Below, piece after piece: positions 1 through 64,000 of a DNA stretch of 64,000 bases. The notes under the pieces are model-generated. The model did no database searches. It worked only from the letters and a program-made list of their open reading frames with translations, and was not told the origin of the DNA. Source of the stretch: Bacteroides fragilis (GTDB lineage: Bacteria; Bacteroidota; Bacteroidia; Bacteroidales; DTGW01); NCBI GenBank assembly GCA_945889005.1, contig CAMDBI010000013.1:1-64000 (forward strand). Direction: 5' to 3'. How positions within the stretch are numbered: position 1 is the first letter of the stretch; each line of letters begins with the position of its first letter. The position numbers and the translations under genes were made by a program.

Positions 1-2
1 AT

Positions 3-134
3 ATCAATAGGTATCTTGACGAATTTTGTTTTAGGATAAACCGTTCGCAGATGAAAAATAATGTGTTTAATAATGTTATTGGCAGGATGGTTGAGGCTGA
101 CAAAATTTATCAAGCAAAATTAATATGTAGTTAA
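3..134 (+). pseudogene. C-terminal tail of an IS1595-family (ISXO2-like) transposase, cut by the window edge
   Basis: An open frame enters from the left edge and stops with TAA at 132-134. Its 43 residues contain RYLDEFCFRINRS followed by a basic tail, which is the usual end of ISXO2-like (IS1595 family) DDE transposases. The catalytic residues lie outside the window, so whether the element is intact cannot be judged. I see no terminal inverted repeat in the 45 bases before the next gene. Recognition rests on one short motif, so the family call is moderately sure. Confidence 0.65.
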
Positions 135-179
135 CTACTGACCTCTATAAGCAGTAATTTTTATATTAAATTTTAATCT

Positions 180-1562
180 GTGAGAATAATCTTTACCATA
201 TTGATATTAAGTAGCTTTTTAATTTTAAATACTTGCAAAAACGATCATTCTTCGTTTAACAATTCAATTAAATACGATTTAAATGAAATAAAAGAAAGAG
301 GTAGACTTATAGCTGTAACATCGTTCAATTCGGTCGATTATTTTATTTACAAAGGTCGACCCATGGGCTTTCAGCTCGATTTGTTGCTCGACTATGCTGA
401 ATACTCGGGATTGCAACTCGAAATTAAAGCATGTACCGATATTAAAGAAGCATATCGAATGTTGATGAATGGCGAATGTGATGTTATTGCAATGGATTTA
501 TTACAAAATGAATCACATCAAAAGCTGATTAATTACACACATACAATTAGAAACAGCGACTTTGTTTTGGTTCAGAATACTGCTAATAAGGAAAATTTTA
601 TTAGTAATTTGAAACAGTTAGATGGGAAACGTATATATGTGCCTCGCTATAGTGGAAGTGCCGAGATATTAATGGCTATAGAAGAAAAAGAAAAAATTGA
701 TATTGATATTCATCAAGTAAGAAAAACTAACGAAGAACTTATTACTAAAGTTGCTGAGAATGATATAGATTATACCATTTCCGACAGGGGTGTATCTATA
801 GTGAATAAAAAGAATTATTCGAACATTGACAATTCAATGGCAGTTAGCGATTTTTATAATTTTACTTGGGCTACACGTAAACAATCTGAACTATTGAAAA
901 GTGCATTGAATCAATGGATTGATATAGCTAAAAAAACTTCGAGGTATTCGCACATATATGCCAATTATTTTACCAACAATAGAACACAAAATATTGTAAA
1001 AAGCGATTATTACGTTGTATCGACCGGAAAACTTTCGATGTACGACGATAATATAAAAACATATAGCAACCAACTCGATTGGGATTGGCGTTTGTTAGCA
1101 TCGCTTATTTACAGCGAATCGAAATTCAATAACCAAAGTCGCTCGTGTCGAGGTGCTTATGGTTTGATGCAGATAATGCCAATTACTGCCACTCATTTTG
1201 GTTACGATACAATAATAAGCCCAGATTACAATCTAAAAGTTGGTGTCAAATTGTTAAAACAGCTTGAGAAAGTCTTTATAAATCAAATACCAGACAAGGA
1301 CGAACGGTTAAAATTTGTTTTAGCCTCCTATAATATTGGTTTGGGACACATACTAGATGCTCGACGTTTAGCAGAGAAATATGGGAAAAACCCAAACAAT
1401 TGGGACGATGTTTTATCATTTTTATTGAAAAAATCGGATAAACAATTTTATAGCGATCCGGTGGTGCAACATGGACGTTGTGTAGGAAAGCAAACTTCGA
1501 AATATGTCGATAATGTTTTATCTATATACATGCATTACAGGAATATTCCTATAGTTGAATAA
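180..1562 (+). CDS. mltF: MltF-like membrane-bound lytic murein transglycosylase
   Basis: 460-residue envelope enzyme predicted to cleave the MurNAc-GlcNAc bond of peptidoglycan. The N-terminus is a signal peptide ending near Cys19 (context LNTC, a degenerate lipobox), so it is probably a lipoprotein. Residues ~35-255 form a family 3 solute-binding domain. Residues ~295-440 form an SLT domain with YSESKF, where Glu313 is the expected catalytic acid, followed by GAYGLMQIMP and later ASYNIG. This two-domain order is the hallmark of MltF. The start is GTG; the signal peptide begins directly there. It stands alone: transposase debris precedes it and a small unknown gene follows. Confidence 0.88.
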   Translation: MRIIFTILILSSFLILNTCKNDHSSFNNSIKYDLNEIKERGRLIAVTSFNSVDYFIYKGRPMGFQLDLLLDYAEYSGLQLEIKACTDIKEAYRMLMNGECDVIAMDLLQNESHQKLINYTHTIRNSDFVLVQNTANKENFISNLKQLDGKRIYVPRYSGSAEILMAIEEKEKIDIDIHQVRKTNEELITKVAENDIDYTISDRGVSIVNKKNYSNIDNSMAVSDFYNFTWATRKQSELLKSALNQWIDIAKKTSRYSHIYANYFTNNRTQNIVKSDYYVVSTGKLSMYDDNIKTYSNQLDWDWRLLASLIYSESKFNNQSRSCRGAYGLMQIMPITATHFGYDTIISPDYNLKVGVKLLKQLEKVFINQIPDKDERLKFVLASYNIGLGHILDARRLAEKYGKNPNNWDDVLSFLLKKSDKQFYSDPVVQHGRCVGKQTSKYVDNVLSIYMHYRNIPIVE

Positions 1563-1648
1563 ATTTTTTACATTTTTCAAACTAGAAACCTGAAAAAAAT
1601 TTTGACAATTCAATAAAAAAAATTATCTTCATTTTAAAATATAAAACT

Positions 1649-1894
1649 ATGGCAGCAATATTTAAGACAATCGTAATACACTCTAGGTCAACTTATTGGA
1701 CAAATCCGGAACAAAGCGACGAAATGGTTGTAGATTCTGACGATCTTGCAAAGGAATTGCAGAACCAATGTAATAATTTGTCGGAAAATGGTTGGGATGT
1801 ATATAATATTTTACCTGTCATTTCAGGAAATACAGTGAATGGAACAGGCTACTATCATACAGAAAGTATTATAATAACTGCAAAAAAGGTTTAG
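1649..1894 (+). CDS. Small conserved-looking hypothetical protein (81 aa)
   Basis: ATG start after an A-rich leader; no signal peptide or membrane segment. The stretch LAKELQNQCNNLSENGWDVY followed by a short beta-like end resembles the DUF4177 pattern (a conserved GW in a short alpha/beta fold), but the match is weak. Codon use looks like that of its neighbours, and a strong terminator follows it, which supports a real gene. Function unknown. Confidence 0.55.
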   Translation: MAAIFKTIVIHSRSTYWTNPEQSDEMVVDSDDLAKELQNQCNNLSENGWDVYNILPVISGNTVNGTGYYHTESIIITAKKV

Positions 1895-1916
1895 TTTAAA
1901 AATAGGGTAAATACTA

Positions 1917-1962
1917 AAATAAAATAAGCTGTTATTTCATAAAATAACAGCTTATTTTATTT
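1917..1962. terminator. Bidirectional transcription terminator
   Basis: A perfect 21-bp stem (1917-1937 paired with 1942-1962) with a CATA loop. A-runs on the left and T-runs on the right let it work on both strands. It sits between the convergent ends of the 81-aa gene and argF. Confidence 0.8.
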
Positions 1963-1974
1963 ATATAGAGATGT

Positions 1975-3000
1975 TTAAAAATTAAAATCGGCAAAATATT
2001 CGTCAGATAAAGTAGCAACCATTACCGCTTTAATAGTATGGAGTCGGTTTTCTGCTTCATCAAAAACGATAGAATTTCGAGATTCGAAAACCTCATCGCT
2101 AACCTCCATGGCTTCGATACCAAATTTTTTATGAATATCGCGACCAATTTTAGTTTCCAAATTATGAAATGCAGGTAAACAATGCATAAATTTTGTATCG
2201 GGCTTTCCGGTCATTTTCATCACTTTACTATTGACCTGATAGGGAAGTAGCAAGTGTATTCGTTCTTGCCAAACCGATTCGGGTTCGCCCATCGAGACCC
2301 ACACATCGGTATACAAAAAGTCAGCATCTAAAACAGCTTCTTCAATATTTTCGGTTAAGGTTATTTTTGCATTTGTTTCTTTTGCAATTGCTCGACAAGT
2401 ATTTGTCAATTCGTGAGATGGCTGACATTCTTTTGGAGCAGCTATTCTAAAGTCGATACCCATTTTGGAACAACCAACCATTAACGAATTGCCCATATTG
2501 TAACGGGCATCGCCAAGGTAACAAAACTTCAATTTGTTCAGTGGCTTATTTGAGTGCTCTTTCATAGTGAGCAAATCGGCAAGTATTTGAGTAGGGTGGT
2601 ATTCGTTGGTAAGACCATTCCAAACAGGCACGCCCGAATTTTTTGCTAAATCTTCGACAAGCTCTTGCCCGTATCCTCTATATTGTATACCGTCGTATAT
2701 TCTTCCCAATACTCGAGCTGTATCTTTCATCGATTCTTTTGCTCCAATTTGGCTACCCATAGGATCGAGATAGGTAACATTGGCTCCTTGGTCGTATGAG
2801 CCAACTTCAAAAGCACATCGTGTTCGTGTCGATGTTTTTTCAAACAACAATGCGATATTTTTGCCTTTTAAATATTGCTTTTCAGTTTTATTTTTTTTTG
2901 CCGATTTAAGTTTAATCGATAATTCGATGAGGTGGTTTATTTCAACCGGAGAAAAATCGAGAAGTTTCAAGAAACTTCTGTTTAGAAGACTTATGCCCAT
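1975..3000 (-). CDS. argF: Ornithine carbamoyltransferase
   Basis: Forms citrulline from ornithine and carbamoyl phosphate, or the reverse in arginine breakdown. The 341-aa chain carries the carbamoyl phosphate site STRTR at ~57-61, HPTQ at ~135-138, and the ornithine-loop HCLPAFH at ~273. Close likeness to the enterobacterial ArgF/ArgI type runs the whole length (for example [12 protein letters not shown] and DVWVSMGE). ATG at 3000 is preferred over an in-frame TTG at 3030 because FLKLLDF then sits at the usual distance from the N-terminus. Many Bacteroidota use an N-acyl-ornithine transcarbamylase instead, so the canonical enzyme is worth noting. No other arginine gene is adjacent. Confidence 0.95.
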
Positions 3001-3201
3001 TGTATTGACGTTTGTTAAAATAAAGTTCAAATTTAATAAATATCCGATATTTATTGTTTATAAACTTTTAAATATTCTAATTAAATAATATACAGCACTA
3101 ATACATAATGCAAGGTTATTTTTTTTGTAAATTGTAATGAAAAAGAAACTTATACCAATGAAAATATTGCTAAATTTACATGAATTAACCCAGCTATTAA
3201 C

Positions 3202-3882
3202 TTGTTTAAATTCGTTTACAATAGCATAATAATATTTTTCTTGGTCTTGCTTTTTCTTATGTCGTGCAGTCGCATCGGCAAAAATGAAGAAGGAATGATC
3301 GAATATGATATTGTATACTTAAGCAATCAAACAAGTGTACCTACATACTTACTTCCCAAAACGTTAACATTGAAGTTTAAAGGAAATAGAAATATAACAT
3401 CAATTTCTGGTTTTATGGGTCAATTTTCTATTACCAATATTGCCGATAATAAAAAAGGAACCAATACAACATTACTAAAGATTATTGACAATAAGTTTGT
3501 TAGTTATGAAAACGATGCATATCCATGTTTTTACGATGGTTTGAGTAATTTGAAAATTACAAAAGGCACGAAAACGAAAAAACTTGCAGGCATCGAATGT
3601 TTGGAAGCCATAGCATATTATGGGTCAAAACCTAACGATTTTTTTGAAGTATATTATACTACATCAATTAGTATTGAAAATCCTAATAAGATTAATCCAT
3701 ATAAAGAGATAGACGGAGTATTAATGCAATTTAATATTAGATTGCAGAATATTGAAATGCAACTTATAGCTCGAAAACATGTGAAAGAGAGAGTGCTTGA
3801 AAGTGATTTTGAAGTCCCCGAGAAGTATAAAAACATTGGAAACAAGAAACTCACAGAGCTGGTCGGTCAGTTACTCGAATAG
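3202..3882 (+). CDS. Predicted lipoprotein of unknown function
   Basis: 226 aa read from a TTG codon. A hydrophobic segment ends in FLMSC, a good lipobox, so the mature protein should be lipid-anchored in the envelope. The rest is beta-rich with EGMIEYDI near the N-terminus, reminiscent of GLPGLI/DUF4412-type periplasmic proteins of Bacteroidota, but I cannot assign a family. TTG is taken because it keeps the whole signal peptide; no ATG lies suitably upstream. It precedes ftsK by ~60 bases on the same strand. Confidence 0.7.
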   Translation: MFKFVYNSIIIFFLVLLFLMSCSRIGKNEEGMIEYDIVYLSNQTSVPTYLLPKTLTLKFKGNRNITSISGFMGQFSITNIADNKKGTNTTLLKIIDNKFVSYENDAYPCFYDGLSNLKITKGTKTKKLAGIECLEAIAYYGSKPNDFFEVYYTTSISIENPNKINPYKEIDGVLMQFNIRLQNIEMQLIARKHVKERVLESDFEVPEKYKNIGNKKLTELVGQLLE

Positions 3883-3944
3883 TTTTCAACATTCTATACC
3901 TAAACAATATTATTCATTATATTTGGCTAGTTTTATTCAATCAA

Positions 3945-6386
3945 ATGGCTCGAAAAAAGACAGAGAAATCAGATAATACAGAAGAAGTTAAAGATTCATC
4001 GAAGAAGAAATCGATTTTTAATGACGATCGATTTAGATATACATTAGGGGTGGGTTTGGTCTTTTTTGCTTTGTTTCTGGCTACTGCATTTATTTCTTAC
4101 TTTTTTTCTTGGAAAATAGATCAGAGTTTTGACAAATTTGGAAGGATATTTTCTGGACCAGAAGTTGAAGTTTCTAATTGGGCAGGAAAAGCAGGCGCAT
4201 GGATTGCCTATGTTTTTATGAATAAGTGGTTTGGGCTGCCATCTTTAATGTTTCCTTTTTTATTATTCATAATTGGTTTGCGTTTAATAAAAATTAAAAC
4301 TTTTAGGCTCAGAAAAACCATTATAATATGCATTTTAGGTATTATTATAAGTTCTTTGGCATTGGGTTTTATTTTTGGCAAATCAAATGTGTTTTTAGGA
4401 AGCGGACTTGGAGGAGGTCATGGTTATGTTGTATCCGAATGGCTTAATGCCTTTATGGGCAAACCCGGAACAGGTTTATTTACGCTACTTGTAACTTTTA
4501 CTTGGCTGGCCTTTTCGTTCGATGGATTTATTCATTGGTTCAACCGACAAATGGTGAAGCTTTACGAGTTTCTTAAACCCAAACAAAAAGTAAATGTTCC
4601 GCTTGTCGATACCGAAAATCAAACCACTGCTAATGTTGAACAGTATCCTGTAAATGAAGGAGTAAATGAGCAATTGGACGATGTTGACCTTAGAGAAGAT
4701 ATAATAAAAGAGGTTACGCAAGATGGAGTTGAGTTGGTATTTGAAAGACCCGTTGTAGAGCCAGAAGTTTCGACTATTCCATATATTCCGAATATATTAA
4801 ATGTTGCCGACAATGAGCTGGAGCTCGATGTACAACCCGGAATTGAAGAAGAATATTCTGAAGGAAAAACACTTCTTGAGAAATTGGGTCCTTATGATCC
4901 ACGTCTCGATTTGTCGGACTATAGGTTTCCGCACATCGATTTGCTCGAAGATTATAAAACCAGCTTGCCTGAAGTTACAAACGAAGAGTTGATAGCCAAT
5001 AAAAACAAAATTGTTGAGACACTTGCCAATTACAAAATCCAAATTGACAAAATAAAAGCCACGATTGGTCCAACCGTTACCCTATATGAGATTGTGCCAG
5101 CTCCCGGAGTACGAATTTCGAAAATAAAAAGTCTTGAAGACGATATTGCGCTTAGTTTAGCAGCTTTGGGAATACGTATTATAGCACCTATACCTGGCCG
5201 AGGAACCATTGGTATTGAAGTGCCAAATCGAAATCCGAAGATTGTACCCATGAGGGCCATTTTGTCGGCAAAGAAATTTCAGGAATCGAATGCCGATTTG
5301 GCAATAGCGCTTGGCAAAACCATATCGGACGAAACATTTGTATTTGATTTGGCCAAGATGCCTCACTTATTGGTTGCAGGAGCTACAGGTCAAGGAAAAT
5401 CGGTTGGTTTAAATGCCATTATTTCGTCGTTGCTTTATAAAAAACATCCTGCTGAGCTCAAATTTGTGTTTGTCGACCCCAAAAAGGTAGAGTTAACACT
5501 TTATACAAAAATTGAAAAGCATTTTTTGGCCAAATTGCCCGACGACGATGAAGCCATTATTACCGATACTCAAAAAGTTATAAAGACACTCAATTCCTTG
5601 TGTATCGAAATGGACTCGCGCTACGATTTGCTAAAAAAGGCACATGTTCGAAATCTGAAAGAATATAATACGAAATTTACCGAACGAAGGCTCAATCCCG
5701 AGAACGGACATAGATATATGCCATATATTGTATTGGTAATCGACGAATTTGCCGATCTTATAATGACAGCCGGAAGAGAGGTCGAGACTCCGATAGCCCG
5801 ATTGGCACAATTGGCTCGTGCCATTGGCATTCATTTAATTATAGCCACCCAACGACCAACCACCAATATTATTACAGGTGTTATAAAGGCCAACTTTCCG
5901 GCACGTGTGGCATTTAGGGTAACCTCGATGATCGATTCGCGAACTATATTAGATAGCCCGGGAGCCAATCAACTCGTAGGTCGTGGCGATATGCTTGTAT
6001 CGACCGGCAGTGACCTTATAAGAGTTCAATGTGCCTTTATAGATACCCCCGAAATCGAAAAATTGACCGATTTTATTGGCAATCAAAGAGGATATGTTTC
6101 GGCAATGTACCTTCCCGAGCCGCCAACCGAAGGTGGTACAGGTGGAGGTGCCGAAGACGATGGTGCACGCGACCCATTGTTCGAAGAAGCTGCACGATTG
6201 ATTGTGATGCATCAACAAGGCTCTACGTCGCTCATTCAGCGCAAGTTTGCCATTGGTTATAACCGTGCAGGACGTTTGATGGATCAACTCGAAAGAGCTA
6301 GAATTGTAGGCCCAAATGAAGGTAGTAAAGCCCGACAGGTACTGGTAGTTGACGATATGAGTTTGGAACAAATGCTTAGAAATTAA
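3945..6386 (+). CDS. ftsK: DNA translocase FtsK/SpoIIIE
   Basis: Septal motor that pumps chromosomal DNA and activates XerCD at dif. Residues 30-200 hold about four membrane helices. An acidic linker (~220-310) follows. The motor has a beta domain (~350-440), Walker A GATGQGKS at 479-486 and Walker B IVLVIDEFADL near 596. The C-terminal winged-helix gamma domain (~745-813, with ARLIVMHQQGSTSLIQRKF) reads KOPS-type DNA signals. At 813 aa the linker is short compared with E. coli, as usual in Bacteroidota. The lolA-like gene starts 13 bases downstream, the same pairing as in proteobacteria. Confidence 0.97.
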   Translation: MARKKTEKSDNTEEVKDSSKKKSIFNDDRFRYTLGVGLVFFALFLATAFISYFFSWKIDQSFDKFGRIFSGPEVEVSNWAGKAGAWIAYVFMNKWFGLPSLMFPFLLFIIGLRLIKIKTFRLRKTIIICILGIIISSLALGFIFGKSNVFLGSGLGGGHGYVVSEWLNAFMGKPGTGLFTLLVTFTWLAFSFDGFIHWFNRQMVKLYEFLKPKQKVNVPLVDTENQTTANVEQYPVNEGVNEQLDDVDLREDIIKEVTQDGVELVFERPVVEPEVSTIPYIPNILNVADNELELDVQPGIEEEYSEGKTLLEKLGPYDPRLDLSDYRFPHIDLLEDYKTSLPEVTNEELIANKNKIVETLANYKIQIDKIKATIGPTVTLYEIVPAPGVRISKIKSLEDDIALSLAALGIRIIAPIPGRGTIGIEVPNRNPKIVPMRAILSAKKFQESNADLAIALGKTISDETFVFDLAKMPHLLVAGATGQGKSVGLNAIISSLLYKKHPAELKFVFVDPKKVELTLYTKIEKHFLAKLPDDDEAIITDTQKVIKTLNSLCIEMDSRYDLLKKAHVRNLKEYNTKFTERRLNPENGHRYMPYIVLVIDEFADLIMTAGREVETPIARLAQLARAIGIHLIIATQRPTTNIITGVIKANFPARVAFRVTSMIDSRTILDSPGANQLVGRGDMLVSTGSDLIRVQCAFIDTPEIEKLTDFIGNQRGYVSAMYLPEPPTEGGTGGGAEDDGARDPLFEEAARLIVMHQQGSTSLIQRKFAIGYNRAGRLMDQLERARIVGPNEGSKARQVLVVDDMSLEQMLRN

Positions 6387-6399
6387 TAAAATATAATTA

Positions 6400-7050
6400 A
6401 TGAAAAAGATTTTATTTGCGATTGCATTATTTTTGTTTTCGTTGCAACTTTTTGCCCAACAAGATCCTGAAGCAAAAAAGATTATCGATAGTTTTGCAGC
6501 GAATATACAGTCTTACTCGGCTTATAAGGCTGATATAGAATATATTTATCACAACAAGCAAACAAAAGAAAAAACTTCTAAAAAAGGAAGTATTTTGATA
6601 AAAGGCAATAAATATCAGCTCAAATTTGAAGATTCGGAGCAGTTTTTCGATGGACGAGATGTGTATACTTTTTTGCCAAAATCGAAAGAAGTTGCAATAA
6701 CCAAAGCTGGAACTGGCAAAAACGAGTTTTTTCTGACCAATCCATCCAATTTGTTTAATATTTACCAAAAAGATTATAAGTATAAATATATTGGCGAGAA
6801 AAAAGTTGGTCAACTCGATTGTTACGAAATAGATTTATTTCCCAACGATATTAAGAAAACGTATTTTCGTATTCGTTTTTTGATAGAAAAAGAGACCTAT
6901 CAACTTCTTACGGCTATTGCTTCGGATAAGGCAGGAATCGATTACGAAGTAGTGATTAGTAAATTTTTGCCAAATTGTAAAACATCAGATATCGATTTTG
7001 TGTTTGACAAGCAGTCGAATAAGGACGTAGAAGTAATCGATATGCGTTAA
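6400..7050 (+). CDS. lolA: LolA-like outer-membrane lipoprotein carrier
   Basis: 216 aa with a clean signal peptide ending LFAQ, so periplasmic. The body matches the LolA half-barrel: KADIEYIYHN early, KGSILIKGNKYQLKF, then DGRDVYTFLPKSKEV and FLTNPSNLFNIY. In this family the barrel carries lipoproteins from LolCDE toward the outer membrane. It lies 13 bases behind ftsK, so they are probably one transcript. Its stop overlaps the 3' end of the convergent HD gene by 4 bases. Confidence 0.9.
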   Translation: MKKILFAIALFLFSLQLFAQQDPEAKKIIDSFAANIQSYSAYKADIEYIYHNKQTKEKTSKKGSILIKGNKYQLKFEDSEQFFDGRDVYTFLPKSKEVAITKAGTGKNEFFLTNPSNLFNIYQKDYKYKYIGEKKVGQLDCYEIDLFPNDIKKTYFRIRFLIEKETYQLLTAIASDKAGIDYEVVISKFLPNCKTSDIDFVFDKQSNKDVEVIDMR

Positions 7051-9149
7051 ACAGCGCTTGGATACTCGACCCTCACATGGTAAATGTTTTTAAGTCGACG
7101 TTTAAATATCTCTTTAATCTGAGTTATTTCTCTAAAAGTAATGTTCGAGTCGTTGAATTGTTCCTCTTTCAATTGAGCATTTATAATGTTTTCGACCAAC
7201 TCATGAATTGACTTATACGAGTATTCTTTAAGACTTCGCGAGGCTGCTTCGATGGAATCGGCCATCATCAAAACCGCTTGTTCGCGCGAAAAGGGTTTTG
7301 GACCCGGATAAATGAAGCTATTGGTATCGACAGGTGAGTCGGGGTATTTTTTTATGTAAGACCGATAAAAATACTGCACCGTGGTAGTTCCATGATGCGT
7401 TCTTATGAAATCGACAATCTGGTATGGGAGTTTGTACTTAGTACCCAAAGCAACTCCCCGGCTCACATGCCCGATAATTATTTTTGAACTTTCTTCAAAT
7501 TCAATGTTATCGTGAGGGTTTAGGCCTTCAGTTTGATTTTCGATAAAGAAAATAGCATTTTCCATTTTCCCAATATCGTGGTAAAGAGCTCCTGTTCTAA
7601 CCAACAATGGATTTCCACCAACCTGAAAAATAGCTTCTTCGGCCAAGCTGGCAACCTGAACCGAATGCTGAAAAGTGCCTGGAGCTATTTCGGCCAATTT
7701 TCGTAACAAAGGCTGGTTGGTATCTGAAAGTTCGAGTAAAGATGCATCTGACAGGAATCCGAACATTTTTTCGAAAATAAATGTCAATAGAATTGCTGTA
7801 ATGATTAATAAAGAGTTTGTTGTGAAATAAATAAAAGGCTGAACATTAATGGTATGAATATTTCCTTCTTTGTACAAGCTTATAGCTAAATAGGATATCG
7901 AATAAGCGGCAAATATCCATACCGAGGAATAAAATATTTTTCCCCGCCTATACAGATTAGACACACTAAATATACCCACAATACCGGCAATAAAATTCAA
8001 ATAAACAAACTCGAAGCTGTTGGGTGCCCAAAATCCGATAATAATAATTGTAATTGTATGCACCACCAAAGCTAAGCGCCCATCGAAGAACGATTTAACA
8101 ATAATAGCAACAATGGCAAACGGTATAACATAAAGGTTTGTAACATTAAACCCGACCAGAATACTTGCAATACTTGTAAAAAGGGTTATGAGAAAGAAAA
8201 TAAACATCAACTTTTTGCGGTTATTGTATATTTCTTTGCGTGAACGTTGAATAAAAACGAGAAGCGTAAAAAGCATCAAGAATGATATAAGCAATTGACC
8301 TAAAACAACATAAAAGTAATTCATTGAGTATCCAACCCTTTTTTCATATTCTGTTTTTAAAGATTCGAGTTCGCGGAAGGTGTCTTCGGTAATAACATCG
8401 CCTGTAAAAATAATTCGCTCGCCGCCCTGAATCATTCCTCGGGTAAGCGATATGTTTTTAATTGTAGTGTTTTTGCTTTGTTCGGTAGCCTGTTCGTCGT
8501 AAAAAAGATTGGGAACCAAGTAATTTTCCAGTTTCAAACCTTTGAAAAAAGCATTGGTATTGATGCCTTTTTCGGTGCTGAAAAGGTCTGCGGTTTTCGA
8601 TAAGGCATTTCGAATGTATTCGTATGCAGATTTTGAAGTAAAAACAAAGTCAAATTCAATCTCATCTGCAACATTGTCTTTTACAAACATAAGTACATGA
8701 CTTTTCTTTTGAAGGTATTCCATACCATCTGGGATTTCGACAATTCCGCGGTCATATACAAATGAATATAATTTGAGCAACTGTTTTAAAAAAATCTCTT
8801 TTTCAGTTGGAGCAACACCAAGCTTTAAGTAATTGGTTTTCCAATAATTGTCGAAATAGTCGCGAAGTCTTTCTTTTTCTTCGATACTAATTTTAGAATT
8901 GTAATTGTAGTAAGGGGTTACATATTTTAAAACGCTATCTTTTTCAGCTTTCAATTCGTTTTCGAGTTTATAAATAGGAAAGTCGAAAGGTGCAATGAGC
9001 GTAGAATGCGCCCAAGGCTTGCCCTTTTGATATTCAAACTTAAAAATTCGTTTGCCCGGAAATGCTATTGTAATCACAATAATTGAGACCGCAATCAGAG
9101 TAATTCTGAATATTCTTTCGGAAGTTAACCAGCTTTTTATTTGAATCAT
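7047..9149 (-). CDS. 7TM-HD domain phosphodiesterase, PgpH-like (cyclic di-AMP hydrolase family)
   Basis: 700 aa. One N-terminal membrane helix (~15-33), an extracytoplasmic 7TMR-HDED-type sensor domain (~40-265), seven membrane helices (~280-465), and a cytoplasmic HD domain with ALYHDIGKMENAIFF near residue 523 plus a later THHGTTTVQYFY. This is the architecture of Listeria PgpH, which degrades c-di-AMP. The HD metal ligands (H, HD, H) are visible. The activity on c-di-AMP is known for the family and only inferred here. Convergent with lolA. Confidence 0.9.
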   Translation of the reverse strand: MIQIKSWLTSERIFRITLIAVSIIVITIAFPGKRIFKFEYQKGKPWAHSTLIAPFDFPIYKLENELKAEKDSVLKYVTPYYNYNSKISIEEKERLRDYFDNYWKTNYLKLGVAPTEKEIFLKQLLKLYSFVYDRGIVEIPDGMEYLQKKSHVLMFVKDNVADEIEFDFVFTSKSAYEYIRNALSKTADLFSTEKGINTNAFFKGLKLENYLVPNLFYDEQATEQSKNTTIKNISLTRGMIQGGERIIFTGDVITEDTFRELESLKTEYEKRVGYSMNYFYVVLGQLLISFLMLFTLLVFIQRSRKEIYNNRKKLMFIFFLITLFTSIASILVGFNVTNLYVIPFAIVAIIVKSFFDGRLALVVHTITIIIIGFWAPNSFEFVYLNFIAGIVGIFSVSNLYRRGKIFYSSVWIFAAYSISYLAISLYKEGNIHTINVQPFIYFTTNSLLIITAILLTFIFEKMFGFLSDASLLELSDTNQPLLRKLAEIAPGTFQHSVQVASLAEEAIFQVGGNPLLVRTGALYHDIGKMENAIFFIENQTEGLNPHDNIEFEESSKIIIGHVSRGVALGTKYKLPYQIVDFIRTHHGTTTVQYFYRSYIKKYPDSPVDTNSFIYPGPKPFSREQAVLMMADSIEAASRSLKEYSYKSIHELVENIINAQLKEEQFNDSNITFREITQIKEIFKRRLKNIYHVRVEYPSAV

Positions 9150-9240
9150 TATTTAGATCGTATATATACAAAATTAGCCGAAAATATTAATTGGATTTAG
9201 AAACTATGTATTAATTTAGTATAAAACAAGAAATAAAAAT

Positions 9241-10020
9241 ATGGTTTACGGCATTTGCAATCAAACACTCATTCAGGTACGATTGGAACCTTCGGAAAAG
9301 TCGGAAATGGTTTCTCAGATTCTGTTTGGAGAGACCTATTTAATTTTGGAGAAATTTCAAAAGTGGTATAGGGTACAAAATATGTACGATAGCTATCAGG
9401 GTTGGATCAATTCAAGCCTACATATTCCGCTTTCGGAGCTAAGCTATAATAAACTTATTAAGGAAATTCCGGTTATTCTCGACAAACCAATTAGTTATGC
9501 GCGTCAGCTAAGTAAAGATGGGGTTTATTGGTTACTTGCAGGAAGTGCCGTATATGGTCTGAAAGGAAAAACTTTTTCGATTGAAAAAGAAATTTTTACG
9601 CTCGATGCCGTTCCGGAAGATAATAGTAATAAGCCGGTTAGGGAGTTTATGGCTCAATTGGCAATAAGCATGCTCAATATTCCTTATTTATGGGGTGGGC
9701 GCTCAACTTTTGGAATCGATTGCTCGGGATTGTCGCAACTGATCTACAAAATTGCTGGCCTATCGCTTCGTCGCGATGCAAAAGATCAGTTTAAACAAGG
9801 TCTTGAAATTTCACTCGAAAATACAAAACCTTGTGACTTAGCATTTTTTGGAAACGACGATAGTTCAATTACTCATGTAGGTATAGTTTTGAGCGATTCA
9901 CGTATTGTACATGCCAGCGGCAAAGTACGTATCGATAATTTAGACTGCCAGGGAATTTTCAACAATATACAAAAAGAATATAGCCACAAATTAATTGGGA
10001 TTCGCTCGTATTTAGTTTAA
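9241..10020 (+). CDS. NlpC/P60 family cell-wall endopeptidase with SH3 domains
   Basis: 259 aa. Two SH3b-like segments (~1-55 and ~70-115) precede an NlpC/P60 domain. The catalytic Cys161 is in FGIDCSGLSQL, His212 in ITHVGIV, and a third polar residue is expected in the following IVHASG strand. This resembles the Bacteroidota gamma-D-Glu-diamino-acid endopeptidases that trim peptide stems. No signal peptide is seen at this ATG, so it may act in the cytoplasm on recycled muropeptides. It stands alone. Confidence 0.88.
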   Translation: MVYGICNQTLIQVRLEPSEKSEMVSQILFGETYLILEKFQKWYRVQNMYDSYQGWINSSLHIPLSELSYNKLIKEIPVILDKPISYARQLSKDGVYWLLAGSAVYGLKGKTFSIEKEIFTLDAVPEDNSNKPVREFMAQLAISMLNIPYLWGGRSTFGIDCSGLSQLIYKIAGLSLRRDAKDQFKQGLEISLENTKPCDLAFFGNDDSSITHVGIVLSDSRIVHASGKVRIDNLDCQGIFNNIQKEYSHKLIGIRSYLV

Positions 10021-10342
10021 ATCAAGTTAAATGAACACAGAGCCAGAGAAACGCAGAGATTTTTTTGAACTTGCTGAAAGCGAGCTCGAAAAATGTATAG
10101 AGAAAGTTTATGACATTTAAAACAAAGGGCAACGCCCTATGTTAATTGATTGAGCCTTTTCAAGGCTTAGCTAAACGGTATTGAAGTATAAATTAAAATA
10201 ATTTCAAGGGTTTATATGACAGCCCAATTATGTATCGTATTAAAAAAACAAATATTTTGCACAAACAAAGTTTATTTTAAAAATTTCTTGTAAATTTATA
10301 TTTAAGCATTCGATCAATTAAAAACAGCAAATATAAATTTAA
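10021..10342. repeat. Intergenic stretch with an AACACAGAG-type repeat and a 29-codon relict frame
   Basis: No normal gene. Bases 10033-10069 match 43061-43097 at 35 of 37 positions, so this is a dispersed repeat. A short frame (10031-10120, + strand) reads through it, begins MNTEPEKRRDFF and ends with VYDI, and is probably a relict. 10130-10170 holds short palindromes (AGGGCAACGCCCT and GCCTTTTCAAGGC). The last ~80 bases are AT-rich and should hold the glgP promoter. Confidence 0.55.
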
Positions 10343-12850
10343 ATGAATAGTAAGATCAACCTTTCTGAAATAGATCACAAAACTGCCCCAGTATCATATT
10401 TAGATGTTCGTTCGGGTATGGATGTAGAAACTCTAAAACAAGCCATTACGGAACATTTGTTTTACCAACAAGGCAGAAACATTGTAAATACATCGTTGAA
10501 CGACCTGTATATGGCGGTTTCCTATGCCGTTAGAGATAGGTTAAAACATCGGGAACACCGAACCATGAATGCTGTGTTTGAAAACAATGAAGTTCGGTTG
10601 GTGAGTTATCTTTCTGCCGAGTTTCTTATGGGGCCACAGTTGGGAGTTAATCTTATTGCATTGAATATTTATGATGTAATGAAACAGGCAGTTGAAGAGC
10701 TAGGTTTTAATTTCGACGAAATAATAGCACAAGAAGAAGAGCCAGGGCTTGGCAATGGAGGTTTAGGTCGTTTGGCTGCTTGTTATATCGACTCACTAGC
10801 AGCCCAACAAATACCAGCGATTGGTTACGGTATTCGCTATGAATTTGGAATTTTTGACCAGGAGATACGCGATGGCTGGCAGGTAGAGAAAACCGATAAG
10901 TGGTTACGAAAGGGCAATCCATGGGAAGTAGCTCGTCCGGAACTTGCGGTTAATGTCAATTTTGGGGGTCATACCGAATCGTACTTAGATGCCGAGGGGC
11001 GCAAATATTTTAGATGGAAGCCCGACTATATGGTTAAGGGAATACCCTACAACACTCCTGTAATGGGGTATAATGTTTCATCTTGTAATTTCTTGCGACT
11101 TTGGAAGTCCGAAGCCGAAGAATCATTCGATTTTTCGTCGTTCAACAAAGGCGACTATTATAAAGCTGTTGACTATAAAGTGAAGTCTGAAAATATTAGC
11201 AAAGTTTTATATCCCAACGACGAAATGATTGAAGGGAAAAAATTGAGGCTTAAGCAGCAGTATTTTTTTGTTTCGTGTTCGTTGCAGGATATGATGCGAA
11301 TTCACTTACGATACGAAGGTAAACCCGAGGAGTTTCATAAAAGATGGGCTATACAGCTTAACGACACCCACCCGGCTGTATCGGTTGCAGAGCTTATGCG
11401 TATACTTGTCGATGAATATAAAATTGAATGGGATAAAGCTTGGGATACAACCTGCAAAACATTTAGCTATACCAATCACACCCTGCTTCCCGAAGCTTTA
11501 GAGAAGTGGTCGGTCAATCTTTTTGCATATCTTATTCCACGCGTGTTGGATATTGTTTACGAAATCAATTATCGCTTTCTGAATATTGTTAGAATGCGTT
11601 TTCCGGGCGATGTAGGCAAACTTTCGCGGATGTCGATAATCGACGAGACAGGTGAAAAAAAGATTCGTATGGCTAATTTGGCTTGTGCAGGTAGTTGTGC
11701 AATAAATGGTGTTGCGGCTTTGCATACAGAGCTTCTTAAGGATCAAGTACTGCACGACTGGGTCGAAATGTTTCCGGAGCGTTTCCATAATGTAACCAAT
11801 GGAGTAACACCTCGCCGCTTTATAGTATTGAGCAATCCGGGTTTGAGCAAGTTAATAACTAGTTCAATTGGCGACAAATGGCCCGGTAAGCTCGACGAAT
11901 TGCGTAAGCTCGAATCGTTTGCCGACGATGCTGCATTTAGAGAGCAATTTAGAAAAGTGAAGTTGGAAAATAAAAAGAATCTGGCTTTACTTATAAAAGA
12001 AAGAACCGGAATTACAGTTGATCCTACGTCGATGTTCGATATACAAGTCAAACGAATTCATGAGTATAAAAGACAGCACTTGAATGTGTTGAATATTATA
12101 ACTCGATATTTGCGAATAAAACAAAACCCTAACATCGAAATAGCGCCTCGCACCTTTATTTTTGGGGGAAAGGCTGCTCCGGGTTATTATTCGGCAAAGC
12201 TTATAATAAAGTTTATTAACTCGGTAGGATATCTAGTGAATAACGATCCCGATGTAAGAGATCGTTTAAAAGTTGTTTTCTTTCCCGATTTTAATGTCAA
12301 AAATGCACATCATATTTACCCAGCAGCCGACCTTTCGGAACAAATATCGACGGCAGGAAAAGAAGCAAGCGGAACTGGCAATATGAAATTTTCGATGAAT
12401 GGAGCACTAACCATTGGAACACTCGATGGAGCCAATATCGAGATACGCGAAGAGGTAGGCGACGACAATTTCTTTCTTTTTGGACTTACAGCAGCACAGG
12501 TCGATGAAGCAAATCTAAATGGTTACAACCCACATTATATTTACAAAAGTAACGATGAGTTGCGCCAAGCGATCGATTATATCCAATCGGGTTATTTTTC
12601 AAAAGGAGATTATGAATTGTTTAAACCCATAACCAACAATTTAATGTATCGCGATCCGTACATGCTTATGGCCGATTATCCATTGTATATTGCTTGTCAG
12701 GATATTGTAGACCAATCGTGGAACAATACGGCTGATTGGAACAGAAAAGCAATATTGAATGTGGCACGAATGGGAAAATTTTCATCGGACCGGTCGATAC
12801 AGGATTATTGTGAAAAAATTTGGAATGTAAAACCGTTTGTAATTAAGTAA
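10343..12850 (+). CDS. glgP: Glycogen/starch phosphorylase
   Basis: 835 aa, the usual length for maltodextrin/glycogen phosphorylases (GT35). It releases glucose 1-phosphate from alpha-1,4-glucans using pyridoxal phosphate. EASGTGNMKFSMNGALT near residue 682 holds the PLP lysine. EEPGLGNGGLGRLAACYIDS (~130) and IQLNDTHPAVSVAELMR are other family signatures. ATG start after an AT-rich leader. It stands alone and converges on mutS2 with only 5 bases between the ends. Confidence 0.97.
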   Translation: MNSKINLSEIDHKTAPVSYLDVRSGMDVETLKQAITEHLFYQQGRNIVNTSLNDLYMAVSYAVRDRLKHREHRTMNAVFENNEVRLVSYLSAEFLMGPQLGVNLIALNIYDVMKQAVEELGFNFDEIIAQEEEPGLGNGGLGRLAACYIDSLAAQQIPAIGYGIRYEFGIFDQEIRDGWQVEKTDKWLRKGNPWEVARPELAVNVNFGGHTESYLDAEGRKYFRWKPDYMVKGIPYNTPVMGYNVSSCNFLRLWKSEAEESFDFSSFNKGDYYKAVDYKVKSENISKVLYPNDEMIEGKKLRLKQQYFFVSCSLQDMMRIHLRYEGKPEEFHKRWAIQLNDTHPAVSVAELMRILVDEYKIEWDKAWDTTCKTFSYTNHTLLPEALEKWSVNLFAYLIPRVLDIVYEINYRFLNIVRMRFPGDVGKLSRMSIIDETGEKKIRMANLACAGSCAINGVAALHTELLKDQVLHDWVEMFPERFHNVTNGVTPRRFIVLSNPGLSKLITSSIGDKWPGKLDELRKLESFADDAAFREQFRKVKLENKKNLALLIKERTGITVDPTSMFDIQVKRIHEYKRQHLNVLNIITRYLRIKQNPNIEIAPRTFIFGGKAAPGYYSAKLIIKFINSVGYLVNNDPDVRDRLKVVFFPDFNVKNAHHIYPAADLSEQISTAGKEASGTGNMKFSMNGALTIGTLDGANIEIREEVGDDNFFLFGLTAAQVDEANLNGYNPHYIYKSNDELRQAIDYIQSGYFSKGDYELFKPITNNLMYRDPYMLMADYPLYIACQDIVDQSWNNTADWNRKAILNVARMGKFSSDRSIQDYCEKIWNVKPFVIK

Positions 12851-12855
12851 ATATT

Positions 12856-15330
12856 TCAGGAAAATTTTACAACAGTAATTCCAGCACCACCAAATTCGAC
12901 ACTTTCGTCGCCATACCATTCGACAAGGTCTATGGTTTTTAGGTATTCGCGTATTAGTTTCCGTAATATGCCGTTACCTTTGCCATGTAGGATTTTAACT
13001 TCCGAAATACTCAGCATAATGGCTTGGTCTATATATTCGGTTACGGCTTGCAAAGCATCGTCGGCACGTTGCCCACGAAGGTCGAGCTGAAGCTTGAAAT
13101 TGAGGCGTTTTTCGGAGGTGCTATAGCTTGTCGATGCTTGAATAGGGTGTTTGGTTAAACGCTTGAATTCGTTGTTAGAAATTTTTTCTAAACGATTTTC
13201 GGAAAGTGTTGTTACCATCTGACCGAAAGCAACCATCACACTTTTGTCGTTTTTGTCGAGTACTTCACCTACATTGTCTGAGCCAAAGAGCTTTACCTTG
13301 TCGCCTTTGCGTATTTCGAGGTCTTTTTCTGGGGCGGCTTGTTCTTTTGGTATATTCTTTGTTTGATCGGAGTTTTTTGATCGTTGTTCTTCTCTTTGTT
13401 TAAGTTTTTCTATTTTACGAAGAATATGCTCATCTTCTGTATTGTCGAAGGTTTCAACTTGTTTTTTTACTACATCTATTTGTTTGCGAACTTCTTTGGT
13501 TCGTTCCTTCTCGGCTTGGGCTTCTTTAATGGCATGTATGGTGTTTTCTATTTGCTTATTAACACCGGCGAGCAATTGCTGTGCATCTGCTTTGGCTTTG
13601 GCTAGTATTTCCTTGCGTTCTTTGTTTGCTTTTTCGAGTTCAGCGGTGTACTGTTCCAGAACCGTTTCGAGCTTTTTATCTTTTTCTTTTACCTGAAAAC
13701 GCTTGCGTTCCCAGTAATGTTTGTCGCGGATAATGTCTTTGAGGTGTTTGTCGTAGTTGATCTGATCTTTGCCAACCTTTTTGGTTGCTTCCTGAAGAAT
13801 GATCTCGGGCAGTCCAATCTTTCGGGCAATTTCGAATGCAAACGAGCTTCCCGGTTCGCCAATTACCAATTTGAAAACAGGAGCAAGGTTATGTGTATCG
13901 AACAGCATAGCTCCGTTTATGACACCTTCGGTATTCGATGCGTAATGCTTGAGATTGGTAAAGTGGGTCGTTACAACACCAAGGCTGAACTTGTAGTTGA
14001 GTTCTTGGAGTATCGATTCGGCAATTGCACCGCCAATATTGGGTTCGGTGCCTGTTCCAAACTCGTCGATCAGAAAAAGAGTGCGTTCATTGGCATTTCG
14101 AAGAAAAAACTTCATATTTTGCAAATGCGAGCTATAGGTGCTTAGGTCGTTTTCGATGCTTTGCTCGTCGCCAATATCGATAAATATATGTTCGAATATA
14201 CCACACTCGGATGTTTCTCTCACAGGAATGAGTAGTCCGCATTGAAGCATGTATTGAAGTAAACATACAGTTTGTAAACATACAGATTTACCACCGGCAT
14301 TGGGTCCCGAAATCACCAAAATGCGTTCTCGTTCATTCAAATTGATATCCAATGGTACAACTTCGCGTTTCTCCTTACGCAGATGTTGATACAGTAAAGG
14401 GTGTGTAGCTCCAAGCCACGACATACGCGAGTTTTCGAAAAAGGGAGGGCAAACTGCGTTTATATCGTTTGCATACAAGGCTCTTGCACGTATAAAATCG
14501 ATTTCTCCCAGAAAATAGTATGCAGGTAAAAGCTCGTCGATATAGGGTCGAACAAAATCGGCAAATGCAGAGAGTATCTTTACTATCTCGTATCGCTCGG
14601 CATATTCGAGTTCTTTAATATCGTTGTTGAGCTCAACGACTTCTGCAGGTTCAATAAACGAAGTTTTTCCGGTCGACGATTCGTCGAGAATAAAACCTTT
14701 GATACGTCGCTTGTGGTTTGCCAGTACGGGAATAACCAATCTCCCATCGCGAATGGCGGGCGAGGCATCGTCGTCGGTCCAACCTTCGGAGCGCGCATGT
14801 TTTAGTATTTGCTGAATGCGTTTCGATATTTCAGACTCCTTGCTGTGTATCTGTTTTCGAATGTTGTGTAATTCTGCCGATGCATTGTCTTTGATTCGTC
14901 CTTGATTGTTGAGTATTTTGTCGATATAGTCGCTAATGAGCGGAAAAAATTTTACATCTTTGGTCAAGTCCAAAAGAGTGGGATATTTTTCGGCTCGGTC
15001 TTTGAGATACGAAACGATCGATTTTACAGTATCGAGCGAGCGTTTCATATTGAAAACCTCTTCCGGTTCAGGGAAAGTGCCTTCGATACGTATTTTTTTC
15101 AATACAGAGGTAAGGTCGAAAAAGAACTGTACCGGGAAGTTGTCTTCCATCATAAGCATTTGCCTGAATTCGGACACTTGGATAATTTCTCGTTGTAAAA
15201 AGGAATAATTGGTCGAAAAATGCATGTCGACTACTTTGTCTTTGCCCATATTGCTAAGACACAACGAGTCGAGTTGCTGGCGTATGCGGTCGAAGCCTAT
15301 TTTCTGTTCGAGATTTTCGGGGTATATCAC
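12856..15330 (-). CDS. mutS2: Endonuclease MutS2
   Basis: 824 aa. The core and clamp (~1-300) lack the mismatch-binding domain I of MutS. The ATPase has Walker A in ISGPNAGGKS (~335) and LFLIDEFGTGTEP as Walker B. A long charged coiled coil (~510-640) follows. The C-terminal Smr domain has LDLRGQRADDAL and KILHGKGNGILRKLI, the nuclease signature. MutS2 proteins limit recombination and also split collided ribosomes in some bacteria; which role applies here is not visible. It begins with ATG and has a divergent-free leader of ~80 bases. Confidence 0.96.
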   Translation of the reverse strand: MIYPENLEQKIGFDRIRQQLDSLCLSNMGKDKVVDMHFSTNYSFLQREIIQVSEFRQMLMMEDNFPVQFFFDLTSVLKKIRIEGTFPEPEEVFNMKRSLDTVKSIVSYLKDRAEKYPTLLDLTKDVKFFPLISDYIDKILNNQGRIKDNASAELHNIRKQIHSKESEISKRIQQILKHARSEGWTDDDASPAIRDGRLVIPVLANHKRRIKGFILDESSTGKTSFIEPAEVVELNNDIKELEYAERYEIVKILSAFADFVRPYIDELLPAYYFLGEIDFIRARALYANDINAVCPPFFENSRMSWLGATHPLLYQHLRKEKREVVPLDINLNERERILVISGPNAGGKSVCLQTVCLLQYMLQCGLLIPVRETSECGIFEHIFIDIGDEQSIENDLSTYSSHLQNMKFFLRNANERTLFLIDEFGTGTEPNIGGAIAESILQELNYKFSLGVVTTHFTNLKHYASNTEGVINGAMLFDTHNLAPVFKLVIGEPGSSFAFEIARKIGLPEIILQEATKKVGKDQINYDKHLKDIIRDKHYWERKRFQVKEKDKKLETVLEQYTAELEKANKERKEILAKAKADAQQLLAGVNKQIENTIHAIKEAQAEKERTKEVRKQIDVVKKQVETFDNTEDEHILRKIEKLKQREEQRSKNSDQTKNIPKEQAAPEKDLEIRKGDKVKLFGSDNVGEVLDKNDKSVMVAFGQMVTTLSENRLEKISNNEFKRLTKHPIQASTSYSTSEKRLNFKLQLDLRGQRADDALQAVTEYIDQAIMLSISEVKILHGKGNGILRKLIREYLKTIDLVEWYGDESVEFGGAGITVVKFS

Positions 15331-15408
15331 TTATTGCTATTAAATTGCCGCAAATATAATTAAAAGTTTACGCAATGATCTCGAAGAAAATATGCAAGAA
15401 TTAATAAA

Positions 15409-15990
15409 TTAAATGACAGGAGGATAAATATCAGTTGTGTCGAACTCAAGAGGAAAAATTGAACATTTAAGTATTCCCCCATTTTTTATCTCGTTTGGTG
15501 GATAATACATGCCATTTTTATCTAAAATATACTGGTAAAGAATGTCGGTTTCGGGGTCGATAACCCAATATTCCTTTACAACTGAGCGTTGAAAAAGCAA
15601 TAGTTTAGAGGTAAGGTCTTTCATTCGGGTGCTTTCAGAGAGCACTTCTACAACAAGGTCGGGCGCACCAATGCCTCCGCGCTTGTCGACCCGCGATGGG
15701 TCGCAATAAACCAGTACATCGGGCTGTACAACAGTATAAATGGTGTCGTCGTTAATCGACATTTCGGGAAAACGAATATCGAAAGGTGAAATGTATGGGG
15801 TGCATTTTTTACCTTTAAGGAAAGTTTTAAGTACAAAAAAAACATTTCCAACTATTTCTTGATGCTTTACGAATGGAGCAGGGCTCATGTCGTATGCCAC
15901 TCCATCGATAAGCTCCCAGCGCTCGTCGTCGGGCCAGGTGAGGTAGTCGGCATAACTGTATTTCTGTGTTTTAAGTTTCGGAATTCCCAT
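15409..15990 (-). CDS. Uma2-family (DUF820) PD-(D/E)XK nuclease-like protein
   Basis: 193 aa. The N-terminus has TWPDDERWELIDGVAYDMSP, then VQPDVLVYCDPSRVD and GAPDLVVEVLSEST, the D...ExL core typical of the Uma2/DUF820 restriction-like fold. Family members are numerous in bacteria but almost none has a proven role. It is isolated between mutS2 and ppk2, with no toxin, antitoxin or transposase beside it. Confidence 0.85.
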   Translation of the reverse strand: MGIPKLKTQKYSYADYLTWPDDERWELIDGVAYDMSPAPFVKHQEIVGNVFFVLKTFLKGKKCTPYISPFDIRFPEMSINDDTIYTVVQPDVLVYCDPSRVDKRGGIGAPDLVVEVLSESTRMKDLTSKLLLFQRSVVKEYWVIDPETDILYQYILDKNGMYYPPNEIKNGGILKCSIFPLEFDTTDIYPPVI

Positions 15991-16148
15991 TTCGATTTTC
16001 TTTTAGACAAAAGTAAAGCAAATAGATGAAATTTACAAAAACAAAATTTGCTATGAGTTTGACCTACAATAAATTTATTCAATAAATATTGATTTTATCA
16101 AATATCTATTGTAAATTCGTTTTAGACTAATAACTAACAAAATCTATT

Positions 16149-16994
16149 ATGAGTCACAAAGATAAAGACCACGAAAAAAAGCATAATGAAGAAAAGTTTG
16201 ATAAGCACGAAAAGCATGTTGAATTAGACAAAAAGGAGTTTGAAAAAGAGCTAGAGCTCCTTCAATTAGAACTGGTGAAGCTTTTAGAATGGATTAAGTT
16301 TAAAAAACTTAAAGTAGTTGTACTTTTCGAAGGTCGCGATGCTGCTGGTAAAGGCGGGGTTATCAAACGCATTACCGAATATCTCAATCCCCGTTTTTGT
16401 AGGGTTGTTGCTTTGGGTGTACCTACCGAAAAGGAAAAATCGCAATGGTATATTCAACGTTATATACAACATTTGCCTGCAGCTGGCGAAATGGTGCTGT
16501 TTGACCGTAGCTGGTACAACCGTGCAGGGGTAGAGCATGTAATGGGCTTCTGTACGCCCGACGAATACGAGGAATTTTTGCGTTCGTGTCCCGAATTTGA
16601 GCGAATGATTATACGTTCGGGAATAATTTTAATTAAATACTGGTTTTCGGTAAGCGACGAAGAGCAGGAACGACGTTTCCAGGAACGTATCGAAAACCCT
16701 GCCAAGCAATGGAAAATTAGTCCGATGGATGTTCAAAGTCGTGCGCATTGGGTCGAGTATTCGAAAGCCAAGGATACCATGTTTCAGTATACCGATATTA
16801 AGCAGGCTCCATGGTATGTGGTACAAGCCGACGACAAAAAACGGGCACGACTCAATTGTATGAAGCATTTGTTATCGATGATTCCTTATGAAGAAATTCA
16901 ACACGAAAAAATTAAGCTTCCTCCTCGCCAATCGGACGAAGGCTATGTACGCCCCCCGGTGACCGATCAGACTTTTGTTCCACAGATTTATTGA
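16149..16994 (+). CDS. ppk2: Polyphosphate kinase 2
   Basis: 281 aa. Transfers phosphate between polyphosphate and nucleotides. Walker A in FEGRDAAGKGGVIKR (~60), the lid/base-binding stretch FDRSWYNRAGVEHVMGFC, and the Walker B-like VLFDR are all present. The N-terminal ~40 residues are highly charged with many His and Lys. The single PPK2 domain and this length fit class I or III; class cannot be fixed by eye. ATG start after an AT-rich leader. Single gene. Confidence 0.93.
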   Translation: MSHKDKDHEKKHNEEKFDKHEKHVELDKKEFEKELELLQLELVKLLEWIKFKKLKVVVLFEGRDAAGKGGVIKRITEYLNPRFCRVVALGVPTEKEKSQWYIQRYIQHLPAAGEMVLFDRSWYNRAGVEHVMGFCTPDEYEEFLRSCPEFERMIIRSGIILIKYWFSVSDEEQERRFQERIENPAKQWKISPMDVQSRAHWVEYSKAKDTMFQYTDIKQAPWYVVQADDKKRARLNCMKHLLSMIPYEEIQHEKIKLPPRQSDEGYVRPPVTDQTFVPQIY

Positions 16995-17060
16995 TTTTTT
17001 AACATTATATTTTACCGTTTGATATATTAAAGTCTAAATTTGCGCATTTATTATACTAAG

Positions 17061-17918
17061 ATGCGCAAATTTATTTTTCTACTTTTTATAAGTTTTTCAA
17101 TTACTGTATTTTCTCAATCAGTAGCAAATAAAGCTGTTGAGCTAATCGATCAAATGATCGAAACCAACAAAACAGTAAAAACATTGTCGTTTAATACCAT
17201 TATGCGAGAACGCATTAAGGGTAAAATGGTCGATAAGAATACTTTTTTTAAAATTCAAGTTTCGCCTCGCAAAGTATATCTTCGCCAATCGTTTATTGGA
17301 ATTAAGCTCGAAGGGCTTTATTTAGATGGGAGCAACAACAACGAGCTTTTGGTGTCAACAATTGGTTTTCCATGGGTTGAAATGAGTATTGATCCGCGAG
17401 GAAAAACTGCTCGCGACAAGCACCACCACACCCTACTAGAGGCGGGGTTTGGTTATTTTATTTCGGTAGTGTCGTCGCTAAAAGTCAGAAATATTGAACA
17501 GTACGAAAAAATTTGTGCTTATCAGGGGCTGGTTGAGAAAGATAAACGACAATGCCACAAGATTATATTCGACAATCCTACATTTTCATACAATTACTAT
17601 GAAGTAAAAAATGGAGAACAACTTCCGACAATAGCCAACAATTTGTTGGTAAACGATTATATGATTCTCGAAAAAAACTCGTCGATAAGTGGCTACAACG
17701 ATGTGAAAGCCGGACAAAAAATAATTGTACCTAATTCGTATGCTAAAAAAATGCTTCTGTATCTCGACAAGGATTTGTTTTTGCCTATAGCTATTGAAGT
17801 ATACGACGATCAAGGGCTATATGCCGAATATTTATATTCCGATTTAAAAGTAAACCCTGTATTTCAATCGGACGAATTCAGTGCAAGTTTCAAAGGCTAT
17901 AAGTTTAAGAAAAAGTAA
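17061..17918 (+). CDS. Secreted DUF1571-type protein with an inserted LysM domain
   Basis: 285 aa from ATG at 17061. An in-frame TTG at 17040 is less likely because the signal peptide (MRKFIFLLF, cut near VFSQ) begins at the ATG. The DUF1571-like beta fold (~20-175 and ~235-285) has TIMRERIKGKM and KYLRQ-like strands. Between its halves sits a LysM (~180-233) with YYEVKNGEQLPTIANN and VKAGQKIIVPN. LysM binds peptidoglycan or chitin glycans, so this should be a wall-associated periplasmic or surface protein. Nothing shows an enzymatic role. Confidence 0.75.
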   Translation: MRKFIFLLFISFSITVFSQSVANKAVELIDQMIETNKTVKTLSFNTIMRERIKGKMVDKNTFFKIQVSPRKVYLRQSFIGIKLEGLYLDGSNNNELLVSTIGFPWVEMSIDPRGKTARDKHHHTLLEAGFGYFISVVSSLKVRNIEQYEKICAYQGLVEKDKRQCHKIIFDNPTFSYNYYEVKNGEQLPTIANNLLVNDYMILEKNSSISGYNDVKAGQKIIVPNSYAKKMLLYLDKDLFLPIAIEVYDDQGLYAEYLYSDLKVNPVFQSDEFSASFKGYKFKKK

Positions 17919-17937
17919 AGAGAGTTATGAGTCATAA

Positions 17938-18001
17938 CCATTGTTTCAGCCACACCTAATGTTTTTTTCTCCCCTCGCACCCTTGCAATCTGAAACATTG
18001 G
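17938..18001. repeat. Imperfect inverted repeat at the left border of the restriction cassette
   Basis: A 12-base arm CCATTGTTTCAG (17938-17949) faces CTGAAACATTGG (17990-18001), with one mismatch and a 40-base loop. It may be a terminator or a remnant of an insertion edge. No T-run follows directly. Confidence 0.4.
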
Positions 18002-18086
18002 TGCATATAGGATTGATATTTATTTTTCAAAATACTGAGTTTATAACCCATTATCCTCTATTTTTATAATCTCAAAAAATTATAAA

Positions 18087-18599
18087 ATGAGATTGATTCA
18101 TTGCACTAATAAACTGATAAGTGAGATAAATACTGCGTTACTGCCAAAATATGAAAATCATATTAATGAAGGCTTGGGCGATTGGTATTCTAATGTTTTT
18201 ATAGTTAAACTTCGATATTGTTTGATATTTACCAATATTAAAACACTGTTTACCTTTGTAGTGCCCGATTTATCGAAGAAAGAGTTGGTTGATTTTCACC
18301 ATCTGTTTTTAAAAGGATTAGAAAATGCATTGCAACTCAATGGAATTAAACGGGAGACAATAAATAGAATTATTGAAGAATACACAAGAGTTCAGATTGT
18401 AAAGACAGAATCAAAGAGTGTGATTGGTTCAATGAACGATTTTGTACAACATTATATTTCTTTTGAAAAATATATGGACGAAAACAATCAAACTATTAAT
18501 GATTTTAACCTCAATGTTAACGGAATTCCAATGGGAGCATTGAAATTTGAATTCCCAATTGAACGATTGAATAAACTTATTGAAACTGAATACAAATAA
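18087..18599 (+). CDS. DUF6933-like small protein at the head of the restriction cassette
   Basis: 170 aa. The N-terminus MRLIHCTNKLISEI, then WYSNVFIVKLRYCLIFTNIKTLFTFVV, matches the pattern I know from DUF6933 proteins, whose function is unproven. No membrane segment. Its stop is 16 bases before the MmeI-like gene, so cotranscription is likely. Such proteins also occur alone, so a working link to restriction is only an inference from position. Confidence 0.6.
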   Translation: MRLIHCTNKLISEINTALLPKYENHINEGLGDWYSNVFIVKLRYCLIFTNIKTLFTFVVPDLSKKELVDFHHLFLKGLENALQLNGIKRETINRIIEEYTRVQIVKTESKSVIGSMNDFVQHYISFEKYMDENNQTINDFNLNVNGIPMGALKFEFPIERLNKLIETEYK

Positions 18600-18615
18600 A
18601 ACTATTTGCTAACCA

Positions 18616-21405
18616 ATGGCTTTAGGCTGGAACGAAATAAAAGAACGTGCCGTTAGATTCTCGAAAGAGTGGGAGGGTACTTGCAACGAAGAAGCAGACG
18701 CAAAGCCTTTTCTGGTTGAGTTTTTCAATGTATTTGGTATAAGTCATCGCAAAGTTGCAACATTTGAGCATAGAGTTAAGAAGCTTGACGAACACGATGG
18801 ATATATCGATTTACTTTGGAAAGGCACTATACTCATTGAAATGAAAAGTCGGGGTAAAAACCTCGATAAAGCATACCAACAAGCAAAGGATTATTTACAC
18901 GGATTAAAACAACACGAATTACCCAAGTATATTTTAATTTCTGACTTCGATAAATTTAGACTTTACGATGTTGATGAGAATAAAGAAACCGATTTTCAAT
19001 TAGCTGATTTAGTAAGTAACGTACAGTTATTTGGATTTATAGCAGGATACCAAAAACGAGTATATAAAGACGAAGACCCTGTAAACATTGAGGCAGCCTA
19101 TTTGATGGGCAAACTGCACGATGCTTTAAAAGAGGCCGGCTACGCCGGCCATGAGCTAGAAAAATATTTGGTGCGCTTGCTTTTTTGCCTATTTTCAGAA
19201 GATACCACCATTTTCGAAAAGCGTTCGTTTCAGGAATATATCGAAAATAAAACCAACGAAGATGGTACCGACCTTGGTATGCACATTGCACAATTGTTTC
19301 AGGTACTTAACACACCAAACGACAAACGCCAAAAAACATTAGACGAAAGCCTTGCGGCTTTCCCCTATGTCAATGGAGCTTTATTTGAAGAACAACTTTC
19401 GTTTGCTTCGTTTAACAGCAAAATGCGTCAAAGTTTGTTAGAGTGCTGTTACCTCGATTGGAGTAAAATTTCGCCTGCCATCTTTGGTTCTATGTTCCAG
19501 AGCGTAATGGATACCAACCAACGCCGTAACCTTGGAGCACATTACACGAGCGAAAAGAACATATTGAAATTAATTAAACCACTGTTTCTCGATAAGCTGT
19601 GGCAAGAGTTTGAAGCGTCGAAAAACAACACCAATAAGCTCAAAACTTTTCAACGCAAAATAGCTTCGCTTCGTTTTCTCGACCCCGCTTGTGGTTGCGG
19701 TAATTTCTTGGTGATAACCTACCGAGAATTGCGATTGTTAGAACTCGAAATCATCAAATCCCTGCAAGGTCAGCAGCGAGTAACCGATGTTTCGAACCTG
19801 ATGTTGTGCGATGTCGACCGTTTTTATGGTATCGAGTACGAAGAATTTCCCGCACAAATAGCACAAGTAGCCCTTTGGCTTATCGACCACCAAATGAATA
19901 TGCTCGTTTCGCAAGAGTTTGGCGAGTACTTTGTTCGTTTACCCTTACGTAAATCGGCAAAGATTATAAACGGTAACGCCCTACGTACCGATTGGGACAG
20001 CATGATTGAACTTCTCCCTTGGGAAAGCAAACACGACCGTGAAAAGTATGATTATATTCTTGGAAATCCTCCTTTTATAGGCAAACAGCTACAAAACGAA
20101 TCGCAAAAAAGCGATATGGAGTTAATTTTTAATGGTGTAAACGGTGCCGGAGTTCTCGATTATGTTTCTGCATGGTATATCAAAGCCGCACAGTATCTGC
20201 AAAAGCATAATACCCATGATATAGAATCTGAATATAAAACCCGTGTGGCATTTGTTTCAACAAATTCAATTGCACAGGGCGAGCAAGTAGGGGTTTTATG
20301 GAACGAAATGTTTAACCGATACAAAATAAAGATACATTTTGCACACCGTACTTTCAAATGGGGCAATGAAGCAAAAGCCAATGCCGCTGTTCATGTAGTT
20401 ATTATCGGTTTTTCAAACTTCGATTTGTCTGAAAAGTACATTTACGAATATGAAGATATAAAAGCAGAACCCCACGAATTAAAAGTTAAGAATATAAATC
20501 CATATTTGGTAGAGGGTAAAGATTTAAACATTCTAAAAAGAAGGCAGCCTATATGTAATGTTCCTGAAATTTCATTTGGCAGTATGCCAAACGATGGTGG
20601 TTTTCTTGTTCTTTCTGATGAAGAAAAGATTAATTTATTAAAAGTTGAGCCTGATGCAATTAAATTTATAAAACCATTATTGAGCGCACATGAATATTTA
20701 AATGGGGAAAAACGCTGGTGTATTTGGCTTGTAAATGCAAATCCAACAGATTTTAGAAAAATAACAGAGATTGCAAAAAGAGTTGAAAATGTTAAAAAAA
20801 ATAGAGAAGCTAGTACAAGAGAAGCTACAAAGAAACTTGCAGCTTTTCCATATCTCTTTGGTGAAATTAGGCAGCCTTCGTCAGATTATATTTTAATTCC
20901 AAGACATTCATCTGAAAATAGAAAATATATTCCATTTGGTTTTTTCACTAAAGATGATATAGCAAGTGATAGTTGTTTGTTTGTTGCAAATACAAATCTT
21001 TATCAGTTTGGAATATTATCATCTTTAATGCATATTGTTTGGGTTGCTTGCGTTTGTGGTAGAATAAAGAGTGATTACAGGTATTCAAATGAGCTGGTGT
21101 ACAATAACTACCCTTGGCCTGAAAACTCATCAGACAAACAAAAAGAAGCCATCGAAAAAGCCGCTCAAAAGGTATTAGACGCACGGTTAGAATTTCCTAA
21201 TAGCAGCCTTGCCGACCTTTACGACCCGCTTACCATGCCCCCTGCATTGGTAAAAGCCCACAACGAACTCGACAAGGCTGTCGATTTAGCCTATCGTCCG
21301 CAACCTTTTATTAATGAAACTAAAAGGATTGAGTTTCTATTTGAACTTTATGATAAATACACGGCTGGGCTGTTTCAAGGTGAAGGAATGAAGAAAAAGA
21401 AATAA
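18616..21405 (+). CDS. MmeI-like (type IIL/IIG) combined restriction endonuclease-methyltransferase
   Basis: 929 aa. Domains in order: N-terminal nuclease with Asp65, Glu75 and Lys77 in a D-x9-E-x-K layout (GYIDLLWKGTILIEMKS), the spacing of MmeI; helical spacer (~170-330); adenine methyltransferase with motif I FLDPACGCGNFL (~353) and motif IV LGNPPF (~485); target-recognition and C-terminal domains (~620-929). In this family one chain cuts a set distance from its site and methylates one strand for protection. All catalytic motifs are intact. The alternative is a PglX-like BREX methylase, but the nuclease motif and missing BREX genes argue against that. The recognition site cannot be read by eye. 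Confidence 0.9.
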   Translation: MALGWNEIKERAVRFSKEWEGTCNEEADAKPFLVEFFNVFGISHRKVATFEHRVKKLDEHDGYIDLLWKGTILIEMKSRGKNLDKAYQQAKDYLHGLKQHELPKYILISDFDKFRLYDVDENKETDFQLADLVSNVQLFGFIAGYQKRVYKDEDPVNIEAAYLMGKLHDALKEAGYAGHELEKYLVRLLFCLFSEDTTIFEKRSFQEYIENKTNEDGTDLGMHIAQLFQVLNTPNDKRQKTLDESLAAFPYVNGALFEEQLSFASFNSKMRQSLLECCYLDWSKISPAIFGSMFQSVMDTNQRRNLGAHYTSEKNILKLIKPLFLDKLWQEFEASKNNTNKLKTFQRKIASLRFLDPACGCGNFLVITYRELRLLELEIIKSLQGQQRVTDVSNLMLCDVDRFYGIEYEEFPAQIAQVALWLIDHQMNMLVSQEFGEYFVRLPLRKSAKIINGNALRTDWDSMIELLPWESKHDREKYDYILGNPPFIGKQLQNESQKSDMELIFNGVNGAGVLDYVSAWYIKAAQYLQKHNTHDIESEYKTRVAFVSTNSIAQGEQVGVLWNEMFNRYKIKIHFAHRTFKWGNEAKANAAVHVVIIGFSNFDLSEKYIYEYEDIKAEPHELKVKNINPYLVEGKDLNILKRRQPICNVPEISFGSMPNDGGFLVLSDEEKINLLKVEPDAIKFIKPLLSAHEYLNGEKRWCIWLVNANPTDFRKITEIAKRVENVKKNREASTREATKKLAAFPYLFGEIRQPSSDYILIPRHSSENRKYIPFGFFTKDDIASDSCLFVANTNLYQFGILSSLMHIVWVACVCGRIKSDYRYSNELVYNNYPWPENSSDKQKEAIEKAAQKVLDARLEFPNSSLADLYDPLTMPPALVKAHNELDKAVDLAYRPQPFINETKRIEFLFELYDKYTAGLFQGEGMKKKK

Positions 21406-21414
21406 TTAAATCTT

Positions 21415-22536
21415 ATGGCAAAAAATATAAATAAAAAACCATTTGACGAAGCAACTAAATTAAAGCTCGAAATATTTGGTGAATGCTTTCGTGAGTGGTT
21501 GCCTGTCTTTATTCATAATCCGGCTGTGGATAAAATATATATTTACGACTTCTTTGCAGGAAGTGGTACTGATAGTGATGGGAGTTTAGGAAGTCCTTTA
21601 ATACTTTTAAATGAAGCCAAAGGAGAGAATTGTAAAGTATGTAATTCAGTTGGTAACAAACAAATTGTTTTTGCATTCAATGAGCTGCTTGATGACAAAA
21701 ATAAAGAATTAGAAGAGTCTATAAATAAGTATATTGATAAATGTATCAAAGACAATTGTAATAAAAGTGATTGTCACTATAAACGACATGTTGGTAAGTT
21801 TGAATTTAAAGAAGCCTTTAATGGTGAAAAATTTAAATTAATTTTGAATAATAATAAAATTGCGAAGTTCATTTTATTAGACCAATACGGGTTTAAACAA
21901 GTCGACGAACAAATTTTTAAGGAATTAGTAATTGCTCCTAAAACAGATTTCATCTTTTTTATTGCTTCGTCTTTTATAGATAGATTCAAAGAACACCCAA
22001 ATATAAAAAAGTATTTTGATACACCATCAATTGACTTTGAAACCATAAAACCTAAAGAAAGACATAAAGTAATTGCAAATTACTTTAAAGATTTAATAGG
22101 TAATGAAAACTATTATCTCCACCATTTTACAATTAGAAAAGGTTCAAATCACTATGGTTTAATATTTGGCTCTAATCATTCTTTAGGTATGGAGAAATTT
22201 TTAAAAGTTTGTTGGAAAAAAGATGAATTTTCAGGTGAATCAAATGATAATAGCCATGATGATTTTACTAAAGATATGCTTTTTTATAACCCTACAACAT
22301 CAAACAAAAAAGAGGCAATAAAAACAAAGATTAAATCCAAGATTCTGAACGGTGAAATAAAAGATAATATTTCAGGTTTTAAATATGCTTTATCCGAGCT
22401 TTGCATGCCGGTAATATTTACTGAATCTGTTAAAGAATTGGAGAAAAAAGGATTAATAAAGAGGGTTGGGGATTTAAATTATCAATCTGTAAATATTCAT
22501 GATTGTAAGAAATATACAATTGAAAAATTGAAATAA
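21415..22536 (+). CDS. tcmP: Three-Cys-motif partner protein TcmP
   Basis: 373 aa. IYDFFAGSGTDSDGSLGSPL near the N-terminus is the family signature and looks like a methyltransferase-type motif I. A Cys-rich stretch follows (CKVCNSV, then CIKDNCNKSDCHYK), probably metal binding. FILLDQYGFKQVD and a winged-helix-like C-terminus (VKELEKKGLIKRV) fit the family. TcmP is defined by pairing with the DUF5131 protein, and that gene starts at the very next base. It is 9 bases behind the MmeI-like gene. Biochemical function is unknown to me. Confidence 0.88.
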   Translation: MAKNINKKPFDEATKLKLEIFGECFREWLPVFIHNPAVDKIYIYDFFAGSGTDSDGSLGSPLILLNEAKGENCKVCNSVGNKQIVFAFNELLDDKNKELEESINKYIDKCIKDNCNKSDCHYKRHVGKFEFKEAFNGEKFKLILNNNKIAKFILLDQYGFKQVDEQIFKELVIAPKTDFIFFIASSFIDRFKEHPNIKKYFDTPSIDFETIKPKERHKVIANYFKDLIGNENYYLHHFTIRKGSNHYGLIFGSNHSLGMEKFLKVCWKKDEFSGESNDNSHDDFTKDMLFYNPTTSNKKEAIKTKIKSKILNGEIKDNISGFKYALSELCMPVIFTESVKELEKKGLIKRVGDLNYQSVNIHDCKKYTIEKLK

Positions 22537-23247
22537 ATGAAAGCATCTAAAATAGAATGGACAGAATCAACTTGGAATCCCTCTACGGGCTGTACCAAGC
22601 TTTCCGCTGGTTGTGCAAACTGCTATGCAGAAGTAATGACACGCCGATTGGTTGCAATGGGTATAGATAAATATAAAAATGGCTTTAATCTTACATGTCA
22701 TTACAATGAATTGCAATTGCCATATTCGTGGAAAAAGCCTCGAATGATATTTGTCAATTCAATGAGCGACCTCTTTCACGAAGATATGCCTTTCGAGTTT
22801 ATTAAAGCTGTGTTCAAAGTAATGAACGAATGTCAGCAACATACATTTCAGGTTTTAACCAAACGTGCCGATATTTTAGAAAAGTATTATACCCTTTTAG
22901 ATTGGACACCGAATATCTGGATGGGTGTTACAGTAGAACACAATAAAGTTACACACCGCATTGATTCACTTAGAAAAGTTCCTGCGGTAGTTAAATTTTT
23001 ATCTGTTGAACCTTTATTGTCGGCTATTCCTAATATGAATCTTTTTGAAATCGATTGGGTTATAGTTGGTGGCGAAAGTGGTCAGAAGGCTCGACCTATT
23101 GAAAAGGAATGGGTTATAGACATCAAAAATCAATGCGAGCAAAAGCAAATACCTTTCTTTTTCAAGCAATGGGGAGGTAGAAACAAAAAAGCATCTGGCA
23201 AATTACTTCAAGGTAAGATATATTGCCAAATGCCTGTTTGTGTTTAA
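22537..23247 (+). CDS. DUF5131 (phage Gp37/Gp68) three-Cys-motif protein, radical-SAM-like
   Basis: 236 aa. KIEWTESTWNPSTGC opens the protein and the cysteines C19, C26 and C29 lie in CTKLSAGCANCY, a C-x6-C-x2-C arrangement thought to hold an iron-sulfur cluster. FVNSMSDLFHEDMPFEFI, FQVLTKRAD and VIVGGESGQKARPI are family hallmarks. It follows TcmP with no gap, so the two are translationally coupled and likely work together. The family occurs on phages and in mobile islands. The chain ends soon after KQWGG, slightly shorter than many relatives. Confidence 0.9.
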   Translation: MKASKIEWTESTWNPSTGCTKLSAGCANCYAEVMTRRLVAMGIDKYKNGFNLTCHYNELQLPYSWKKPRMIFVNSMSDLFHEDMPFEFIKAVFKVMNECQQHTFQVLTKRADILEKYYTLLDWTPNIWMGVTVEHNKVTHRIDSLRKVPAVVKFLSVEPLLSAIPNMNLFEIDWVIVGGESGQKARPIEKEWVIDIKNQCEQKQIPFFFKQWGGRNKKASGKLLQGKIYCQMPVCV

Positions 23248-23251
23248 TAAA

Positions 23252-23273
23252 AAGCCCGATCTCTCGGAACTTT
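23252..23273. terminator. Possible weak bidirectional terminator
   Basis: AAAG, then CCGA-TCTC-TCGG, then CTTT form a short stem with internal mismatches between the convergent ends of the DUF5131 gene and rlmD. The stem is short, so this is tentative. Confidence 0.3.
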
Positions 23274-23292
23274 ATATTATATATTAATCAAA

Positions 23293-24693
23293 CTATTTTC
23301 TTACTAAAAGCGCTACATTTTCGACATGGTGCGTGTGGGGGAACATGTCGACCGGTTGAATCGCTTCTACAGCGTAGAGCTCGTTCATTAGTGCAATATC
23401 TCGGGCTTGTGTAGCTGGGTTGCAGCTAACATAGACAATACGCTCGGGTAGAGCCGTTAATACAGTTTTTACTACATCGCCATGCATACCGGCGCGAGGG
23501 GGGTCTATAATCATTACATCGGGTTTTCCGTTGGCCGCAATAAAGGATTCGGTCAAAACATCCTTCATGTCACCGGCAAAAAAGCTGGTATTTTCAATGT
23601 TATTGTACTTCGAATTGGCTTTGGCATCTTCGATTGCTTCGGGTACATATTCTATACCTACTACCTTCTGGGCTTTTGCTGCCACAAAATTGGCTATAGT
23701 GCCTGTGCCGGTATATAAATCGTATACAATTTCGTTTCCGGTAAGATTGGCAAAATCGCGGGCTACTTTATACAATGTATATGCCTGTTGGCTATTGGTT
23801 TGGTAAAACGATTTTGGGCCGATCTTGAATTTTAAGCCTTCCATTTCTTCGACTATGTGGTCGTCGCCACGATAGCTGATTATATCGATTCCCTCAAGAG
23901 TATCGTTCGCTTTTCCATTGATCGCGTACATTAAAGCACTTATTTGGCTGAATTCGCTAGCAATATAATCGAGCAAGGCATTAATGGTCTCGCTATCGTT
24001 GTGTTGAAAAACGACAATAAGCATCACTTTGCCCGAAAGCGTGGTACGTATAATGATATTGCGAAGCAAACCGGTATGATTTCTGATATTGCAAAATTCA
24101 ATATCGTGATCGAAGGCAAATTGCTTAATTTTTAGTCGGATTTCGTTCGATGGGTCTGCTTGTAGGTGGCATTTGCGAATGTCGATAATTTTGTCGAACA
24201 TACCCGGCACATGAAAGCCTAGCGCTCTGAATTCCATCGGGTTGCCAGTCTGAATTTCTTCCTGGGTAAGCCAACGAAGATCGGAAAAAGTGTATTCGAG
24301 CTTGTTGCGGTAAAATTCTGTTTTTTCGGAACCTAGTATTTCATGTACTTTGCCAACTTCAATTTTTCCAATACGCTGAAAGGCGTCCACAACCTGCTTT
24401 TGCTTATATTTTATTTGTTCGGCGTAGGGCAGGGCTTGCCATTTACAGCCCCCACAAACACCAAAATGTTCACAAAATGGCTGAAGGCGAAGACTAGACG
24501 GTTTCTTAATTTCAACAACTTTGCCTTCCATGAAACTCGATTTTTTTCGAGTAATCTGAACGTCAATTACATCGCCGGGAATAACATAGGGAACGAAAAG
24601 AACTTTGTTTTCGATTCGGGCTATGGCATTGCCTTCGGCAGCAATATCGGTTATTTCTATATCTCGAAGAATTGGGAAGGGCTTTTTTTTCAT
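23293..24693 (-). CDS. rlmD: 23S rRNA (uracil-5-)-methyltransferase of the RlmD/RumA family
   Basis: 466 aa. A TRAM domain (~5-65) precedes CEHFGVCGGCKWQALPYAEQ, the cysteines for a 4Fe-4S cluster. The SAM domain has YDLYTGTGTIANF, IDPPRAGMHGDVV and the catalytic-Cys motif VSCNPATQARD. It methylates C5 of a uracil in 23S rRNA. Several paralogues of this family (RlmC, RlmD, TrmA-like) exist in Bacteroidota, so the exact uridine is uncertain. ATG start. Confidence 0.9.
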   Translation of the reverse strand: MKKKPFPILRDIEITDIAAEGNAIARIENKVLFVPYVIPGDVIDVQITRKKSSFMEGKVVEIKKPSSLRLQPFCEHFGVCGGCKWQALPYAEQIKYKQKQVVDAFQRIGKIEVGKVHEILGSEKTEFYRNKLEYTFSDLRWLTQEEIQTGNPMEFRALGFHVPGMFDKIIDIRKCHLQADPSNEIRLKIKQFAFDHDIEFCNIRNHTGLLRNIIIRTTLSGKVMLIVVFQHNDSETINALLDYIASEFSQISALMYAINGKANDTLEGIDIISYRGDDHIVEEMEGLKFKIGPKSFYQTNSQQAYTLYKVARDFANLTGNEIVYDLYTGTGTIANFVAAKAQKVVGIEYVPEAIEDAKANSKYNNIENTSFFAGDMKDVLTESFIAANGKPDVMIIDPPRAGMHGDVVKTVLTALPERIVYVSCNPATQARDIALMNELYAVEAIQPVDMFPHTHHVENVALLVRK

Positions 24694-24774
24694 TAATGAA
24701 TTTTAAGAAATTAGATAAAAGATGTCAGATTTGAGATATTAGATTATAGCTATGAGATGTGAAATTTTTTATTT

Positions 24775-25461
24775 CTAATCGATATTAAAAGAAATTACAG
24801 CCTTGGCTTTCCAAACTTCTACGATTTCGGAAACCAAAATTGTATAGGCTTCGAAATCGGGATTGTCGGAAATTAATTTTAATTTGTTGGGAATATCTTT
24901 ATTGAGGCGTTTGAAAACTACACCATCGTTTAGGCTAACAATGATATATGTTTGGTCGTTTTTTATATTTGAAATGTTTTCGACATATTCTGCCAAAATA
25001 TAGGAGCCCGATTTAATGGGCAACATACTTTCTCCTTTAATCTGAAAAGCTCTATAGGTGCGATCTTGTTTAAGCTCAGGTAATGGCAGCGAAAAAACAG
25101 GTAGCGTTTCGATGTATTCTTTGTCGGCGTATCCATTGAGGTAGCCAGCCGAGGCTTTGACGGGAACAAGGGTTATAAGTTCTTTGTTTTTAGCATCGGT
25201 TACAATGCTTAGTATTTTTGGTGCTTCTTTTTGAGAATCTTTTGGTAAAGCGCCATTCGACAGGTTGATGTTGAAAAGGTCGTCGACAGTTATATCGAAT
25301 AGTCGGGAAATTTTCTTAAGTAAGTCAATGCCAGGTTCGGCACGCTGTTCCTCGTACGAGCCAATAACAGGCCGCTTTATATTTAGAGCATTGGCTAGGT
25401 CTTCCTGGGTCATGTCGTGTTGGCGACGCAGGTATTTCAGATTAGACGAAAAATGGTTCAT
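24775..25461 (-). CDS. XRE-type, LexA/CI-like self-cleaving transcriptional regulator
   Basis: 228 aa. Helix-turn-helix at ~8-60 (MTQEDLANALNIKRPVIGSY). The C-terminal half is a peptidase S24 fold: Ser145 in IKGESMLPI, Lys184 in VVFKRLNK, and Ala105-Gly106 (KASAGYL) at the place where LexA-type repressors cut themselves. All three parts needed for RecA-assisted autocleavage are present. It is not next to a prophage but lies 2 bases behind the peptide transporter gene on the same strand. It may report DNA damage. Confidence 0.88.
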   Translation of the reverse strand: MNHFSSNLKYLRRQHDMTQEDLANALNIKRPVIGSYEEQRAEPGIDLLKKISRLFDITVDDLFNINLSNGALPKDSQKEAPKILSIVTDAKNKELITLVPVKASAGYLNGYADKEYIETLPVFSLPLPELKQDRTYRAFQIKGESMLPIKSGSYILAEYVENISNIKNDQTYIIVSLNDGVVFKRLNKDIPNKLKLISDNPDFEAYTILVSEIVEVWKAKAVISFNID

Positions 25462-25463
25462 AA

Positions 25464-27113
25464 TTATTTAACTCCTTTCATCATTTTTGTAAGTTTGGGT
25501 GCAATTGCAAATGCCAGTAGTGCAATAACAAGTGTTTCAATGGCAATAAATGTAAAAACATCGATATTGTAACCAGATATCATTGATTTGATAACAGCAG
25601 CAAGATAGTTGCCAATAGCCGATGACGCGAACCAAACCCCCATCATTACCGACACGATTTTTGTAGGCGACAATTTAGTAATCATCGACAAACCAATTGG
25701 CGACAAGCAAAGTTCACCAAGAGTGTGAAGCATATACACCGCCAATAGCCATAATGGGCTTATAAGCATTCCATTGCCCGCAATTTTGTTTGCCCATACC
25801 ATTACCCAAAAACCTAAGCTAAGAAAAACAAGTCCTATTGCAAACTTGTAAGGTATGCCTGGATTCAATTTGTTTCGATCGAGCCATACCCACATGTAAG
25901 AGAATAATGGTCCAATTATAAATATAGCCAATGGGTTTATAGATTGAAATATCGAAGAAGGTAGTTCAACAACTTTATTATTTAGAAAAAAAAACCGAAT
26001 ACTAATGTAAGAAACAATTATTATAAAGGTACTTATCAGCCAAGGTCGGTATTTTGTTTTAAACCTATTGTAATTAAAAAAAGCAATAGTGAGGCAGCAA
26101 ATTGTCAAAAAACCGGCAATAGAATCAAACAGACTAACACTTACTATTCTGTTGGTATTGTCACGAGCAAAAATATTAAATGTACCTCCAGCTTGTTCAA
26201 AACCAATCCAAAAAGAAAGGCTAAAAAATGCAAGAATAAAAATAACTCCAATGCGGCTCCATTCATCACGAGAACGAGTATTTGATACGATAGTATAGAT
26301 AACATAAGAAAATAAGGCTAAAACACTTAAAACAACAGTAATATTGACAATCGATTTATCAATATTAGTAATAGCCCAAATTATAGCCCAAACCATTAAT
26401 GTACCTATAATTGTGTATAAAACAATTTGTATTGAATACTTTAAGGGAAGTGTTAAAGAAGAAGAATCAAGGTTCTTTGGTAATCCAATATTTCCTAAAG
26501 TTTTGTGACGAGACCAAAGCCAAAGTGTACTAATAATCATACCTATCCCTGCGGCAAAGAAGCCCCAATGCCAACCGGCTGTTTCGCCAAGCGATCCGGC
26601 AATTAAAGGAGCAAAAAAAGCTCCGGCATTGATACCCATGTAAAAAATGGTAAAACCTCCGTCGCGTCGTGCATCGCCTGAATCGTATAATGCACCAACC
26701 ATTGTTGAGATATTAGGTTTAAAAAGACCATTGCCCAGTATTAATGTCCCTAAACCTGTGTAAAGCAAAAATAAACGAGTTTCAATATTTGTAGGGTCGG
26801 TCAACGAGCTTGCAGCTAAAGTAAATTGACCAATAGCAATTATTAAAGCTCCTGTATACACGGTAAATCGGTGCCCCCAGTATTTATCTGCCAAAATTCC
26901 ACCAAGCATAGGGGTTAGATAAACAAGACCAGTAAAAATACCATATATTTTCAAAGCTTCTACTTCACTTAATCCAAATCCTCCGTTAAGCAAATTGGCT
27001 GTAAGATACAAAACCAACAATGCCCGCATTCCATAGTAGCTAAAGCGCTCCCAGAGTTCTGTAGCGAACAAAGTACTAAGTCCTATCGGGTGTCCAAAGA
27101 ATTTTTTACTCAT
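25464..27113 (-). CDS. Proton-dependent oligopeptide transporter (POT family)
   Basis: 549 aa with about 14 membrane helices. GHPIGLSTLFATELWERFSY carries the E-x2-ER-type motif of TM1, followed by GGILADKYWGHR (the MFS-type loop) and FYMGINAGAFFAPLIAG (PTR2 signature). It should import di- and tripeptides with protons. It is 4 bases behind the T9SS cargo gene and 2 ahead of the XRE regulator, so the three may share a transcript. Confidence 0.93.
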   Translation of the reverse strand: MSKKFFGHPIGLSTLFATELWERFSYYGMRALLVLYLTANLLNGGFGLSEVEALKIYGIFTGLVYLTPMLGGILADKYWGHRFTVYTGALIIAIGQFTLAASSLTDPTNIETRLFLLYTGLGTLILGNGLFKPNISTMVGALYDSGDARRDGGFTIFYMGINAGAFFAPLIAGSLGETAGWHWGFFAAGIGMIISTLWLWSRHKTLGNIGLPKNLDSSSLTLPLKYSIQIVLYTIIGTLMVWAIIWAITNIDKSIVNITVVLSVLALFSYVIYTIVSNTRSRDEWSRIGVIFILAFFSLSFWIGFEQAGGTFNIFARDNTNRIVSVSLFDSIAGFLTICCLTIAFFNYNRFKTKYRPWLISTFIIIVSYISIRFFFLNNKVVELPSSIFQSINPLAIFIIGPLFSYMWVWLDRNKLNPGIPYKFAIGLVFLSLGFWVMVWANKIAGNGMLISPLWLLAVYMLHTLGELCLSPIGLSMITKLSPTKIVSVMMGVWFASSAIGNYLAAVIKSMISGYNIDVFTFIAIETLVIALLAFAIAPKLTKMMKGVK

Positions 27114-27117
27114 TAGC

Positions 27118-29001
27118 TTATTGTTTTATCAGTTTACCGGTGCTCAAAACTCCTTGTCGACCAATAATCTTGTAAATATAGAATCCGTTTTTCAAATCTG
27201 TTGTTTGTATTGTTCTTTTATGGCTATCTAGCAATTCGCGTTTTACTAATTTACCCGAAATGTCGTAGAGTTCTATAAAATAACTGTTTTGTATTGGAAT
27301 GATGCTCGAAACACTGATATGATCCCGAAAAGGATTAGGCACAATTTTCATTTTAGGAGATGAGTTTTTTTGTTCGATCGACGAAACCAGATCGTTATGA
27401 GAGCCAACTACAGGTCTGATCATAACGACACCTCTCAGTTTCGATGCTTGCCAGTTTTCGCCAGTTAGATAGAAAGTATTGCCTGCATGCCTGTTTACAT
27501 CGAAACCAATGTTTAGAAATTCATTTTTATCTTGAGTCCATCCAATAAAAAACTCTTTGGGCATGAGTTTTTTGGGGTTGATAAAAAATCTGTAGAAATT
27601 GTTTATACCATCTACGTTGCTAAGTAATAGACTGTCGACTTTAAGTATTTCGGAGTCAGGAAGTCCGTTGATGCTGTTCCATACGGTTAAAGCGATTCGT
27701 TGCTCCGACAGCTGAACCTTTTGATTAAAGAATATATCTACAGCCTGCAATGTGTCTTCTTTTTGCATTACAAAACGACAAGCAACTTTAGCTTTGTCGG
27801 CGCCATTGCCCGATATGCCGTATCCATATTCTGCCGAACCATCGTCGTATGCATAGTAATCTTCGAATACCTGATCGTAAGTTGTTGTGTCGTTTTTTGC
27901 TATTGAATCGTAATTATGGTACAAAAAGGCTTTTAATTGAAATGTAATATTTTTATAGGAATAGTAATTGTTAATGTTTCTAGGTTCATTTATGTATGTT
28001 GAAACTTTATGGGTTGAGTATGGTTCCAAAATCTTGCTATATATAGTGTCAGATTCGGGAAAGGTAAATTCAGATGCTTTTTCAGTTACTAGAAAATTTC
28101 TTGAAACTTCTATAGTATTATTGGAGTTGTTTCGCACTGTTAGATTAATAATTTTTTGTGTTTGTATAGTTTGTGCAATTGCCAATAAATAGTGCGACCA
28201 GGGCATTCGTTCATAATCTTTGAGACGAGAGCGTAAGGGTTCTTGAATAGCTACATCGTTCATAATTGTATCATTGGCTGTTCGCGATTTGTCGAGATAT
28301 ACATAATCGATATTCCAGATGTCGCCGTTCGAGGCTTTTCCGGCAACTTCTTTACTATCATAAATACTTGACAATATTTTGAATTGAAACCTAAAATTTT
28401 TGGTTAGATATGAAGTGTCTGTAATAGGAATCATTTTCATTTTAAAAACAGAGTCTGGTCGATCGGGAGCAGACCATACTGTTTTAAACACCGAGTCTCT
28501 GTCGTTCCAAAATTGCAGTAACAATGAGTCGTTGTCTTCGGCCGGGTCGCCATAGCCCCCGGTTTGGTAGTAAAAGCTTAAGAACAAAGAGTCTTTGTTC
28601 GATAAATCGATGTATTTTGAAACGAGTGAATCGGCATAAAAATAAGGTTTAGAGGCATTGACGTAAAGTCGACCTTGGTCGTTAAGGGCATCGAGAGTAG
28701 CCACTCCTATGCTGGGTTGGTTTATGCAATATGAGCTGTTTATATAAGCTAAGCCATTGTTCCACCATGTAGTGTCGGGAAATGGCGAATTGTTTGAAAA
28801 ATCGTCGATAAATGGTAACGATTTGATGTGTGTGCTCTTTGGTTTATAATTGTTGCTTTTTTGTTTGCTAGAATTATAAGGGTTTGGCGCCATTTCGGAG
28901 GTGCTATACGTTGCCGGAATAAGTATTTCCTGCGAATTTGCCAGAAGTATGCTTAAAAAAGAAAAAACTACAATTATTACAAAGTTATTTTTCATCGCCA
29001 T
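27118..29001 (-). CDS. Secreted protein with T9SS type A C-terminal sorting domain
   Basis: 627 aa. Signal peptide at 1-24 (a second ATG at 28995 is equally possible). The middle is a large beta-rich region with YYAYDDGSAEYGYGI (~390). The last ~75 residues are the sorting domain: IVPNPFRDHISV, then IELYDISGKLVKR, then DLKNGFYIYKI and a basic end. It should be exported by the T9SS and fixed to the surface or released. No catalytic motif is seen. Its start overlaps the PASTA gene by ~11-17 bases. Confidence 0.87.
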   Translation of the reverse strand: MAMKNNFVIIVVFSFLSILLANSQEILIPATYSTSEMAPNPYNSSKQKSNNYKPKSTHIKSLPFIDDFSNNSPFPDTTWWNNGLAYINSSYCINQPSIGVATLDALNDQGRLYVNASKPYFYADSLVSKYIDLSNKDSLFLSFYYQTGGYGDPAEDNDSLLLQFWNDRDSVFKTVWSAPDRPDSVFKMKMIPITDTSYLTKNFRFQFKILSSIYDSKEVAGKASNGDIWNIDYVYLDKSRTANDTIMNDVAIQEPLRSRLKDYERMPWSHYLLAIAQTIQTQKIINLTVRNNSNNTIEVSRNFLVTEKASEFTFPESDTIYSKILEPYSTHKVSTYINEPRNINNYYSYKNITFQLKAFLYHNYDSIAKNDTTTYDQVFEDYYAYDDGSAEYGYGISGNGADKAKVACRFVMQKEDTLQAVDIFFNQKVQLSEQRIALTVWNSINGLPDSEILKVDSLLLSNVDGINNFYRFFINPKKLMPKEFFIGWTQDKNEFLNIGFDVNRHAGNTFYLTGENWQASKLRGVVMIRPVVGSHNDLVSSIEQKNSSPKMKIVPNPFRDHISVSSIIPIQNSYFIELYDISGKLVKRELLDSHKRTIQTTDLKNGFYIYKIIGRQGVLSTGKLIKQ

Positions 29002-29818
29002 TACCTTTTACAACTATTTTGGAAGGATCGATACTTACCCAAATGTCGACAAATGCACCCATACTAATAGGAGTTCCCGATGTAGCGGGTTTTTGTTTCC
29101 AAACAATAGCGTTTATCGAATCGGCTTTGGTCGTAAATGATCCATCATAAATAACGGAACCGGTGTTTAAATATGATTCGGTAATGATTTTTTTTGCAAT
29201 ATTTATTTTCTCTCCAATCAAATTGGGAACCTTGGTATATTCGCTATCGGCTGCCTTGCCAAGTACGAGGTCTATTTTGGAATTTTTAACAATGGGTTTC
29301 CCGGGTTTAATGTCGCGACCTTTGAAGCGCTGTTGAAGTACATTGTTGGTTGCAATGTCGGGTACATACCGTATGTTTCCTACCAAAAGACCATTCGATT
29401 CAATAATTGCCTGAGCCTGACGTAACGAAACACCTAATGCATTGGGCATTGTAACCATTTCGGGGTTAAAGGCATTGATGTAAAAGAATATACGTCGGTT
29501 GGTTTTGACCTGAGAACCAGGTTTGGGATCCTGGTCGACTATTACACCGGGTTCAAAAGCATTGGTATATACCGAATCTATAACTATTTGTCTTAGGTCA
29601 TTATCTTCAATTATTTTTGTTGCTTTTTCTAAATTAAGGCCCTTGAAGTCGGGAACAGCAATGGTATTGCTGTGTTTGGTGTAAATACGTAAATATAAAC
29701 CAACTGCAACGAGCAAGCCAAAAGTAAAAAGGATAGTGTATTTCAATGTTTGGCGCCATTCTTTGCCTGGCATGTATTTGTGGTTTTTTATCTTATTGTA
29801 AAAGGTCTTGCTAAACAT
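28985..29818 (-). CDS. Membrane-anchored PASTA-domain protein
   Basis: 277 aa. A short cytoplasmic lead, one membrane helix (~24-44), then three PASTA repeats (~52-120, ~121-195, ~196-265), each with a conserved P-x-x-x-G start such as VPDFKGLNLEKA, MPNALGVSLRQA and VPNLIGEKINIA. PASTA domains sense peptidoglycan or lipid II in Ser/Thr kinases and PBPs, but this protein has no kinase or PBP domain. It overlaps the downstream T9SS gene and probably shares its message. Confidence 0.9.
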   Translation of the reverse strand: MFSKTFYNKIKNHKYMPGKEWRQTLKYTILFTFGLLVAVGLYLRIYTKHSNTIAVPDFKGLNLEKATKIIEDNDLRQIVIDSVYTNAFEPGVIVDQDPKPGSQVKTNRRIFFYINAFNPEMVTMPNALGVSLRQAQAIIESNGLLVGNIRYVPDIATNNVLQQRFKGRDIKPGKPIVKNSKIDLVLGKAADSEYTKVPNLIGEKINIAKKIITESYLNTGSVIYDGSFTTKADSINAIVWKQKPATSGTPISMGAFVDIWVSIDPSKIVVKGNGDEK

Positions 29819-29842
29819 TTTGTGAAATATTTTAGTGTAAAA

Positions 29843-30952
29843 TTAATACACTTTTACGACATTATAGAGTGTGTCTCGTTCAATTGGTATTTTATTTGAT
29901 TGTTTTACCATCGCAACTAGTTGTTCGATGCTCAAAGCATTGTTTTGTTTGACTCCTGCCATAGTATATATTTTGGTACTGTCGTCGATAGTGCCATCTA
30001 TATCGTCGACACCAAAGGAAAGTGCTATTTGAGCCACATCTTTCCCAATCATGGGCCAGTATGCCTTTAGATGCTGAAAATTGTCGAGAAACAAGCGACA
30101 CACTGCGTAATTTCTGAGGTCTTCGAGTATGGTAGTTTCGTCGAGGTGCGAAAGGAAATTATTATTTTTTCGAAATTTCAGCGGAATAAAAGCATTGAAG
30201 CCCTTAGTACTATCTTGCAAGTTGCGAAGTTTGTCCATGTGCTCGGCCCTATGTCTAAATGTCTCTATATGACCATAAAGCATGGTAGCATTCGATTGCA
30301 ATCCGCATTCGTGGGCTTTTTGGTGTATCGAGAGCCATTTTTCGCCGGTCGACTTTTCGTGGCAGAGTTGAGTGCGAATTTCAGTATCAAATATTTCGGC
30401 TCCTCCTCCGGGTATCGAGTTTAAGCCGTATTTTTTTAGCACTTCGAAACCCTCGCTATACGATAGATCCGATTTTTTGAACATATAATCGAGCTCAACC
30501 GCTGTAAAGGCTTTGATATGTATGTTTGGCAAAATCGCTTTTATGCGTTCAATCATTTTGCCATAGAAATGAATATCTCTATCGGGGTGTACGCCCCCAA
30601 CAATATGAACTTCGGTAACAGCCCGATCTTTATAAGCACTCACTTTTTCGGCAATATCGTCGATGGTATATTCCCAACTGTCGGCTTCTCCTTTTTTGCG
30701 CGAGTAAGCACAAAATTTACATTTGTAGATACAGATGTTGGTCGGTTCAATATGAAAGTTGCGATTGAAATAGACGTTCGAGCCGTTTTTTTGGGTGTTT
30801 ATATAATCGGCCAATATTCCCAAAAAGCTTAAACTGCCTTTCTCGTAAAGCACAATGGCATCGTCGATACTCAAACGGGTTTGGTTAAAAACCTTTTCGG
30901 CAATTGTCCGAAGTTCAGGACTCAGGTGTTGGTATAATATTTCTTTTTCCAC
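29843..30952 (-). CDS. mqnE: Aminodeoxyfutalosine synthase (radical SAM)
   Basis: 369 aa. The radical SAM cluster motif C-x3-C-x2-C lies in NICIYKCKFCAYSRK (~70). VHIVGGVHPDRD, SIPGGGAEIFD and ATMLYGHIET are MqnE signatures that separate it from MqnC. It joins 3-enolpyruvyl benzoate derivatives with SAM in the futalosine route to menaquinone. No other mqn gene is in the window. It abuts the FAD oxidoreductase gene (2 bases apart). Confidence 0.93.
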   Translation of the reverse strand: MEKEILYQHLSPELRTIAEKVFNQTRLSIDDAIVLYEKGSLSFLGILADYINTQKNGSNVYFNRNFHIEPTNICIYKCKFCAYSRKKGEADSWEYTIDDIAEKVSAYKDRAVTEVHIVGGVHPDRDIHFYGKMIERIKAILPNIHIKAFTAVELDYMFKKSDLSYSEGFEVLKKYGLNSIPGGGAEIFDTEIRTQLCHEKSTGEKWLSIHQKAHECGLQSNATMLYGHIETFRHRAEHMDKLRNLQDSTKGFNAFIPLKFRKNNNFLSHLDETTILEDLRNYAVCRLFLDNFQHLKAYWPMIGKDVAQIALSFGVDDIDGTIDDSTKIYTMAGVKQNNALSIEQLVAMVKQSNKIPIERDTLYNVVKVY

Positions 30953-30954
30953 AT

Positions 30955-32412
30955 TTATTTCTTTTGTAAGCCGGTTTTAGTTATAACCGACGATTCCTGA
31001 TAACTTTCGTAATCGGTGTTTATTTCCCAAAGATTATGATTTTTGCTATCGAGAATGTTTTCGGCAGCCATTATTCCCATCAAAATGCTATGATCTTGGT
31101 TGTTGTATTTGTATGATCCGTATCGACCTATTACACTAAGTCCGTCAACAGAATCGAGATATTCCTCAATGGGTTTCATGGTTTGCTTGTATCCGCTAAA
31201 GTATACCGGGTAGCAACGAGGAAGCCTGTATACATGCCCCTCTGTAATTTCAGCTCCATTGTTAAGTCCCGACAAAACAACTTCTTTTTTAGCCATTTCG
31301 ATTAGCGTTGTATCGTTGTCTTTCCAGAGTTGATCTTCGAGGTTAGCCCAATATTCAACACAAAGAATTGTGTTTTTTTCGTTGCCATAGAGCGTTGGCA
31401 ACCAGTTACGAAAATTGGTAATGCGCCCCATTTCTATGCCTGCAGAGTGTACATACAACCATTGGTCGGTAAAGAGATTTTCGCTTTCGACTTTTAGAAA
31501 TACAAGTATAGTATTGCGAAATTTGAGTTTTTGAGCTTGCTCGACAATGCTTTGTGGCACATCGGGTAAGCGTGTGACCATAAGCGAAATGGGCATTGTA
31601 GAAATTATGTAGTCATATTCTTCTATCTTGCCATTTTCTAACTCAAGAGCATAAGCACGTTCATTTTTTGTCAGTATTCTTTTTACAGGAGTGTTGAGCA
31701 TTACGGTTCCGCCATTTTGTTCGATCATGTTTTTCATACGCATGTAAACCGAACCGGTTCCTTTGTTTGGATAAGCAAATATATCGACCAAAGTTTTGTG
31801 TTTGCCGCTATTGCCAAAGAGAGCAGATTTAATGGCCTCGCCCATCGAAAATTTTTTGATGCGTTGGGCTGCAAAGTCCGAATCGAGCTCGGTGCATTTG
31901 ATGCCCCATAATTTTTCGCTGTATGTTTTGAAAAACATACGGTACAGGCGTTTGCCAAATCGATTGGTAACCCACCATTCGAATGTGTCTTCTTTTTTTG
32001 TTGGAACTATTTTTTCTTTTAAATAGCTCAGAATGCACAGTCCAGCTTCGATTAGCCCCATGTTTTTAAGCGCGTTGGTAGCTTTCAGCGGGTAGTCAAA
32101 AAAACGTTTTTTGTAAAAAATACGAGTTTGTCGATTGACCATATCGAAGTCGTTACCAACTACCTCGAGCCAAAGTTCGTTGATTCGTTTGTCGTCGCTA
32201 AAGAATCGGTGAGGCCCAAGGTCTACCGTTTGATTCCAAAGCTCGATAGAACGCGACAGGCCGCCAACATCGGAGCCTGCTTCGTACAAATTGAGTTTTG
32301 TAATATTATGTTTAGTAATTTTTTTCGAGAGTTGGTATGCGGCTGTGATGCCTGCTGGACCCGCCCCGATAACTGCAATACGCATGGTGTTATCTTGAGA
32401 TAAATCAAACAT
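30955..32412 (-). CDS. NAD(P)/FAD-dependent oxidoreductase (protoporphyrinogen oxidase/UDP-galactopyranose mutase-like)
   Basis: 485 aa. The dinucleotide motif GAGPAGITAAYQL is near the N-terminus; an in-frame ATG at 32385 gives MRIAVIGAG directly and may be the true start. VDLGPHRFFSDD, WGIKCTEL and IGRYGSYKYNNQDHS mark the FAD amine-oxidase superfamily group often annotated as polysaccharide-biosynthesis oxidoreductases. Substrate unknown. It lies 65 bases behind the DRE-TIM aldolase gene, so the pair could act in one pathway. Confidence 0.85.
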   Translation of the reverse strand: MFDLSQDNTMRIAVIGAGPAGITAAYQLSKKITKHNITKLNLYEAGSDVGGLSRSIELWNQTVDLGPHRFFSDDKRINELWLEVVGNDFDMVNRQTRIFYKKRFFDYPLKATNALKNMGLIEAGLCILSYLKEKIVPTKKEDTFEWWVTNRFGKRLYRMFFKTYSEKLWGIKCTELDSDFAAQRIKKFSMGEAIKSALFGNSGKHKTLVDIFAYPNKGTGSVYMRMKNMIEQNGGTVMLNTPVKRILTKNERAYALELENGKIEEYDYIISTMPISLMVTRLPDVPQSIVEQAQKLKFRNTILVFLKVESENLFTDQWLYVHSAGIEMGRITNFRNWLPTLYGNEKNTILCVEYWANLEDQLWKDNDTTLIEMAKKEVVLSGLNNGAEITEGHVYRLPRCYPVYFSGYKQTMKPIEEYLDSVDGLSVIGRYGSYKYNNQDHSILMGIMAAENILDSKNHNLWEINTDYESYQESSVITKTGLQKK

Positions 32413-32477
32413 AAAGGCTCATATATTTTGATAGTTCGATAATATAAAGCCTTTGTGTCATACTAAATATTCTTTTA

Positions 32478-33428
32478 TTATTCTAAAACAGTTTTGTCGG
32501 TTGTTTTCTTGTAGAAAGTAACAAAATCGTCGCGTTGTTCAGAGTCCATCCATTCCATGGCTTCACGTGGGTGTTCGTTCATAAAACCCGAAATCAAGTA
32601 AGGAATGTGATAGCCCCAGGTAATTTCTTTTTGTAAAGGTAAAAGTTTGTTTTGAATAACTTCAAACAATGGGCTGAGTTTGTATTTTGGATTTTTGAGG
32701 AATGCCATCAAAAGCTCTGTATGGCAATTGCCAGCTCCACGTCCAACTCCAAGCAATGTAGAATCGAGCATGTTGCAGTTGTGTATTATTGCAGTTATGG
32801 TGTTGGAAAATGCCAACTGCATGTTGTTGTGTGTGTGAATACCGATTGTTTTGTTTGGCAAGGCTTGTGTATATTTTTTCATGAGCGATTCAATCTGTTC
32901 GCAATACATGCTTCCAAACGAATCGACCAGGTAAAAGATTGGTACACGCGATTTTGCAACATCGTTGAGGGCTTCGTCGAGGTCGCGCTCCATAACGGTT
33001 GATACTGCCATAAGGTTGATTGTAGTTTCGTAACCCTTGTCGATACAGTGATGAGCAAGTTCTATAGCTTTGTCCATTTGGTGAGCATAAGCAGCCACAC
33101 GAATCATGTCGAGCACACTGTCTTTCTTTTGAGGTATATCGATAAAATCGATGCGGCCAATATCTGCCATTGCCGAGAGCTTCATGCCGGTTTGGTTGTC
33201 GCCAACAATCTTACGAAGATCTTTTTCGTCGCAAAATTTCCATGCGCCGTTTTCGATACGTGAGTATGACTTTTCGCTACTTTTATAGCCAATTTCCATA
33301 TAATCGACACCTGCAGCAACACAGGCATTGTAGACGGCTTTTACGAAATCGTCTTCAAATTTCCATTCGTTCATCAAACCGCCATCGCGAACTGTACAGT
33401 CTAATACTTTAATTTCTGGTCTAAACAT
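32478..33428 (-). CDS. DRE-TIM metallolyase family aldolase (HMGL-like)
   Basis: 316 aa TIM barrel. LDCTVRDGGLMN at the N-terminus matches the D-R-[ED] metal/catalytic motif, with GG in place of the more common GE. DYMEIGYKSS and GIHTHNNMQLAFSN supply the His-x-His metal ligands. The nearest well-known relatives are 4-hydroxy-2-oxovalerate aldolase and isopropylmalate synthase; the C-terminal part lacks the regulatory domain of the latter. Such stand-alone aldolases sit in polysaccharide or nonulosonate-like loci in other genomes. Function here is open. Confidence 0.82.
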   Translation of the reverse strand: MFRPEIKVLDCTVRDGGLMNEWKFEDDFVKAVYNACVAAGVDYMEIGYKSSEKSYSRIENGAWKFCDEKDLRKIVGDNQTGMKLSAMADIGRIDFIDIPQKKDSVLDMIRVAAYAHQMDKAIELAHHCIDKGYETTINLMAVSTVMERDLDEALNDVAKSRVPIFYLVDSFGSMYCEQIESLMKKYTQALPNKTIGIHTHNNMQLAFSNTITAIIHNCNMLDSTLLGVGRGAGNCHTELLMAFLKNPKYKLSPLFEVIQNKLLPLQKEITWGYHIPYLISGFMNEHPREAMEWMDSEQRDDFVTFYKKTTDKTVLE

Positions 33429-33431
33429 AGA

Positions 33432-33541
33432 ATTTATTACTAATTACAAATTACTAATGACTAATTAATTACTATTTACAAATTACTAATGACTAATTTT
33501 AAAAAACTAATGAATAGGATTTATTTCATTAGTAATTAGTC
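33432..33541. repeat. AT-rich direct and inverted repeat (ATTACTAATGACTAATT type)
   Basis: The unit ACAAATTACTAATGACTAAT occurs twice (start ~33443 and ~33478). The opposite orientation, ATTAGTAATTAGTCATT, follows at ~33529-33545 so the whole can fold back. A related sequence lies at 36970-37010, at the start of era. It separates the aldolase from the chorismate mutase gene. Confidence 0.6.
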
Positions 33542-33857
33542 ATTTGTCATTCGTAATTATTTTCATTTCCTGAGCGATAAAGTAATCTATCAGGGTTTTG
33601 TATACTTTTTCAATTACATCGGCATCGAGGCCTTTTTCTTGCGCCCATTCCCTGCGTTTGGCAATTACCAGATTGTATCTGTCCAAGGCTTTGATGCTGT
33701 CGGCATTGGGCTTTTTGTACTTTACAACCTCTTTAACAAATTCAAAACGCAAAGCTATTGCTTCAATAATTTTGTTGTCGATTAAATCAATTTGCTCACG
33801 TATCTCCTCTATATTGCTGCAATCGACAGCTTTTTTTTTGATAAAACGCTCCATCAA
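33540..33857 (-). CDS. Chorismate mutase type II (AroQ) domain protein
   Basis: 105 aa, all-helical. IREQIDLIDNKIIEAIALRFEFVKEVVKYK has the first-helix Arg-x-x-(I/L)-D pattern, the second helix has RREWAQEKGLD, and the end is IEKVYKTLIDYFIAQE. It matches monofunctional AroQ and the isochorismate pyruvate-lyase PchB/MenF-type relatives. It would make prephenate for Phe and Tyr. No aro gene is adjacent. The last codons run into the neighbouring repeat. Confidence 0.82.
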   Translation of the reverse strand: MMERFIKKKAVDCSNIEEIREQIDLIDNKIIEAIALRFEFVKEVVKYKKPNADSIKALDRYNLVIAKRREWAQEKGLDADVIEKVYKTLIDYFIAQEMKIITNDK

Positions 33858-34025
33858 ATCGAAATTTCAAATTTTGAAAAATGAAGCGTAAATATAGGAT
33901 TTATTTAATAATGTGAAAATTTTGGATGCGAAATTTTGAAAAAGGTCAGAAAAATATTAAGAATTGGCTAAGTTCAGGTGTATGGCATTAGGGTACTGGT
34001 ATATATTTAGTTATGTATCACTCTA

Positions 34026-34322
34026 TCAAAATCGTTGCTTTTTTGGTCTCTGTCTATTGTCGTAAAAATTTAGTAGAATGATTCTATCTTCTCTAATTTG
34101 ATAAAAAAGTGTCAATTGCTTTACAATTACAAATCCTCTTATGTTTAATTCTTTATTTTCAATTGTGCCGATCTCAGGAAATTCTGATAGAAGATCGAGG
34201 AAATCATATACTTTTTTAACAAAGAGCTTAGTCGTATTTGTTCCCCATTCGACTTCTAAATACGATATTATTGAATCAAATCGCTTTTCAGCTTTTTTTG
34301 ACCAGAATATATCTAGAGCCAT
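34026..34322 (-). CDS. RelE/ParE-family toxin
   Basis: 98 aa. IFWSKKAEKRFDSIISYLEVEWG, then FPEIG and IRGFVIVKQLTLFYQIREDRIILLNFYDNRQ form the ParE/RelE fold: two helices, then a sheet ending in the N-F-x-(D/N)-x-R-Q motif. RelE members cut mRNA on ribosomes and ParE members poison gyrase; the catalytic residues do not decide it. It overlaps the antitoxin gene by 10 bases, the normal type II arrangement. Confidence 0.9.
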   Translation of the reverse strand: MALDIFWSKKAEKRFDSIISYLEVEWGTNTTKLFVKKVYDFLDLLSEFPEIGTIENKELNIRGFVIVKQLTLFYQIREDRIILLNFYDNRQRPKKQRF

Positions 34323-34555
34323 TTTTTGTGTTTGGTAATCATATTTGAATGAGCTATTAAATTTTTGTCATCTCGACTTTCTTGCTCAATTAAAAGTAAT
34401 TCCTGTAGTTCTTCGTTGTTTAGTCGTGACCATAATGTCCCGTCTTTTGATTCACTCGTCTTTGAAATAATTTCGTAAAATTTAAACAACAGATTTTCAT
34501 TATTAATAGAATCTATCAATTTATGAAAATTTGTCTTTAATTCAACATTTGTCAT
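34313..34555 (-). CDS. Antitoxin of the RelE/ParE-type pair
   Basis: About 80 aa from ATG at 34555 (a further ATG lies at 34561). A helical N-terminus NVELKTNFHKLIDSINNENLLFKFYEII is followed by a charged tail that ends in KHKKWL. It has no obvious ribbon-helix-helix or Phd motif; similar short proteins (often labelled hypothetical or DUF2281-like) precede ParE toxins in Bacteroidota. Role is assigned from position and coupling. Confidence 0.75.
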   Translation of the reverse strand: MTNVELKTNFHKLIDSINNENLLFKFYEIISKTSESKDGTLWSRLNNEELQELLLIEQESRDDKNLIAHSNMITKHKKWL

Positions 34556-34642
34556 ACACAAAAATTTTAGAAATCAAAATTAAGTTAAAAAACAAGAATT
34601 TCAAAATCAAAGGCATTCAATGTTGCCAACTATGCCTTTCCT

Positions 34643-35947
34643 CTATTTCTCCCTCATATAAATCTGTATAGGCACGCCTCTAAAGTTGAAGTTTTGGCGT
34701 AATTGGTTTTCTAAGTAGCGTTTGTAAGGTTCTTTGACCATTTCTGGCAGGTTGCAGAAAAACACAAACGATGGTGCCGGTGTTGGTAGCTGAGTAACGT
34801 ATTTTATTTTAACATGATGACCTTTGACTGCTGGAGGTGTGTAGGCTTGAATGGCTTCGAGCATTACCTGGTTGAGTTTCGAAGTCGATATGCGTCGTTT
34901 GCGGTTTTCGTATACTTCGAGCGATACATCGAGCACATCGTGGATGCGTTGCTTAGTAACAGCCGAGATAAATACGATGGGCACATCGTTAAACGGTGCT
35001 ATTCTTTCTTCTATGATCTTAGTAAATTCTTTTAGTGTATTTGTTTCTTTTTCAATAAGATCCCATTTGTTGACCAAAATTACAATTCCTTTTTTGTTTT
35101 TCTTGGCAAGATTGAGAATGCTCATATCTTGCGCTTCAATGCCACGTGTAGCATCGATTATTAGCAGGCAAATATCTGCTTGCTCAATGGTTTTGATCGA
35201 ACGCATTACAGAGTAAAACTCAATATTGTCCATGGTGCGGCCTTTTTTGCGCAAACCGGCTGTATCGATCAGATAAAAATCGTGGTTAAATTTATTGTAA
35301 CGTGTGTATACCGAATCGCGGGTGGTTCCGGCAATGGGGGTTACTATATTGCGTTCTTCGCCTATCAGAGCATTCAAAAGCGATGATTTTCCAACGTTGG
35401 GTCGGCCTACAATAGCAAGTTTGGGCAAATCTTCAACTTCAGTTATTTCACTTTTGTTGAGTTGTAGAGCAATGGCATCGAGCAAATCGCCGGTACCGCT
35501 GCCACTCATCGACGATATGCAAAACAACTCGCCCAATCCCAATTTGTGAAAGTCATAAGAATCGTTAATTCGTTCGTAATTATCGACTTTGTTCACAACG
35601 GTTATTACTTTCTTTTTTGTTTTTCGAAGTATGTCGGCAACCGAGGCATCGAAAGTTGTAATACCTGTAGTTACATCGACCAGAAAAACGATAACATCGG
35701 CTTCGTCAATTGCTAGCATTACTTGTTTATTAATCTCGCTTTCGAACACATCGTCGGAGTTAGACACGTAGCCTCCGGTATCGACAACATTAAATTCTTG
35801 TCCGCACCATTCGGCTTTGCCTTGATGTCGATCGCGGGTTGTACCACTTGTTTCGTCAACTATTGCCTCGCGACTGCCTACCAAACGATTAAACAATGTA
35901 GACTTTCCTACATTCGGTCTTCCTACTATTGCTACTATGTTGCTCAT
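34643..35947 (-). CDS. der: Ribosome-biogenesis GTPase Der (EngA)
   Basis: 434 aa from ATG at 35947; a longer frame to 35998 is repeat-derived. Two tandem GTPase domains: G1 [19 protein letters not shown] and NKVD in the first; [23 protein letters not shown] and NKWDL in the second. A KH-like C-terminal domain ends in [17 protein letters not shown]. Der is needed for 50S subunit assembly. It lies downstream of era on the same strand with a hairpin repeat between. Confidence 0.97.
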
Positions 35948-35973
35948 AAAAAATAATTTAATGTGAAAATTAC

Positions 35974-36025
35974 AAATGTGAAAATGTGGAAATTTCAAAA
36001 ATTAATTTGCACATTTTCACATTTG
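35974..36025. repeat. Hairpin-forming GTGAAAATGTG-type repeat between era and der
   Basis: A perfect 16-bp arm, CAAATGTGAAAATGTG at 35974-35989, pairs with 36010-36025 across a 20-base AT-rich loop. It could end era transcription or form a leader for der. Short GTGAAAAT units recur on both sides. Confidence 0.6.
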
Positions 36026-36044
36026 CATATTTGTTCATTGTTTT

Positions 36045-37001
36045 TTAGCTTTCGTATCCAAACTGCTTCAACATGCTCTCGTTGTCGCGCCAATCTTTTT
36101 TGACTTTTACAAGTATTTCCATAAACACCTTTTTGCCTATGAATTTCTCAATATCGTGTCGGGCTGCTGTTGCTATTCGTTTAAGTGCTGAACCATTGGG
36201 CCCTATGATAATACCTTTTTGCGATTCGCGTTCGACATAGATCAATACCGACATACGATCCAATTCAGGCCCTTCCTGATAAGTGTCTACAACAATCTCG
36301 ACAGCGTATGGAATTTCTTTTTTATAATGGATAAGTATTTTTTCCCGAATCATTTCGGTTACGAAAAAACGCACGTTTCTGTCCGAAAGCTCGTCTTTTG
36401 GGAAAAATGGAGGATTTTCGGGCAAAACTTCAATGATAGCCCTTTTAAGATTGTCGAGGTTAAATTTTTCTAATGCCGAAAGACCAATGGTGCGGGCATT
36501 TGGAAATACTCCAAGCCAATGTGCCGACGCATCGTTTATTTGATCAATGTCCGATTTGTCGACTTTGTTAATTGCCAGTATTACCGGAGCTCCCGATTTA
36601 TTAATATTATCTACAATCTTGTCGGGTAGCGGATTTCGGTCGGCAGGCTCTGTTACCAACAGAAACACATCGGCATCTTCGAGTGCGCCTTCAACAAAAT
36701 TCATCATCGATTCTTGGAGCTTATATGCAGGTTTTATAATACCTGGTGTATCGGAAAATACAATTTGGTAATCTTCGTCGCTCAATATGCCTAAAATCCT
36801 GTGACGTGTTGTTTGTGCTTTATGAGTGGTTGCCGACAATTTTTCGCCCACCAAGGCATTCATAAGTGTCGATTTCCCTACATTGGGTCGACCCAATATA
36901 TTTACAAAACCCGCTTTGTGGACTTTTCCTGAATCTGGAATCTGTTGACCGTTTTCCGAATTTATATTTTCATTTGTCATTGGTAATTTGTCATTAGTCA
37001 T
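36045..37001 (-). CDS. era: GTPase Era with a repeat-derived N-terminal extension
   Basis: Era binds 16S rRNA for 30S maturation. G1 [15 protein letters not shown]3 DTPG, G4 NKVD and a KH domain with GIIIGPNGSALKRIAT are all present. The usual start (M-H-K-x-G-F-V-N) is missing; the nearest ATGs are at 36980 and 37001, so ~25-32 residues precede HKAGFVNI. ATG at 37001 overlaps the rluB stop (TAATG), which favours it. The extension MTNDKLPMTNEN is encoded by the ATTAGTCATT-type repeat seen elsewhere here, so it is probably disordered and not functional. Confidence 0.95.
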   Translation of the reverse strand: MTNDKLPMTNENINSENGQQIPDSGKVHKAGFVNILGRPNVGKSTLMNALVGEKLSATTHKAQTTRHRILGILSDEDYQIVFSDTPGIIKPAYKLQESMMNFVEGALEDADVFLLVTEPADRNPLPDKIVDNINKSGAPVILAINKVDKSDIDQINDASAHWLGVFPNARTIGLSALEKFNLDNLKRAIIEVLPENPPFFPKDELSDRNVRFFVTEMIREKILIHYKKEIPYAVEIVVDTYQEGPELDRMSVLIYVERESQKGIIIGPNGSALKRIATAARHDIEKFIGKKVFMEILVKVKKDWRDNESMLKQFGYES

Positions 37002-38002
37002 TATTCGTAATTCCCCATTTTCAAAACCCCAATCTCCTGATCGGTAAGTATGCGCCAATGTCCACGTTGAAGACCTTTTTTGGTTAGTCCGGCAAAATAT
37101 ACTCGGTCGAGTTTTTCGACTTTATACCCGAGGTGTTCGAATATACGACGCACTATGTGGTTTCGGCCCGAATGAATTTCGATACCTACCTGATTTTTTT
37201 CAACAGGGTCGACATAATGCACCTCATCGGCCTTAATAAAACCATCTTCCAAGTCAAAACCTTCCGAAATTTTAATCAAATCTTCGTGTTTCACATTTTT
37301 GTCGAGAAAAACATGGTAAATTTTCTTTTTATTGAACGATGGATGTGTGAGTTTACGTGTAAGATCGCCATCGTTGGTAAGCAACAGCACGCCGGTAGTG
37401 TTTCGGTCGAGGCGACCAACAGGGTAAATCCTTTCGCGACAAGCATCTTTTACCAAGTCTAACACCGTTTGTTTGGCAAATGGGTCTTTAGCAGTAGTTA
37501 CATAGTCTTTAGGCTTATTGAGCAGGACGTACACCATCTTTTCCTTCTTCAATCGTTCGCCATTGATGCGCACATCGTCGCCGGGCATAACTTTTGAGCC
37601 CAGTTCAGCAACAACCTCGCCATTTATTTGAATAAGTCCGGCAACAATCATTTCGTCGGCTTCGCGACGGCTAGAGGCGCCAGTCGATGCTATATATTTG
37701 TTCAGACGTATGCTTCCATCGTTTGTTCTTGAACGCGAAATCTTTCTTGGTTCCGATTTTTCAAAAGAACTTTTAGGCCCCGTGTTGCCTGGAATGGTTC
37801 TTTTAAAAGTTTTTTTAACTACACCAGAATCATCGGTTCTATGAGTAGAATCGGTCTTCTTATATGTTTTCTTTTTGAAAGTTGGTTCCTCTTTTTTGCC
37901 ACGAAACGTTTTCTCATTCTTGTCGGGTCTGCCCCTGAAAGTCTTCTTATCAGAAGGTTTTCGGTCTCTGTCATTTTTTTTTTGCGAATTTCTTCGTTCC
38001 AT
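37001..38002 (-). CDS. rluB: RsuA/RluB-family 23S rRNA pseudouridine synthase with basic N-terminal tail
   Basis: 333 aa from ATG at 38002. The first ~100 residues are Lys/Arg/Asp-rich, low complexity and probably disordered. An S4 domain (IRLNKYIASTGASSRREADE) is followed by the synthase with catalytic Asp in VGRLDRNTTGVLLLTNDG and GRNHIVRRIFEHLG. It converts a 23S rRNA uridine to pseudouridine. Basic tails are common in Bacteroidota members. The stop overlaps the era start, so translation may be coupled. Confidence 0.92.
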   Translation of the reverse strand: MERRNSQKKNDRDRKPSDKKTFRGRPDKNEKTFRGKKEEPTFKKKTYKKTDSTHRTDDSGVVKKTFKRTIPGNTGPKSSFEKSEPRKISRSRTNDGSIRLNKYIASTGASSRREADEMIVAGLIQINGEVVAELGSKVMPGDDVRINGERLKKEKMVYVLLNKPKDYVTTAKDPFAKQTVLDLVKDACRERIYPVGRLDRNTTGVLLLTNDGDLTRKLTHPSFNKKKIYHVFLDKNVKHEDLIKISEGFDLEDGFIKADEVHYVDPVEKNQVGIEIHSGRNHIVRRIFEHLGYKVEKLDRVYFAGLTKKGLQRGHWRILTDQEIGVLKMGNYE

Positions 38003-38060
38003 GTTATCTGTTTTGAAAATTTGCTGCAAAAATACATTATTTTAGCGGAAAATTTTGGAT

Positions 38061-39449
38061 ATGACCTTAATCAAATCAATTTCAGGAATACGAGGAACAA
38101 TAGGAGGCAAACACGGCGATGGTTTGAGCCCTGTCGATGTTGTAAAATTTACTGCTGCTTATGGCACTTGGTTAAAAAAACAGCATCCTGGCAAGAAATG
38201 TAAAGTAGTACTTGGTCGTGATGCGCGTATATCGGGGCCTATGGTTAGCCAGTTAGTTTCAGGCACTTTAATGGGGCTTGGTTTCGATATTATAGATTCT
38301 GGATTGGCTACCACACCTACTGTTGAGATGGCGGTTACAGCCTCGGGCGCCGATGGTGGTATTATTCTTACTGCCAGTCACAACCCAAAACAATGGAACG
38401 CTTTGAAGCTTCTCAACAACAAAGGCGAGTTTATTAACGATGCGGAGGGAAAGAAAATATTGCAATATGCCGAAAAAGATGAATTCGTGTTTGCCGAAGT
38501 AGACGATTTAGGAAATATCGAATATAAAGATTTTGACGAGTATCATATTGAGCAAATACTTAAACTTTCGTTGGTCGATGTAGCAGCCATCAAAAAGGCA
38601 GACTTTAAAATTGCTATAGACTGTGTAAACTCGGTAGGAGGAAAAATATTGCCTGCATTACTTAAAAAACTAGGTGTTTCAGAAGTTATTGAGCTGTATT
38701 GTACACCAAACGGACAATTCCCACATAATCCAGAACCTCTTCCTGAGCATTTAACTGAAATTTCGAAGGTGGTAGTCGAAAACCAGGCCAGTTTAGGATT
38801 TGTGGTCGATCCCGATGTCGATCGCCTTGCTATTGTTAACGAAGATGGAAGCATGTTTGGCGAAGAGTATACATTGGTTGCTGTTGCAGATTATATACTT
38901 TCGAGAACACCCGGCAATACAGTTTCTAATCTATCGTCGACACGTGCACTTCGCGATGTAACCGAGTCGCATAAAGGGAAATATACAGCTGCTGCTGTTG
39001 GAGAAGTCAATGTTGTTACAGCCATGAAAAATACCACAGCCGTGATTGGTGGTGAGGGCAATGGTGGTATCATTTACCCTGAGCTTCATTATGGTCGCGA
39101 TGCTTTGGTGGGTATTGCTTTATTTCTTACCCAATTGGCTCGTAGCGGCAAAAAATGTTCCGAATTGCGCGCTACTTATCCGGCTTATTCGATTTCGAAA
39201 AATAAAATTGAACTACTGCCCGGAATCGATGTCGACAACATATTGTTGACCATCAAAGATGTTTTCAAAACAGAAAAAATTAACGATATCGATGGCGTAA
39301 AGATCGATTTCGAACAATCGCGCGAATGGGTACACTTGCGTAAGTCTAACACCGAACCTATAATTCGAATTTATGCCGAAAGCCAAACAGCCGAAAAAGC
39401 CAATGCTTTGGCAGGTAAGATGATTGAAGAGATAAAGAAATTGTTATAA
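38061..39449 (+). CDS. glmM: Phosphoglucosamine mutase (phosphohexomutase family)
   Basis: 462 aa from ATG at 38061 (a TTG at 38055 is less likely). The catalytic-serine loop is TASHNPKQWNALK; the metal site is DPDVDRLAIV; GEGNGGIIYPELHYGRDAL and the phosphate-binding RKSNTEPIIRIYAES complete the fold. The start SGIRGTIGG is a family mark. It makes GlcN-1-P for UDP-GlcNAc. The Bacteroidota enzyme is close to phosphomannomutases, so a broader specificity cannot be excluded. It is divergent from the rluB gene with ~58 bases between. Confidence 0.92.
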   Translation: MTLIKSISGIRGTIGGKHGDGLSPVDVVKFTAAYGTWLKKQHPGKKCKVVLGRDARISGPMVSQLVSGTLMGLGFDIIDSGLATTPTVEMAVTASGADGGIILTASHNPKQWNALKLLNNKGEFINDAEGKKILQYAEKDEFVFAEVDDLGNIEYKDFDEYHIEQILKLSLVDVAAIKKADFKIAIDCVNSVGGKILPALLKKLGVSEVIELYCTPNGQFPHNPEPLPEHLTEISKVVVENQASLGFVVDPDVDRLAIVNEDGSMFGEEYTLVAVADYILSRTPGNTVSNLSSTRALRDVTESHKGKYTAAAVGEVNVVTAMKNTTAVIGGEGNGGIIYPELHYGRDALVGIALFLTQLARSGKKCSELRATYPAYSISKNKIELLPGIDVDNILLTIKDVFKTEKINDIDGVKIDFEQSREWVHLRKSNTEPIIRIYAESQTAEKANALAGKMIEEIKKLL

Positions 39450-39457
39450 ACGTCGTC

Positions 39458-39560
39458 CGTGGACAGTGAACCGTGTTTCGTGAACCGTAGATCATAATAG
39501 AGGTCTGTTGTTTACGGTCCACGGTCCACGGTTCACGGTTCACAGCACACGATCCACGAA
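39458..39560. repeat. Tandem and inverted GGTTCACGG/GGTCCACGG repeat
   Basis: Units of CCACGGTTCACGG type are repeated at ~39517-39550 and occur inverted at ~39461-39490 (GTGGACAGTGAACCGTG). The region can fold into a long imperfect hairpin. It lies between glmM and meaB, 12 bases before the latter's start, and could act as a terminator or attenuator. Confidence 0.6.
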
Positions 39561-39562
39561 TT

Positions 39563-40663
39563 ATGAAAAAGCGCCCCGAACACGTTACTCCCGATCTCGA
39601 CAGCGCGTTGACTATCAACGAAGGTGTCGTACAGCCACCTACAGTCAACGTGCATTCTGTTGCGCATTTTCGTAACAAGATTAAGCGAAACAAGCCAGCA
39701 AGTGAATATATTGCCGGTATTCTCGATGGCAATCGCACTTTATTGAGTCAGGCTATTACATTGGTCGAGAGTTCACGTGCCGACCATCAGGCAATAGCCC
39801 GCGAAATAGTCGAGAAATGTATGCCGCATTCCGGAAAGTCTTTTCGAATTGGCATTACAGGCGTTCCTGGGGTTGGGAAAAGCTCGTTTATCGAATCTTT
39901 TGGAATGCATTTAACCTCGATTGGTCGTAAAGTATGCGTATTGGCGATTGACCCCAGTAGCGAAAAGTCTAAAGGCAGTATTTTGGGCGATAAAACCCGT
40001 ATGGAGCAGTTGTCGGTCAATCCCGATGCGTTTATTCGCCCATCGCCATCGGCAGGATCGTTGGGAGGGGTTGCACGTAAAACCCGCGAAACCATTATAC
40101 TTTGCGAGGCTGCTGGTTTCGATACTGTTTTTGTCGAAACAGTAGGAGTGGGGCAGTCCGAAACCGTTGTACATTCGATGACCGATTTTTTTCTTTTGCT
40201 CATGCTTGCCGGTGCTGGCGACGAATTGCAAGGCATAAAGCGTGGCATTATGGAAATGGCCGATACAATGGTGATTACCAAAGCCGATGGAACGAATGTC
40301 GACAAGGCAAACCAAGCAAGGGTTCAATATCAGAATGCTTTGCATCTTTTTCCAAAAACAGAATCGGGCTGGGTTCCCAAGGTGCTAACTTGTTCGGCAC
40401 ACAACAATATTGGAATCCCTGCTATATGGGACACCATGGCCGATTATCTCAACGAAACCAAAGCAATCAACTATCTCGATACGCGCCGGGCACAACAAGC
40501 AAAATACTGGATGTACGAATCGATCAATGAAAGTTTGTTAAACGATTTCTATCATCAAGACCAAATAAGTCAAGCCATACCTGCAATCGAAAAACAACTA
40601 CACAATCGTACTTTGTCGAGCTATGAAGCATCCAGACAATTGCTGGAGCTTTATAGGAAGTAA
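39563..40663 (+). CDS. meaB: MeaB-type G-protein chaperone of methylmalonyl-CoA mutase
   Basis: 366 aa. G1 GITGVPGVGKSSFIESFG, DPSSEKSKGSILGDKTRM, RPSPSAGSLGGVARKTRE, FVETVGVGQSE and TKADG mark the MeaB/ArgK GTPase family, which protects and reloads B12-dependent acyl-CoA mutases. The mutase subunits are not in the window; in Bacteroidota they are often elsewhere. A ~60-residue N-terminal stretch precedes the G domain. Its start lies right after the preceding repeat. Confidence 0.94.
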   Translation: MKKRPEHVTPDLDSALTINEGVVQPPTVNVHSVAHFRNKIKRNKPASEYIAGILDGNRTLLSQAITLVESSRADHQAIAREIVEKCMPHSGKSFRIGITGVPGVGKSSFIESFGMHLTSIGRKVCVLAIDPSSEKSKGSILGDKTRMEQLSVNPDAFIRPSPSAGSLGGVARKTRETIILCEAAGFDTVFVETVGVGQSETVVHSMTDFFLLLMLAGAGDELQGIKRGIMEMADTMVITKADGTNVDKANQARVQYQNALHLFPKTESGWVPKVLTCSAHNNIGIPAIWDTMADYLNETKAINYLDTRRAQQAKYWMYESINESLLNDFYHQDQISQAIPAIEKQLHNRTLSSYEASRQLLELYRK

Positions 40664-40701
40664 TTTATAGTTGGTTGATTGTAAGCATAATAAAGCGACA
40701 G

Positions 40702-40796
40702 TGCAACGAATAATTTTTCTTACAACGCAAAAAATGCAACGATTAATTTTAAAATGCGGTGAATAAAACCTATATTTGTTGTAAAATATGCAACGA
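40702..40796. promoter_or_regulatory. Three direct TGCAACGA repeats covering the Fic start
   Basis: TGCAACGA occurs at 40702-40709, 40735-40742 and 40789-40796, the last one including the first ATG of the Fic gene. The first two are followed by similar AT stretches (ATAATTTTT and TTAATTTTA). The spacing (33 and 54 bases) is near whole helical turns (about three and five), so binding by one protein to all three is possible. No binding protein is known to me. Confidence 0.4.
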
Positions 40797-41900
40797 ATGT
40801 CGATTTTTATATATCAAAATGACAATTGGCCAATTTTCACATGGAAAAACGATGAAATAGTTAATTTGTTGAGTGAAGCGAGAAATTTGCAAGGAAGGCT
40901 CATTGGAAAAATGGAATCTTTAGGATTCGACCTTAGGAATGAAGCCTTACTTGATACTTTAACACTCGATGTATTAAAATCGTCTGAAATAGAAGGAGAA
41001 TATTTAAATCCTGACCAGGTTCGTTCTTCAATTGCTCGTAGATTGGGAATGGAAATTGCTGGCTCAGTGGAGTCGGACAGAAATGTTGATGGCGTAGTCG
41101 AAATGATGTTGGATGCAACTCAAAATTGCTTTAAACCACTAACAGCCGAAAGACTATTCGATTGGCATGCTGCATTATTCCCAACAGGAAGAAGCGGAAT
41201 GTACAAAATTACAGTTGGTGACTGGCGAAAAGATACAACTGGACCAATGCAAGTTGTATCAGGTGCTTTAGGAAAGGAGAAGGTACATTTTCAAGCTCCA
41301 GATTCAATTTTAGTTGAAAAAGAGATGAATCAATTTTTAGATTGGTTTAATAATAATTTAAAAATTGAATTAGTAATAAAAGCAGCAATTGCCCACTTGT
41401 GGTTCGTTACCATTCATCCATTTGAAGATGGAAATGGCAGAATAACCAGAGCGCTGACAGATATGTTATTGGCACAATCGGACAAAAGTAATCAGCGTTT
41501 TTATAGTATGTCTGCACAAATCAGAATTGAAAGAAAGCAATATTATGAGATGCTTGAAAAGACACAAAAAGGGAACCTTGATATAACAGAATGGATTAAG
41601 TGGTTTTTGAACTGTCTGATTAATTCTTTAAAATCAACTGATTCTACATTACTTAAAGTTTTATTTAAAGCAGACTTTTGGACTAAACATTCTAAAATAT
41701 TGATAAATGAAAGACAAAATAAACTGATAAATAAATTATTAGATGGTTTTGATGGAAAACTTACATCATCAAAGTGGGCAAAGATTGCAAAATGTTCAAA
41801 AGATACTGCAATAAGAGATATTAATGATTTGATAGACAAAAATATTCTACGAAAAGAAGCAGCAGGAGGAAGAAGTACAAATTATGAATTAAAGGAATGA
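40788..41900 (+). CDS. Fic-family protein (probable AMP-transferase) with DUF4172-like N-terminus
   Basis: 370 aa; a second ATG at 40797 may be the true start. Residues ~5-90 form the DUF4172-like domain and hold the inhibitory motif SSEIEG, which obeys [S/T]-x3-E-[G/N] and normally blocks ATP binding. The Fic motif is HPFEDGNGR near residue 209, intact, so AMP transfer to a target Tyr/Ser/Thr is expected. A winged-helix domain closes the chain (SKWAKIAKCSKDTAIRDINDL). The Fic loop is followed by ITRALTDMLL. No partner antitoxin is adjacent; the inhibitory helix is in cis (class II). Confidence 0.9.
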   Translation: MQRMSIFIYQNDNWPIFTWKNDEIVNLLSEARNLQGRLIGKMESLGFDLRNEALLDTLTLDVLKSSEIEGEYLNPDQVRSSIARRLGMEIAGSVESDRNVDGVVEMMLDATQNCFKPLTAERLFDWHAALFPTGRSGMYKITVGDWRKDTTGPMQVVSGALGKEKVHFQAPDSILVEKEMNQFLDWFNNNLKIELVIKAAIAHLWFVTIHPFEDGNGRITRALTDMLLAQSDKSNQRFYSMSAQIRIERKQYYEMLEKTQKGNLDITEWIKWFLNCLINSLKSTDSTLLKVLFKADFWTKHSKILINERQNKLINKLLDGFDGKLTSSKWAKIAKCSKDTAIRDINDLIDKNILRKEAAGGRSTNYELKE

Positions 41901-42049
41901 AAAAATGCAAGTAGGCAATAGCAGGTCATATCAATAGTTAAATTAGCAAGTTATTCAACACCTCTTAACGTAGGTAGTTTCCAGAGAGTGTGATATGAAT
42001 TTAGCGCCAAAGTTAGTCAATACTCATATCTTCGTACGCGGGCTGTTTG

Positions 42050-42066
42050 TATTGTATAATACAATA
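42050..42066. promoter_or_regulatory. Palindromic operator-like site before the AraC-type gene
   Basis: TATTGTATAATACAATA is a perfect 17-base palindrome (central A) ending 20 bases before the ATG at 42087. It could be an operator for the regulator's own gene. AraC proteins more often bind direct repeats, so a different regulator may use it. Confidence 0.4.
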
Positions 42067-42086
42067 AATAAACAATATAAGCAAAT

Positions 42087-43028
42087 ATGATTGAGAAAAA
42101 AGAAGTACATACTGAATACATATCCCGAATCAATAAAACATTTGATTACATTGAATCAAATATAGAAAAATCAATGACATTAGGGGAATTGGCAGAAGTG
42201 GCCAATTTTTCCAAATTTCATTTTAACAGATTGTTTCATTCTATTGTTGGTGAAACGCCTTTTCAGTTTATTCTAAGAGTTAGGATAGAAAGAGCGGCAT
42301 CGTTAATTGCAACTAATAAAAAAGAGAGTATCTCTGAAATAGCCCACAAATGTGGATTTACTGACATTTCGATATTTTCAAGAAATTTCAAGAACTATTT
42401 TCAAGTATCTGCTACACAATATAGAACTAAAAAATCGAATAATAGCAATTTAAGTCAACAAGATAGCAATAGTCGTCAAAGCATTGAGAAACCTACTCAG
42501 TATTTTTGTCCTGTATTAAAAACAATTAAATGGAGGACAAATATGAAATTAAACAAAAGTGTGGAAGTCAAAGAGCTTCCAAAAATGACAGTAGCCTACA
42601 TTAGGCACATTGGCCCATACAAAGGCAATGGTAAACTATTCGAGAGTATTTGGAATAGATTGTTTTCATGGGCGGGACCACGAGGGTTAATAGGTGGCAA
42701 AGACTTCAAATCATTAATTATTTACCACGACGACCCGAATGTAACCATCGAAGACAAATTGAGAATGAGTGTTTGCATTACGGTACCTGCCGACACCAAA
42801 GTTGAGGGTGATGTAGGGAAAATGGAAATTGAGGCAGCCAAGTATGTGATAGCTCGTTTTGAACTTACTGCTCAGGATTTTCAACAAGCATGGGGCTGGG
42901 TGTATGGTCAATGGTTTCCTTCAAGCGGCTACCAACCCGACGACAATCCTTGTTTTGAAATGTACCCCGAGGAACCTAAAGACGGAAAATTTATCGTTGA
43001 CATTTGTGTTCCGGTAAAACCAATTTAA
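42087..43028 (+). CDS. AraC-family regulator with GyrI-like effector-binding domain
   Basis: 313 aa. Two helix-turn-helix motifs at ~10-110 (GELAEVANFSKFHFNRLFHS and SISEIAHKCGFTDISIFSRNF). After a polar linker (~115-150) comes a GyrI-like domain (~155-313) with VEVKELPKMTVAYIRHIGPY, a beta fold that binds hydrophobic cations or drugs in the Rob/SoxS-like and BmrR-like proteins. It may respond to a toxic small molecule. The C-terminus (FEMYPEEPKDGKFIVDICVPV) is complete. Confidence 0.9.
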   Translation: MIEKKEVHTEYISRINKTFDYIESNIEKSMTLGELAEVANFSKFHFNRLFHSIVGETPFQFILRVRIERAASLIATNKKESISEIAHKCGFTDISIFSRNFKNYFQVSATQYRTKKSNNSNLSQQDSNSRQSIEKPTQYFCPVLKTIKWRTNMKLNKSVEVKELPKMTVAYIRHIGPYKGNGKLFESIWNRLFSWAGPRGLIGGKDFKSLIIYHDDPNVTIEDKLRMSVCITVPADTKVEGDVGKMEIEAAKYVIARFELTAQDFQQAWGWVYGQWFPSSGYQPDDNPCFEMYPEEPKDGKFIVDICVPVKPI

Positions 43029-43060
43029 TAATTTAGGGCGATGTCTTAATCGTAAATAAC

Positions 43061-43132
43061 GAACACAGAGCCACAGAAACACAGAGATTTTTTTGAAAAT
43101 TATTGCTCTGTGTCTTAGTGTCTCTGTGTTTT
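43061..43132. repeat. Hairpin copy of the AACACAGAG repeat
   Basis: The left arm at 43062-43086 faces an imperfect right arm at 43106-43132 (CTCTGTGTCTTAGTGTCTCT and on). The first 37 bases match 10033-10069 at 35 positions. This second copy keeps the fold-back half that the first lacks. Confidence 0.65.
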
Positions 43133-43169
43133 GAATTATTTTTAAACTTCTGATTTAATCAAAAAGTAA

Positions 43170-43817
43170 ATGGAAAAAATTATAACACTAAATAAATCAA
43201 ATATCGACAAAGAGCATATCTGTTGCGCGTTTTCAGACAAAAAATGTAATGACAGTTATCAACTAAAGAAAGACTGGCTAAAAAGAGAATTTGACAATGG
43301 TTATGTTTTTCTCCGAATTGATGCCCGGGCAAAAGTTTTTATTGAGTATGGACCTGCCGAGACAGGATGGAGTCCTGTTGATGCTCCGAACTATTTATTA
43401 GTGAATTGCTTTTGGGTTTCTGGTCAATATAAGGAACAAGGATATGGAAAAGAATTGTTAAAACTTGCTATCGAAGATGCCATTTCTCAAGGAAAAGATG
43501 GGTTGGTAACTGTTGTAGGGACAAATAAATTTCACTTTATGAGCGATACAAAATGGTTGTTAAAACAAGGTTTCGAAACATGCGAAAAACTGCCCTCCGG
43601 ATTTTGTTTAATAGCGAAAAAGTTGAACCCCAATGCAAAAAGCCCGATTTTTAAAGATTCTGTCAAAAGTGGAGAATGTGTAGATGAAAAAGGCATAGTT
43701 GTTTATTATTCAAATTGTTGTCCTTTTACTGAGTTTCTTCAAAAGTATTGGAATCAAAAATATAAAAGCATTAATTCAATTACTCAAAAAAAAGGACAAG
43801 TTCGAGGAACTATCTAA
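43170..43817 (+). pseudogene. GNAT acetyltransferase (YoaP-type), C-terminally truncated and fused to foreign sequence
   Basis: 215 aa as read. Residues ~1-160 form a GNAT domain with NCFWVSGQYKEQGYGKELL, the acetyl-CoA loop in slightly altered form. GIVVYYSNCCPFTEF (~177) opens the YoaP C-terminal domain, which normally continues for ~70 residues. Here it ends abruptly, and the frame runs on for 26 residues that belong to a different gene in another frame. Acetylation may survive, but the second domain is lost. Confidence 0.7.
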
Positions 43818-44187
43818 GGTTGAATGTTTATCTGTTGATTATCTGACCATTTTGCTTCGGGAATTAAATAGTACACTTCCAAAATCTAATAAAATTGCTG
43901 AATTTAAAGGTATTGCAATAGACACAGCAGTAAAGTTAGAGAAAATTGGAATAAACAATACCGAGAAACTGTACAATAAAGTCATTTCAAGTTGGCATCC
44001 ATGGTACCCAGGAAAAACATTTAAATGACGCCCAGTGTATAATATTGATATACTATACGTTAAGAAGAGCGTCATTGTAAATCGGAAAGACAGAAACTTT
44101 CCGATTCAACCGGAATAAGCTATACCGACATTTTGGAACTAACCAAATTGACAGACCTGTCAAGAATCAAGTGGGTTGGCGCAACAT
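43745..44187 (+). pseudogene. Remnant of a DUF4332 / helix-hairpin-helix protein, broken by an 86-base insertion
   Basis: A different frame from the GNAT gene reads SIGIKNIKALIQLLKKKDKF, then AEFKGIAIDTAVKLEKIGIN and NTEKLYNKVIS, up to 43992. After ~86 foreign bases the protein resumes in another frame at 44079 with KSERQKLSDSTGISYTDILE and [17 protein letters not shown], then meets the tpx end. These are HhH-like repeats typical of DUF4332. The start is missing, so this is a decayed internal fragment. The insert holds an 8-base inverted repeat (AATGACGC at 44024, GCGTCATT at 44069). Confidence 0.65.
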
Positions 44188-44688
44188 TTATTTCACAGCC
44201 TTCAGCGCTGCTTCCAAATTCGGATCTTGTGCAATTTCGGGCACTTGCTCGGTATACACTACTGTACCTTTCTCATCTACTACAACTACGGCACGCGAAA
44301 TAAGTCCAGCCAATGGACCATCGGTCATCAACACACCATAAGCATCGGAGAAGTTGCTATTCTTATATTCCGAAAGAGTTATTACGTTGTCGAGCCCTTC
44401 AGCTCCGCAAAAGCGTTTTTGGGCAAAAGGAAGGTCGCGCGAAATACACAAAACAACTGTATTGCTTAGTTTCGACAGTGCAGCATTGAAATCGCGAACC
44501 GACTTGGCACATACTCCTGTGTCGATACTTGGGAAAATGTTTAAAATAACCTTTTTACCAGCATAATCAGTCAGTGAACCATCAGATAAATCGCTTTTAA
44601 CAAGTTTAAATGCAGGAGCCTTGCTTCCAACCGCTGGTAATGTGCCGTTTGTATGTACCGGAGATCCTTTAAATGTAATTGTTGTCAT
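44188..44688 (-). CDS. tpx: Thiol peroxidase
   Basis: 166 aa. Peroxiredoxin of the Tpx class, which removes H2O2 and alkyl peroxides with thioredoxin. Peroxidatic Cys60 in [16 protein letters not shown], resolving Cys94 in [11 protein letters not shown], and Arg in [12 protein letters not shown] fit. Length is the family standard. No signal peptide, so cytoplasmic. Its 3' end borders the DUF4332 remnant. Confidence 0.95.
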
Positions 44689-44733
44689 ACTATCAATTTT
44701 ATTTGTTTGATATAATAAACAGTAAAAATAGTA

Positions 44734-44945
44734 ATTAGTTCGAATTATAATTAATAGCTATAGGCGTTTAGGTACTCCTCTGTTTTATTACAATTATGAA
44801 ACCTCTACGAGGTTTTGAAGGTCGTAGACCTTCCACAATTGCAATAAATAAATTAACAAACACCCCTCAAATAATCAATATATTGAATTCAATAATATCA
44901 ATGGCGACCTAAACACCTATACCTAATAATAAAAATTGAACTAGT
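44734..44945. mobile_element. MITE-like element with ~38-base terminal inverted repeats
   Basis: 44736-44773 and 44907-44944 are inverted copies; the inner 15 bases (TATAGGCGTTTAGGT versus TATAGGTGTTTAGGT read on the other strand) differ at one place and the outer parts match at most positions with one gap. Inside are two hairpins (AACCTCTACGAGGTT and GAAGGTCGTAGACCTTC) and the palindrome TATTGAATTCAATA. No frame of useful length. I cannot see a clear target-site duplication. It fills most of the 327-base gap between tpx and the phosphatase gene. Confidence 0.55.
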
Positions 44946-45015
44946 CTCATTTTTACTTGATAATTTCCGAAAATTTTATTAAACTTACATTAGAAAGAAA
45001 TAAATGATATAACAC

Positions 45016-47202
45016 ATGAATCGTTTTGCCTTTATAATAATAAGTATAATTATTTTATTTTCGACTATTTTATTTGCACAAACCGATTTTCAAAAAACGG
45101 CAAATGAAATAGAGTTTTTATTAATTAAAGCAAAGCAAGACAACAATAAACCTGAAATTGCTAAATATCAGGTAAAAATTGGATATCTATATTGGGAGAA
45201 CGATCAAAAACAGCAAGCGCTAGATTTTTTTCAACAGGCAATAAAAACAAATGAAGATATTGGTAATCAAAATGCAATAAAAACATTGTGTACCAACATT
45301 GGAATGATTTATTCCGATCTCAACGATTTTGAACAAGCGCTCATGTATTTTAAGAAATCTTTAAGAATCAACCATAAGTCAAATCGCAGAATCGACATAG
45401 CATCCGATCAGTTCAATATTTCTAATACATTGCAAGCAATGAAGAAATACGACGAGTCGAATAAAGCACTTGAAGAAGCATTAACCATTTTTCAAGAAAA
45501 CGGAGATGTGAAATCTGTAAAGAATTGCTATACAGTTTTTTATGAAAACTACGAAAAACTTGGTAATAATCAGAAAGCAAAGGAATACTTCGAGTTGTCG
45601 GCATCTATTGGCAAGCAACTACAGAAAGAGGAGCTTAAGCAATTCGAGTCACGAACCAAGCAGGTAGAAGCCTCGTTGGAACAAAAGGAAAAGCTTATTC
45701 AAAGTACAAAAGATACTATTTTGAAAATGAGTAGCGAAATGCGTTTACAAATTGAGTTGCGCGACAAAGAACGAGAACTTTCGCTGTACCGCGAAAAAGC
45801 ACAAAAAGACGAACTCAACAAACTAGCCGAACGTGCTCAAAGCCGCAATAGGCTTATTGTTTCAATGGGTGCGGTTTTGCTTTTAGTTGTTGGTTTTTTT
45901 ATATTTATAGTTTGGCAATTGCGAGAGCGCAAAAAGGCATATAAGTTGCTCGAATTGAGTAATAAACAAATTGTTGAGCAAAAAGAAGAAATTGAAAAGC
46001 AACGCGATATAGCTGAAACCCAAAAACGAAAGGTTACTGATAGTATAAATTATGCAAAGCGAATTCAAAGTGCTGTAATGCCTCCGCTTAGCCTATTCGA
46101 GAAATATTTTCCCGAGCATTTTATATTGTTCAATCCTCGCGATATTGTAAGTGGCGATTTTTATTGGATTACACAGAAAGATGGTGTAATTATTGTTGCC
46201 GTTGCCGATTGTACAGGACATGGTGTTCCTGGAGCATTTATGAGTATGTTGGGAGTGGCCTATCTCAACGAAATTGTCAATAAAATAGCTGTAAACCGGC
46301 ATATTCGTACACTTCACGCCAACGAAATATTAAACCAGCTTCGCGACAATGTAATTGCATCGTTGCATCAAACCGGAAAGAGCAACGAATCGAAAGATGG
46401 GATGGATATTTCGTTGTGTATAGTCGATTTAGAACAAAAGCACCTTCAATATGCCGGAGCGCATAACCCCTTATATATTATCAGGAACAACGAACTCATT
46501 CACATAGAGGCCGACCGAATGCCAATTGGTTATTACAGAGACATAACAACGCCCTTTATAAATCACGAAATTACCATTGAGAATGGAGACATGGTGTATA
46601 TGTTTACCGATGGGTATTACGATCAGTTAGGAGGACCGAAAAATCAAAAATATTTTTCGGCAAATTTCAGAAAATTATTGCTCGAAATTCATCAACTACC
46701 TTTGCCTGTTCAAAGGGAAAAGCTTCAGCAGAGTAGCTACGAGTGGCGAGGAAGCATGGAACAAATCGACGACCAATTGGTTATTGGTTTCAAAATAAAA
46801 CCCACAAAAATATCGACAGCCATTACTGACGAATATTCGTGGCCCGACAAACGTGTGCTTATTGCAGAAGATATGGATCTCAATTATTTTTTGTTGTCGG
46901 AAGCTTTAAAACCAACAAAGGTTCAAGTTTTTAGGGTGATGAATGGAGCCGATGCAGTCGATTTTTGCAAAGCTCATGAAATAGATCTTGTTTTGATGGA
47001 TATTCGTATGCCTGTAATGGATGGTATAGAGGCCACTCAAAACATTAGGCAATTTAATCGGAATTTACCTATTGTTGCACAGACTGCACAAAGTGATCCC
47101 GAAGACAAGGAAAAAATATTTGCCGTAGGTTGCAACGATTATATAGCAAAACCGGTAAACCTTAAAACATTTTTAATGATTTTGAAAAAATATTTATCAT
47201 AA
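45016..47202 (+). CDS. TPR - membrane - PP2C (SpoIIE/SiaA-like) phosphatase - response-regulator receiver protein
   Basis: 728 aa. Signal peptide (1-21), TPR repeats (~25-205; the periplasmic sensor part), a membrane helix (~278-300), a coiled coil (~305-345), a PP2C/SpoIIE phosphatase (~355-590) with DIVSGDFYWITQ, VADCTGHGVPGAFMSMLG and EADRMPIGY metal-binding marks, and a C-terminal receiver domain (~612-728) with Asp662 in LVLMDIRMPVMDG and the conserved Lys in DYIAKPV. It should dephosphorylate a Ser/Thr on a partner, most simply the SiaC-like protein whose gene starts 5 bases later, under two-component control. Confidence 0.93.
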   Translation: MNRFAFIIISIIILFSTILFAQTDFQKTANEIEFLLIKAKQDNNKPEIAKYQVKIGYLYWENDQKQQALDFFQQAIKTNEDIGNQNAIKTLCTNIGMIYSDLNDFEQALMYFKKSLRINHKSNRRIDIASDQFNISNTLQAMKKYDESNKALEEALTIFQENGDVKSVKNCYTVFYENYEKLGNNQKAKEYFELSASIGKQLQKEELKQFESRTKQVEASLEQKEKLIQSTKDTILKMSSEMRLQIELRDKERELSLYREKAQKDELNKLAERAQSRNRLIVSMGAVLLLVVGFFIFIVWQLRERKKAYKLLELSNKQIVEQKEEIEKQRDIAETQKRKVTDSINYAKRIQSAVMPPLSLFEKYFPEHFILFNPRDIVSGDFYWITQKDGVIIVAVADCTGHGVPGAFMSMLGVAYLNEIVNKIAVNRHIRTLHANEILNQLRDNVIASLHQTGKSNESKDGMDISLCIVDLEQKHLQYAGAHNPLYIIRNNELIHIEADRMPIGYYRDITTPFINHEITIENGDMVYMFTDGYYDQLGGPKNQKYFSANFRKLLLEIHQLPLPVQREKLQQSSYEWRGSMEQIDDQLVIGFKIKPTKISTAITDEYSWPDKRVLIAEDMDLNYFLLSEALKPTKVQVFRVMNGADAVDFCKAHEIDLVLMDIRMPVMDGIEATQNIRQFNRNLPIVAQTAQSDPEDKEKIFAVGCNDYIAKPVNLKTFLMILKKYLS

Positions 47203-47206
47203 CAAC

Positions 47207-47581
47207 ATGGAAGCATTAAAAATTTCGCCAACACAATCGACACCTAGTGTTAGGTTTTCGACCGATGGGTTTTTCGAAATATCAGGGAATTCGTTGCCCG
47301 AAGATGTACATTTATTTTATGGCTCAATTTTTGAGTGGATCGAAAAGTTTTCGTTATCGCCCACACAAAAAGTATCTATGACTTTTAAAATGTCATATTT
47401 CAATTCGGCATCTTCAAAAATAATATTGGAACTTATGAATCGACTCGAAGAGTTATTTAAAAAAGGTATTGATGTTGAAATTCATTGGTTGTATCTCGAA
47501 ATCGACGAAGATATGCTCGAGTCGGGGCGCGAATACGCCGAAATGATATCTATTCCTTTTTCTTTCGAAAAATATGTTTAA
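47207..47581 (+). CDS. siaC: SiaC-family regulatory phosphoprotein (DUF1987)
   Basis: 124 aa. LKISPTQSTPSVRFSTDGFF and KVSMTFKMSYFNSASSKIIL are the family signatures. In Pseudomonas SiaC a Thr in the N-[ST]-x-S loop is phosphorylated by SiaB and freed by the PP2C phosphatase SiaA; here the loop reads N66-S67-A68-S69, so Ser would be the acceptor. No kinase gene lies nearby. It is 5 bases behind the phosphatase gene, so both should be made together. Confidence 0.9.
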   Translation: MEALKISPTQSTPSVRFSTDGFFEISGNSLPEDVHLFYGSIFEWIEKFSLSPTQKVSMTFKMSYFNSASSKIILELMNRLEELFKKGIDVEIHWLYLEIDEDMLESGREYAEMISIPFSFEKYV

Positions 47582-47604
47582 TAATTAATAACTAACAGCC
47601 AATC

Positions 47605-49380
47605 ATGAAAATACAATCTGTAAAAATTACTTTGTTTGTATTTGTAATGGCTATGTTGCAAATTCAAATTATTGCGCAAGCTCCTCTGAAACATGAAAAG
47701 AAAACATACCGCTCGCCCGAGGGGAAATTATATGTTCAAAAGGAATTGCCAATATATTTACGCATAGCTACTTCGCCAGCCGAAAATGCTCCTACTTATC
47801 TTCTCAAAAGTGAAGTAACCAGCAAATATTCGAACCCGATGTATCTCGATGCCGAAGGGTATAATACCTTTCGTGCGCCCTCATGTGTCGATACAGTTAC
47901 TCTCAAAACTGTGCTTCCAGAGCAGGATATTGTTTTCGAAGTGTATGCCGATAGTCATTCGCCGTTAACCAATGCAAAATTTGCTAATGCAAAAACAAAG
48001 CTTCACAAAGGGAAGAACTATACCCGAGGAAGTGCAGAAATTGTTATGGAAGCCAGCGACGCTTTATCGGGTGTAAGTGCGATATATTATTCGGTCGATT
48101 CGGTCGATTTTAAAGAATATGCCGGCCAATTGTTGCTCGAAAAAGAAAAAGAGTACAATTTGCAATACTACGCGGTAGACAATGTCGGAAATGCAGAAAA
48201 AGTAAAAAGTTTTATTGTTGTTGTCGATAAATCGACTCCCAAAACAAAGCTATCATTATCAGGGAGTGTCAAGGACAATGTATTGGCTGCCAATGTAAAG
48301 ATTTTGTTAAATGCTGAGGACAATGGAATAGGGCTGTCAAAAATTATGTATAAAATTGATGAAGGACCCGAACATATTTTTTTAAAATCGATTGATGCAG
48401 CTCGTATCGAACAGGGCGAACATAAATTGACATTTTGGTCTGTTGATCAGGTCGAAAATAAAGAAGAAGATCAGGTTTTTGATTTTTATGTCGACAAAAC
48501 ACCCCCTGCTATTGTTCAGGAAATTATCGGGAAAAGCTTTGTTGCCAACGGGCGTGAGTTTTCGTCGGGACGGTCGCAGTTAAAAATAACTACTTTTGAC
48601 AACAAATCTGGCGTTAAAGAAGTATTCTATTCGATCAATAATGGTGAATATAAACTCTACGAGAAACCCATTTATTTAGCCAACTCTCAGGGTAATCTGG
48701 CAATTAAAAGCTACGCGGTTGATTTTGTTGGCAATAGAAGTGTTTACGACGAAAGCGAGTCTGGCAAAAGTTCATATTCGTATGTCGATCTTACTGGTCC
48801 TTCGCTCAATGGAAGTTTCGATGGACCTCTATTTGTATACAACGATACTGTTTTTGTCAACAATCAAACTAAAATTAAACTTAAAGCCGACGATGCCGAA
48901 TCGGGTTTAAACAGAATTGAATATAGTGTCAATCAGGGCGATATTGCTGTTTACGACAAACCTGTAATTATTGAAACCGAAGGTTTTGTAAATCTCAAAT
49001 ACATAGGTTACGACAATGTCGACAATACCAACAACAACAATATGGTATTTTTTGTCGACAAGACCGGCCCCGAAGTTTTTTATCGTTTTAGTTCACCAGT
49101 TAAAAATATATCAAAGTCTGAAGAACAAACCGTTGAACTTTACCCCAATCATGTAGTGTTGTTTGTTTCGGCTACCGATCTTTTTACAGGTTTTTCGAAA
49201 ATGACTTATTCAATCAATGGTTCGGTCGAAAAGGCATTTAGCGGTATCATATCAGATTTTCCGGCAAGCGAAAAAAACACAATTGTAATAAAAGCTTACG
49301 ATAAGCTAGGAAATGTTACTCAGAAAGATGTTGTTTTTGGTATCGACAAATCAATCAATAAAAACATTGCATCGAAATAA
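47605..49380 (+). CDS. Secreted multi-repeat Ig-like (OmpL47-type) protein
   Basis: 591 aa with a signal peptide (cut near IIAQA). A ~115-residue head is followed by about four or five repeats of ~100 residues, each with a phrase of the type ASDALSGVSAIYYSVD, then a Y-D or V-D-N-x-G-N element, and VDKTPP or VDKTGP at the border. This matches OmpL47/FIVAR-like beta-sandwich repeats in surface adhesins. No T9SS sorting domain is seen, so it is periplasmic or outer-membrane bound. It follows siaC by 23 bases and converges on the PorE-like gene. Confidence 0.8.
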   Translation: MKIQSVKITLFVFVMAMLQIQIIAQAPLKHEKKTYRSPEGKLYVQKELPIYLRIATSPAENAPTYLLKSEVTSKYSNPMYLDAEGYNTFRAPSCVDTVTLKTVLPEQDIVFEVYADSHSPLTNAKFANAKTKLHKGKNYTRGSAEIVMEASDALSGVSAIYYSVDSVDFKEYAGQLLLEKEKEYNLQYYAVDNVGNAEKVKSFIVVVDKSTPKTKLSLSGSVKDNVLAANVKILLNAEDNGIGLSKIMYKIDEGPEHIFLKSIDAARIEQGEHKLTFWSVDQVENKEEDQVFDFYVDKTPPAIVQEIIGKSFVANGREFSSGRSQLKITTFDNKSGVKEVFYSINNGEYKLYEKPIYLANSQGNLAIKSYAVDFVGNRSVYDESESGKSSYSYVDLTGPSLNGSFDGPLFVYNDTVFVNNQTKIKLKADDAESGLNRIEYSVNQGDIAVYDKPVIIETEGFVNLKYIGYDNVDNTNNNNMVFFVDKTGPEVFYRFSSPVKNISKSEEQTVELYPNHVVLFVSATDLFTGFSKMTYSINGSVEKAFSGIISDFPASEKNTIVIKAYDKLGNVTQKDVVFGIDKSINKNIASK

Positions 49381-49387
49381 CACTCGA

Positions 49388-51382
49388 TTATTTCTGAGGA
49401 ATATAGTCGGTTCTTAATACACGAAATTCTGTACGACGGTTTATTTGGTTTGCAAATTCTTGTTCGTCTAAAGTTAAAGTATTAATAAAGTTTTCGTCCA
49501 AAATGGTTCCCAATTTCAAGAATGTAAAATCTTTTACAATTTTCTCGTCCACTTCTTTGGGTTTCGATTTGCCATAGCCCTTTGCTGTTAAGCGGTCTGT
49601 AGCTATTCCTTTTTCAATTAAAAAATTTACAACACTTTGGGCTCGTTTTTGCGAAAGTTCTACGTTTGCTTGTTCGCTACCTCGTGAATCTGTGTGCGAC
49701 ATCAACTCGATAGTAATATTGGGGTTGTCGTTGAGTGTTTCGACCAATTTGTCGAGAGCCACCATCGATTCGGGGCGCAAATCCCATTTGCCGAAATCGT
49801 AGAAAATATTTGGCAATTCAATAGGTTTGGCAATAGAAGCCAAGCTAATAGTAACTTTAAATTCTTTGCTTTTGTCAACCCCTTTGGTCGATTCGCGTTG
49901 TTTGCCATTCAAAAAACCTTCGTGCGAACCTATGAAAACATAATCGGTACCCGGTTTCAATGTAAATTTGAAACTTCCATCGCCTATGGTTTTAAATTCG
50001 GCAGTGCTACCATCGCTACTAATAAGTCTAACAGTCGACGACTCGAGCGGTTTCGATGTTTTTTCGTCAACAACAACACCCGAAGCCGTAAAACGCAATG
50101 GAGGAAGAGTAAATGAGTAAATATCGGCATCGGTTCGGTTGTTACGAACCGAACTAAAGAATCCCTTTTCATTTTCGGCTTGAAAAACAATACCAAAATC
50201 GTCGCCCGCACTGTTCATGGGGTAACGAAGGTTTTCAATTTTCATTTGACCGGCTGCATCTTTCACTACTTTAAAAATATCTAAGCCTCCAAGTCCAATA
50301 TGACTATTTGACGAAAAATACAAAGTTCCATCGGGGTGTACATAAGGGTAAAGCTCTTTTCCAGCGGTATTTACAGGAGCCCCAACATTTTCGGGTGCGC
50401 CCCAGTCTTCACTAGCCGAAGCTCTCGACACTTTCCAAATGTCCATATCGCCCATGCCTCCGGGCAAATCTGATGCGAAATATAGCGTTAATTCATCGGG
50501 CGAAATAGCCGGGTGGGCAATGGTTACACTGTCCTCAGCAATTTCGAGTGCTTTGGGAGTTGCCCAACCTTGTCCTTGAAATTGTGTTGTATATATTTTA
50601 CAACCATTGGGTTTGTTTTTTACTTTTTTGCAGGAGGTAAAATACATAGTTGAAAAATTGTTGTTGAAGCATGTAGCGCCTTCTTCGTCGATAGAGTTTA
50701 TTTCAATGTTTTCGATCGAAACCGGATCGCTCCATTTGTCTTTGCGGTCGAGACGCGAAAAGAATATATCGGGAGGGTTTTGTCCCGTAATATCGCTTTC
50801 TTTGGGTGTAAGGTTGCCCTTGCGTGTTGAGGTAAAGTACAATTCGCCATAATCGGCACGCGAAAACGACGGACAAAAATCTTCGGCACGCGAGTTAAAA
50901 AATTTCATATTTTCGACCTGATAGCCATTTGGGCTTTTTGTCCATTTCTGTGCCAATTTGCACGATTCAACACCGTTTTCGCCTCTGATATCGCCAGGTA
51001 CTAATTCTTTGTATTTTTTGTAATACTCTTCGGCTTCTTTGTATTCTTCGGTCATTTTCAGGGCATCTGCCAAATACAAAAAAACTATTGGATCTTTATA
51101 TTCCTTTTCAATAGCTTTTTTGAGCCACAACTGGGTTTTCTTGGCATCGCTTATACGTCTGTAGCAATCGCCAATCATAAAAAGTATTTCACCCTTTTTC
51201 TCTTTATACTTTTCTTCGTAAGTAGTATAGTCGTAAATACTTTTCAATTCTTCGATAGCACTAAGCCATTCGCCGGCGGTGTAGGTTGCATAAGCACGTT
51301 GAAAATCTTTTTCTGGCGAACCTATTACTTTGCTGAAAATCAATACAAAAAGTAGTGTGGCAAAAAATCTGGCTGGTTTCAT
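49388..51382 (-). CDS. PorE-like OmpA-family protein (TPR, beta-propeller, carboxypeptidase-regulatory, OmpA)
   Basis: 664 aa. Signal peptide (1-21), TPRs (~25-145), a PD40/WD40-like propeller (~160-430), a carboxypeptidase regulatory-like beta domain (~433-515) and a C-terminal OmpA peptidoglycan-binding domain (~530-664) with IELMSHTDSRGSEQANVELS and RTEFRVL. That domain order matches PorE, which tethers the T9SS to the cell wall; several similar paralogues exist in one genome, so the T9SS link is inferred. The OmpA domain has an extra insert of ~30 residues before the final strand. Confidence 0.85.
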   Translation of the reverse strand: MKPARFFATLLFVLIFSKVIGSPEKDFQRAYATYTAGEWLSAIEELKSIYDYTTYEEKYKEKKGEILFMIGDCYRRISDAKKTQLWLKKAIEKEYKDPIVFLYLADALKMTEEYKEAEEYYKKYKELVPGDIRGENGVESCKLAQKWTKSPNGYQVENMKFFNSRAEDFCPSFSRADYGELYFTSTRKGNLTPKESDITGQNPPDIFFSRLDRKDKWSDPVSIENIEINSIDEEGATCFNNNFSTMYFTSCKKVKNKPNGCKIYTTQFQGQGWATPKALEIAEDSVTIAHPAISPDELTLYFASDLPGGMGDMDIWKVSRASASEDWGAPENVGAPVNTAGKELYPYVHPDGTLYFSSNSHIGLGGLDIFKVVKDAAGQMKIENLRYPMNSAGDDFGIVFQAENEKGFFSSVRNNRTDADIYSFTLPPLRFTASGVVVDEKTSKPLESSTVRLISSDGSTAEFKTIGDGSFKFTLKPGTDYVFIGSHEGFLNGKQRESTKGVDKSKEFKVTISLASIAKPIELPNIFYDFGKWDLRPESMVALDKLVETLNDNPNITIELMSHTDSRGSEQANVELSQKRAQSVVNFLIEKGIATDRLTAKGYGKSKPKEVDEKIVKDFTFLKLGTILDENFINTLTLDEQEFANQINRRTEFRVLRTDYIPQK

Positions 51383-51451
51383 ATAGCTAAATCTGTGTTA
51401 ATCAAACTTGAAACGGTAAATGTAAGTTTTTATTATAAAAAAATCAACATC

Positions 51452-54298
51452 TTATGAAAAACTCGCGCACGAACAAACCAAATTTCTATCGCCATATGCA
51501 TCGTCGGTTCTCGACACGTATGGGAAGAATTTATTTTCTTTTATCCATTCGAGCGGGAAAGCTGCTTTTTCGCGGCTATACGGATGCATCCAAGTGTCGT
51601 TGACCAATTCTTCTGAGGTATGTGGGGCGTTCTTCAAAACATTGTCCGATTTATCTGCTTTTCCTTCCGAAATTTCAATTACTTCGTTGTAAATGTTTTT
51701 GAGAGCATCAACAAATCGGTCGAGCTCATCTTTCGATTCACTTTCGGTAGGTTCTATCATGAGTGTACCATGTACGGGAAACGAAACTGTAGGTGCGTGA
51801 AACCCATAATCCATAAGACGTTTAGCAATATCAGTTTCTAGTATATCGGCCATAGCCTTAAATGGTCGGCAATCGATTATCATTTCATGCGCAGAAGTGC
51901 CATTTTCGCCGGTAAAAACTATACCAAAGTTTTCTTTGAGGCAAGCAGCCAAGTAGTTGGCGTTGAGTATGGCGTATTTGGTCGATTGAGCAAGACCTTC
52001 GGCGCCTAACAATTTAATGTAACCATAAGAAATAATGGAAATAAGAGCGCTACCCCAAGGCGATGCCGAAATAGTGCCTACTCCGTTTTTACCTCCAACA
52101 GGTACAGTAGGGTGAGTAGGCAAAAATTCGACCAAATGGTCGGCAACACAAATTGGGCCCATTCCGGGACCACCTCCCCCATGTGGTATGGCAAATGTTT
52201 TGTGCAAATTGAGGTGGCAAACATCTACCCCAAGAGTTCCTGGATTGGTAAGACCTACCTGAGCATTCATATTGGCTCCATCCATATATACCTGCCCTCC
52301 ATGCGTGTGAATAATTTCAATCATTTCGCGCACGGTGCTTTCAAACACTCCATAAGTTGAGGGGTACGTGAGCATAAAGGCTGCAAGTTTGTCGCTATAT
52401 TGTTCGGCTTTGGTTTTGAGGTCTTCCATCGAAATAAAACCATTTTGATCGCAAGCAACAACTACAATGTCGAGGCCTGCCATGGCTGCACTTGCCGGAT
52501 TGGTACCATGTGCCGAAGCTGGAATAAGTACTATGTTTCTACGAAGCTGATTTTTTTTAATAAAAAATTGACGGATAACCATGAGTCCGGCATACTCGCC
52601 GGCAGCACCGGAGTTTGGTTGAAACGAAATGCCATCGAACCCGGTTATTTCTTTCAACATTTCGCCTAGTTCGAACAGTATTTGTTGATAGCCTTCAACC
52701 TGATTGAGCGGAGCAAAAGGGTGAATATTGGTAAAAGCAGACCAGCTTAGTGGCATCATTTCGGTAGCGGCATTGAGTTTCATGGTGCAGCTACCAAGCG
52801 AAATCATGGAATGAGTTAGAGAAATATCGCGGTTCTCGAGTTTTTTGATATAGCGCATGAGTTGAGTCTCGGTGCGGTATTGGTTAAAAACATGGTGACT
52901 AAGTATTGTCGATTTGCGCCTGAGCGACTCTTTGAGGCAATAATTTTCTTCGATAATCGAAACCGGACGGTAGCGTTTTATAACTGCTTTAGCAAAAACT
53001 TCTACCAGATTGTTGAGATCTTCGACGGTAATAGTTTCATCCAAACTAAGGCAAACGGTATATTTTCCAATGTAATTGAGATTTATAGAGCTTTCTTCGG
53101 CTATACGTTTTATTTCTTCAGCAGTAATTTCTTTGGGTGTAGTAATGGTGAGGGTGTCGAAAAAGTTTTCGTTCTCAATTTTATATCCTAGTTCAGCTAA
53201 ACGACGAGCAAGAGTTGAGGTCGCGCATTGTATGTGGTTTGCAATTCGTGTAAGCCCTTCATTACCATGATATACAGCATACATACCTGCCATTGTTGCA
53301 AGAAGTGCTTGCGAAGTGCATATATTGGAAGTAGCGCGTTCTCTTTTAATATGTTGTTCGCGTGTTTGTAATGCCATTCGAAGGGCTGTTTTGCCACGGC
53401 GGTCCTTGGTAAGTCCAATAATTCTTCCGGGGATAGCGCGTTTGTATTTGTCGCGGGTTGCAAAATAGGCTGCATGAGGGCCACCATAACCCATCGGTAT
53501 TCCAAAACGTTGAGTAGTTCCGAGCACCACATCGGCTCCCCATTCGCCGGGAGGAGTGAGCAATACAAGGCTCATAATGTCTGCAGCTACGGCTGTGGTT
53601 ACAGAAAGGCTTTGCATTTTTTCTACAAAAGGCTTGTAGTCTAGTATTTCGCCATCGGCTCCGGGGTATTGAAGCAATACACCATAAATATTTGAAGTGA
53701 AATCGAAGGTTTTGTAGTCGCCAGTAACTACATTGATTCCAAGAGGTATAGCTCTTGTTTTGACCACTTCGATAGTTTGTTCGAAAATATTATTATCGAC
53801 AAAAAAAGTGGTTTTAGCTTTGTCGGTTCTACTGTTGAAGAGCATAATCATGGCTTCGGCCGCTGCTGTAGCTTCGTCCAGAAGCGAGGCATTGGCTATT
53901 TCCATGCCGGTAAGGTCGAGCACCATGGTCTGAAAATTGAGTAGTGCTTCTAATCGACCTTGCGAAATTTCTGCCTGATAAGGTGTATATGAGGTGTACC
54001 ACGATGGGTTTTCGAATATATTGCGTAAAATTGGCGATGGCATTATGGTGTTGTAATATCCACGACCTATATATGTTTTGAATTGTTTGTTTTTATTGGC
54101 TATTTCGGCAATATGTCGCAGATATTCAAACTCGCTCATGGGTTCATCTAAATGCAATGGGCGTTTGAGGCGAATCGAAGCAGGTACAGTCATTTCAATG
54201 AGTTCGTCGATTGTTGAAAATCCTATTTTTTTTAACATTTCCTGTGTTTCGGTCTCATTGGGCCCGATGTGGCGATTTTTGAAGGAGTCGAATGACAT
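51452..54298 (-). CDS. gcvP: Glycine dehydrogenase (decarboxylating), P protein
   Basis: 948 aa, the fused alpha-beta form. PLP lysine in LNLHKTFAIPHGGGGPGMG (~700). The N-terminus FKNRHIGPNETETQEMLKKI and the half-barrel ISLGSCTMKLNAATEMMPLS are textbook GcvP. It releases CO2 from glycine and passes the aminomethyl group to the H protein. gcvT and gcvH are not in the window, as usual in Bacteroidota. Complete and in frame. Confidence 0.97.
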   Translation of the reverse strand: MSFDSFKNRHIGPNETETQEMLKKIGFSTIDELIEMTVPASIRLKRPLHLDEPMSEFEYLRHIAEIANKNKQFKTYIGRGYYNTIMPSPILRNIFENPSWYTSYTPYQAEISQGRLEALLNFQTMVLDLTGMEIANASLLDEATAAAEAMIMLFNSRTDKAKTTFFVDNNIFEQTIEVVKTRAIPLGINVVTGDYKTFDFTSNIYGVLLQYPGADGEILDYKPFVEKMQSLSVTTAVAADIMSLVLLTPPGEWGADVVLGTTQRFGIPMGYGGPHAAYFATRDKYKRAIPGRIIGLTKDRRGKTALRMALQTREQHIKRERATSNICTSQALLATMAGMYAVYHGNEGLTRIANHIQCATSTLARRLAELGYKIENENFFDTLTITTPKEITAEEIKRIAEESSINLNYIGKYTVCLSLDETITVEDLNNLVEVFAKAVIKRYRPVSIIEENYCLKESLRRKSTILSHHVFNQYRTETQLMRYIKKLENRDISLTHSMISLGSCTMKLNAATEMMPLSWSAFTNIHPFAPLNQVEGYQQILFELGEMLKEITGFDGISFQPNSGAAGEYAGLMVIRQFFIKKNQLRRNIVLIPASAHGTNPASAAMAGLDIVVVACDQNGFISMEDLKTKAEQYSDKLAAFMLTYPSTYGVFESTVREMIEIIHTHGGQVYMDGANMNAQVGLTNPGTLGVDVCHLNLHKTFAIPHGGGGPGMGPICVADHLVEFLPTHPTVPVGGKNGVGTISASPWGSALISIISYGYIKLLGAEGLAQSTKYAILNANYLAACLKENFGIVFTGENGTSAHEMIIDCRPFKAMADILETDIAKRLMDYGFHAPTVSFPVHGTLMIEPTESESKDELDRFVDALKNIYNEVIEISEGKADKSDNVLKNAPHTSEELVNDTWMHPYSREKAAFPLEWIKENKFFPYVSRTDDAYGDRNLVCSCASFS

Positions 54299-54711
54299 GT
54301 TTTTTCTTATTTGAAGTATTTAAGGTTGCAAAGGTATTAAAAAATAGTAATGGCACATCTTGATTTTTATCAACAACAAGTAGTTGATTAATGACGATAT
54401 TTGCTTGAAAGATTTAACAATAATAACATAAGTAACACCAGTAACATGGTGTTACTTATGTTATTAATAGGCGGATAGGAGATGGAATCGTTATGTGTAG
54501 CGAGAAATCTGCTGTGCTCAAAACCATATTTCGACAAACGTGAGGATAATAATAATGCCTTTTTGTGTCGTGATCGAATTTTGAAGTCTTATGAAATTTC
54601 AAATCGAATGTTATTGCTAATAATGTCTTTTTTAAATACTTTTACAGTGTTTATGAAGAAATTCAAATACTTTTAAAAAGAAAAACGTATAAACTTAAAA
54701 AAGGAATAGAT
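54299..54711. repeat. Intergenic stretch with a strong GTAACACCA hairpin
   Basis: A perfect 20-bp stem, 54421-54440 with 54447-54466 (loop GTAACA), lies midway between the divergent gcvP and antitoxin genes. Its core AGTAACACCA returns in a second hairpin at 56367-56392. The rest is AT-rich with a short unsupported frame (54482-54676); I see nothing else in it. Confidence 0.7.
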
Positions 54712-54945
54712 ATGTCACTACAATACATGTTAGACAATTCGGGAAAAACAACCGCTGTTGTAATCCCGATAAACGACTGGGAGGTTATAACCCGCAAACA
54801 TTCCGATTTAAAACATTTGACTGTATTGCCAGGAAAAAAGAAGAAGCCTTCTGATTTTGCTGGTATTCTTACAAAAGAAGAAGCCGAAAAAATGCAACAA
54901 TACTTAACAGAAGCTCGCAAACAATGGGACAGGGCTACTTATTAG
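54712..54945 (+). CDS. Antitoxin of a VapBC-like pair
   Basis: 77 aa. SLQYMLDNSGKTTAVVIPINDWEVI looks like the N-terminal DNA-binding strand of Phd/YefM- or AbrB-type antitoxins, with the usual 'T-x-V-x-I-P-x-x-W' phrase. The charged C-terminal half (TKEEAEKMQQYLTEARKQW) should wrap the toxin. It overlaps the PIN gene by 22 bases. Assigned from sequence pattern and position. Confidence 0.8.
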   Translation: MSLQYMLDNSGKTTAVVIPINDWEVITRKHSDLKHLTVLPGKKKKPSDFAGILTKEEAEKMQQYLTEARKQWDRATY

Positions 54946-55313
54946 ACTCTAACGTAGTTATAGACTACACAGCCAACTTGTTGCCTGAAAGTGGTAAACA
55001 AAAGTTAAATCGCATTATTGATGATGAGTTTAATATCTCTATTGTTGTTAAAATTGAAGTGCTTGGCTATGATGATTTACCTGCCAAAATGAAGCAATTG
55101 GAAACATTTTTGGATTTGGCCTTGGTATTGCCTCTTGATGATGATGTTACGGCAAAAACAATTCAACTACGCCGAACTTATAAAAAACTCAAATTGGGCG
55201 ATGCTATTATTGCGGCTACAGCACTTGTGTACAACTTTGCTCTTGTTACAAGGAATACCAATGATTTTAAAAAAATCGAAAGTTTAGAAGTCATTAACCC
55301 ACATGAAGTTTAA
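54924..55313 (+). CDS. PIN-domain toxin (VapC-like ribonuclease)
   Basis: 129 aa. The acidic residues of the PIN active site are visible: LLDSNVVIDY near the N-terminus, VKIEVLGYDD, LKLGDAIIAATALVYN and TRNTNDF. VapC toxins cut tRNA or rRNA; target unknown here. Its start lies inside the antitoxin gene, so translation is coupled. Confidence 0.9.
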   Translation: MGQGYLLDSNVVIDYTANLLPESGKQKLNRIIDDEFNISIVVKIEVLGYDDLPAKMKQLETFLDLALVLPLDDDVTAKTIQLRRTYKKLKLGDAIIAATALVYNFALVTRNTNDFKKIESLEVINPHEV

Positions 55314-55499
55314 ATAAAAAAAGCTCCAGTTACCCGAGGCAATGTTTTTTTTCCGAAGCAAGTGCTACCAATATAGCCCGACGAAGCGAATATTTCGGCT
55401 ACGCTCAATAACCATGCTTCGACGAACCGAGCATCCAATATGCGTAAATACTAATATAAAGAGACCAAAATATACTACAACGACTGACATTGCTAGAGT

Positions 55500-56055
55500 T
55501 AATTAAAGTTACTTTTTCCAGAACAATCATAAGAGGAGTATACACAAACAATTTGTAGCCATCGACACTAACCTCCGTTTTCTGACCAATAAACTCGAAC
55601 TTACTAAATTCTAATTCAAATACAGTAGAATTATCGGGATTAAGAGCTATAGAATTTCTTCTTTGAGCGTTAACATTGCCTTTGTAATTGTCGAACTTTT
55701 ATTTCTCAATAATTTTAAATTCGACTTTGTAACCACCCCAAAACTCTGAGAGTTTTTCATTTATCATTTTAGGCTTTTCCATGAATTTATAGTCAAGCAC
55801 AACATAATCATTTTCCTGAAAGGTCTGCACCAACGTATTTCTAATTCTTTCGCTTATTACTGGTAAATCTTCTTTGAAATCGCCGTCGTTAATTGAATAA
55901 TCTAAATCGTAAGATGTTCTTGAAATAAATTTTGATTTAAAAGCCTATTCTATAGCATTACCACCTTTTAAAACGAGACTTTCTACAAGATTATCATCGG
56001 ATGCCAACGCAATGATTGCTAAGCTTTTTATTTTATTTACGAGGTTTATATTCAT
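55500..56055 (-). pseudogene. Dead AbiEii/AbiGii-type nucleotidyltransferase toxin gene
   Basis: From ATG at 56055 the reverse strand reads MNINLVNKIKSLAII, then LVESLVLKGGNAIE, then a TAG, then AFKSKFISRTSYDLDYSI, the LKGG and S-x-DLD motifs of AbiEii-family nucleotidyltransferases. A second stop (TAA) follows VEFKIIEK, and the frame continues to VDGYKLFVYTPLMIVLEKV before losing likeness near 55510, where 'EKLRAICQQ' would be expected. Two nonsense changes and a missing C-terminus make it inactive. No antitoxin (AbiEi) is found. Confidence 0.75.
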
Positions 56056-56085
56056 TGAGCAAGTTTAGGTAAATATAAAACTGTT

Positions 56086-56295
56086 TTTATAAATCATTGT
56101 TGTCCGATTAAAAAAATATAAACATGAGATTTCTCCCTGCGGTCGAAATGACTATCAGTAAGTTGCACTTTGGGAGGGGGTTGGATTGCGGCCGCAAACC
56201 AACCCCCTCCCAACTCAATCATTCTGGAAGCATTGTCATTTCGACTGCAGGGAGAAATCTGTTAATATTAACCGGACAGTATTGTTTATAAATAA
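56086..56295. mobile_element. Nested inverted-repeat element (MITE-like)
   Basis: Three nested layers: outer arms at ~56086-56110 and ~56269-56295 (TGTCCGATTA against TAACCGGACA, with flanking TTTATAAA-like bases); middle arms at 56127-56152 and 56235-56260, 26 bases with one mismatch; inner arms GGGAGGGGGTTGG and CCAACCCCCTCCC around the palindrome TTGCGGCCGCAA. The inner part is GC-rich, unlike its surroundings. It has no coding frame. The middle arms resemble TTTCTCCCTGCGGTCG-type intergenic repeats known from other Bacteroidota. Confidence 0.6.
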
Positions 56296-56366
56296 TAAAA
56301 AAGAATCTACATTGATGCTCCTTCGGTAAAACTCAAAAAACACTTTGAATTGGCATAGAATAAATA

Positions 56367-56392
56367 AGTAACACCAGTAATATGGTGTTACT
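56367..56392. repeat. Second GTAACACCA hairpin
   Basis: AGTAACACCA (56367-56376) pairs with TGGTGTTACT (56383-56392); the right arm is then repeated directly to ~56401. Same core as the hairpin at 54421-54466, so both bracket the VapBC-abiEii debris. Confidence 0.6.
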
Positions 56393-56446
56393 GGTGTTAC
56401 TATTGATGTGTTATAAGTGGGGAATGAAGGGTACAGGGTGAATATT

Positions 56447-57322
56447 TTATTGCTTTATAATTTTCCACTCGGTCGAACTGCCGCCAATAAACATTTTGAG
56501 AATGTAATTACCCGCAGGTACATTGCTTAGATCAATATTGGTAAATTCTTTTGTGTTTTGTTTTTGAAGCACTATTTTGCCAGTCATGTCGTAAACAACA
56601 AACTTGAAAGCTTCTTCATTTTTTATATTCGTAACTTGTACTACCATTTCGCCACGAGTAGGGTTTGGATAAATAGTTATTTGGCTCTCGGCTAGCTCAT
56701 CGGTAAATTTCTTTTCGGGATTAAAATCATTTGAAAACTTGTTGGTTGTTGTATCAAATATACTTGCCGATTTAAGACCAGTTGCTTCGTTTAGCAATAT
56801 GCTGCGCGACACTCGGTTGCCAGCGCCATCATAAGCATAAGCCATAGTGTAACATTGAGTGCCCATAATCTGGTACTCCAAAAGCTTAACAGATGTATTT
56901 ACAGTAGGAGCTTTAAAAATGAGCTTAATATATCTATGCTGGTTGATGCCCCCTGGAAATGTAAAGTTTGAGATTATATTATTACCATTATAGAATATAC
57001 CAGTTGAAATTAATTGATATTGAGCCATATCATGGGTTGGTACAAGGGACGACCAAATCTCGTACGAAATTGGGCTGCTATTATTGCCAAACAAGAGTGA
57101 AATATTATTTATTGAATGTATGTTGTAAAGAGCGATAGTGATATATACTTCGGGCAAGTAATTGAAGTCGAAAGAAGTTGCAGTATTGCTGTCGAATGCT
57201 TTGTGTACCATTGTGTTATCGCTTGTAATGTTGGTATACTTTACGGAATTGTTTACCACATTGGTTTGCCCCATTGCCATACCTGTTATAAGCAAAAGAG
57301 CTACAAAAGTTAACTTTTTCAT
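56447..57322 (-). CDS. Secreted protein with T9SS type A sorting domain, RHS-like tail
   Basis: 291 aa. Signal peptide MKKLTFVALLLITGMAMGQ, an F5/8 discoidin-like beta region (~20-150), then MAYAYDGAGNRVSRSIL, the YD-repeat junction phrase common before T9SS domains in RHS-like Bacteroidota proteins, and the sorting domain (ITIYPNPTRGEMVVQVTN to WKIIKQ). It may be a shortened RHS protein. Exported to the surface. Confidence 0.82.
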   Translation of the reverse strand: MKKLTFVALLLITGMAMGQTNVVNNSVKYTNITSDNTMVHKAFDSNTATSFDFNYLPEVYITIALYNIHSINNISLLFGNNSSPISYEIWSSLVPTHDMAQYQLISTGIFYNGNNIISNFTFPGGINQHRYIKLIFKAPTVNTSVKLLEYQIMGTQCYTMAYAYDGAGNRVSRSILLNEATGLKSASIFDTTTNKFSNDFNPEKKFTDELAESQITIYPNPTRGEMVVQVTNIKNEEAFKFVVYDMTGKIVLQKQNTKEFTNIDLSNVPAGNYILKMFIGGSSTEWKIIKQ

Positions 57323-57369
57323 ATTTCGTGTTTTTGTTTTTTAATATTTATTTCTGCATGTGATTTTTG

Positions 57370-57462
57370 TTTGTTTGACTTTGGCTGTGCCTAAGTCGGT
57401 ATTATTATTGCAGGCTGAGCCTGTTTTGATATGTTAGGCGAAGGTAGAACCTTCGCCTAACT
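57370..57462. repeat. Partial, diverged copy D of the REP-like repeat
   Basis: GACTTTGGCTGTGCCTAAGTC, CAGGCTGAGCCTG, then a perfect 13-bp stem GTTAGGCGAAGGT / ACCTTCGCCTAAC. It matches the first half of copies A-C in layout, but the last hairpin has another arm sequence that still pairs perfectly. It stands 25 bases from the RAYT stop. Confidence 0.7.
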
Positions 57463-57487
57463 CTTCGCCTAACACATAATCTAACTC

Positions 57488-58063
57488 TTAGCCGAATTCT
57501 CGAACACTTGATTTCCATTTAAAATCGGCTTTAATAATATCGATTGGACTTTCAAGTTCGGCATAGTTGCGAGCACTCGAATACAAATAGTCTTCAGGTC
57601 TATTCACTATACCGGCTCTAACCGGATTGGCATGTATATATGCAATCTTTTGTTCAATAAACTTCTGACTAAATATTTCCTCGGCATGGTTCTCGTGTGT
57701 CCAAATCTGGTTTACTTGTTTGTTTTTAAACTTGCCATGGTATTCGAAAACTACTTTCATCCAATCGGAACGACTTTCAATGCCTGTTTGGATGTTTTCA
57801 ATAAACTTATGGCTGGTATAATTTTTAAAATCGCGTATTGTACCACTTAAATCGCCACTAGCACTACGAGCCATTAAATGAATGTGATTGCTCATAATTA
57901 CATAGGCATATAACTCTAAACTTTTGTTTTGCTGACAGTACTTAAAACTATCGATAGCAATATCGCGATATACCTTTCGAGTAAATATATCGACCCATCC
58001 TACTATCTGGAATGTAAGATAGTACAATGCATCTTGTTCTTGTATTTTATAACCTGTCGACAA
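57488..58063 (-). CDS. REP-associated tyrosine transposase (RAYT, IS200/IS605-like Y1)
   Basis: 191 aa, single-domain HUH nuclease. The two metal His are H60 and H62 in MSNHIHLMARS; YIHANPVRAGIV and YLYSSARNY are RAYT marks. The active-site tyrosine should lie in the helix before NPVRAG. RAYTs mobilise or maintain REP hairpins rather than a classic IS. REP-like copies lie on both sides (57370 and 58095), and the gene's own TAA sits in GGCTAAG, part of a repeat arm. All residues needed look intact. Confidence 0.9.
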   Translation of the reverse strand: MSTGYKIQEQDALYYLTFQIVGWVDIFTRKVYRDIAIDSFKYCQQNKSLELYAYVIMSNHIHLMARSASGDLSGTIRDFKNYTSHKFIENIQTGIESRSDWMKVVFEYHGKFKNKQVNQIWTHENHAEEIFSQKFIEQKIAYIHANPVRAGIVNRPEDYLYSSARNYAELESPIDIIKADFKWKSSVREFG

Positions 58064-58094
58064 CGTGTGTTGTTTATATAGTTTACAATATTAC

Positions 58095-58342
58095 TTTGTT
58101 CGGCTTTGACTGTGCCTAAGCCGTTGATATCTTTGCAGGCTATAGCCTGTTTTGATACATTCGACTAAGGTAGAACCTTACAATTTTATACAGGTTACAA
58201 CCTGTTTTGATATGCTCGGCTAAGGTAGAACCTTAGCCGAATGTATGCTGAACATCCTTTATTTACAGCCTTCGATCAACAAGGGTAGAACCTTAGCCAA
58301 ACATATCAAAACAGGCATTATTTACAACCTTCGATCAACGAG
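58095..58342. repeat. REP-like repeat copy A with an extra half unit
   Basis: Full unit 58095-~58284 plus an inverted partial unit to 58342. Small hairpins in order: CGGCTT/AAGCCG (with changes), CAGGCTATAGCCTG, TAAGGT-AGA-ACCTTA, CAGGTT-AC-AACCTG, CGGCTAAGGT-AGA-ACCTTAGCCG. About 30 bases upstream of the RAYT start. The far end, CAACGAGG, supplies the stop of the next reverse-strand gene. Confidence 0.85.
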
Positions 58343-58793
58343 GTTCTTCTATCCATACTTCACCTTTTATTACAGACATTAGATGTTGTTGTATAAAATC
58401 AATACTTTGTTTTATTACAATTTCTATATTATCTTCATCTAATTTATTGGGTATGAAATTTTGAAGACTTTTTAATTCAACTGAATCTACCCCAACTTGA
58501 CCAGGATTTATTCTTCTTAAACCAACAAAAGCAAGAAATAAAAAAAAGATAACACGAATCATGTGTATATATTTTTTGGGTCGAATTAATAAAATATTTA
58601 TCTCATTTATATTATTAATAGATATTGAGATTCTGTAATTTTTATTTTTAACTCCCATACCTATATATTCAATATAATTTCCATCTCTATCATTATAGAC
58701 AACTGACGATAATTTATAAGAAAATTCAATCATTGGGCGTTGAAAATGTCTTAACGTTGCAATTATAAATTGGTCATTAATTTTTATTTCCAT
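58335..58793 (-). CDS. Unknown 152-aa protein, possible immunity protein, ending inside a repeat
   Basis: ATG overlaps the stop of the upstream gene (TAATG), so the pair is coupled, as toxin-immunity pairs often are. No signal peptide; one hydrophobic stretch (~79-92, MIRVIFFLFLAFVGL) could be a helix. The tail DSVELKSLQNFIPNKLDEDN and VVIKQ-like helix ends with IEEPR, whose last codons come from repeat copy A. I recognise no family. The real C-terminus may have been replaced. Confidence 0.6.
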   Translation of the reverse strand: MEIKINDQFIIATLRHFQRPMIEFSYKLSSVVYNDRDGNYIEYIGMGVKNKNYRISISINNINEINILLIRPKKYIHMIRVIFFLFLAFVGLRRINPGQVGVDSVELKSLQNFIPNKLDEDNIEIVIKQSIDFIQQHLMSVIKGEVWIEEPR

Positions 58794-59008
58794 TACTTAT
58801 GAATTATCAGTATATCAATATTTTGTATTTGGTATGTGTTAACTTTGTAAACATTTTGATAATTATAATACTGAATATTGGTTTGTTCAATATTATAAAA
58901 ATTACTATTGTTTCCGACTGAACCTAAGTCATAAACTGGGGTTCCATCAACTATCTTTTGAGTAATCCAATAATCATTATAACTTTCCGCCAATTCTCTA
59001 GATACCAT
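58793..59008 (-). pseudogene. Fragment of a larger gene, possibly a polymorphic toxin tip
   Basis: 71 aa from ATG at 59008, but the frame is open back through repeat copy B to 59113 without another start. It reads WITQKIVDGTPVYDLGSVGN, then FYNIEQTNIQYYNYQNVYKV. That resembles the very end of C-terminal toxin domains in secreted Bacteroidota proteins (a D-x-G plus F-Y-x-x-E phrase), but I cannot name the family. The upstream body is gone, and the repeat stands in its place. Confidence 0.5.
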
Positions 59009-59030
59009 TTGTTTGCCAAGATATGTTTCC

Positions 59031-59220
59031 TTTGTTCGGCTTTGGCTGTGCCTAAGCCGTTGATATCTTTGCAGACTATAGCCTGTTTTGATACATTCGA
59101 CTAAGGTAGAACCTTACAATTTTATACAGGTTACAACCTGTTTTGATATGCTCGGCTAAGGTAGAACCTTAGCCGAACGTATGCTGAACATCCTTTATTT
59201 ACAGCCTTCGATCAACGAGG
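59031..59220. repeat. REP-like repeat copy B (190 bp)
   Basis: Same five-hairpin layout as copy A, with CAGACTATAGCCTG in place of CAGGCTATAGCCTG. It separates a signal-peptide fragment on one side from the toxin-like fragment on the other. Its right end CAACGAGG encodes the stop of the signal-peptide fragment. Confidence 0.88.
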
Positions 59221-59304
59221 TTCAAGACCAGGCCACAAATCCTGACTTTTAATATTTATAAAAATACTAAAAGTGACTCCTAAAAACATAAAATAGCTTT
59301 TCAT
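59212..59304 (-). pseudogene. Severed N-terminus of a secreted protein
   Basis: 30 aa from ATG at 59304: MKSYFMFLGVTFSIFINIKS is a signal peptide, followed by QDLWPGLEPR and a stop made by repeat copy B. Nothing remains of the mature protein. It begins 5 bases after the HEAT-like fragment. Confidence 0.6.
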
Positions 59305-59308
59305 TGGT

Positions 59309-59722
59309 TTATTTTTTTTGTTTTGTAAATATTTCATTTGCAACATCTTTTACTTTTTTATTGGTATCAGATAATTTTACTTCAATGATATTTAAGGATT
59401 TTTCATCATTTATATAAGCTAAACCTATTATTGAAATTATTCTTATAAAAGAATCGGAACTGTCAACTTGCTTTAAAAAGACATCAAAACTAATTTTATA
59501 TTCACCTAATTGAGCTAAAATTAGAGCAGCAGAGGATGAAACATAATTATCATTTGATTTTGTTACGTTTTCAAGAAATTCATTACGATCATGGCGCTTA
59601 ATCTCCCTAATATAATAGAGCATTTCAATTTGTTCAATAGGATTTGATCTATAAAAAACAGATTTTAGCACCTGAAAACCTAAACTATCATTCTTAAATT
59701 CAACTAGTGTTTTGCCTCTGAT
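59309..59722 (-). pseudogene. HEAT-repeat-like fragment lacking its N-terminus
   Basis: The frame is open from 59722 without a normal start; the first usable codon is GTG at 59671. It reads RGKTLVEFKNDSLGFQVLKS then helical pairs such as SSSAALILAQLGEY and SFIRIISIIGLAYINDEKSL, typical of HEAT-like repeats. Repeat copy C ends 10 bases before the open frame, so the repeat probably replaced the 5' part. Function unknown. Confidence 0.6.
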
Positions 59723-59732
59723 TCATCAACCC

Positions 59733-59922
59733 TTTGTTCGGCTTTGGCTGTGCCTAAGCCGTTGTTATCTTTGCAGGCTATAGCCTGTTTTAATATGTTC
59801 GACTAAGGTAGAACCTTACAATTTTATACAGGTTACAACCTGTTTTGATATGCTCGGCTAAGGTAGAACCTTAGCCGAGCATATGCTGAACATCCTTTAT
59901 TTACAGCCTTCGATCAACGAGG
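59733..59922. repeat. REP-like repeat copy C (190 bp)
   Basis: Same length and order of hairpins as copy B, with small changes (GTTGTTATC, TTTTAATATG). It ends 4 bases before the stop codon of the FISUMP gene on the reverse strand. Confidence 0.88.
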
Positions 59923-59926
59923 GTAT

Positions 59927-60835
59927 TTATTGTTTTATTATTTTTTCTGTTTTAATAATCTTGCCATCACTTATCAAGTTAACTATATAAATCCCAATGG
60001 TCAATGATTGTACATTGATTTTTTGTCCATCATTTTTTTGATTGATTATTACTCTACCAGATAAATCAGCTACTTCAAATCTATCAATATTGGAAATGGT
60101 AGTAATTATTAAATAATCCATTATAGGATTTGGAAAAATAATGGTTTCATTTATCGTTGAATTATCAATTGATGTTGTAGTACCACCTTTAACACACCTA
60201 ACAGCCATTCCACTTATGCTATTATATGGGAGGTTTCTTAATGATGTTGTATTTTTTATTATTGACCTTGACGGACGAGATATTTGCCATGTAGAATCAG
60301 CCCAAAAGTATGCTGAATTTTCAATATCGGCAAATGAGGCATCGTATTTTCTCCATCCATTGGGTAAAGCTGTAAAATTGCTCGAATTATCTGCAACAGT
60401 ATTAGGAGCAGCCCAATGCGATGTACCAGTTTCCATCATTTTTCCACCTGCAACTGCATCTCCGCCCAAATATGTCGATAATGTTGCCCAATCAACATTT
60501 GTAGCAACGTGCCATCCACTCGGGCATAAATTCCTATCATCCATAGTCGTGTAATAATTGTATAATGCACCATATACGCTTGCATATTTTACAGAATCAT
60601 TCTGATAATAACACCTTGCCAATGATTTACTACTGTTAAGCCATGTGCCATCATCTTTTATATTTGGTATATAATCCCCATTTGAAAATTTTGATACATT
60701 CAGGTTTTCTTTTAACCATTCCTGTGTTCCAATAGTAACAGTATGATATACATTACCATTAATGTCTGTTACAGTTTGAGATTTTAATAAAGTTGTAATA
60801 CTCAAACAAAATCCAATAATTAATACTTTTTTCAT
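59927..60835 (-). CDS. FISUMP-domain protein with T9SS type A sorting domain
   Basis: 302 aa. Signal peptide (1-20), a Fibrobacter succinogenes major paralogous (FISUMP) domain (~20-215) with IGTQEWLKENLN, RNLCPSGWHVATNVDWATLS and GMAVRCVKG, then the sorting domain with FPNPIMDYLIITT and IYIVNLISDGKI. It is exported by T9SS; the FISUMP function is unknown. The C-terminus is complete, so copy C did not cut it. Confidence 0.88.
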   Translation of the reverse strand: MKKVLIIGFCLSITTLLKSQTVTDINGNVYHTVTIGTQEWLKENLNVSKFSNGDYIPNIKDDGTWLNSSKSLARCYYQNDSVKYASVYGALYNYYTTMDDRNLCPSGWHVATNVDWATLSTYLGGDAVAGGKMMETGTSHWAAPNTVADNSSNFTALPNGWRKYDASFADIENSAYFWADSTWQISRPSRSIIKNTTSLRNLPYNSISGMAVRCVKGGTTTSIDNSTINETIIFPNPIMDYLIITTISNIDRFEVADLSGRVIINQKNDGQKINVQSLTIGIYIVNLISDGKIIKTEKIIKQ

Positions 60836-61134
60836 TATGTCAATATTTAAGGTTATAAATCAAGTAGTCAATATGTTAATTAGTGGCGAATACTTGTGCC
60901 CTAACACAATATAATCGCTATTAATAGCCATACTTTTCATATAGCATCAATTAAAACAGTATATTTTTTATATAAAAATAGAAAAAATAATTAAGAAACT
61001 ACAAGCTACTTTGATTAAGTCTTCGGCGAGGCTGTAGTGATTGTGGCGAAGCTGGAAGAAACACTTGGCACAGGCTTTGACTTTATTGGTGGGTAGCTGC
61101 GGGGCTTTGAATGGTGATTTGAAATAAATCTTAC
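60836..61134. other. Intergenic stretch, no gene recognised
   Basis: The first half is AT-rich and should hold the promoter of the FISUMP gene. Bases ~61005-61120 are richer in GC and read on the reverse strand as a short open piece with KACAKCFF; this may be gene debris, but I recognise nothing. Confidence 0.4.
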
Positions 61135-61785
61135 CTATGCCCCCAATCGAAGCAAAAATGGGTTTGTGAGTTTTTCTTCGTCGATGGTGGTCGATGGGCC
61201 ATGACCGGGGTATACGGTGTATTCTTCGCCCAAGGAAATTATTTTTTGAAAAATTGAATCCATTAAAGTGTCGTAATCGCCTCCGGGGAGGTCGGTGCGC
61301 CCAATGGAACCTTTGAAAAGCACATCGCCGGTCAATACAAATCGTTGCGTAGTTTCGTATAGCGCTACGTGACCCTTCGAATGCCCCGGTACGTGTGCAA
61401 TATGGAGGGTCGAATTGCCAAATTTAATGGTATTGTTTTCGGTAAGGTCGTATTTAAATGTTGGAAGTGGTTCGACTTTGAATCCAAACATAGCGCCTTG
61501 TTCAATAGCCTGACCGACCAAATACTCTTCGTTTGGATTCATACGAGGTACAATATTGTAGGTTTCGGCCAATCTCTTTATTCCTAGCACATGGTCGAAA
61601 TGACCATGAGTATTGACAATGTCTACAAGCTTGAGATGGTTGCTTTCGATATAATTTACAAGTTGTTGGTGCTCTTTTTCGTCGTAACAGCCGGCATCTA
61701 CTACGATACATTCTTTGGTTTGGTCGAAAAGCACATAAGTGTTTTCCTGAAAAGGGTTGAAGGCAAATTGTTTAATTGTAATCAT
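61135..61785 (-). CDS. MBL-fold metallo-hydrolase (glyoxalase II-like)
   Basis: 216 aa. The zinc motif is THGHFDHVLG, followed by HVPGHSKGHVALY, LTGDVLFKGSIGRTDLPGGD and YPGHGPSTT. That set belongs to the glyoxalase II-like group of small hydrolases, many of which act on thioesters or persulfides; the substrate is open. It starts 4 bases after the pcm stop, so they may share a transcript. Confidence 0.92.
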   Translation of the reverse strand: MITIKQFAFNPFQENTYVLFDQTKECIVVDAGCYDEKEHQQLVNYIESNHLKLVDIVNTHGHFDHVLGIKRLAETYNIVPRMNPNEEYLVGQAIEQGAMFGFKVEPLPTFKYDLTENNTIKFGNSTLHIAHVPGHSKGHVALYETTQRFVLTGDVLFKGSIGRTDLPGGDYDTLMDSIFQKIISLGEEYTVYPGHGPSTTIDEEKLTNPFLLRLGA

Positions 61786-61789
61786 CGTT

Positions 61790-62431
61790 TTATTCCGTTC
61801 CTTTTAACATGGGTACAAAAATAAAGTTCCCATGTTCTGTTATTTTTACATTATTGTTCAAGTCTTTTTCTAGGCAGGTCATTATTTGCGAGTCGCGAGG
61901 GCCCAGTGGCACCACCATTTTCCCGCCGGGTTTCAGTTGGTCTATTAGAGCTTGAGGGATTTCAGGCGCTCCGGCTGTTATCAATATTTTGTCGAAAGGT
62001 CCATAAGTTGGCAAGCCTGCATAACCATCGCCATAAAAAAACTGTGGTTTATAACCCATTTGTACCAACAATTGTTGCGATTTTAAGAAAAGTTCTTTTT
62101 GTCGTTCAATAGTATACACTCGGGCTCCCATTTCGAGAAGCACGGCTGTTTGGTATCCGCTTCCTGTGCCTACTTCCAGCACTTTGTCTAAGGGTTTTAG
62201 CTCCAGTAGGCATGTTTGGATAGCCACGGTATAGGGCTGTGAAATGGTTTGTCCTGCACCAATCGGGAAAGCTTTGTCTTTGTATGAAAAATTGACAAAT
62301 GTACTGTCCATGAACAAATGCCGGGGTATTTTATTAAATGCCTCCAACAGTTTTTCATTGGCAATACCTTTTGTTCGAAGCTCTTCGACCAGTTTTTTGC
62401 GTAAGCCTTTATGTAAATATGAGTCTTTCAT
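61790..62431 (-). CDS. pcm: Protein-L-isoaspartate O-methyltransferase
   Basis: 213 aa from ATG at 62431; an ATG at 62533 would add 34 residues, but relatives start at the KDSYLHKGLRKKLVEEL phrase and the shorter form leaves room for a promoter before the divergent gene. IPRHLFMDSTF, AFPIGAGQTISQPYTVA and LEVGTGSGYQTAVL are PCMT signatures. It repairs aged isoaspartyl residues with SAM. Confidence 0.92.
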   Translation of the reverse strand: MKDSYLHKGLRKKLVEELRTKGIANEKLLEAFNKIPRHLFMDSTFVNFSYKDKAFPIGAGQTISQPYTVAIQTCLLELKPLDKVLEVGTGSGYQTAVLLEMGARVYTIERQKELFLKSQQLLVQMGYKPQFFYGDGYAGLPTYGPFDKILITAGAPEIPQALIDQLKPGGKMVVPLGPRDSQIMTCLEKDLNNNVKITEHGNFIFVPMLKGTE

Positions 62432-62554
62432 TTTTTTCAAAGTCGATGCAAAATTAATTTTATCAACAAGATATCGTGAAACTTCATGAAGTTTTTGTTT
62501 TTTTTCTTTAGTAAAAAACAATATGTTTGCCATAGTGCATAAAACATTAATTGA

Positions 62555-63469
62555 GTGAAAAAGATTGGAATTTTAGGCTTGCATCATAAGGTTGGTTCAA
62601 TGGTACGATTTATCAGAAAAGCCAATGAATATGAAATATTGGGCTTGTACGACCAATCGAACGATAAGGCTATGCAAGCTGCTAAATTGTACAATATTCC
62701 GTATGTTGAAAATCCTTTTAACCTTATAGCGAAAAGCGATTTGCTCGTTGTAGCACAAAGCGATGAAGCATCGTTTAATCTGATAACTGAGTGTATACAA
62801 TCGTTTAAGCCTGTTGTTATTGAAACGCCTTATAATCTAACAGTTAAGGAAACCGACTATATCGAAAAGCTTGCTTTGGAAGCTAATGTGTCGGTAGTAC
62901 CTTCGTTGTATTACAGTTTTAGTCCGACTTTGCTCAATATTAAATCGTACATGCTCAATACCCGGTATCTTGAACTTAAATATTGTACAAGTCCGGAATT
63001 TAAAAGAGGAGTTTTTAATCTTGCCGAAAATTTACTAAATCTTACAGATATTGTACTTACATTGGTAAAGGGAAGTGTTCGCAGAGTGGGCATTTCGGGC
63101 GTTACTATAACGGGCAAAATGCCTCAAATTGTAAGTATTCGTTTCGATTTTGACAACGGGAGTTCTGCTAGTGTTAAGGCCGACTATACATCGAACGAAG
63201 AAGAAATGAAAATCGTTGCATATCAACAAGGGCAGGTTGTAAATATAGATTTATTAAAAAAAAGTTCTTCTATTAAAAACTATAACCGCGACAATCTTTT
63301 AGACTATGAGCTAATAAAGCCTCAACGTACAAAAGATGACAATCCATATCAAGAGCTTTTTAATTATATTCAAACCTTCAACGATATAAAAACCCCGGTA
63401 TCGATGCTCGGGCATTTTAAAAATACGCTTTCGATTTTGAAAATTGCAGAAGCAAAACTTTTAGCATAA
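62555..63469 (+). CDS. Gfo/Idh/MocA-family oxidoreductase
   Basis: 304 aa from GTG at 62555. An N-terminal Rossmann fold (KKIGILGLHHKVGSMVRFIR) and VVIETPYNLTVKETDYI, in place of the common E-K-P catalytic phrase, place it in the family loosely. The C-terminal domain is short. The missing Lys of EKP suggests a non-standard or lost dehydrogenase role. It lies 14 bases before a sugar-transferase gene, so a sugar-nucleotide role is plausible. Confidence 0.8.
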   Translation: MKKIGILGLHHKVGSMVRFIRKANEYEILGLYDQSNDKAMQAAKLYNIPYVENPFNLIAKSDLLVVAQSDEASFNLITECIQSFKPVVIETPYNLTVKETDYIEKLALEANVSVVPSLYYSFSPTLLNIKSYMLNTRYLELKYCTSPEFKRGVFNLAENLLNLTDIVLTLVKGSVRRVGISGVTITGKMPQIVSIRFDFDNGSSASVKADYTSNEEEMKIVAYQQGQVVNIDLLKKSSSIKNYNRDNLLDYELIKPQRTKDDNPYQELFNYIQTFNDIKTPVSMLGHFKNTLSILKIAEAKLLA

Positions 63470-63483
63470 CGAAAATTTTACGA

Positions 63484-64000
63484 ATGAAAATGATTCTTGG
63501 AAAAAGGTTAATCGGTTTATATATTTTTGCTGATATTGTTTCGGCAACAACAGCTTGGTATATTTTTTATATTTTTCGAAAAACGATATTTGAAACTGCT
63601 AAATATGGATATAGCGTTCCGGTAGAATTGAATCTGAAATTTATTGTTTCACTTATTGGGATTGGTTTATTTTGGATTCTTATTTATTTATTTTCGGGAT
63701 ACTATAAAACAGTAGTAAGAAAAACGTACCTATTTGATATTAGCAATGCCTTTGTATCGAGCATTATAGGGCTTGTGTTCTTGTTTTTTATTGTAATTCT
63801 CGACGATTATATAAAGGACTATAATTATTATTACTATTCAATAGCTATACTTTTTATTTTACATCTGTCAATTACAATCTCATTAAGATTTATAGTTAGT
63901 TTTTATAAAAAGATATTAATCGTACAGAAAAAACTTATGTTTTCTGCAATAGCTATTGGTAATGGAACAAAATCGCTAGCTCTAATTGAGTCTGATGAAA
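63484..64000 (+). CDS. Polyprenyl glycosyl-1-phosphate transferase, N-terminal part (window edge)
   Basis: 172 codons from ATG at 63484, open to the window end. It has four or five membrane helices (for example LIGLYIFADIVSATTAWYIF and FIVSLIGIGLFWILIYLFSG) and the beginning of a CoA-binding-like domain (FSAIAIGNGTKS). That is the N-terminal half of WcaJ/WbaP-type enzymes that start exopolysaccharide on undecaprenyl phosphate. The catalytic domain is outside the window. Confidence 0.75.
   Translation, partial: MKMILGKRLIGLYIFADIVSATTAWYIFYIFRKTIFETAKYGYSVPVELNLKFIVSLIGIGLFWILIYLFSGYYKTVVRKTYLFDISNAFVSSIIGLVFLFFIVILDDYIKDYNYYYYSIAILFILHLSITISLRFIVSFYKKILIVQKKLMFSAIAIGNGTKSLALIESDE

Follow-up and report, generated by a model that had tools for sequence, protein, structure and literature searches.

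A conserved phosphatase/SiaC/OmpL47-type gene unit as the probable input arm of a c-di-GMP-independent partner switch in Bacteroidales

Three consecutive genes in the window, i.e., the whole stretch of 64,000 nucleotides analyzed here, form a conserved unit encoding a SiaA-like membrane phosphatase, a SiaC-family phosphoprotein and an exported OmpL47-type protein (Table 1). This unit probably constitutes the input arm of a SiaA/SiaB/SiaC-type partner switch that would sense the cell envelope, rely on a SiaB kinase acting in trans and control an output independent of c-di-GMP. The third gene, which was overlooked in the preliminary description of this DNA, is a member of the unit in its own right.

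Table 1. Features of the three-gene unit (positions in the window; ranges within the phosphatase are residue numbers)
Feature	Position	Strand	Description	Basis
SiaA-like membrane protein phosphatase	45016..47202	+	728 aa	Pfam, PDB and NCBIfam matches; AlphaFold2
Phosphatase, N-terminal parts			signal peptide; periplasmic TPRs ~45-200; coiled coil/TM ~280-302, with hydrophobic segment; then cytoplasmic coiled coil
Phosphatase, C-terminal half			PP2C/SpoIIE 389-593; receiver 612-727 (Pfam 614-720), D662
SiaC-family phosphoprotein	47207..47581	+	124 aa; predicted acceptor Ser67 in N66-S67-A68-S69	PF09345
Exported OmpL47-type protein	47605..49380	+	signal peptide and string of Ig-like beta-sandwich domains	NF047446; AlphaFold2; operon linkage

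A SiaA-like phosphatase with an intact receiver domain

The architecture read earlier from the sequence (TPRs, a membrane helix, PP2C and a C-terminal receiver) was borne out by Pfam and by an AlphaFold2 model with the same domain layout (mean pLDDT 84.8). When the PP2C domain was compared with the whole PDB, its top match was the PP2C domain of Pseudomonas aeruginosa SiaA (6k4e, E 1.3e-35). The NCBIfam SiaA model NF038263 aligned with the PP2C part only (E 1.9e-56), and its 191.9 bits fall below the equivalog cut-off of 700; judged by these matches, the protein is best classed as a SiaA-like PP2C and not as a SiaA orthologue.

All six of the PP2C Asp positions checked are invariant across 26 homologues. 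The receiver retains its acidic pair (E618/D619), the phospho-Asp D662, which had already been described as intact, T690 and K712, and the residues E/D618, D619, D662, T690 and K712 are present in all 14 of the receiver-bearing homologues. As the remaining 12 of the 26 homologous phosphatases have no receiver, this optional domain may be peripheral to the phosphatase unit. Comparison of the gene neighbourhoods of homologous loci revealed no histidine kinase recurring beside the unit, and a cognate kinase adjoining it was therefore rejected.

The SiaC protein and its predicted acceptor residue

The second ORF begins 4 bp after the phosphatase ORF and encodes, as had been proposed, a SiaC homologue. 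It matches PF09345 with 117.4 bits (E 3.6e-34; cut-off 24.5 bits) and can be aligned along its length with the P. aeruginosa SiaC structures 6kko and 7e6g, and its score of 81 against the NCBIfam SiaC equivalog model is below the cut-off of 150. In P. aeruginosa, SiaC is phosphorylated at Thr68, within LLYLNTSSIK (PMC7647112). The N-S-A-S loop without Thr recorded in the preliminary description is real: in the aligned loop YFNSASSK, the phosphorylatable residue Ser67 occupies the position of Thr68. Thus, the acceptor of the window SiaC appears not to have been lost, a hydroxyl residue being retained.

The lack of Thr, which had been regarded as odd, proved to be commonplace. Among the 86 SiaCs of six whole genomes, the acceptor position is occupied by Ser or Thr in 81 and by Ser in 33. 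In addition, a paralogous SiaC located directly behind its own SiaB gene on contig C7 has an identical NSASSK loop, indicating that a SiaC with this loop can have a SiaB partner. We also considered the Ser acceptor as a sign of kinase-less SiaCs and rejected it: Ser was found in 11/11 unit SiaCs and Thr in 24/28 SiaCs beside SiaB in a biased sample only, and in the whole-genome sets Ser is present in 8/25 SiaCs near SiaB vs 25/61 others. The unit SiaCs group together in a SiaC tree, but the tree was built from a small number of columns and its deep forks are loosely supported, and a single clade is not established.

An exported OmpL47-type protein and the conservation of the unit

The third gene encodes 591 aa and starts 23 bp downstream of the SiaC gene. 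Five stretches of its product match the NCBIfam OmpL47 domain model NF047446 with a score of 211.3 bits (cut-off 40 bits), while the OmpL47 equivalog model gives 221, under its cut-off of 250. AlphaFold2 (pLDDT 89.6) predicted a chain of beta-sandwich domains and no barrel, and among solved folds those nearest to this model come from fragments of GhpA, the grappling hook protein of Aureispira. The product thus resembles the Leptospira OmpL47-type proteins in lying far above the domain cut-off, but differs from OmpL47 proteins in its predicted string of Ig-like domains without a barrel, its tie to a signalling phosphatase and its score below the equivalog cut-off.

The order PP2C(-Rec)/SiaC/OmpL47 was found in G000, G001, G003, G004 and G045, with a version lacking the receiver in G046, and the flanking genes differ among these genomes; the trio is also present on further named Bacteroidota contigs and across families. 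A scan of GTDB genomes yielded 80 loci, mostly from Bacteroidales/Bacteroidota MAGs with a few from Chlorobiota. Among 148 genomes of the order, the OmpL47 family occurs in 31, of which 30 are SiaC-positive (Fisher p 3e-12, kinship ignored). With close homologues defined by at least 38% identity (n=41 distinct), 31/41 share an operon with PP2C and/or SiaC and 10/41 are unlinked to either; distant homologues (<38% identity) were rejected as unit members, 42/48 being unlinked. Promoter and terminator scans performed no better than shuffles. The convergent gene at 49388-51382 on the minus strand encodes a PorE-family type IX secretion protein (NF052230, 701 bits; cut-off 600), and it was rejected as a unit member, since the flanking genes differ in relatives.

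Nine of the close OmpL47 homologues stand with a PP2C gene but no adjacent SiaC, and at several loci the OmpL47 gene precedes the phosphatase gene. These arrangements suggest that the bond of OmpL47 is mainly with the phosphatase and favour a sensing role. They also weigh against the alternative that OmpL47 is the output of the switch, which would govern its expression, export or surface assembly: the third gene does stand where siaD stands in siaABCD, and its product resembles surface proteins, but a sensor partner fits the observed linkages better, and a cytoplasmic SiaC would be unable to contact OmpL47. We therefore regard an OmpL47 output as unlikely. That OmpL47 and SiaC lie on opposite sides of the membrane is nevertheless a point against the input-arm reading as well, and so are the 10/41 unlinked close homologues, the nine standing with PP2C alone, the optional nature of the receiver, the lack of a recurrent histidine kinase neighbour and the draft state of the assembly.

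It is highly improbable that the unit is a drifting vestige in which SiaC is no longer phosphorylated. Although the kinase is not adjacent and Ser replaces Thr, the catalytic, receiver and acceptor residues are kept in homologues at 30-55% identity, and the gene order is maintained in distant families.

SiaB kinases encoded elsewhere in the genome

Neither a SiaB nor a GGDEF gene was found near the phosphatase/SiaC pair, in agreement with the preliminary description, which placed the kinase elsewhere. Cotranscription of a SiaB gene with the pair would have contradicted that placement; no such gene was found in the five relatives examined first or, subsequently, at any of the 41 homologous loci (0/41). 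Profile searches of the source genome (3.26 Mb, a draft of 62 contigs, 99.4% complete) detected 11 SiaC genes, 20 PP2C and 6 SiaB domains. The latter belong to five SiaB genes, one a tandem double, all located in other parts of the genome, and four of these genes stand directly ahead of a SiaC. The N-box and G-box motifs of GHKL type can be read in several of the five. On contig C4, the GG of the glycine-rich motif is missing from the second domain of the tandem double SiaB (L015:2634-3737) and likewise from a single SiaB (L015:8839-9357), and these two may be inactive kinases.

The preliminary description had treated the lack of an adjacent SiaB as odd, but the six whole genomes suggest otherwise. 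SiaB lies in the same short gene run for 25/86 SiaCs and the other 61/86 are orphans, in neighbour classes that rest on home-made profiles and miss some PP2C variants (a GAF-PP2C lies beside the C37 SiaC, which is classed as alone), and with one of the SiaCs scored as SiaB-linked standing three genes away from SiaB. Across the 148 genomes of the order, SiaC was found in 65, and SiaB was present in all 65 of these vs 1/83 genomes without SiaC (Fisher p 8e-42, kinship ignored). SiaC genes outnumber SiaB domains in 45/65 genomes, with totals of 623 vs 435. Because the two families co-occur, few SiaCs are SiaB-linked and SiaC outnumbers SiaB, orphan SiaCs served by SiaB kinases in trans are likely to be the norm in this order.

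For the window SiaC, the first candidate kinase would be the SiaB of contig C11, because the SiaC of that operon, which has its own PP2C and SiaB, is its closest paralogue (46.8% identity). For most SiaCs of the homologous units (11/15), the C11 type is likewise the nearest. A natural SiaB-SiaB-SiaC fusion of 499 aa was observed at L130:17332-18831, and SiaB frames of ~500-535 aa in other genomes may represent further such fusions.

The excess of SiaC over SiaB, the many SiaCs without an adjoining SiaB and the lack of any cytoplasmic effector gene inside the unit at the compared loci are also what would be expected if the window SiaC had no target of its own. In that case, the phosphatase would hold SiaC in its unphosphorylated form, in which it would compete for a SiaB kinase used in common and thereby shift the phosphorylation of SiaB-linked SiaCs, as RsbV does with RsbW. 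Such a sink is possible but doubtful, given that the SiaC of Pseudomonas binds its own target directly (PMC8457831), and sequence features appear equally compatible with titration and with a direct target.

Relationship to known systems

No GGDEF or PilZ domain was found in the source genome by searches that detect both in control genomes. The cyclase SiaD of Pseudomonas is activated by SiaC in its unphosphorylated form (PMC8457831). In a genome devoid of GGDEF and PilZ genes, this mechanism cannot apply as such, which supports the earlier suggestion of a different output. Within the order, GGDEF is present in 6/148 genomes and in only 2/65 of those with SiaC. The other 63/65 SiaC/SiaB genomes often have 10-20 SiaCs each, and therefore the usual role of the family in this order must differ from cyclase activation. 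In the searchable literature, the experimental role of SiaC is that of a diguanylate cyclase activator, in Pseudomonas only, and the openly accessible papers searched contained no work on what the SiaC family does in Bacteroidota. The "SiaC" of a Bacteroidota LolA/LolB study looks unrelated.

Similar to SiaABCD of P. aeruginosa (PMC7647112, PMC8457831), the unit combines a membrane-bound SiaA-type PP2C with a SiaC whose phosphorylatable residue is at the equal position in an N-[T/S] loop, and SiaB-family kinases are encoded in the genome. In contrast to SiaABCD, its operon contains no SiaB, SiaD and all other GGDEF proteins are absent, and it adds a TPR sensor, a receiver domain, a predicted Ser acceptor and the exported OmpL47-type gene, in a genome with a network of 11 SiaCs. 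Because SiaB is missing from the operon and SiaD from the genome, and both SiaA and SiaC score below the NCBIfam equivalog cut-offs, the unit is no SiaABCD system, even though, by analogy, it would operate as a SiaA/SiaC pair does.

RsbU/RsbV/RsbW partner switching couples a PP2C phosphatase, a small phosphoprotein and a GHKL-type kinase. The unit shares this phosphatase/phosphoprotein/kinase logic; however, SiaC and SiaB are families distinct from the STAS protein RsbV and from RsbW, and no sigma-factor partner is linked to the unit.

Proposed mechanism and candidate outputs

Whereas the genes, their conservation and the presence or absence of partners are observed, the biochemical steps given below are all modelled on SiaA/SiaB/SiaC of Pseudomonas. 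An envelope or surface condition would be sensed by the exported OmpL47/Ig-like protein together with the periplasmic TPRs, and the C-terminal receiver would be phosphorylated by some histidine kinase, the two inputs jointly setting the activity of the cytoplasmic PP2C. The PP2C would then strip the phosphate from Ser67 of the neighbouring SiaC, as SiaA does with SiaC in Pseudomonas, and a SiaB kinase from another part of the genome would rephosphorylate it in trans. Unphosphorylated SiaC would act on a non-cyclase target or titrate SiaB. With the trio, the question becomes testable: the input module is defined, an acceptor residue is predicted and the kinases that could act in trans are few.

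For the order as a whole, we tentatively suggest that the SiaB/SiaC switch might have been rewired off c-di-GMP, with many OmpL47/TPR-PP2C(-Rec) sensors each setting their own SiaC, few SiaBs serving all of them in trans, and an output in envelope export, e.g., through TerB-ABC-ABC2. SiaB-SiaC pairs of this order adjoin a protein of ~1,030 aa consisting of TerB, an ABC ATPase and an ABC-2 permease, which is a candidate for a c-di-GMP-free SiaC output; it is a neighbour in 22/39 SiaB-SiaC pairs of a partly selected sample. An FHA domain reading pThr in this exporter was rejected, as Pfam gave no hit to one at a threshold as loose as E 5. The gene orders seen are PP2C > SiaB > SiaC > TerB-ABC2 > lipoprotein and, alternatively, a convergent arrangement with a paralogue of ~45% identity; the loci comprise L017:2596-9392 (contig C11 of the source genome), L098-L105 and L112, and L106-L111. 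Finally, an orphan SiaC on contig C3 of the source genome (L020:4001-6151) has two genes of CheW-like type and an isolated receiver-like gene, as named from their sequences, at a distance of a few hundred bases.
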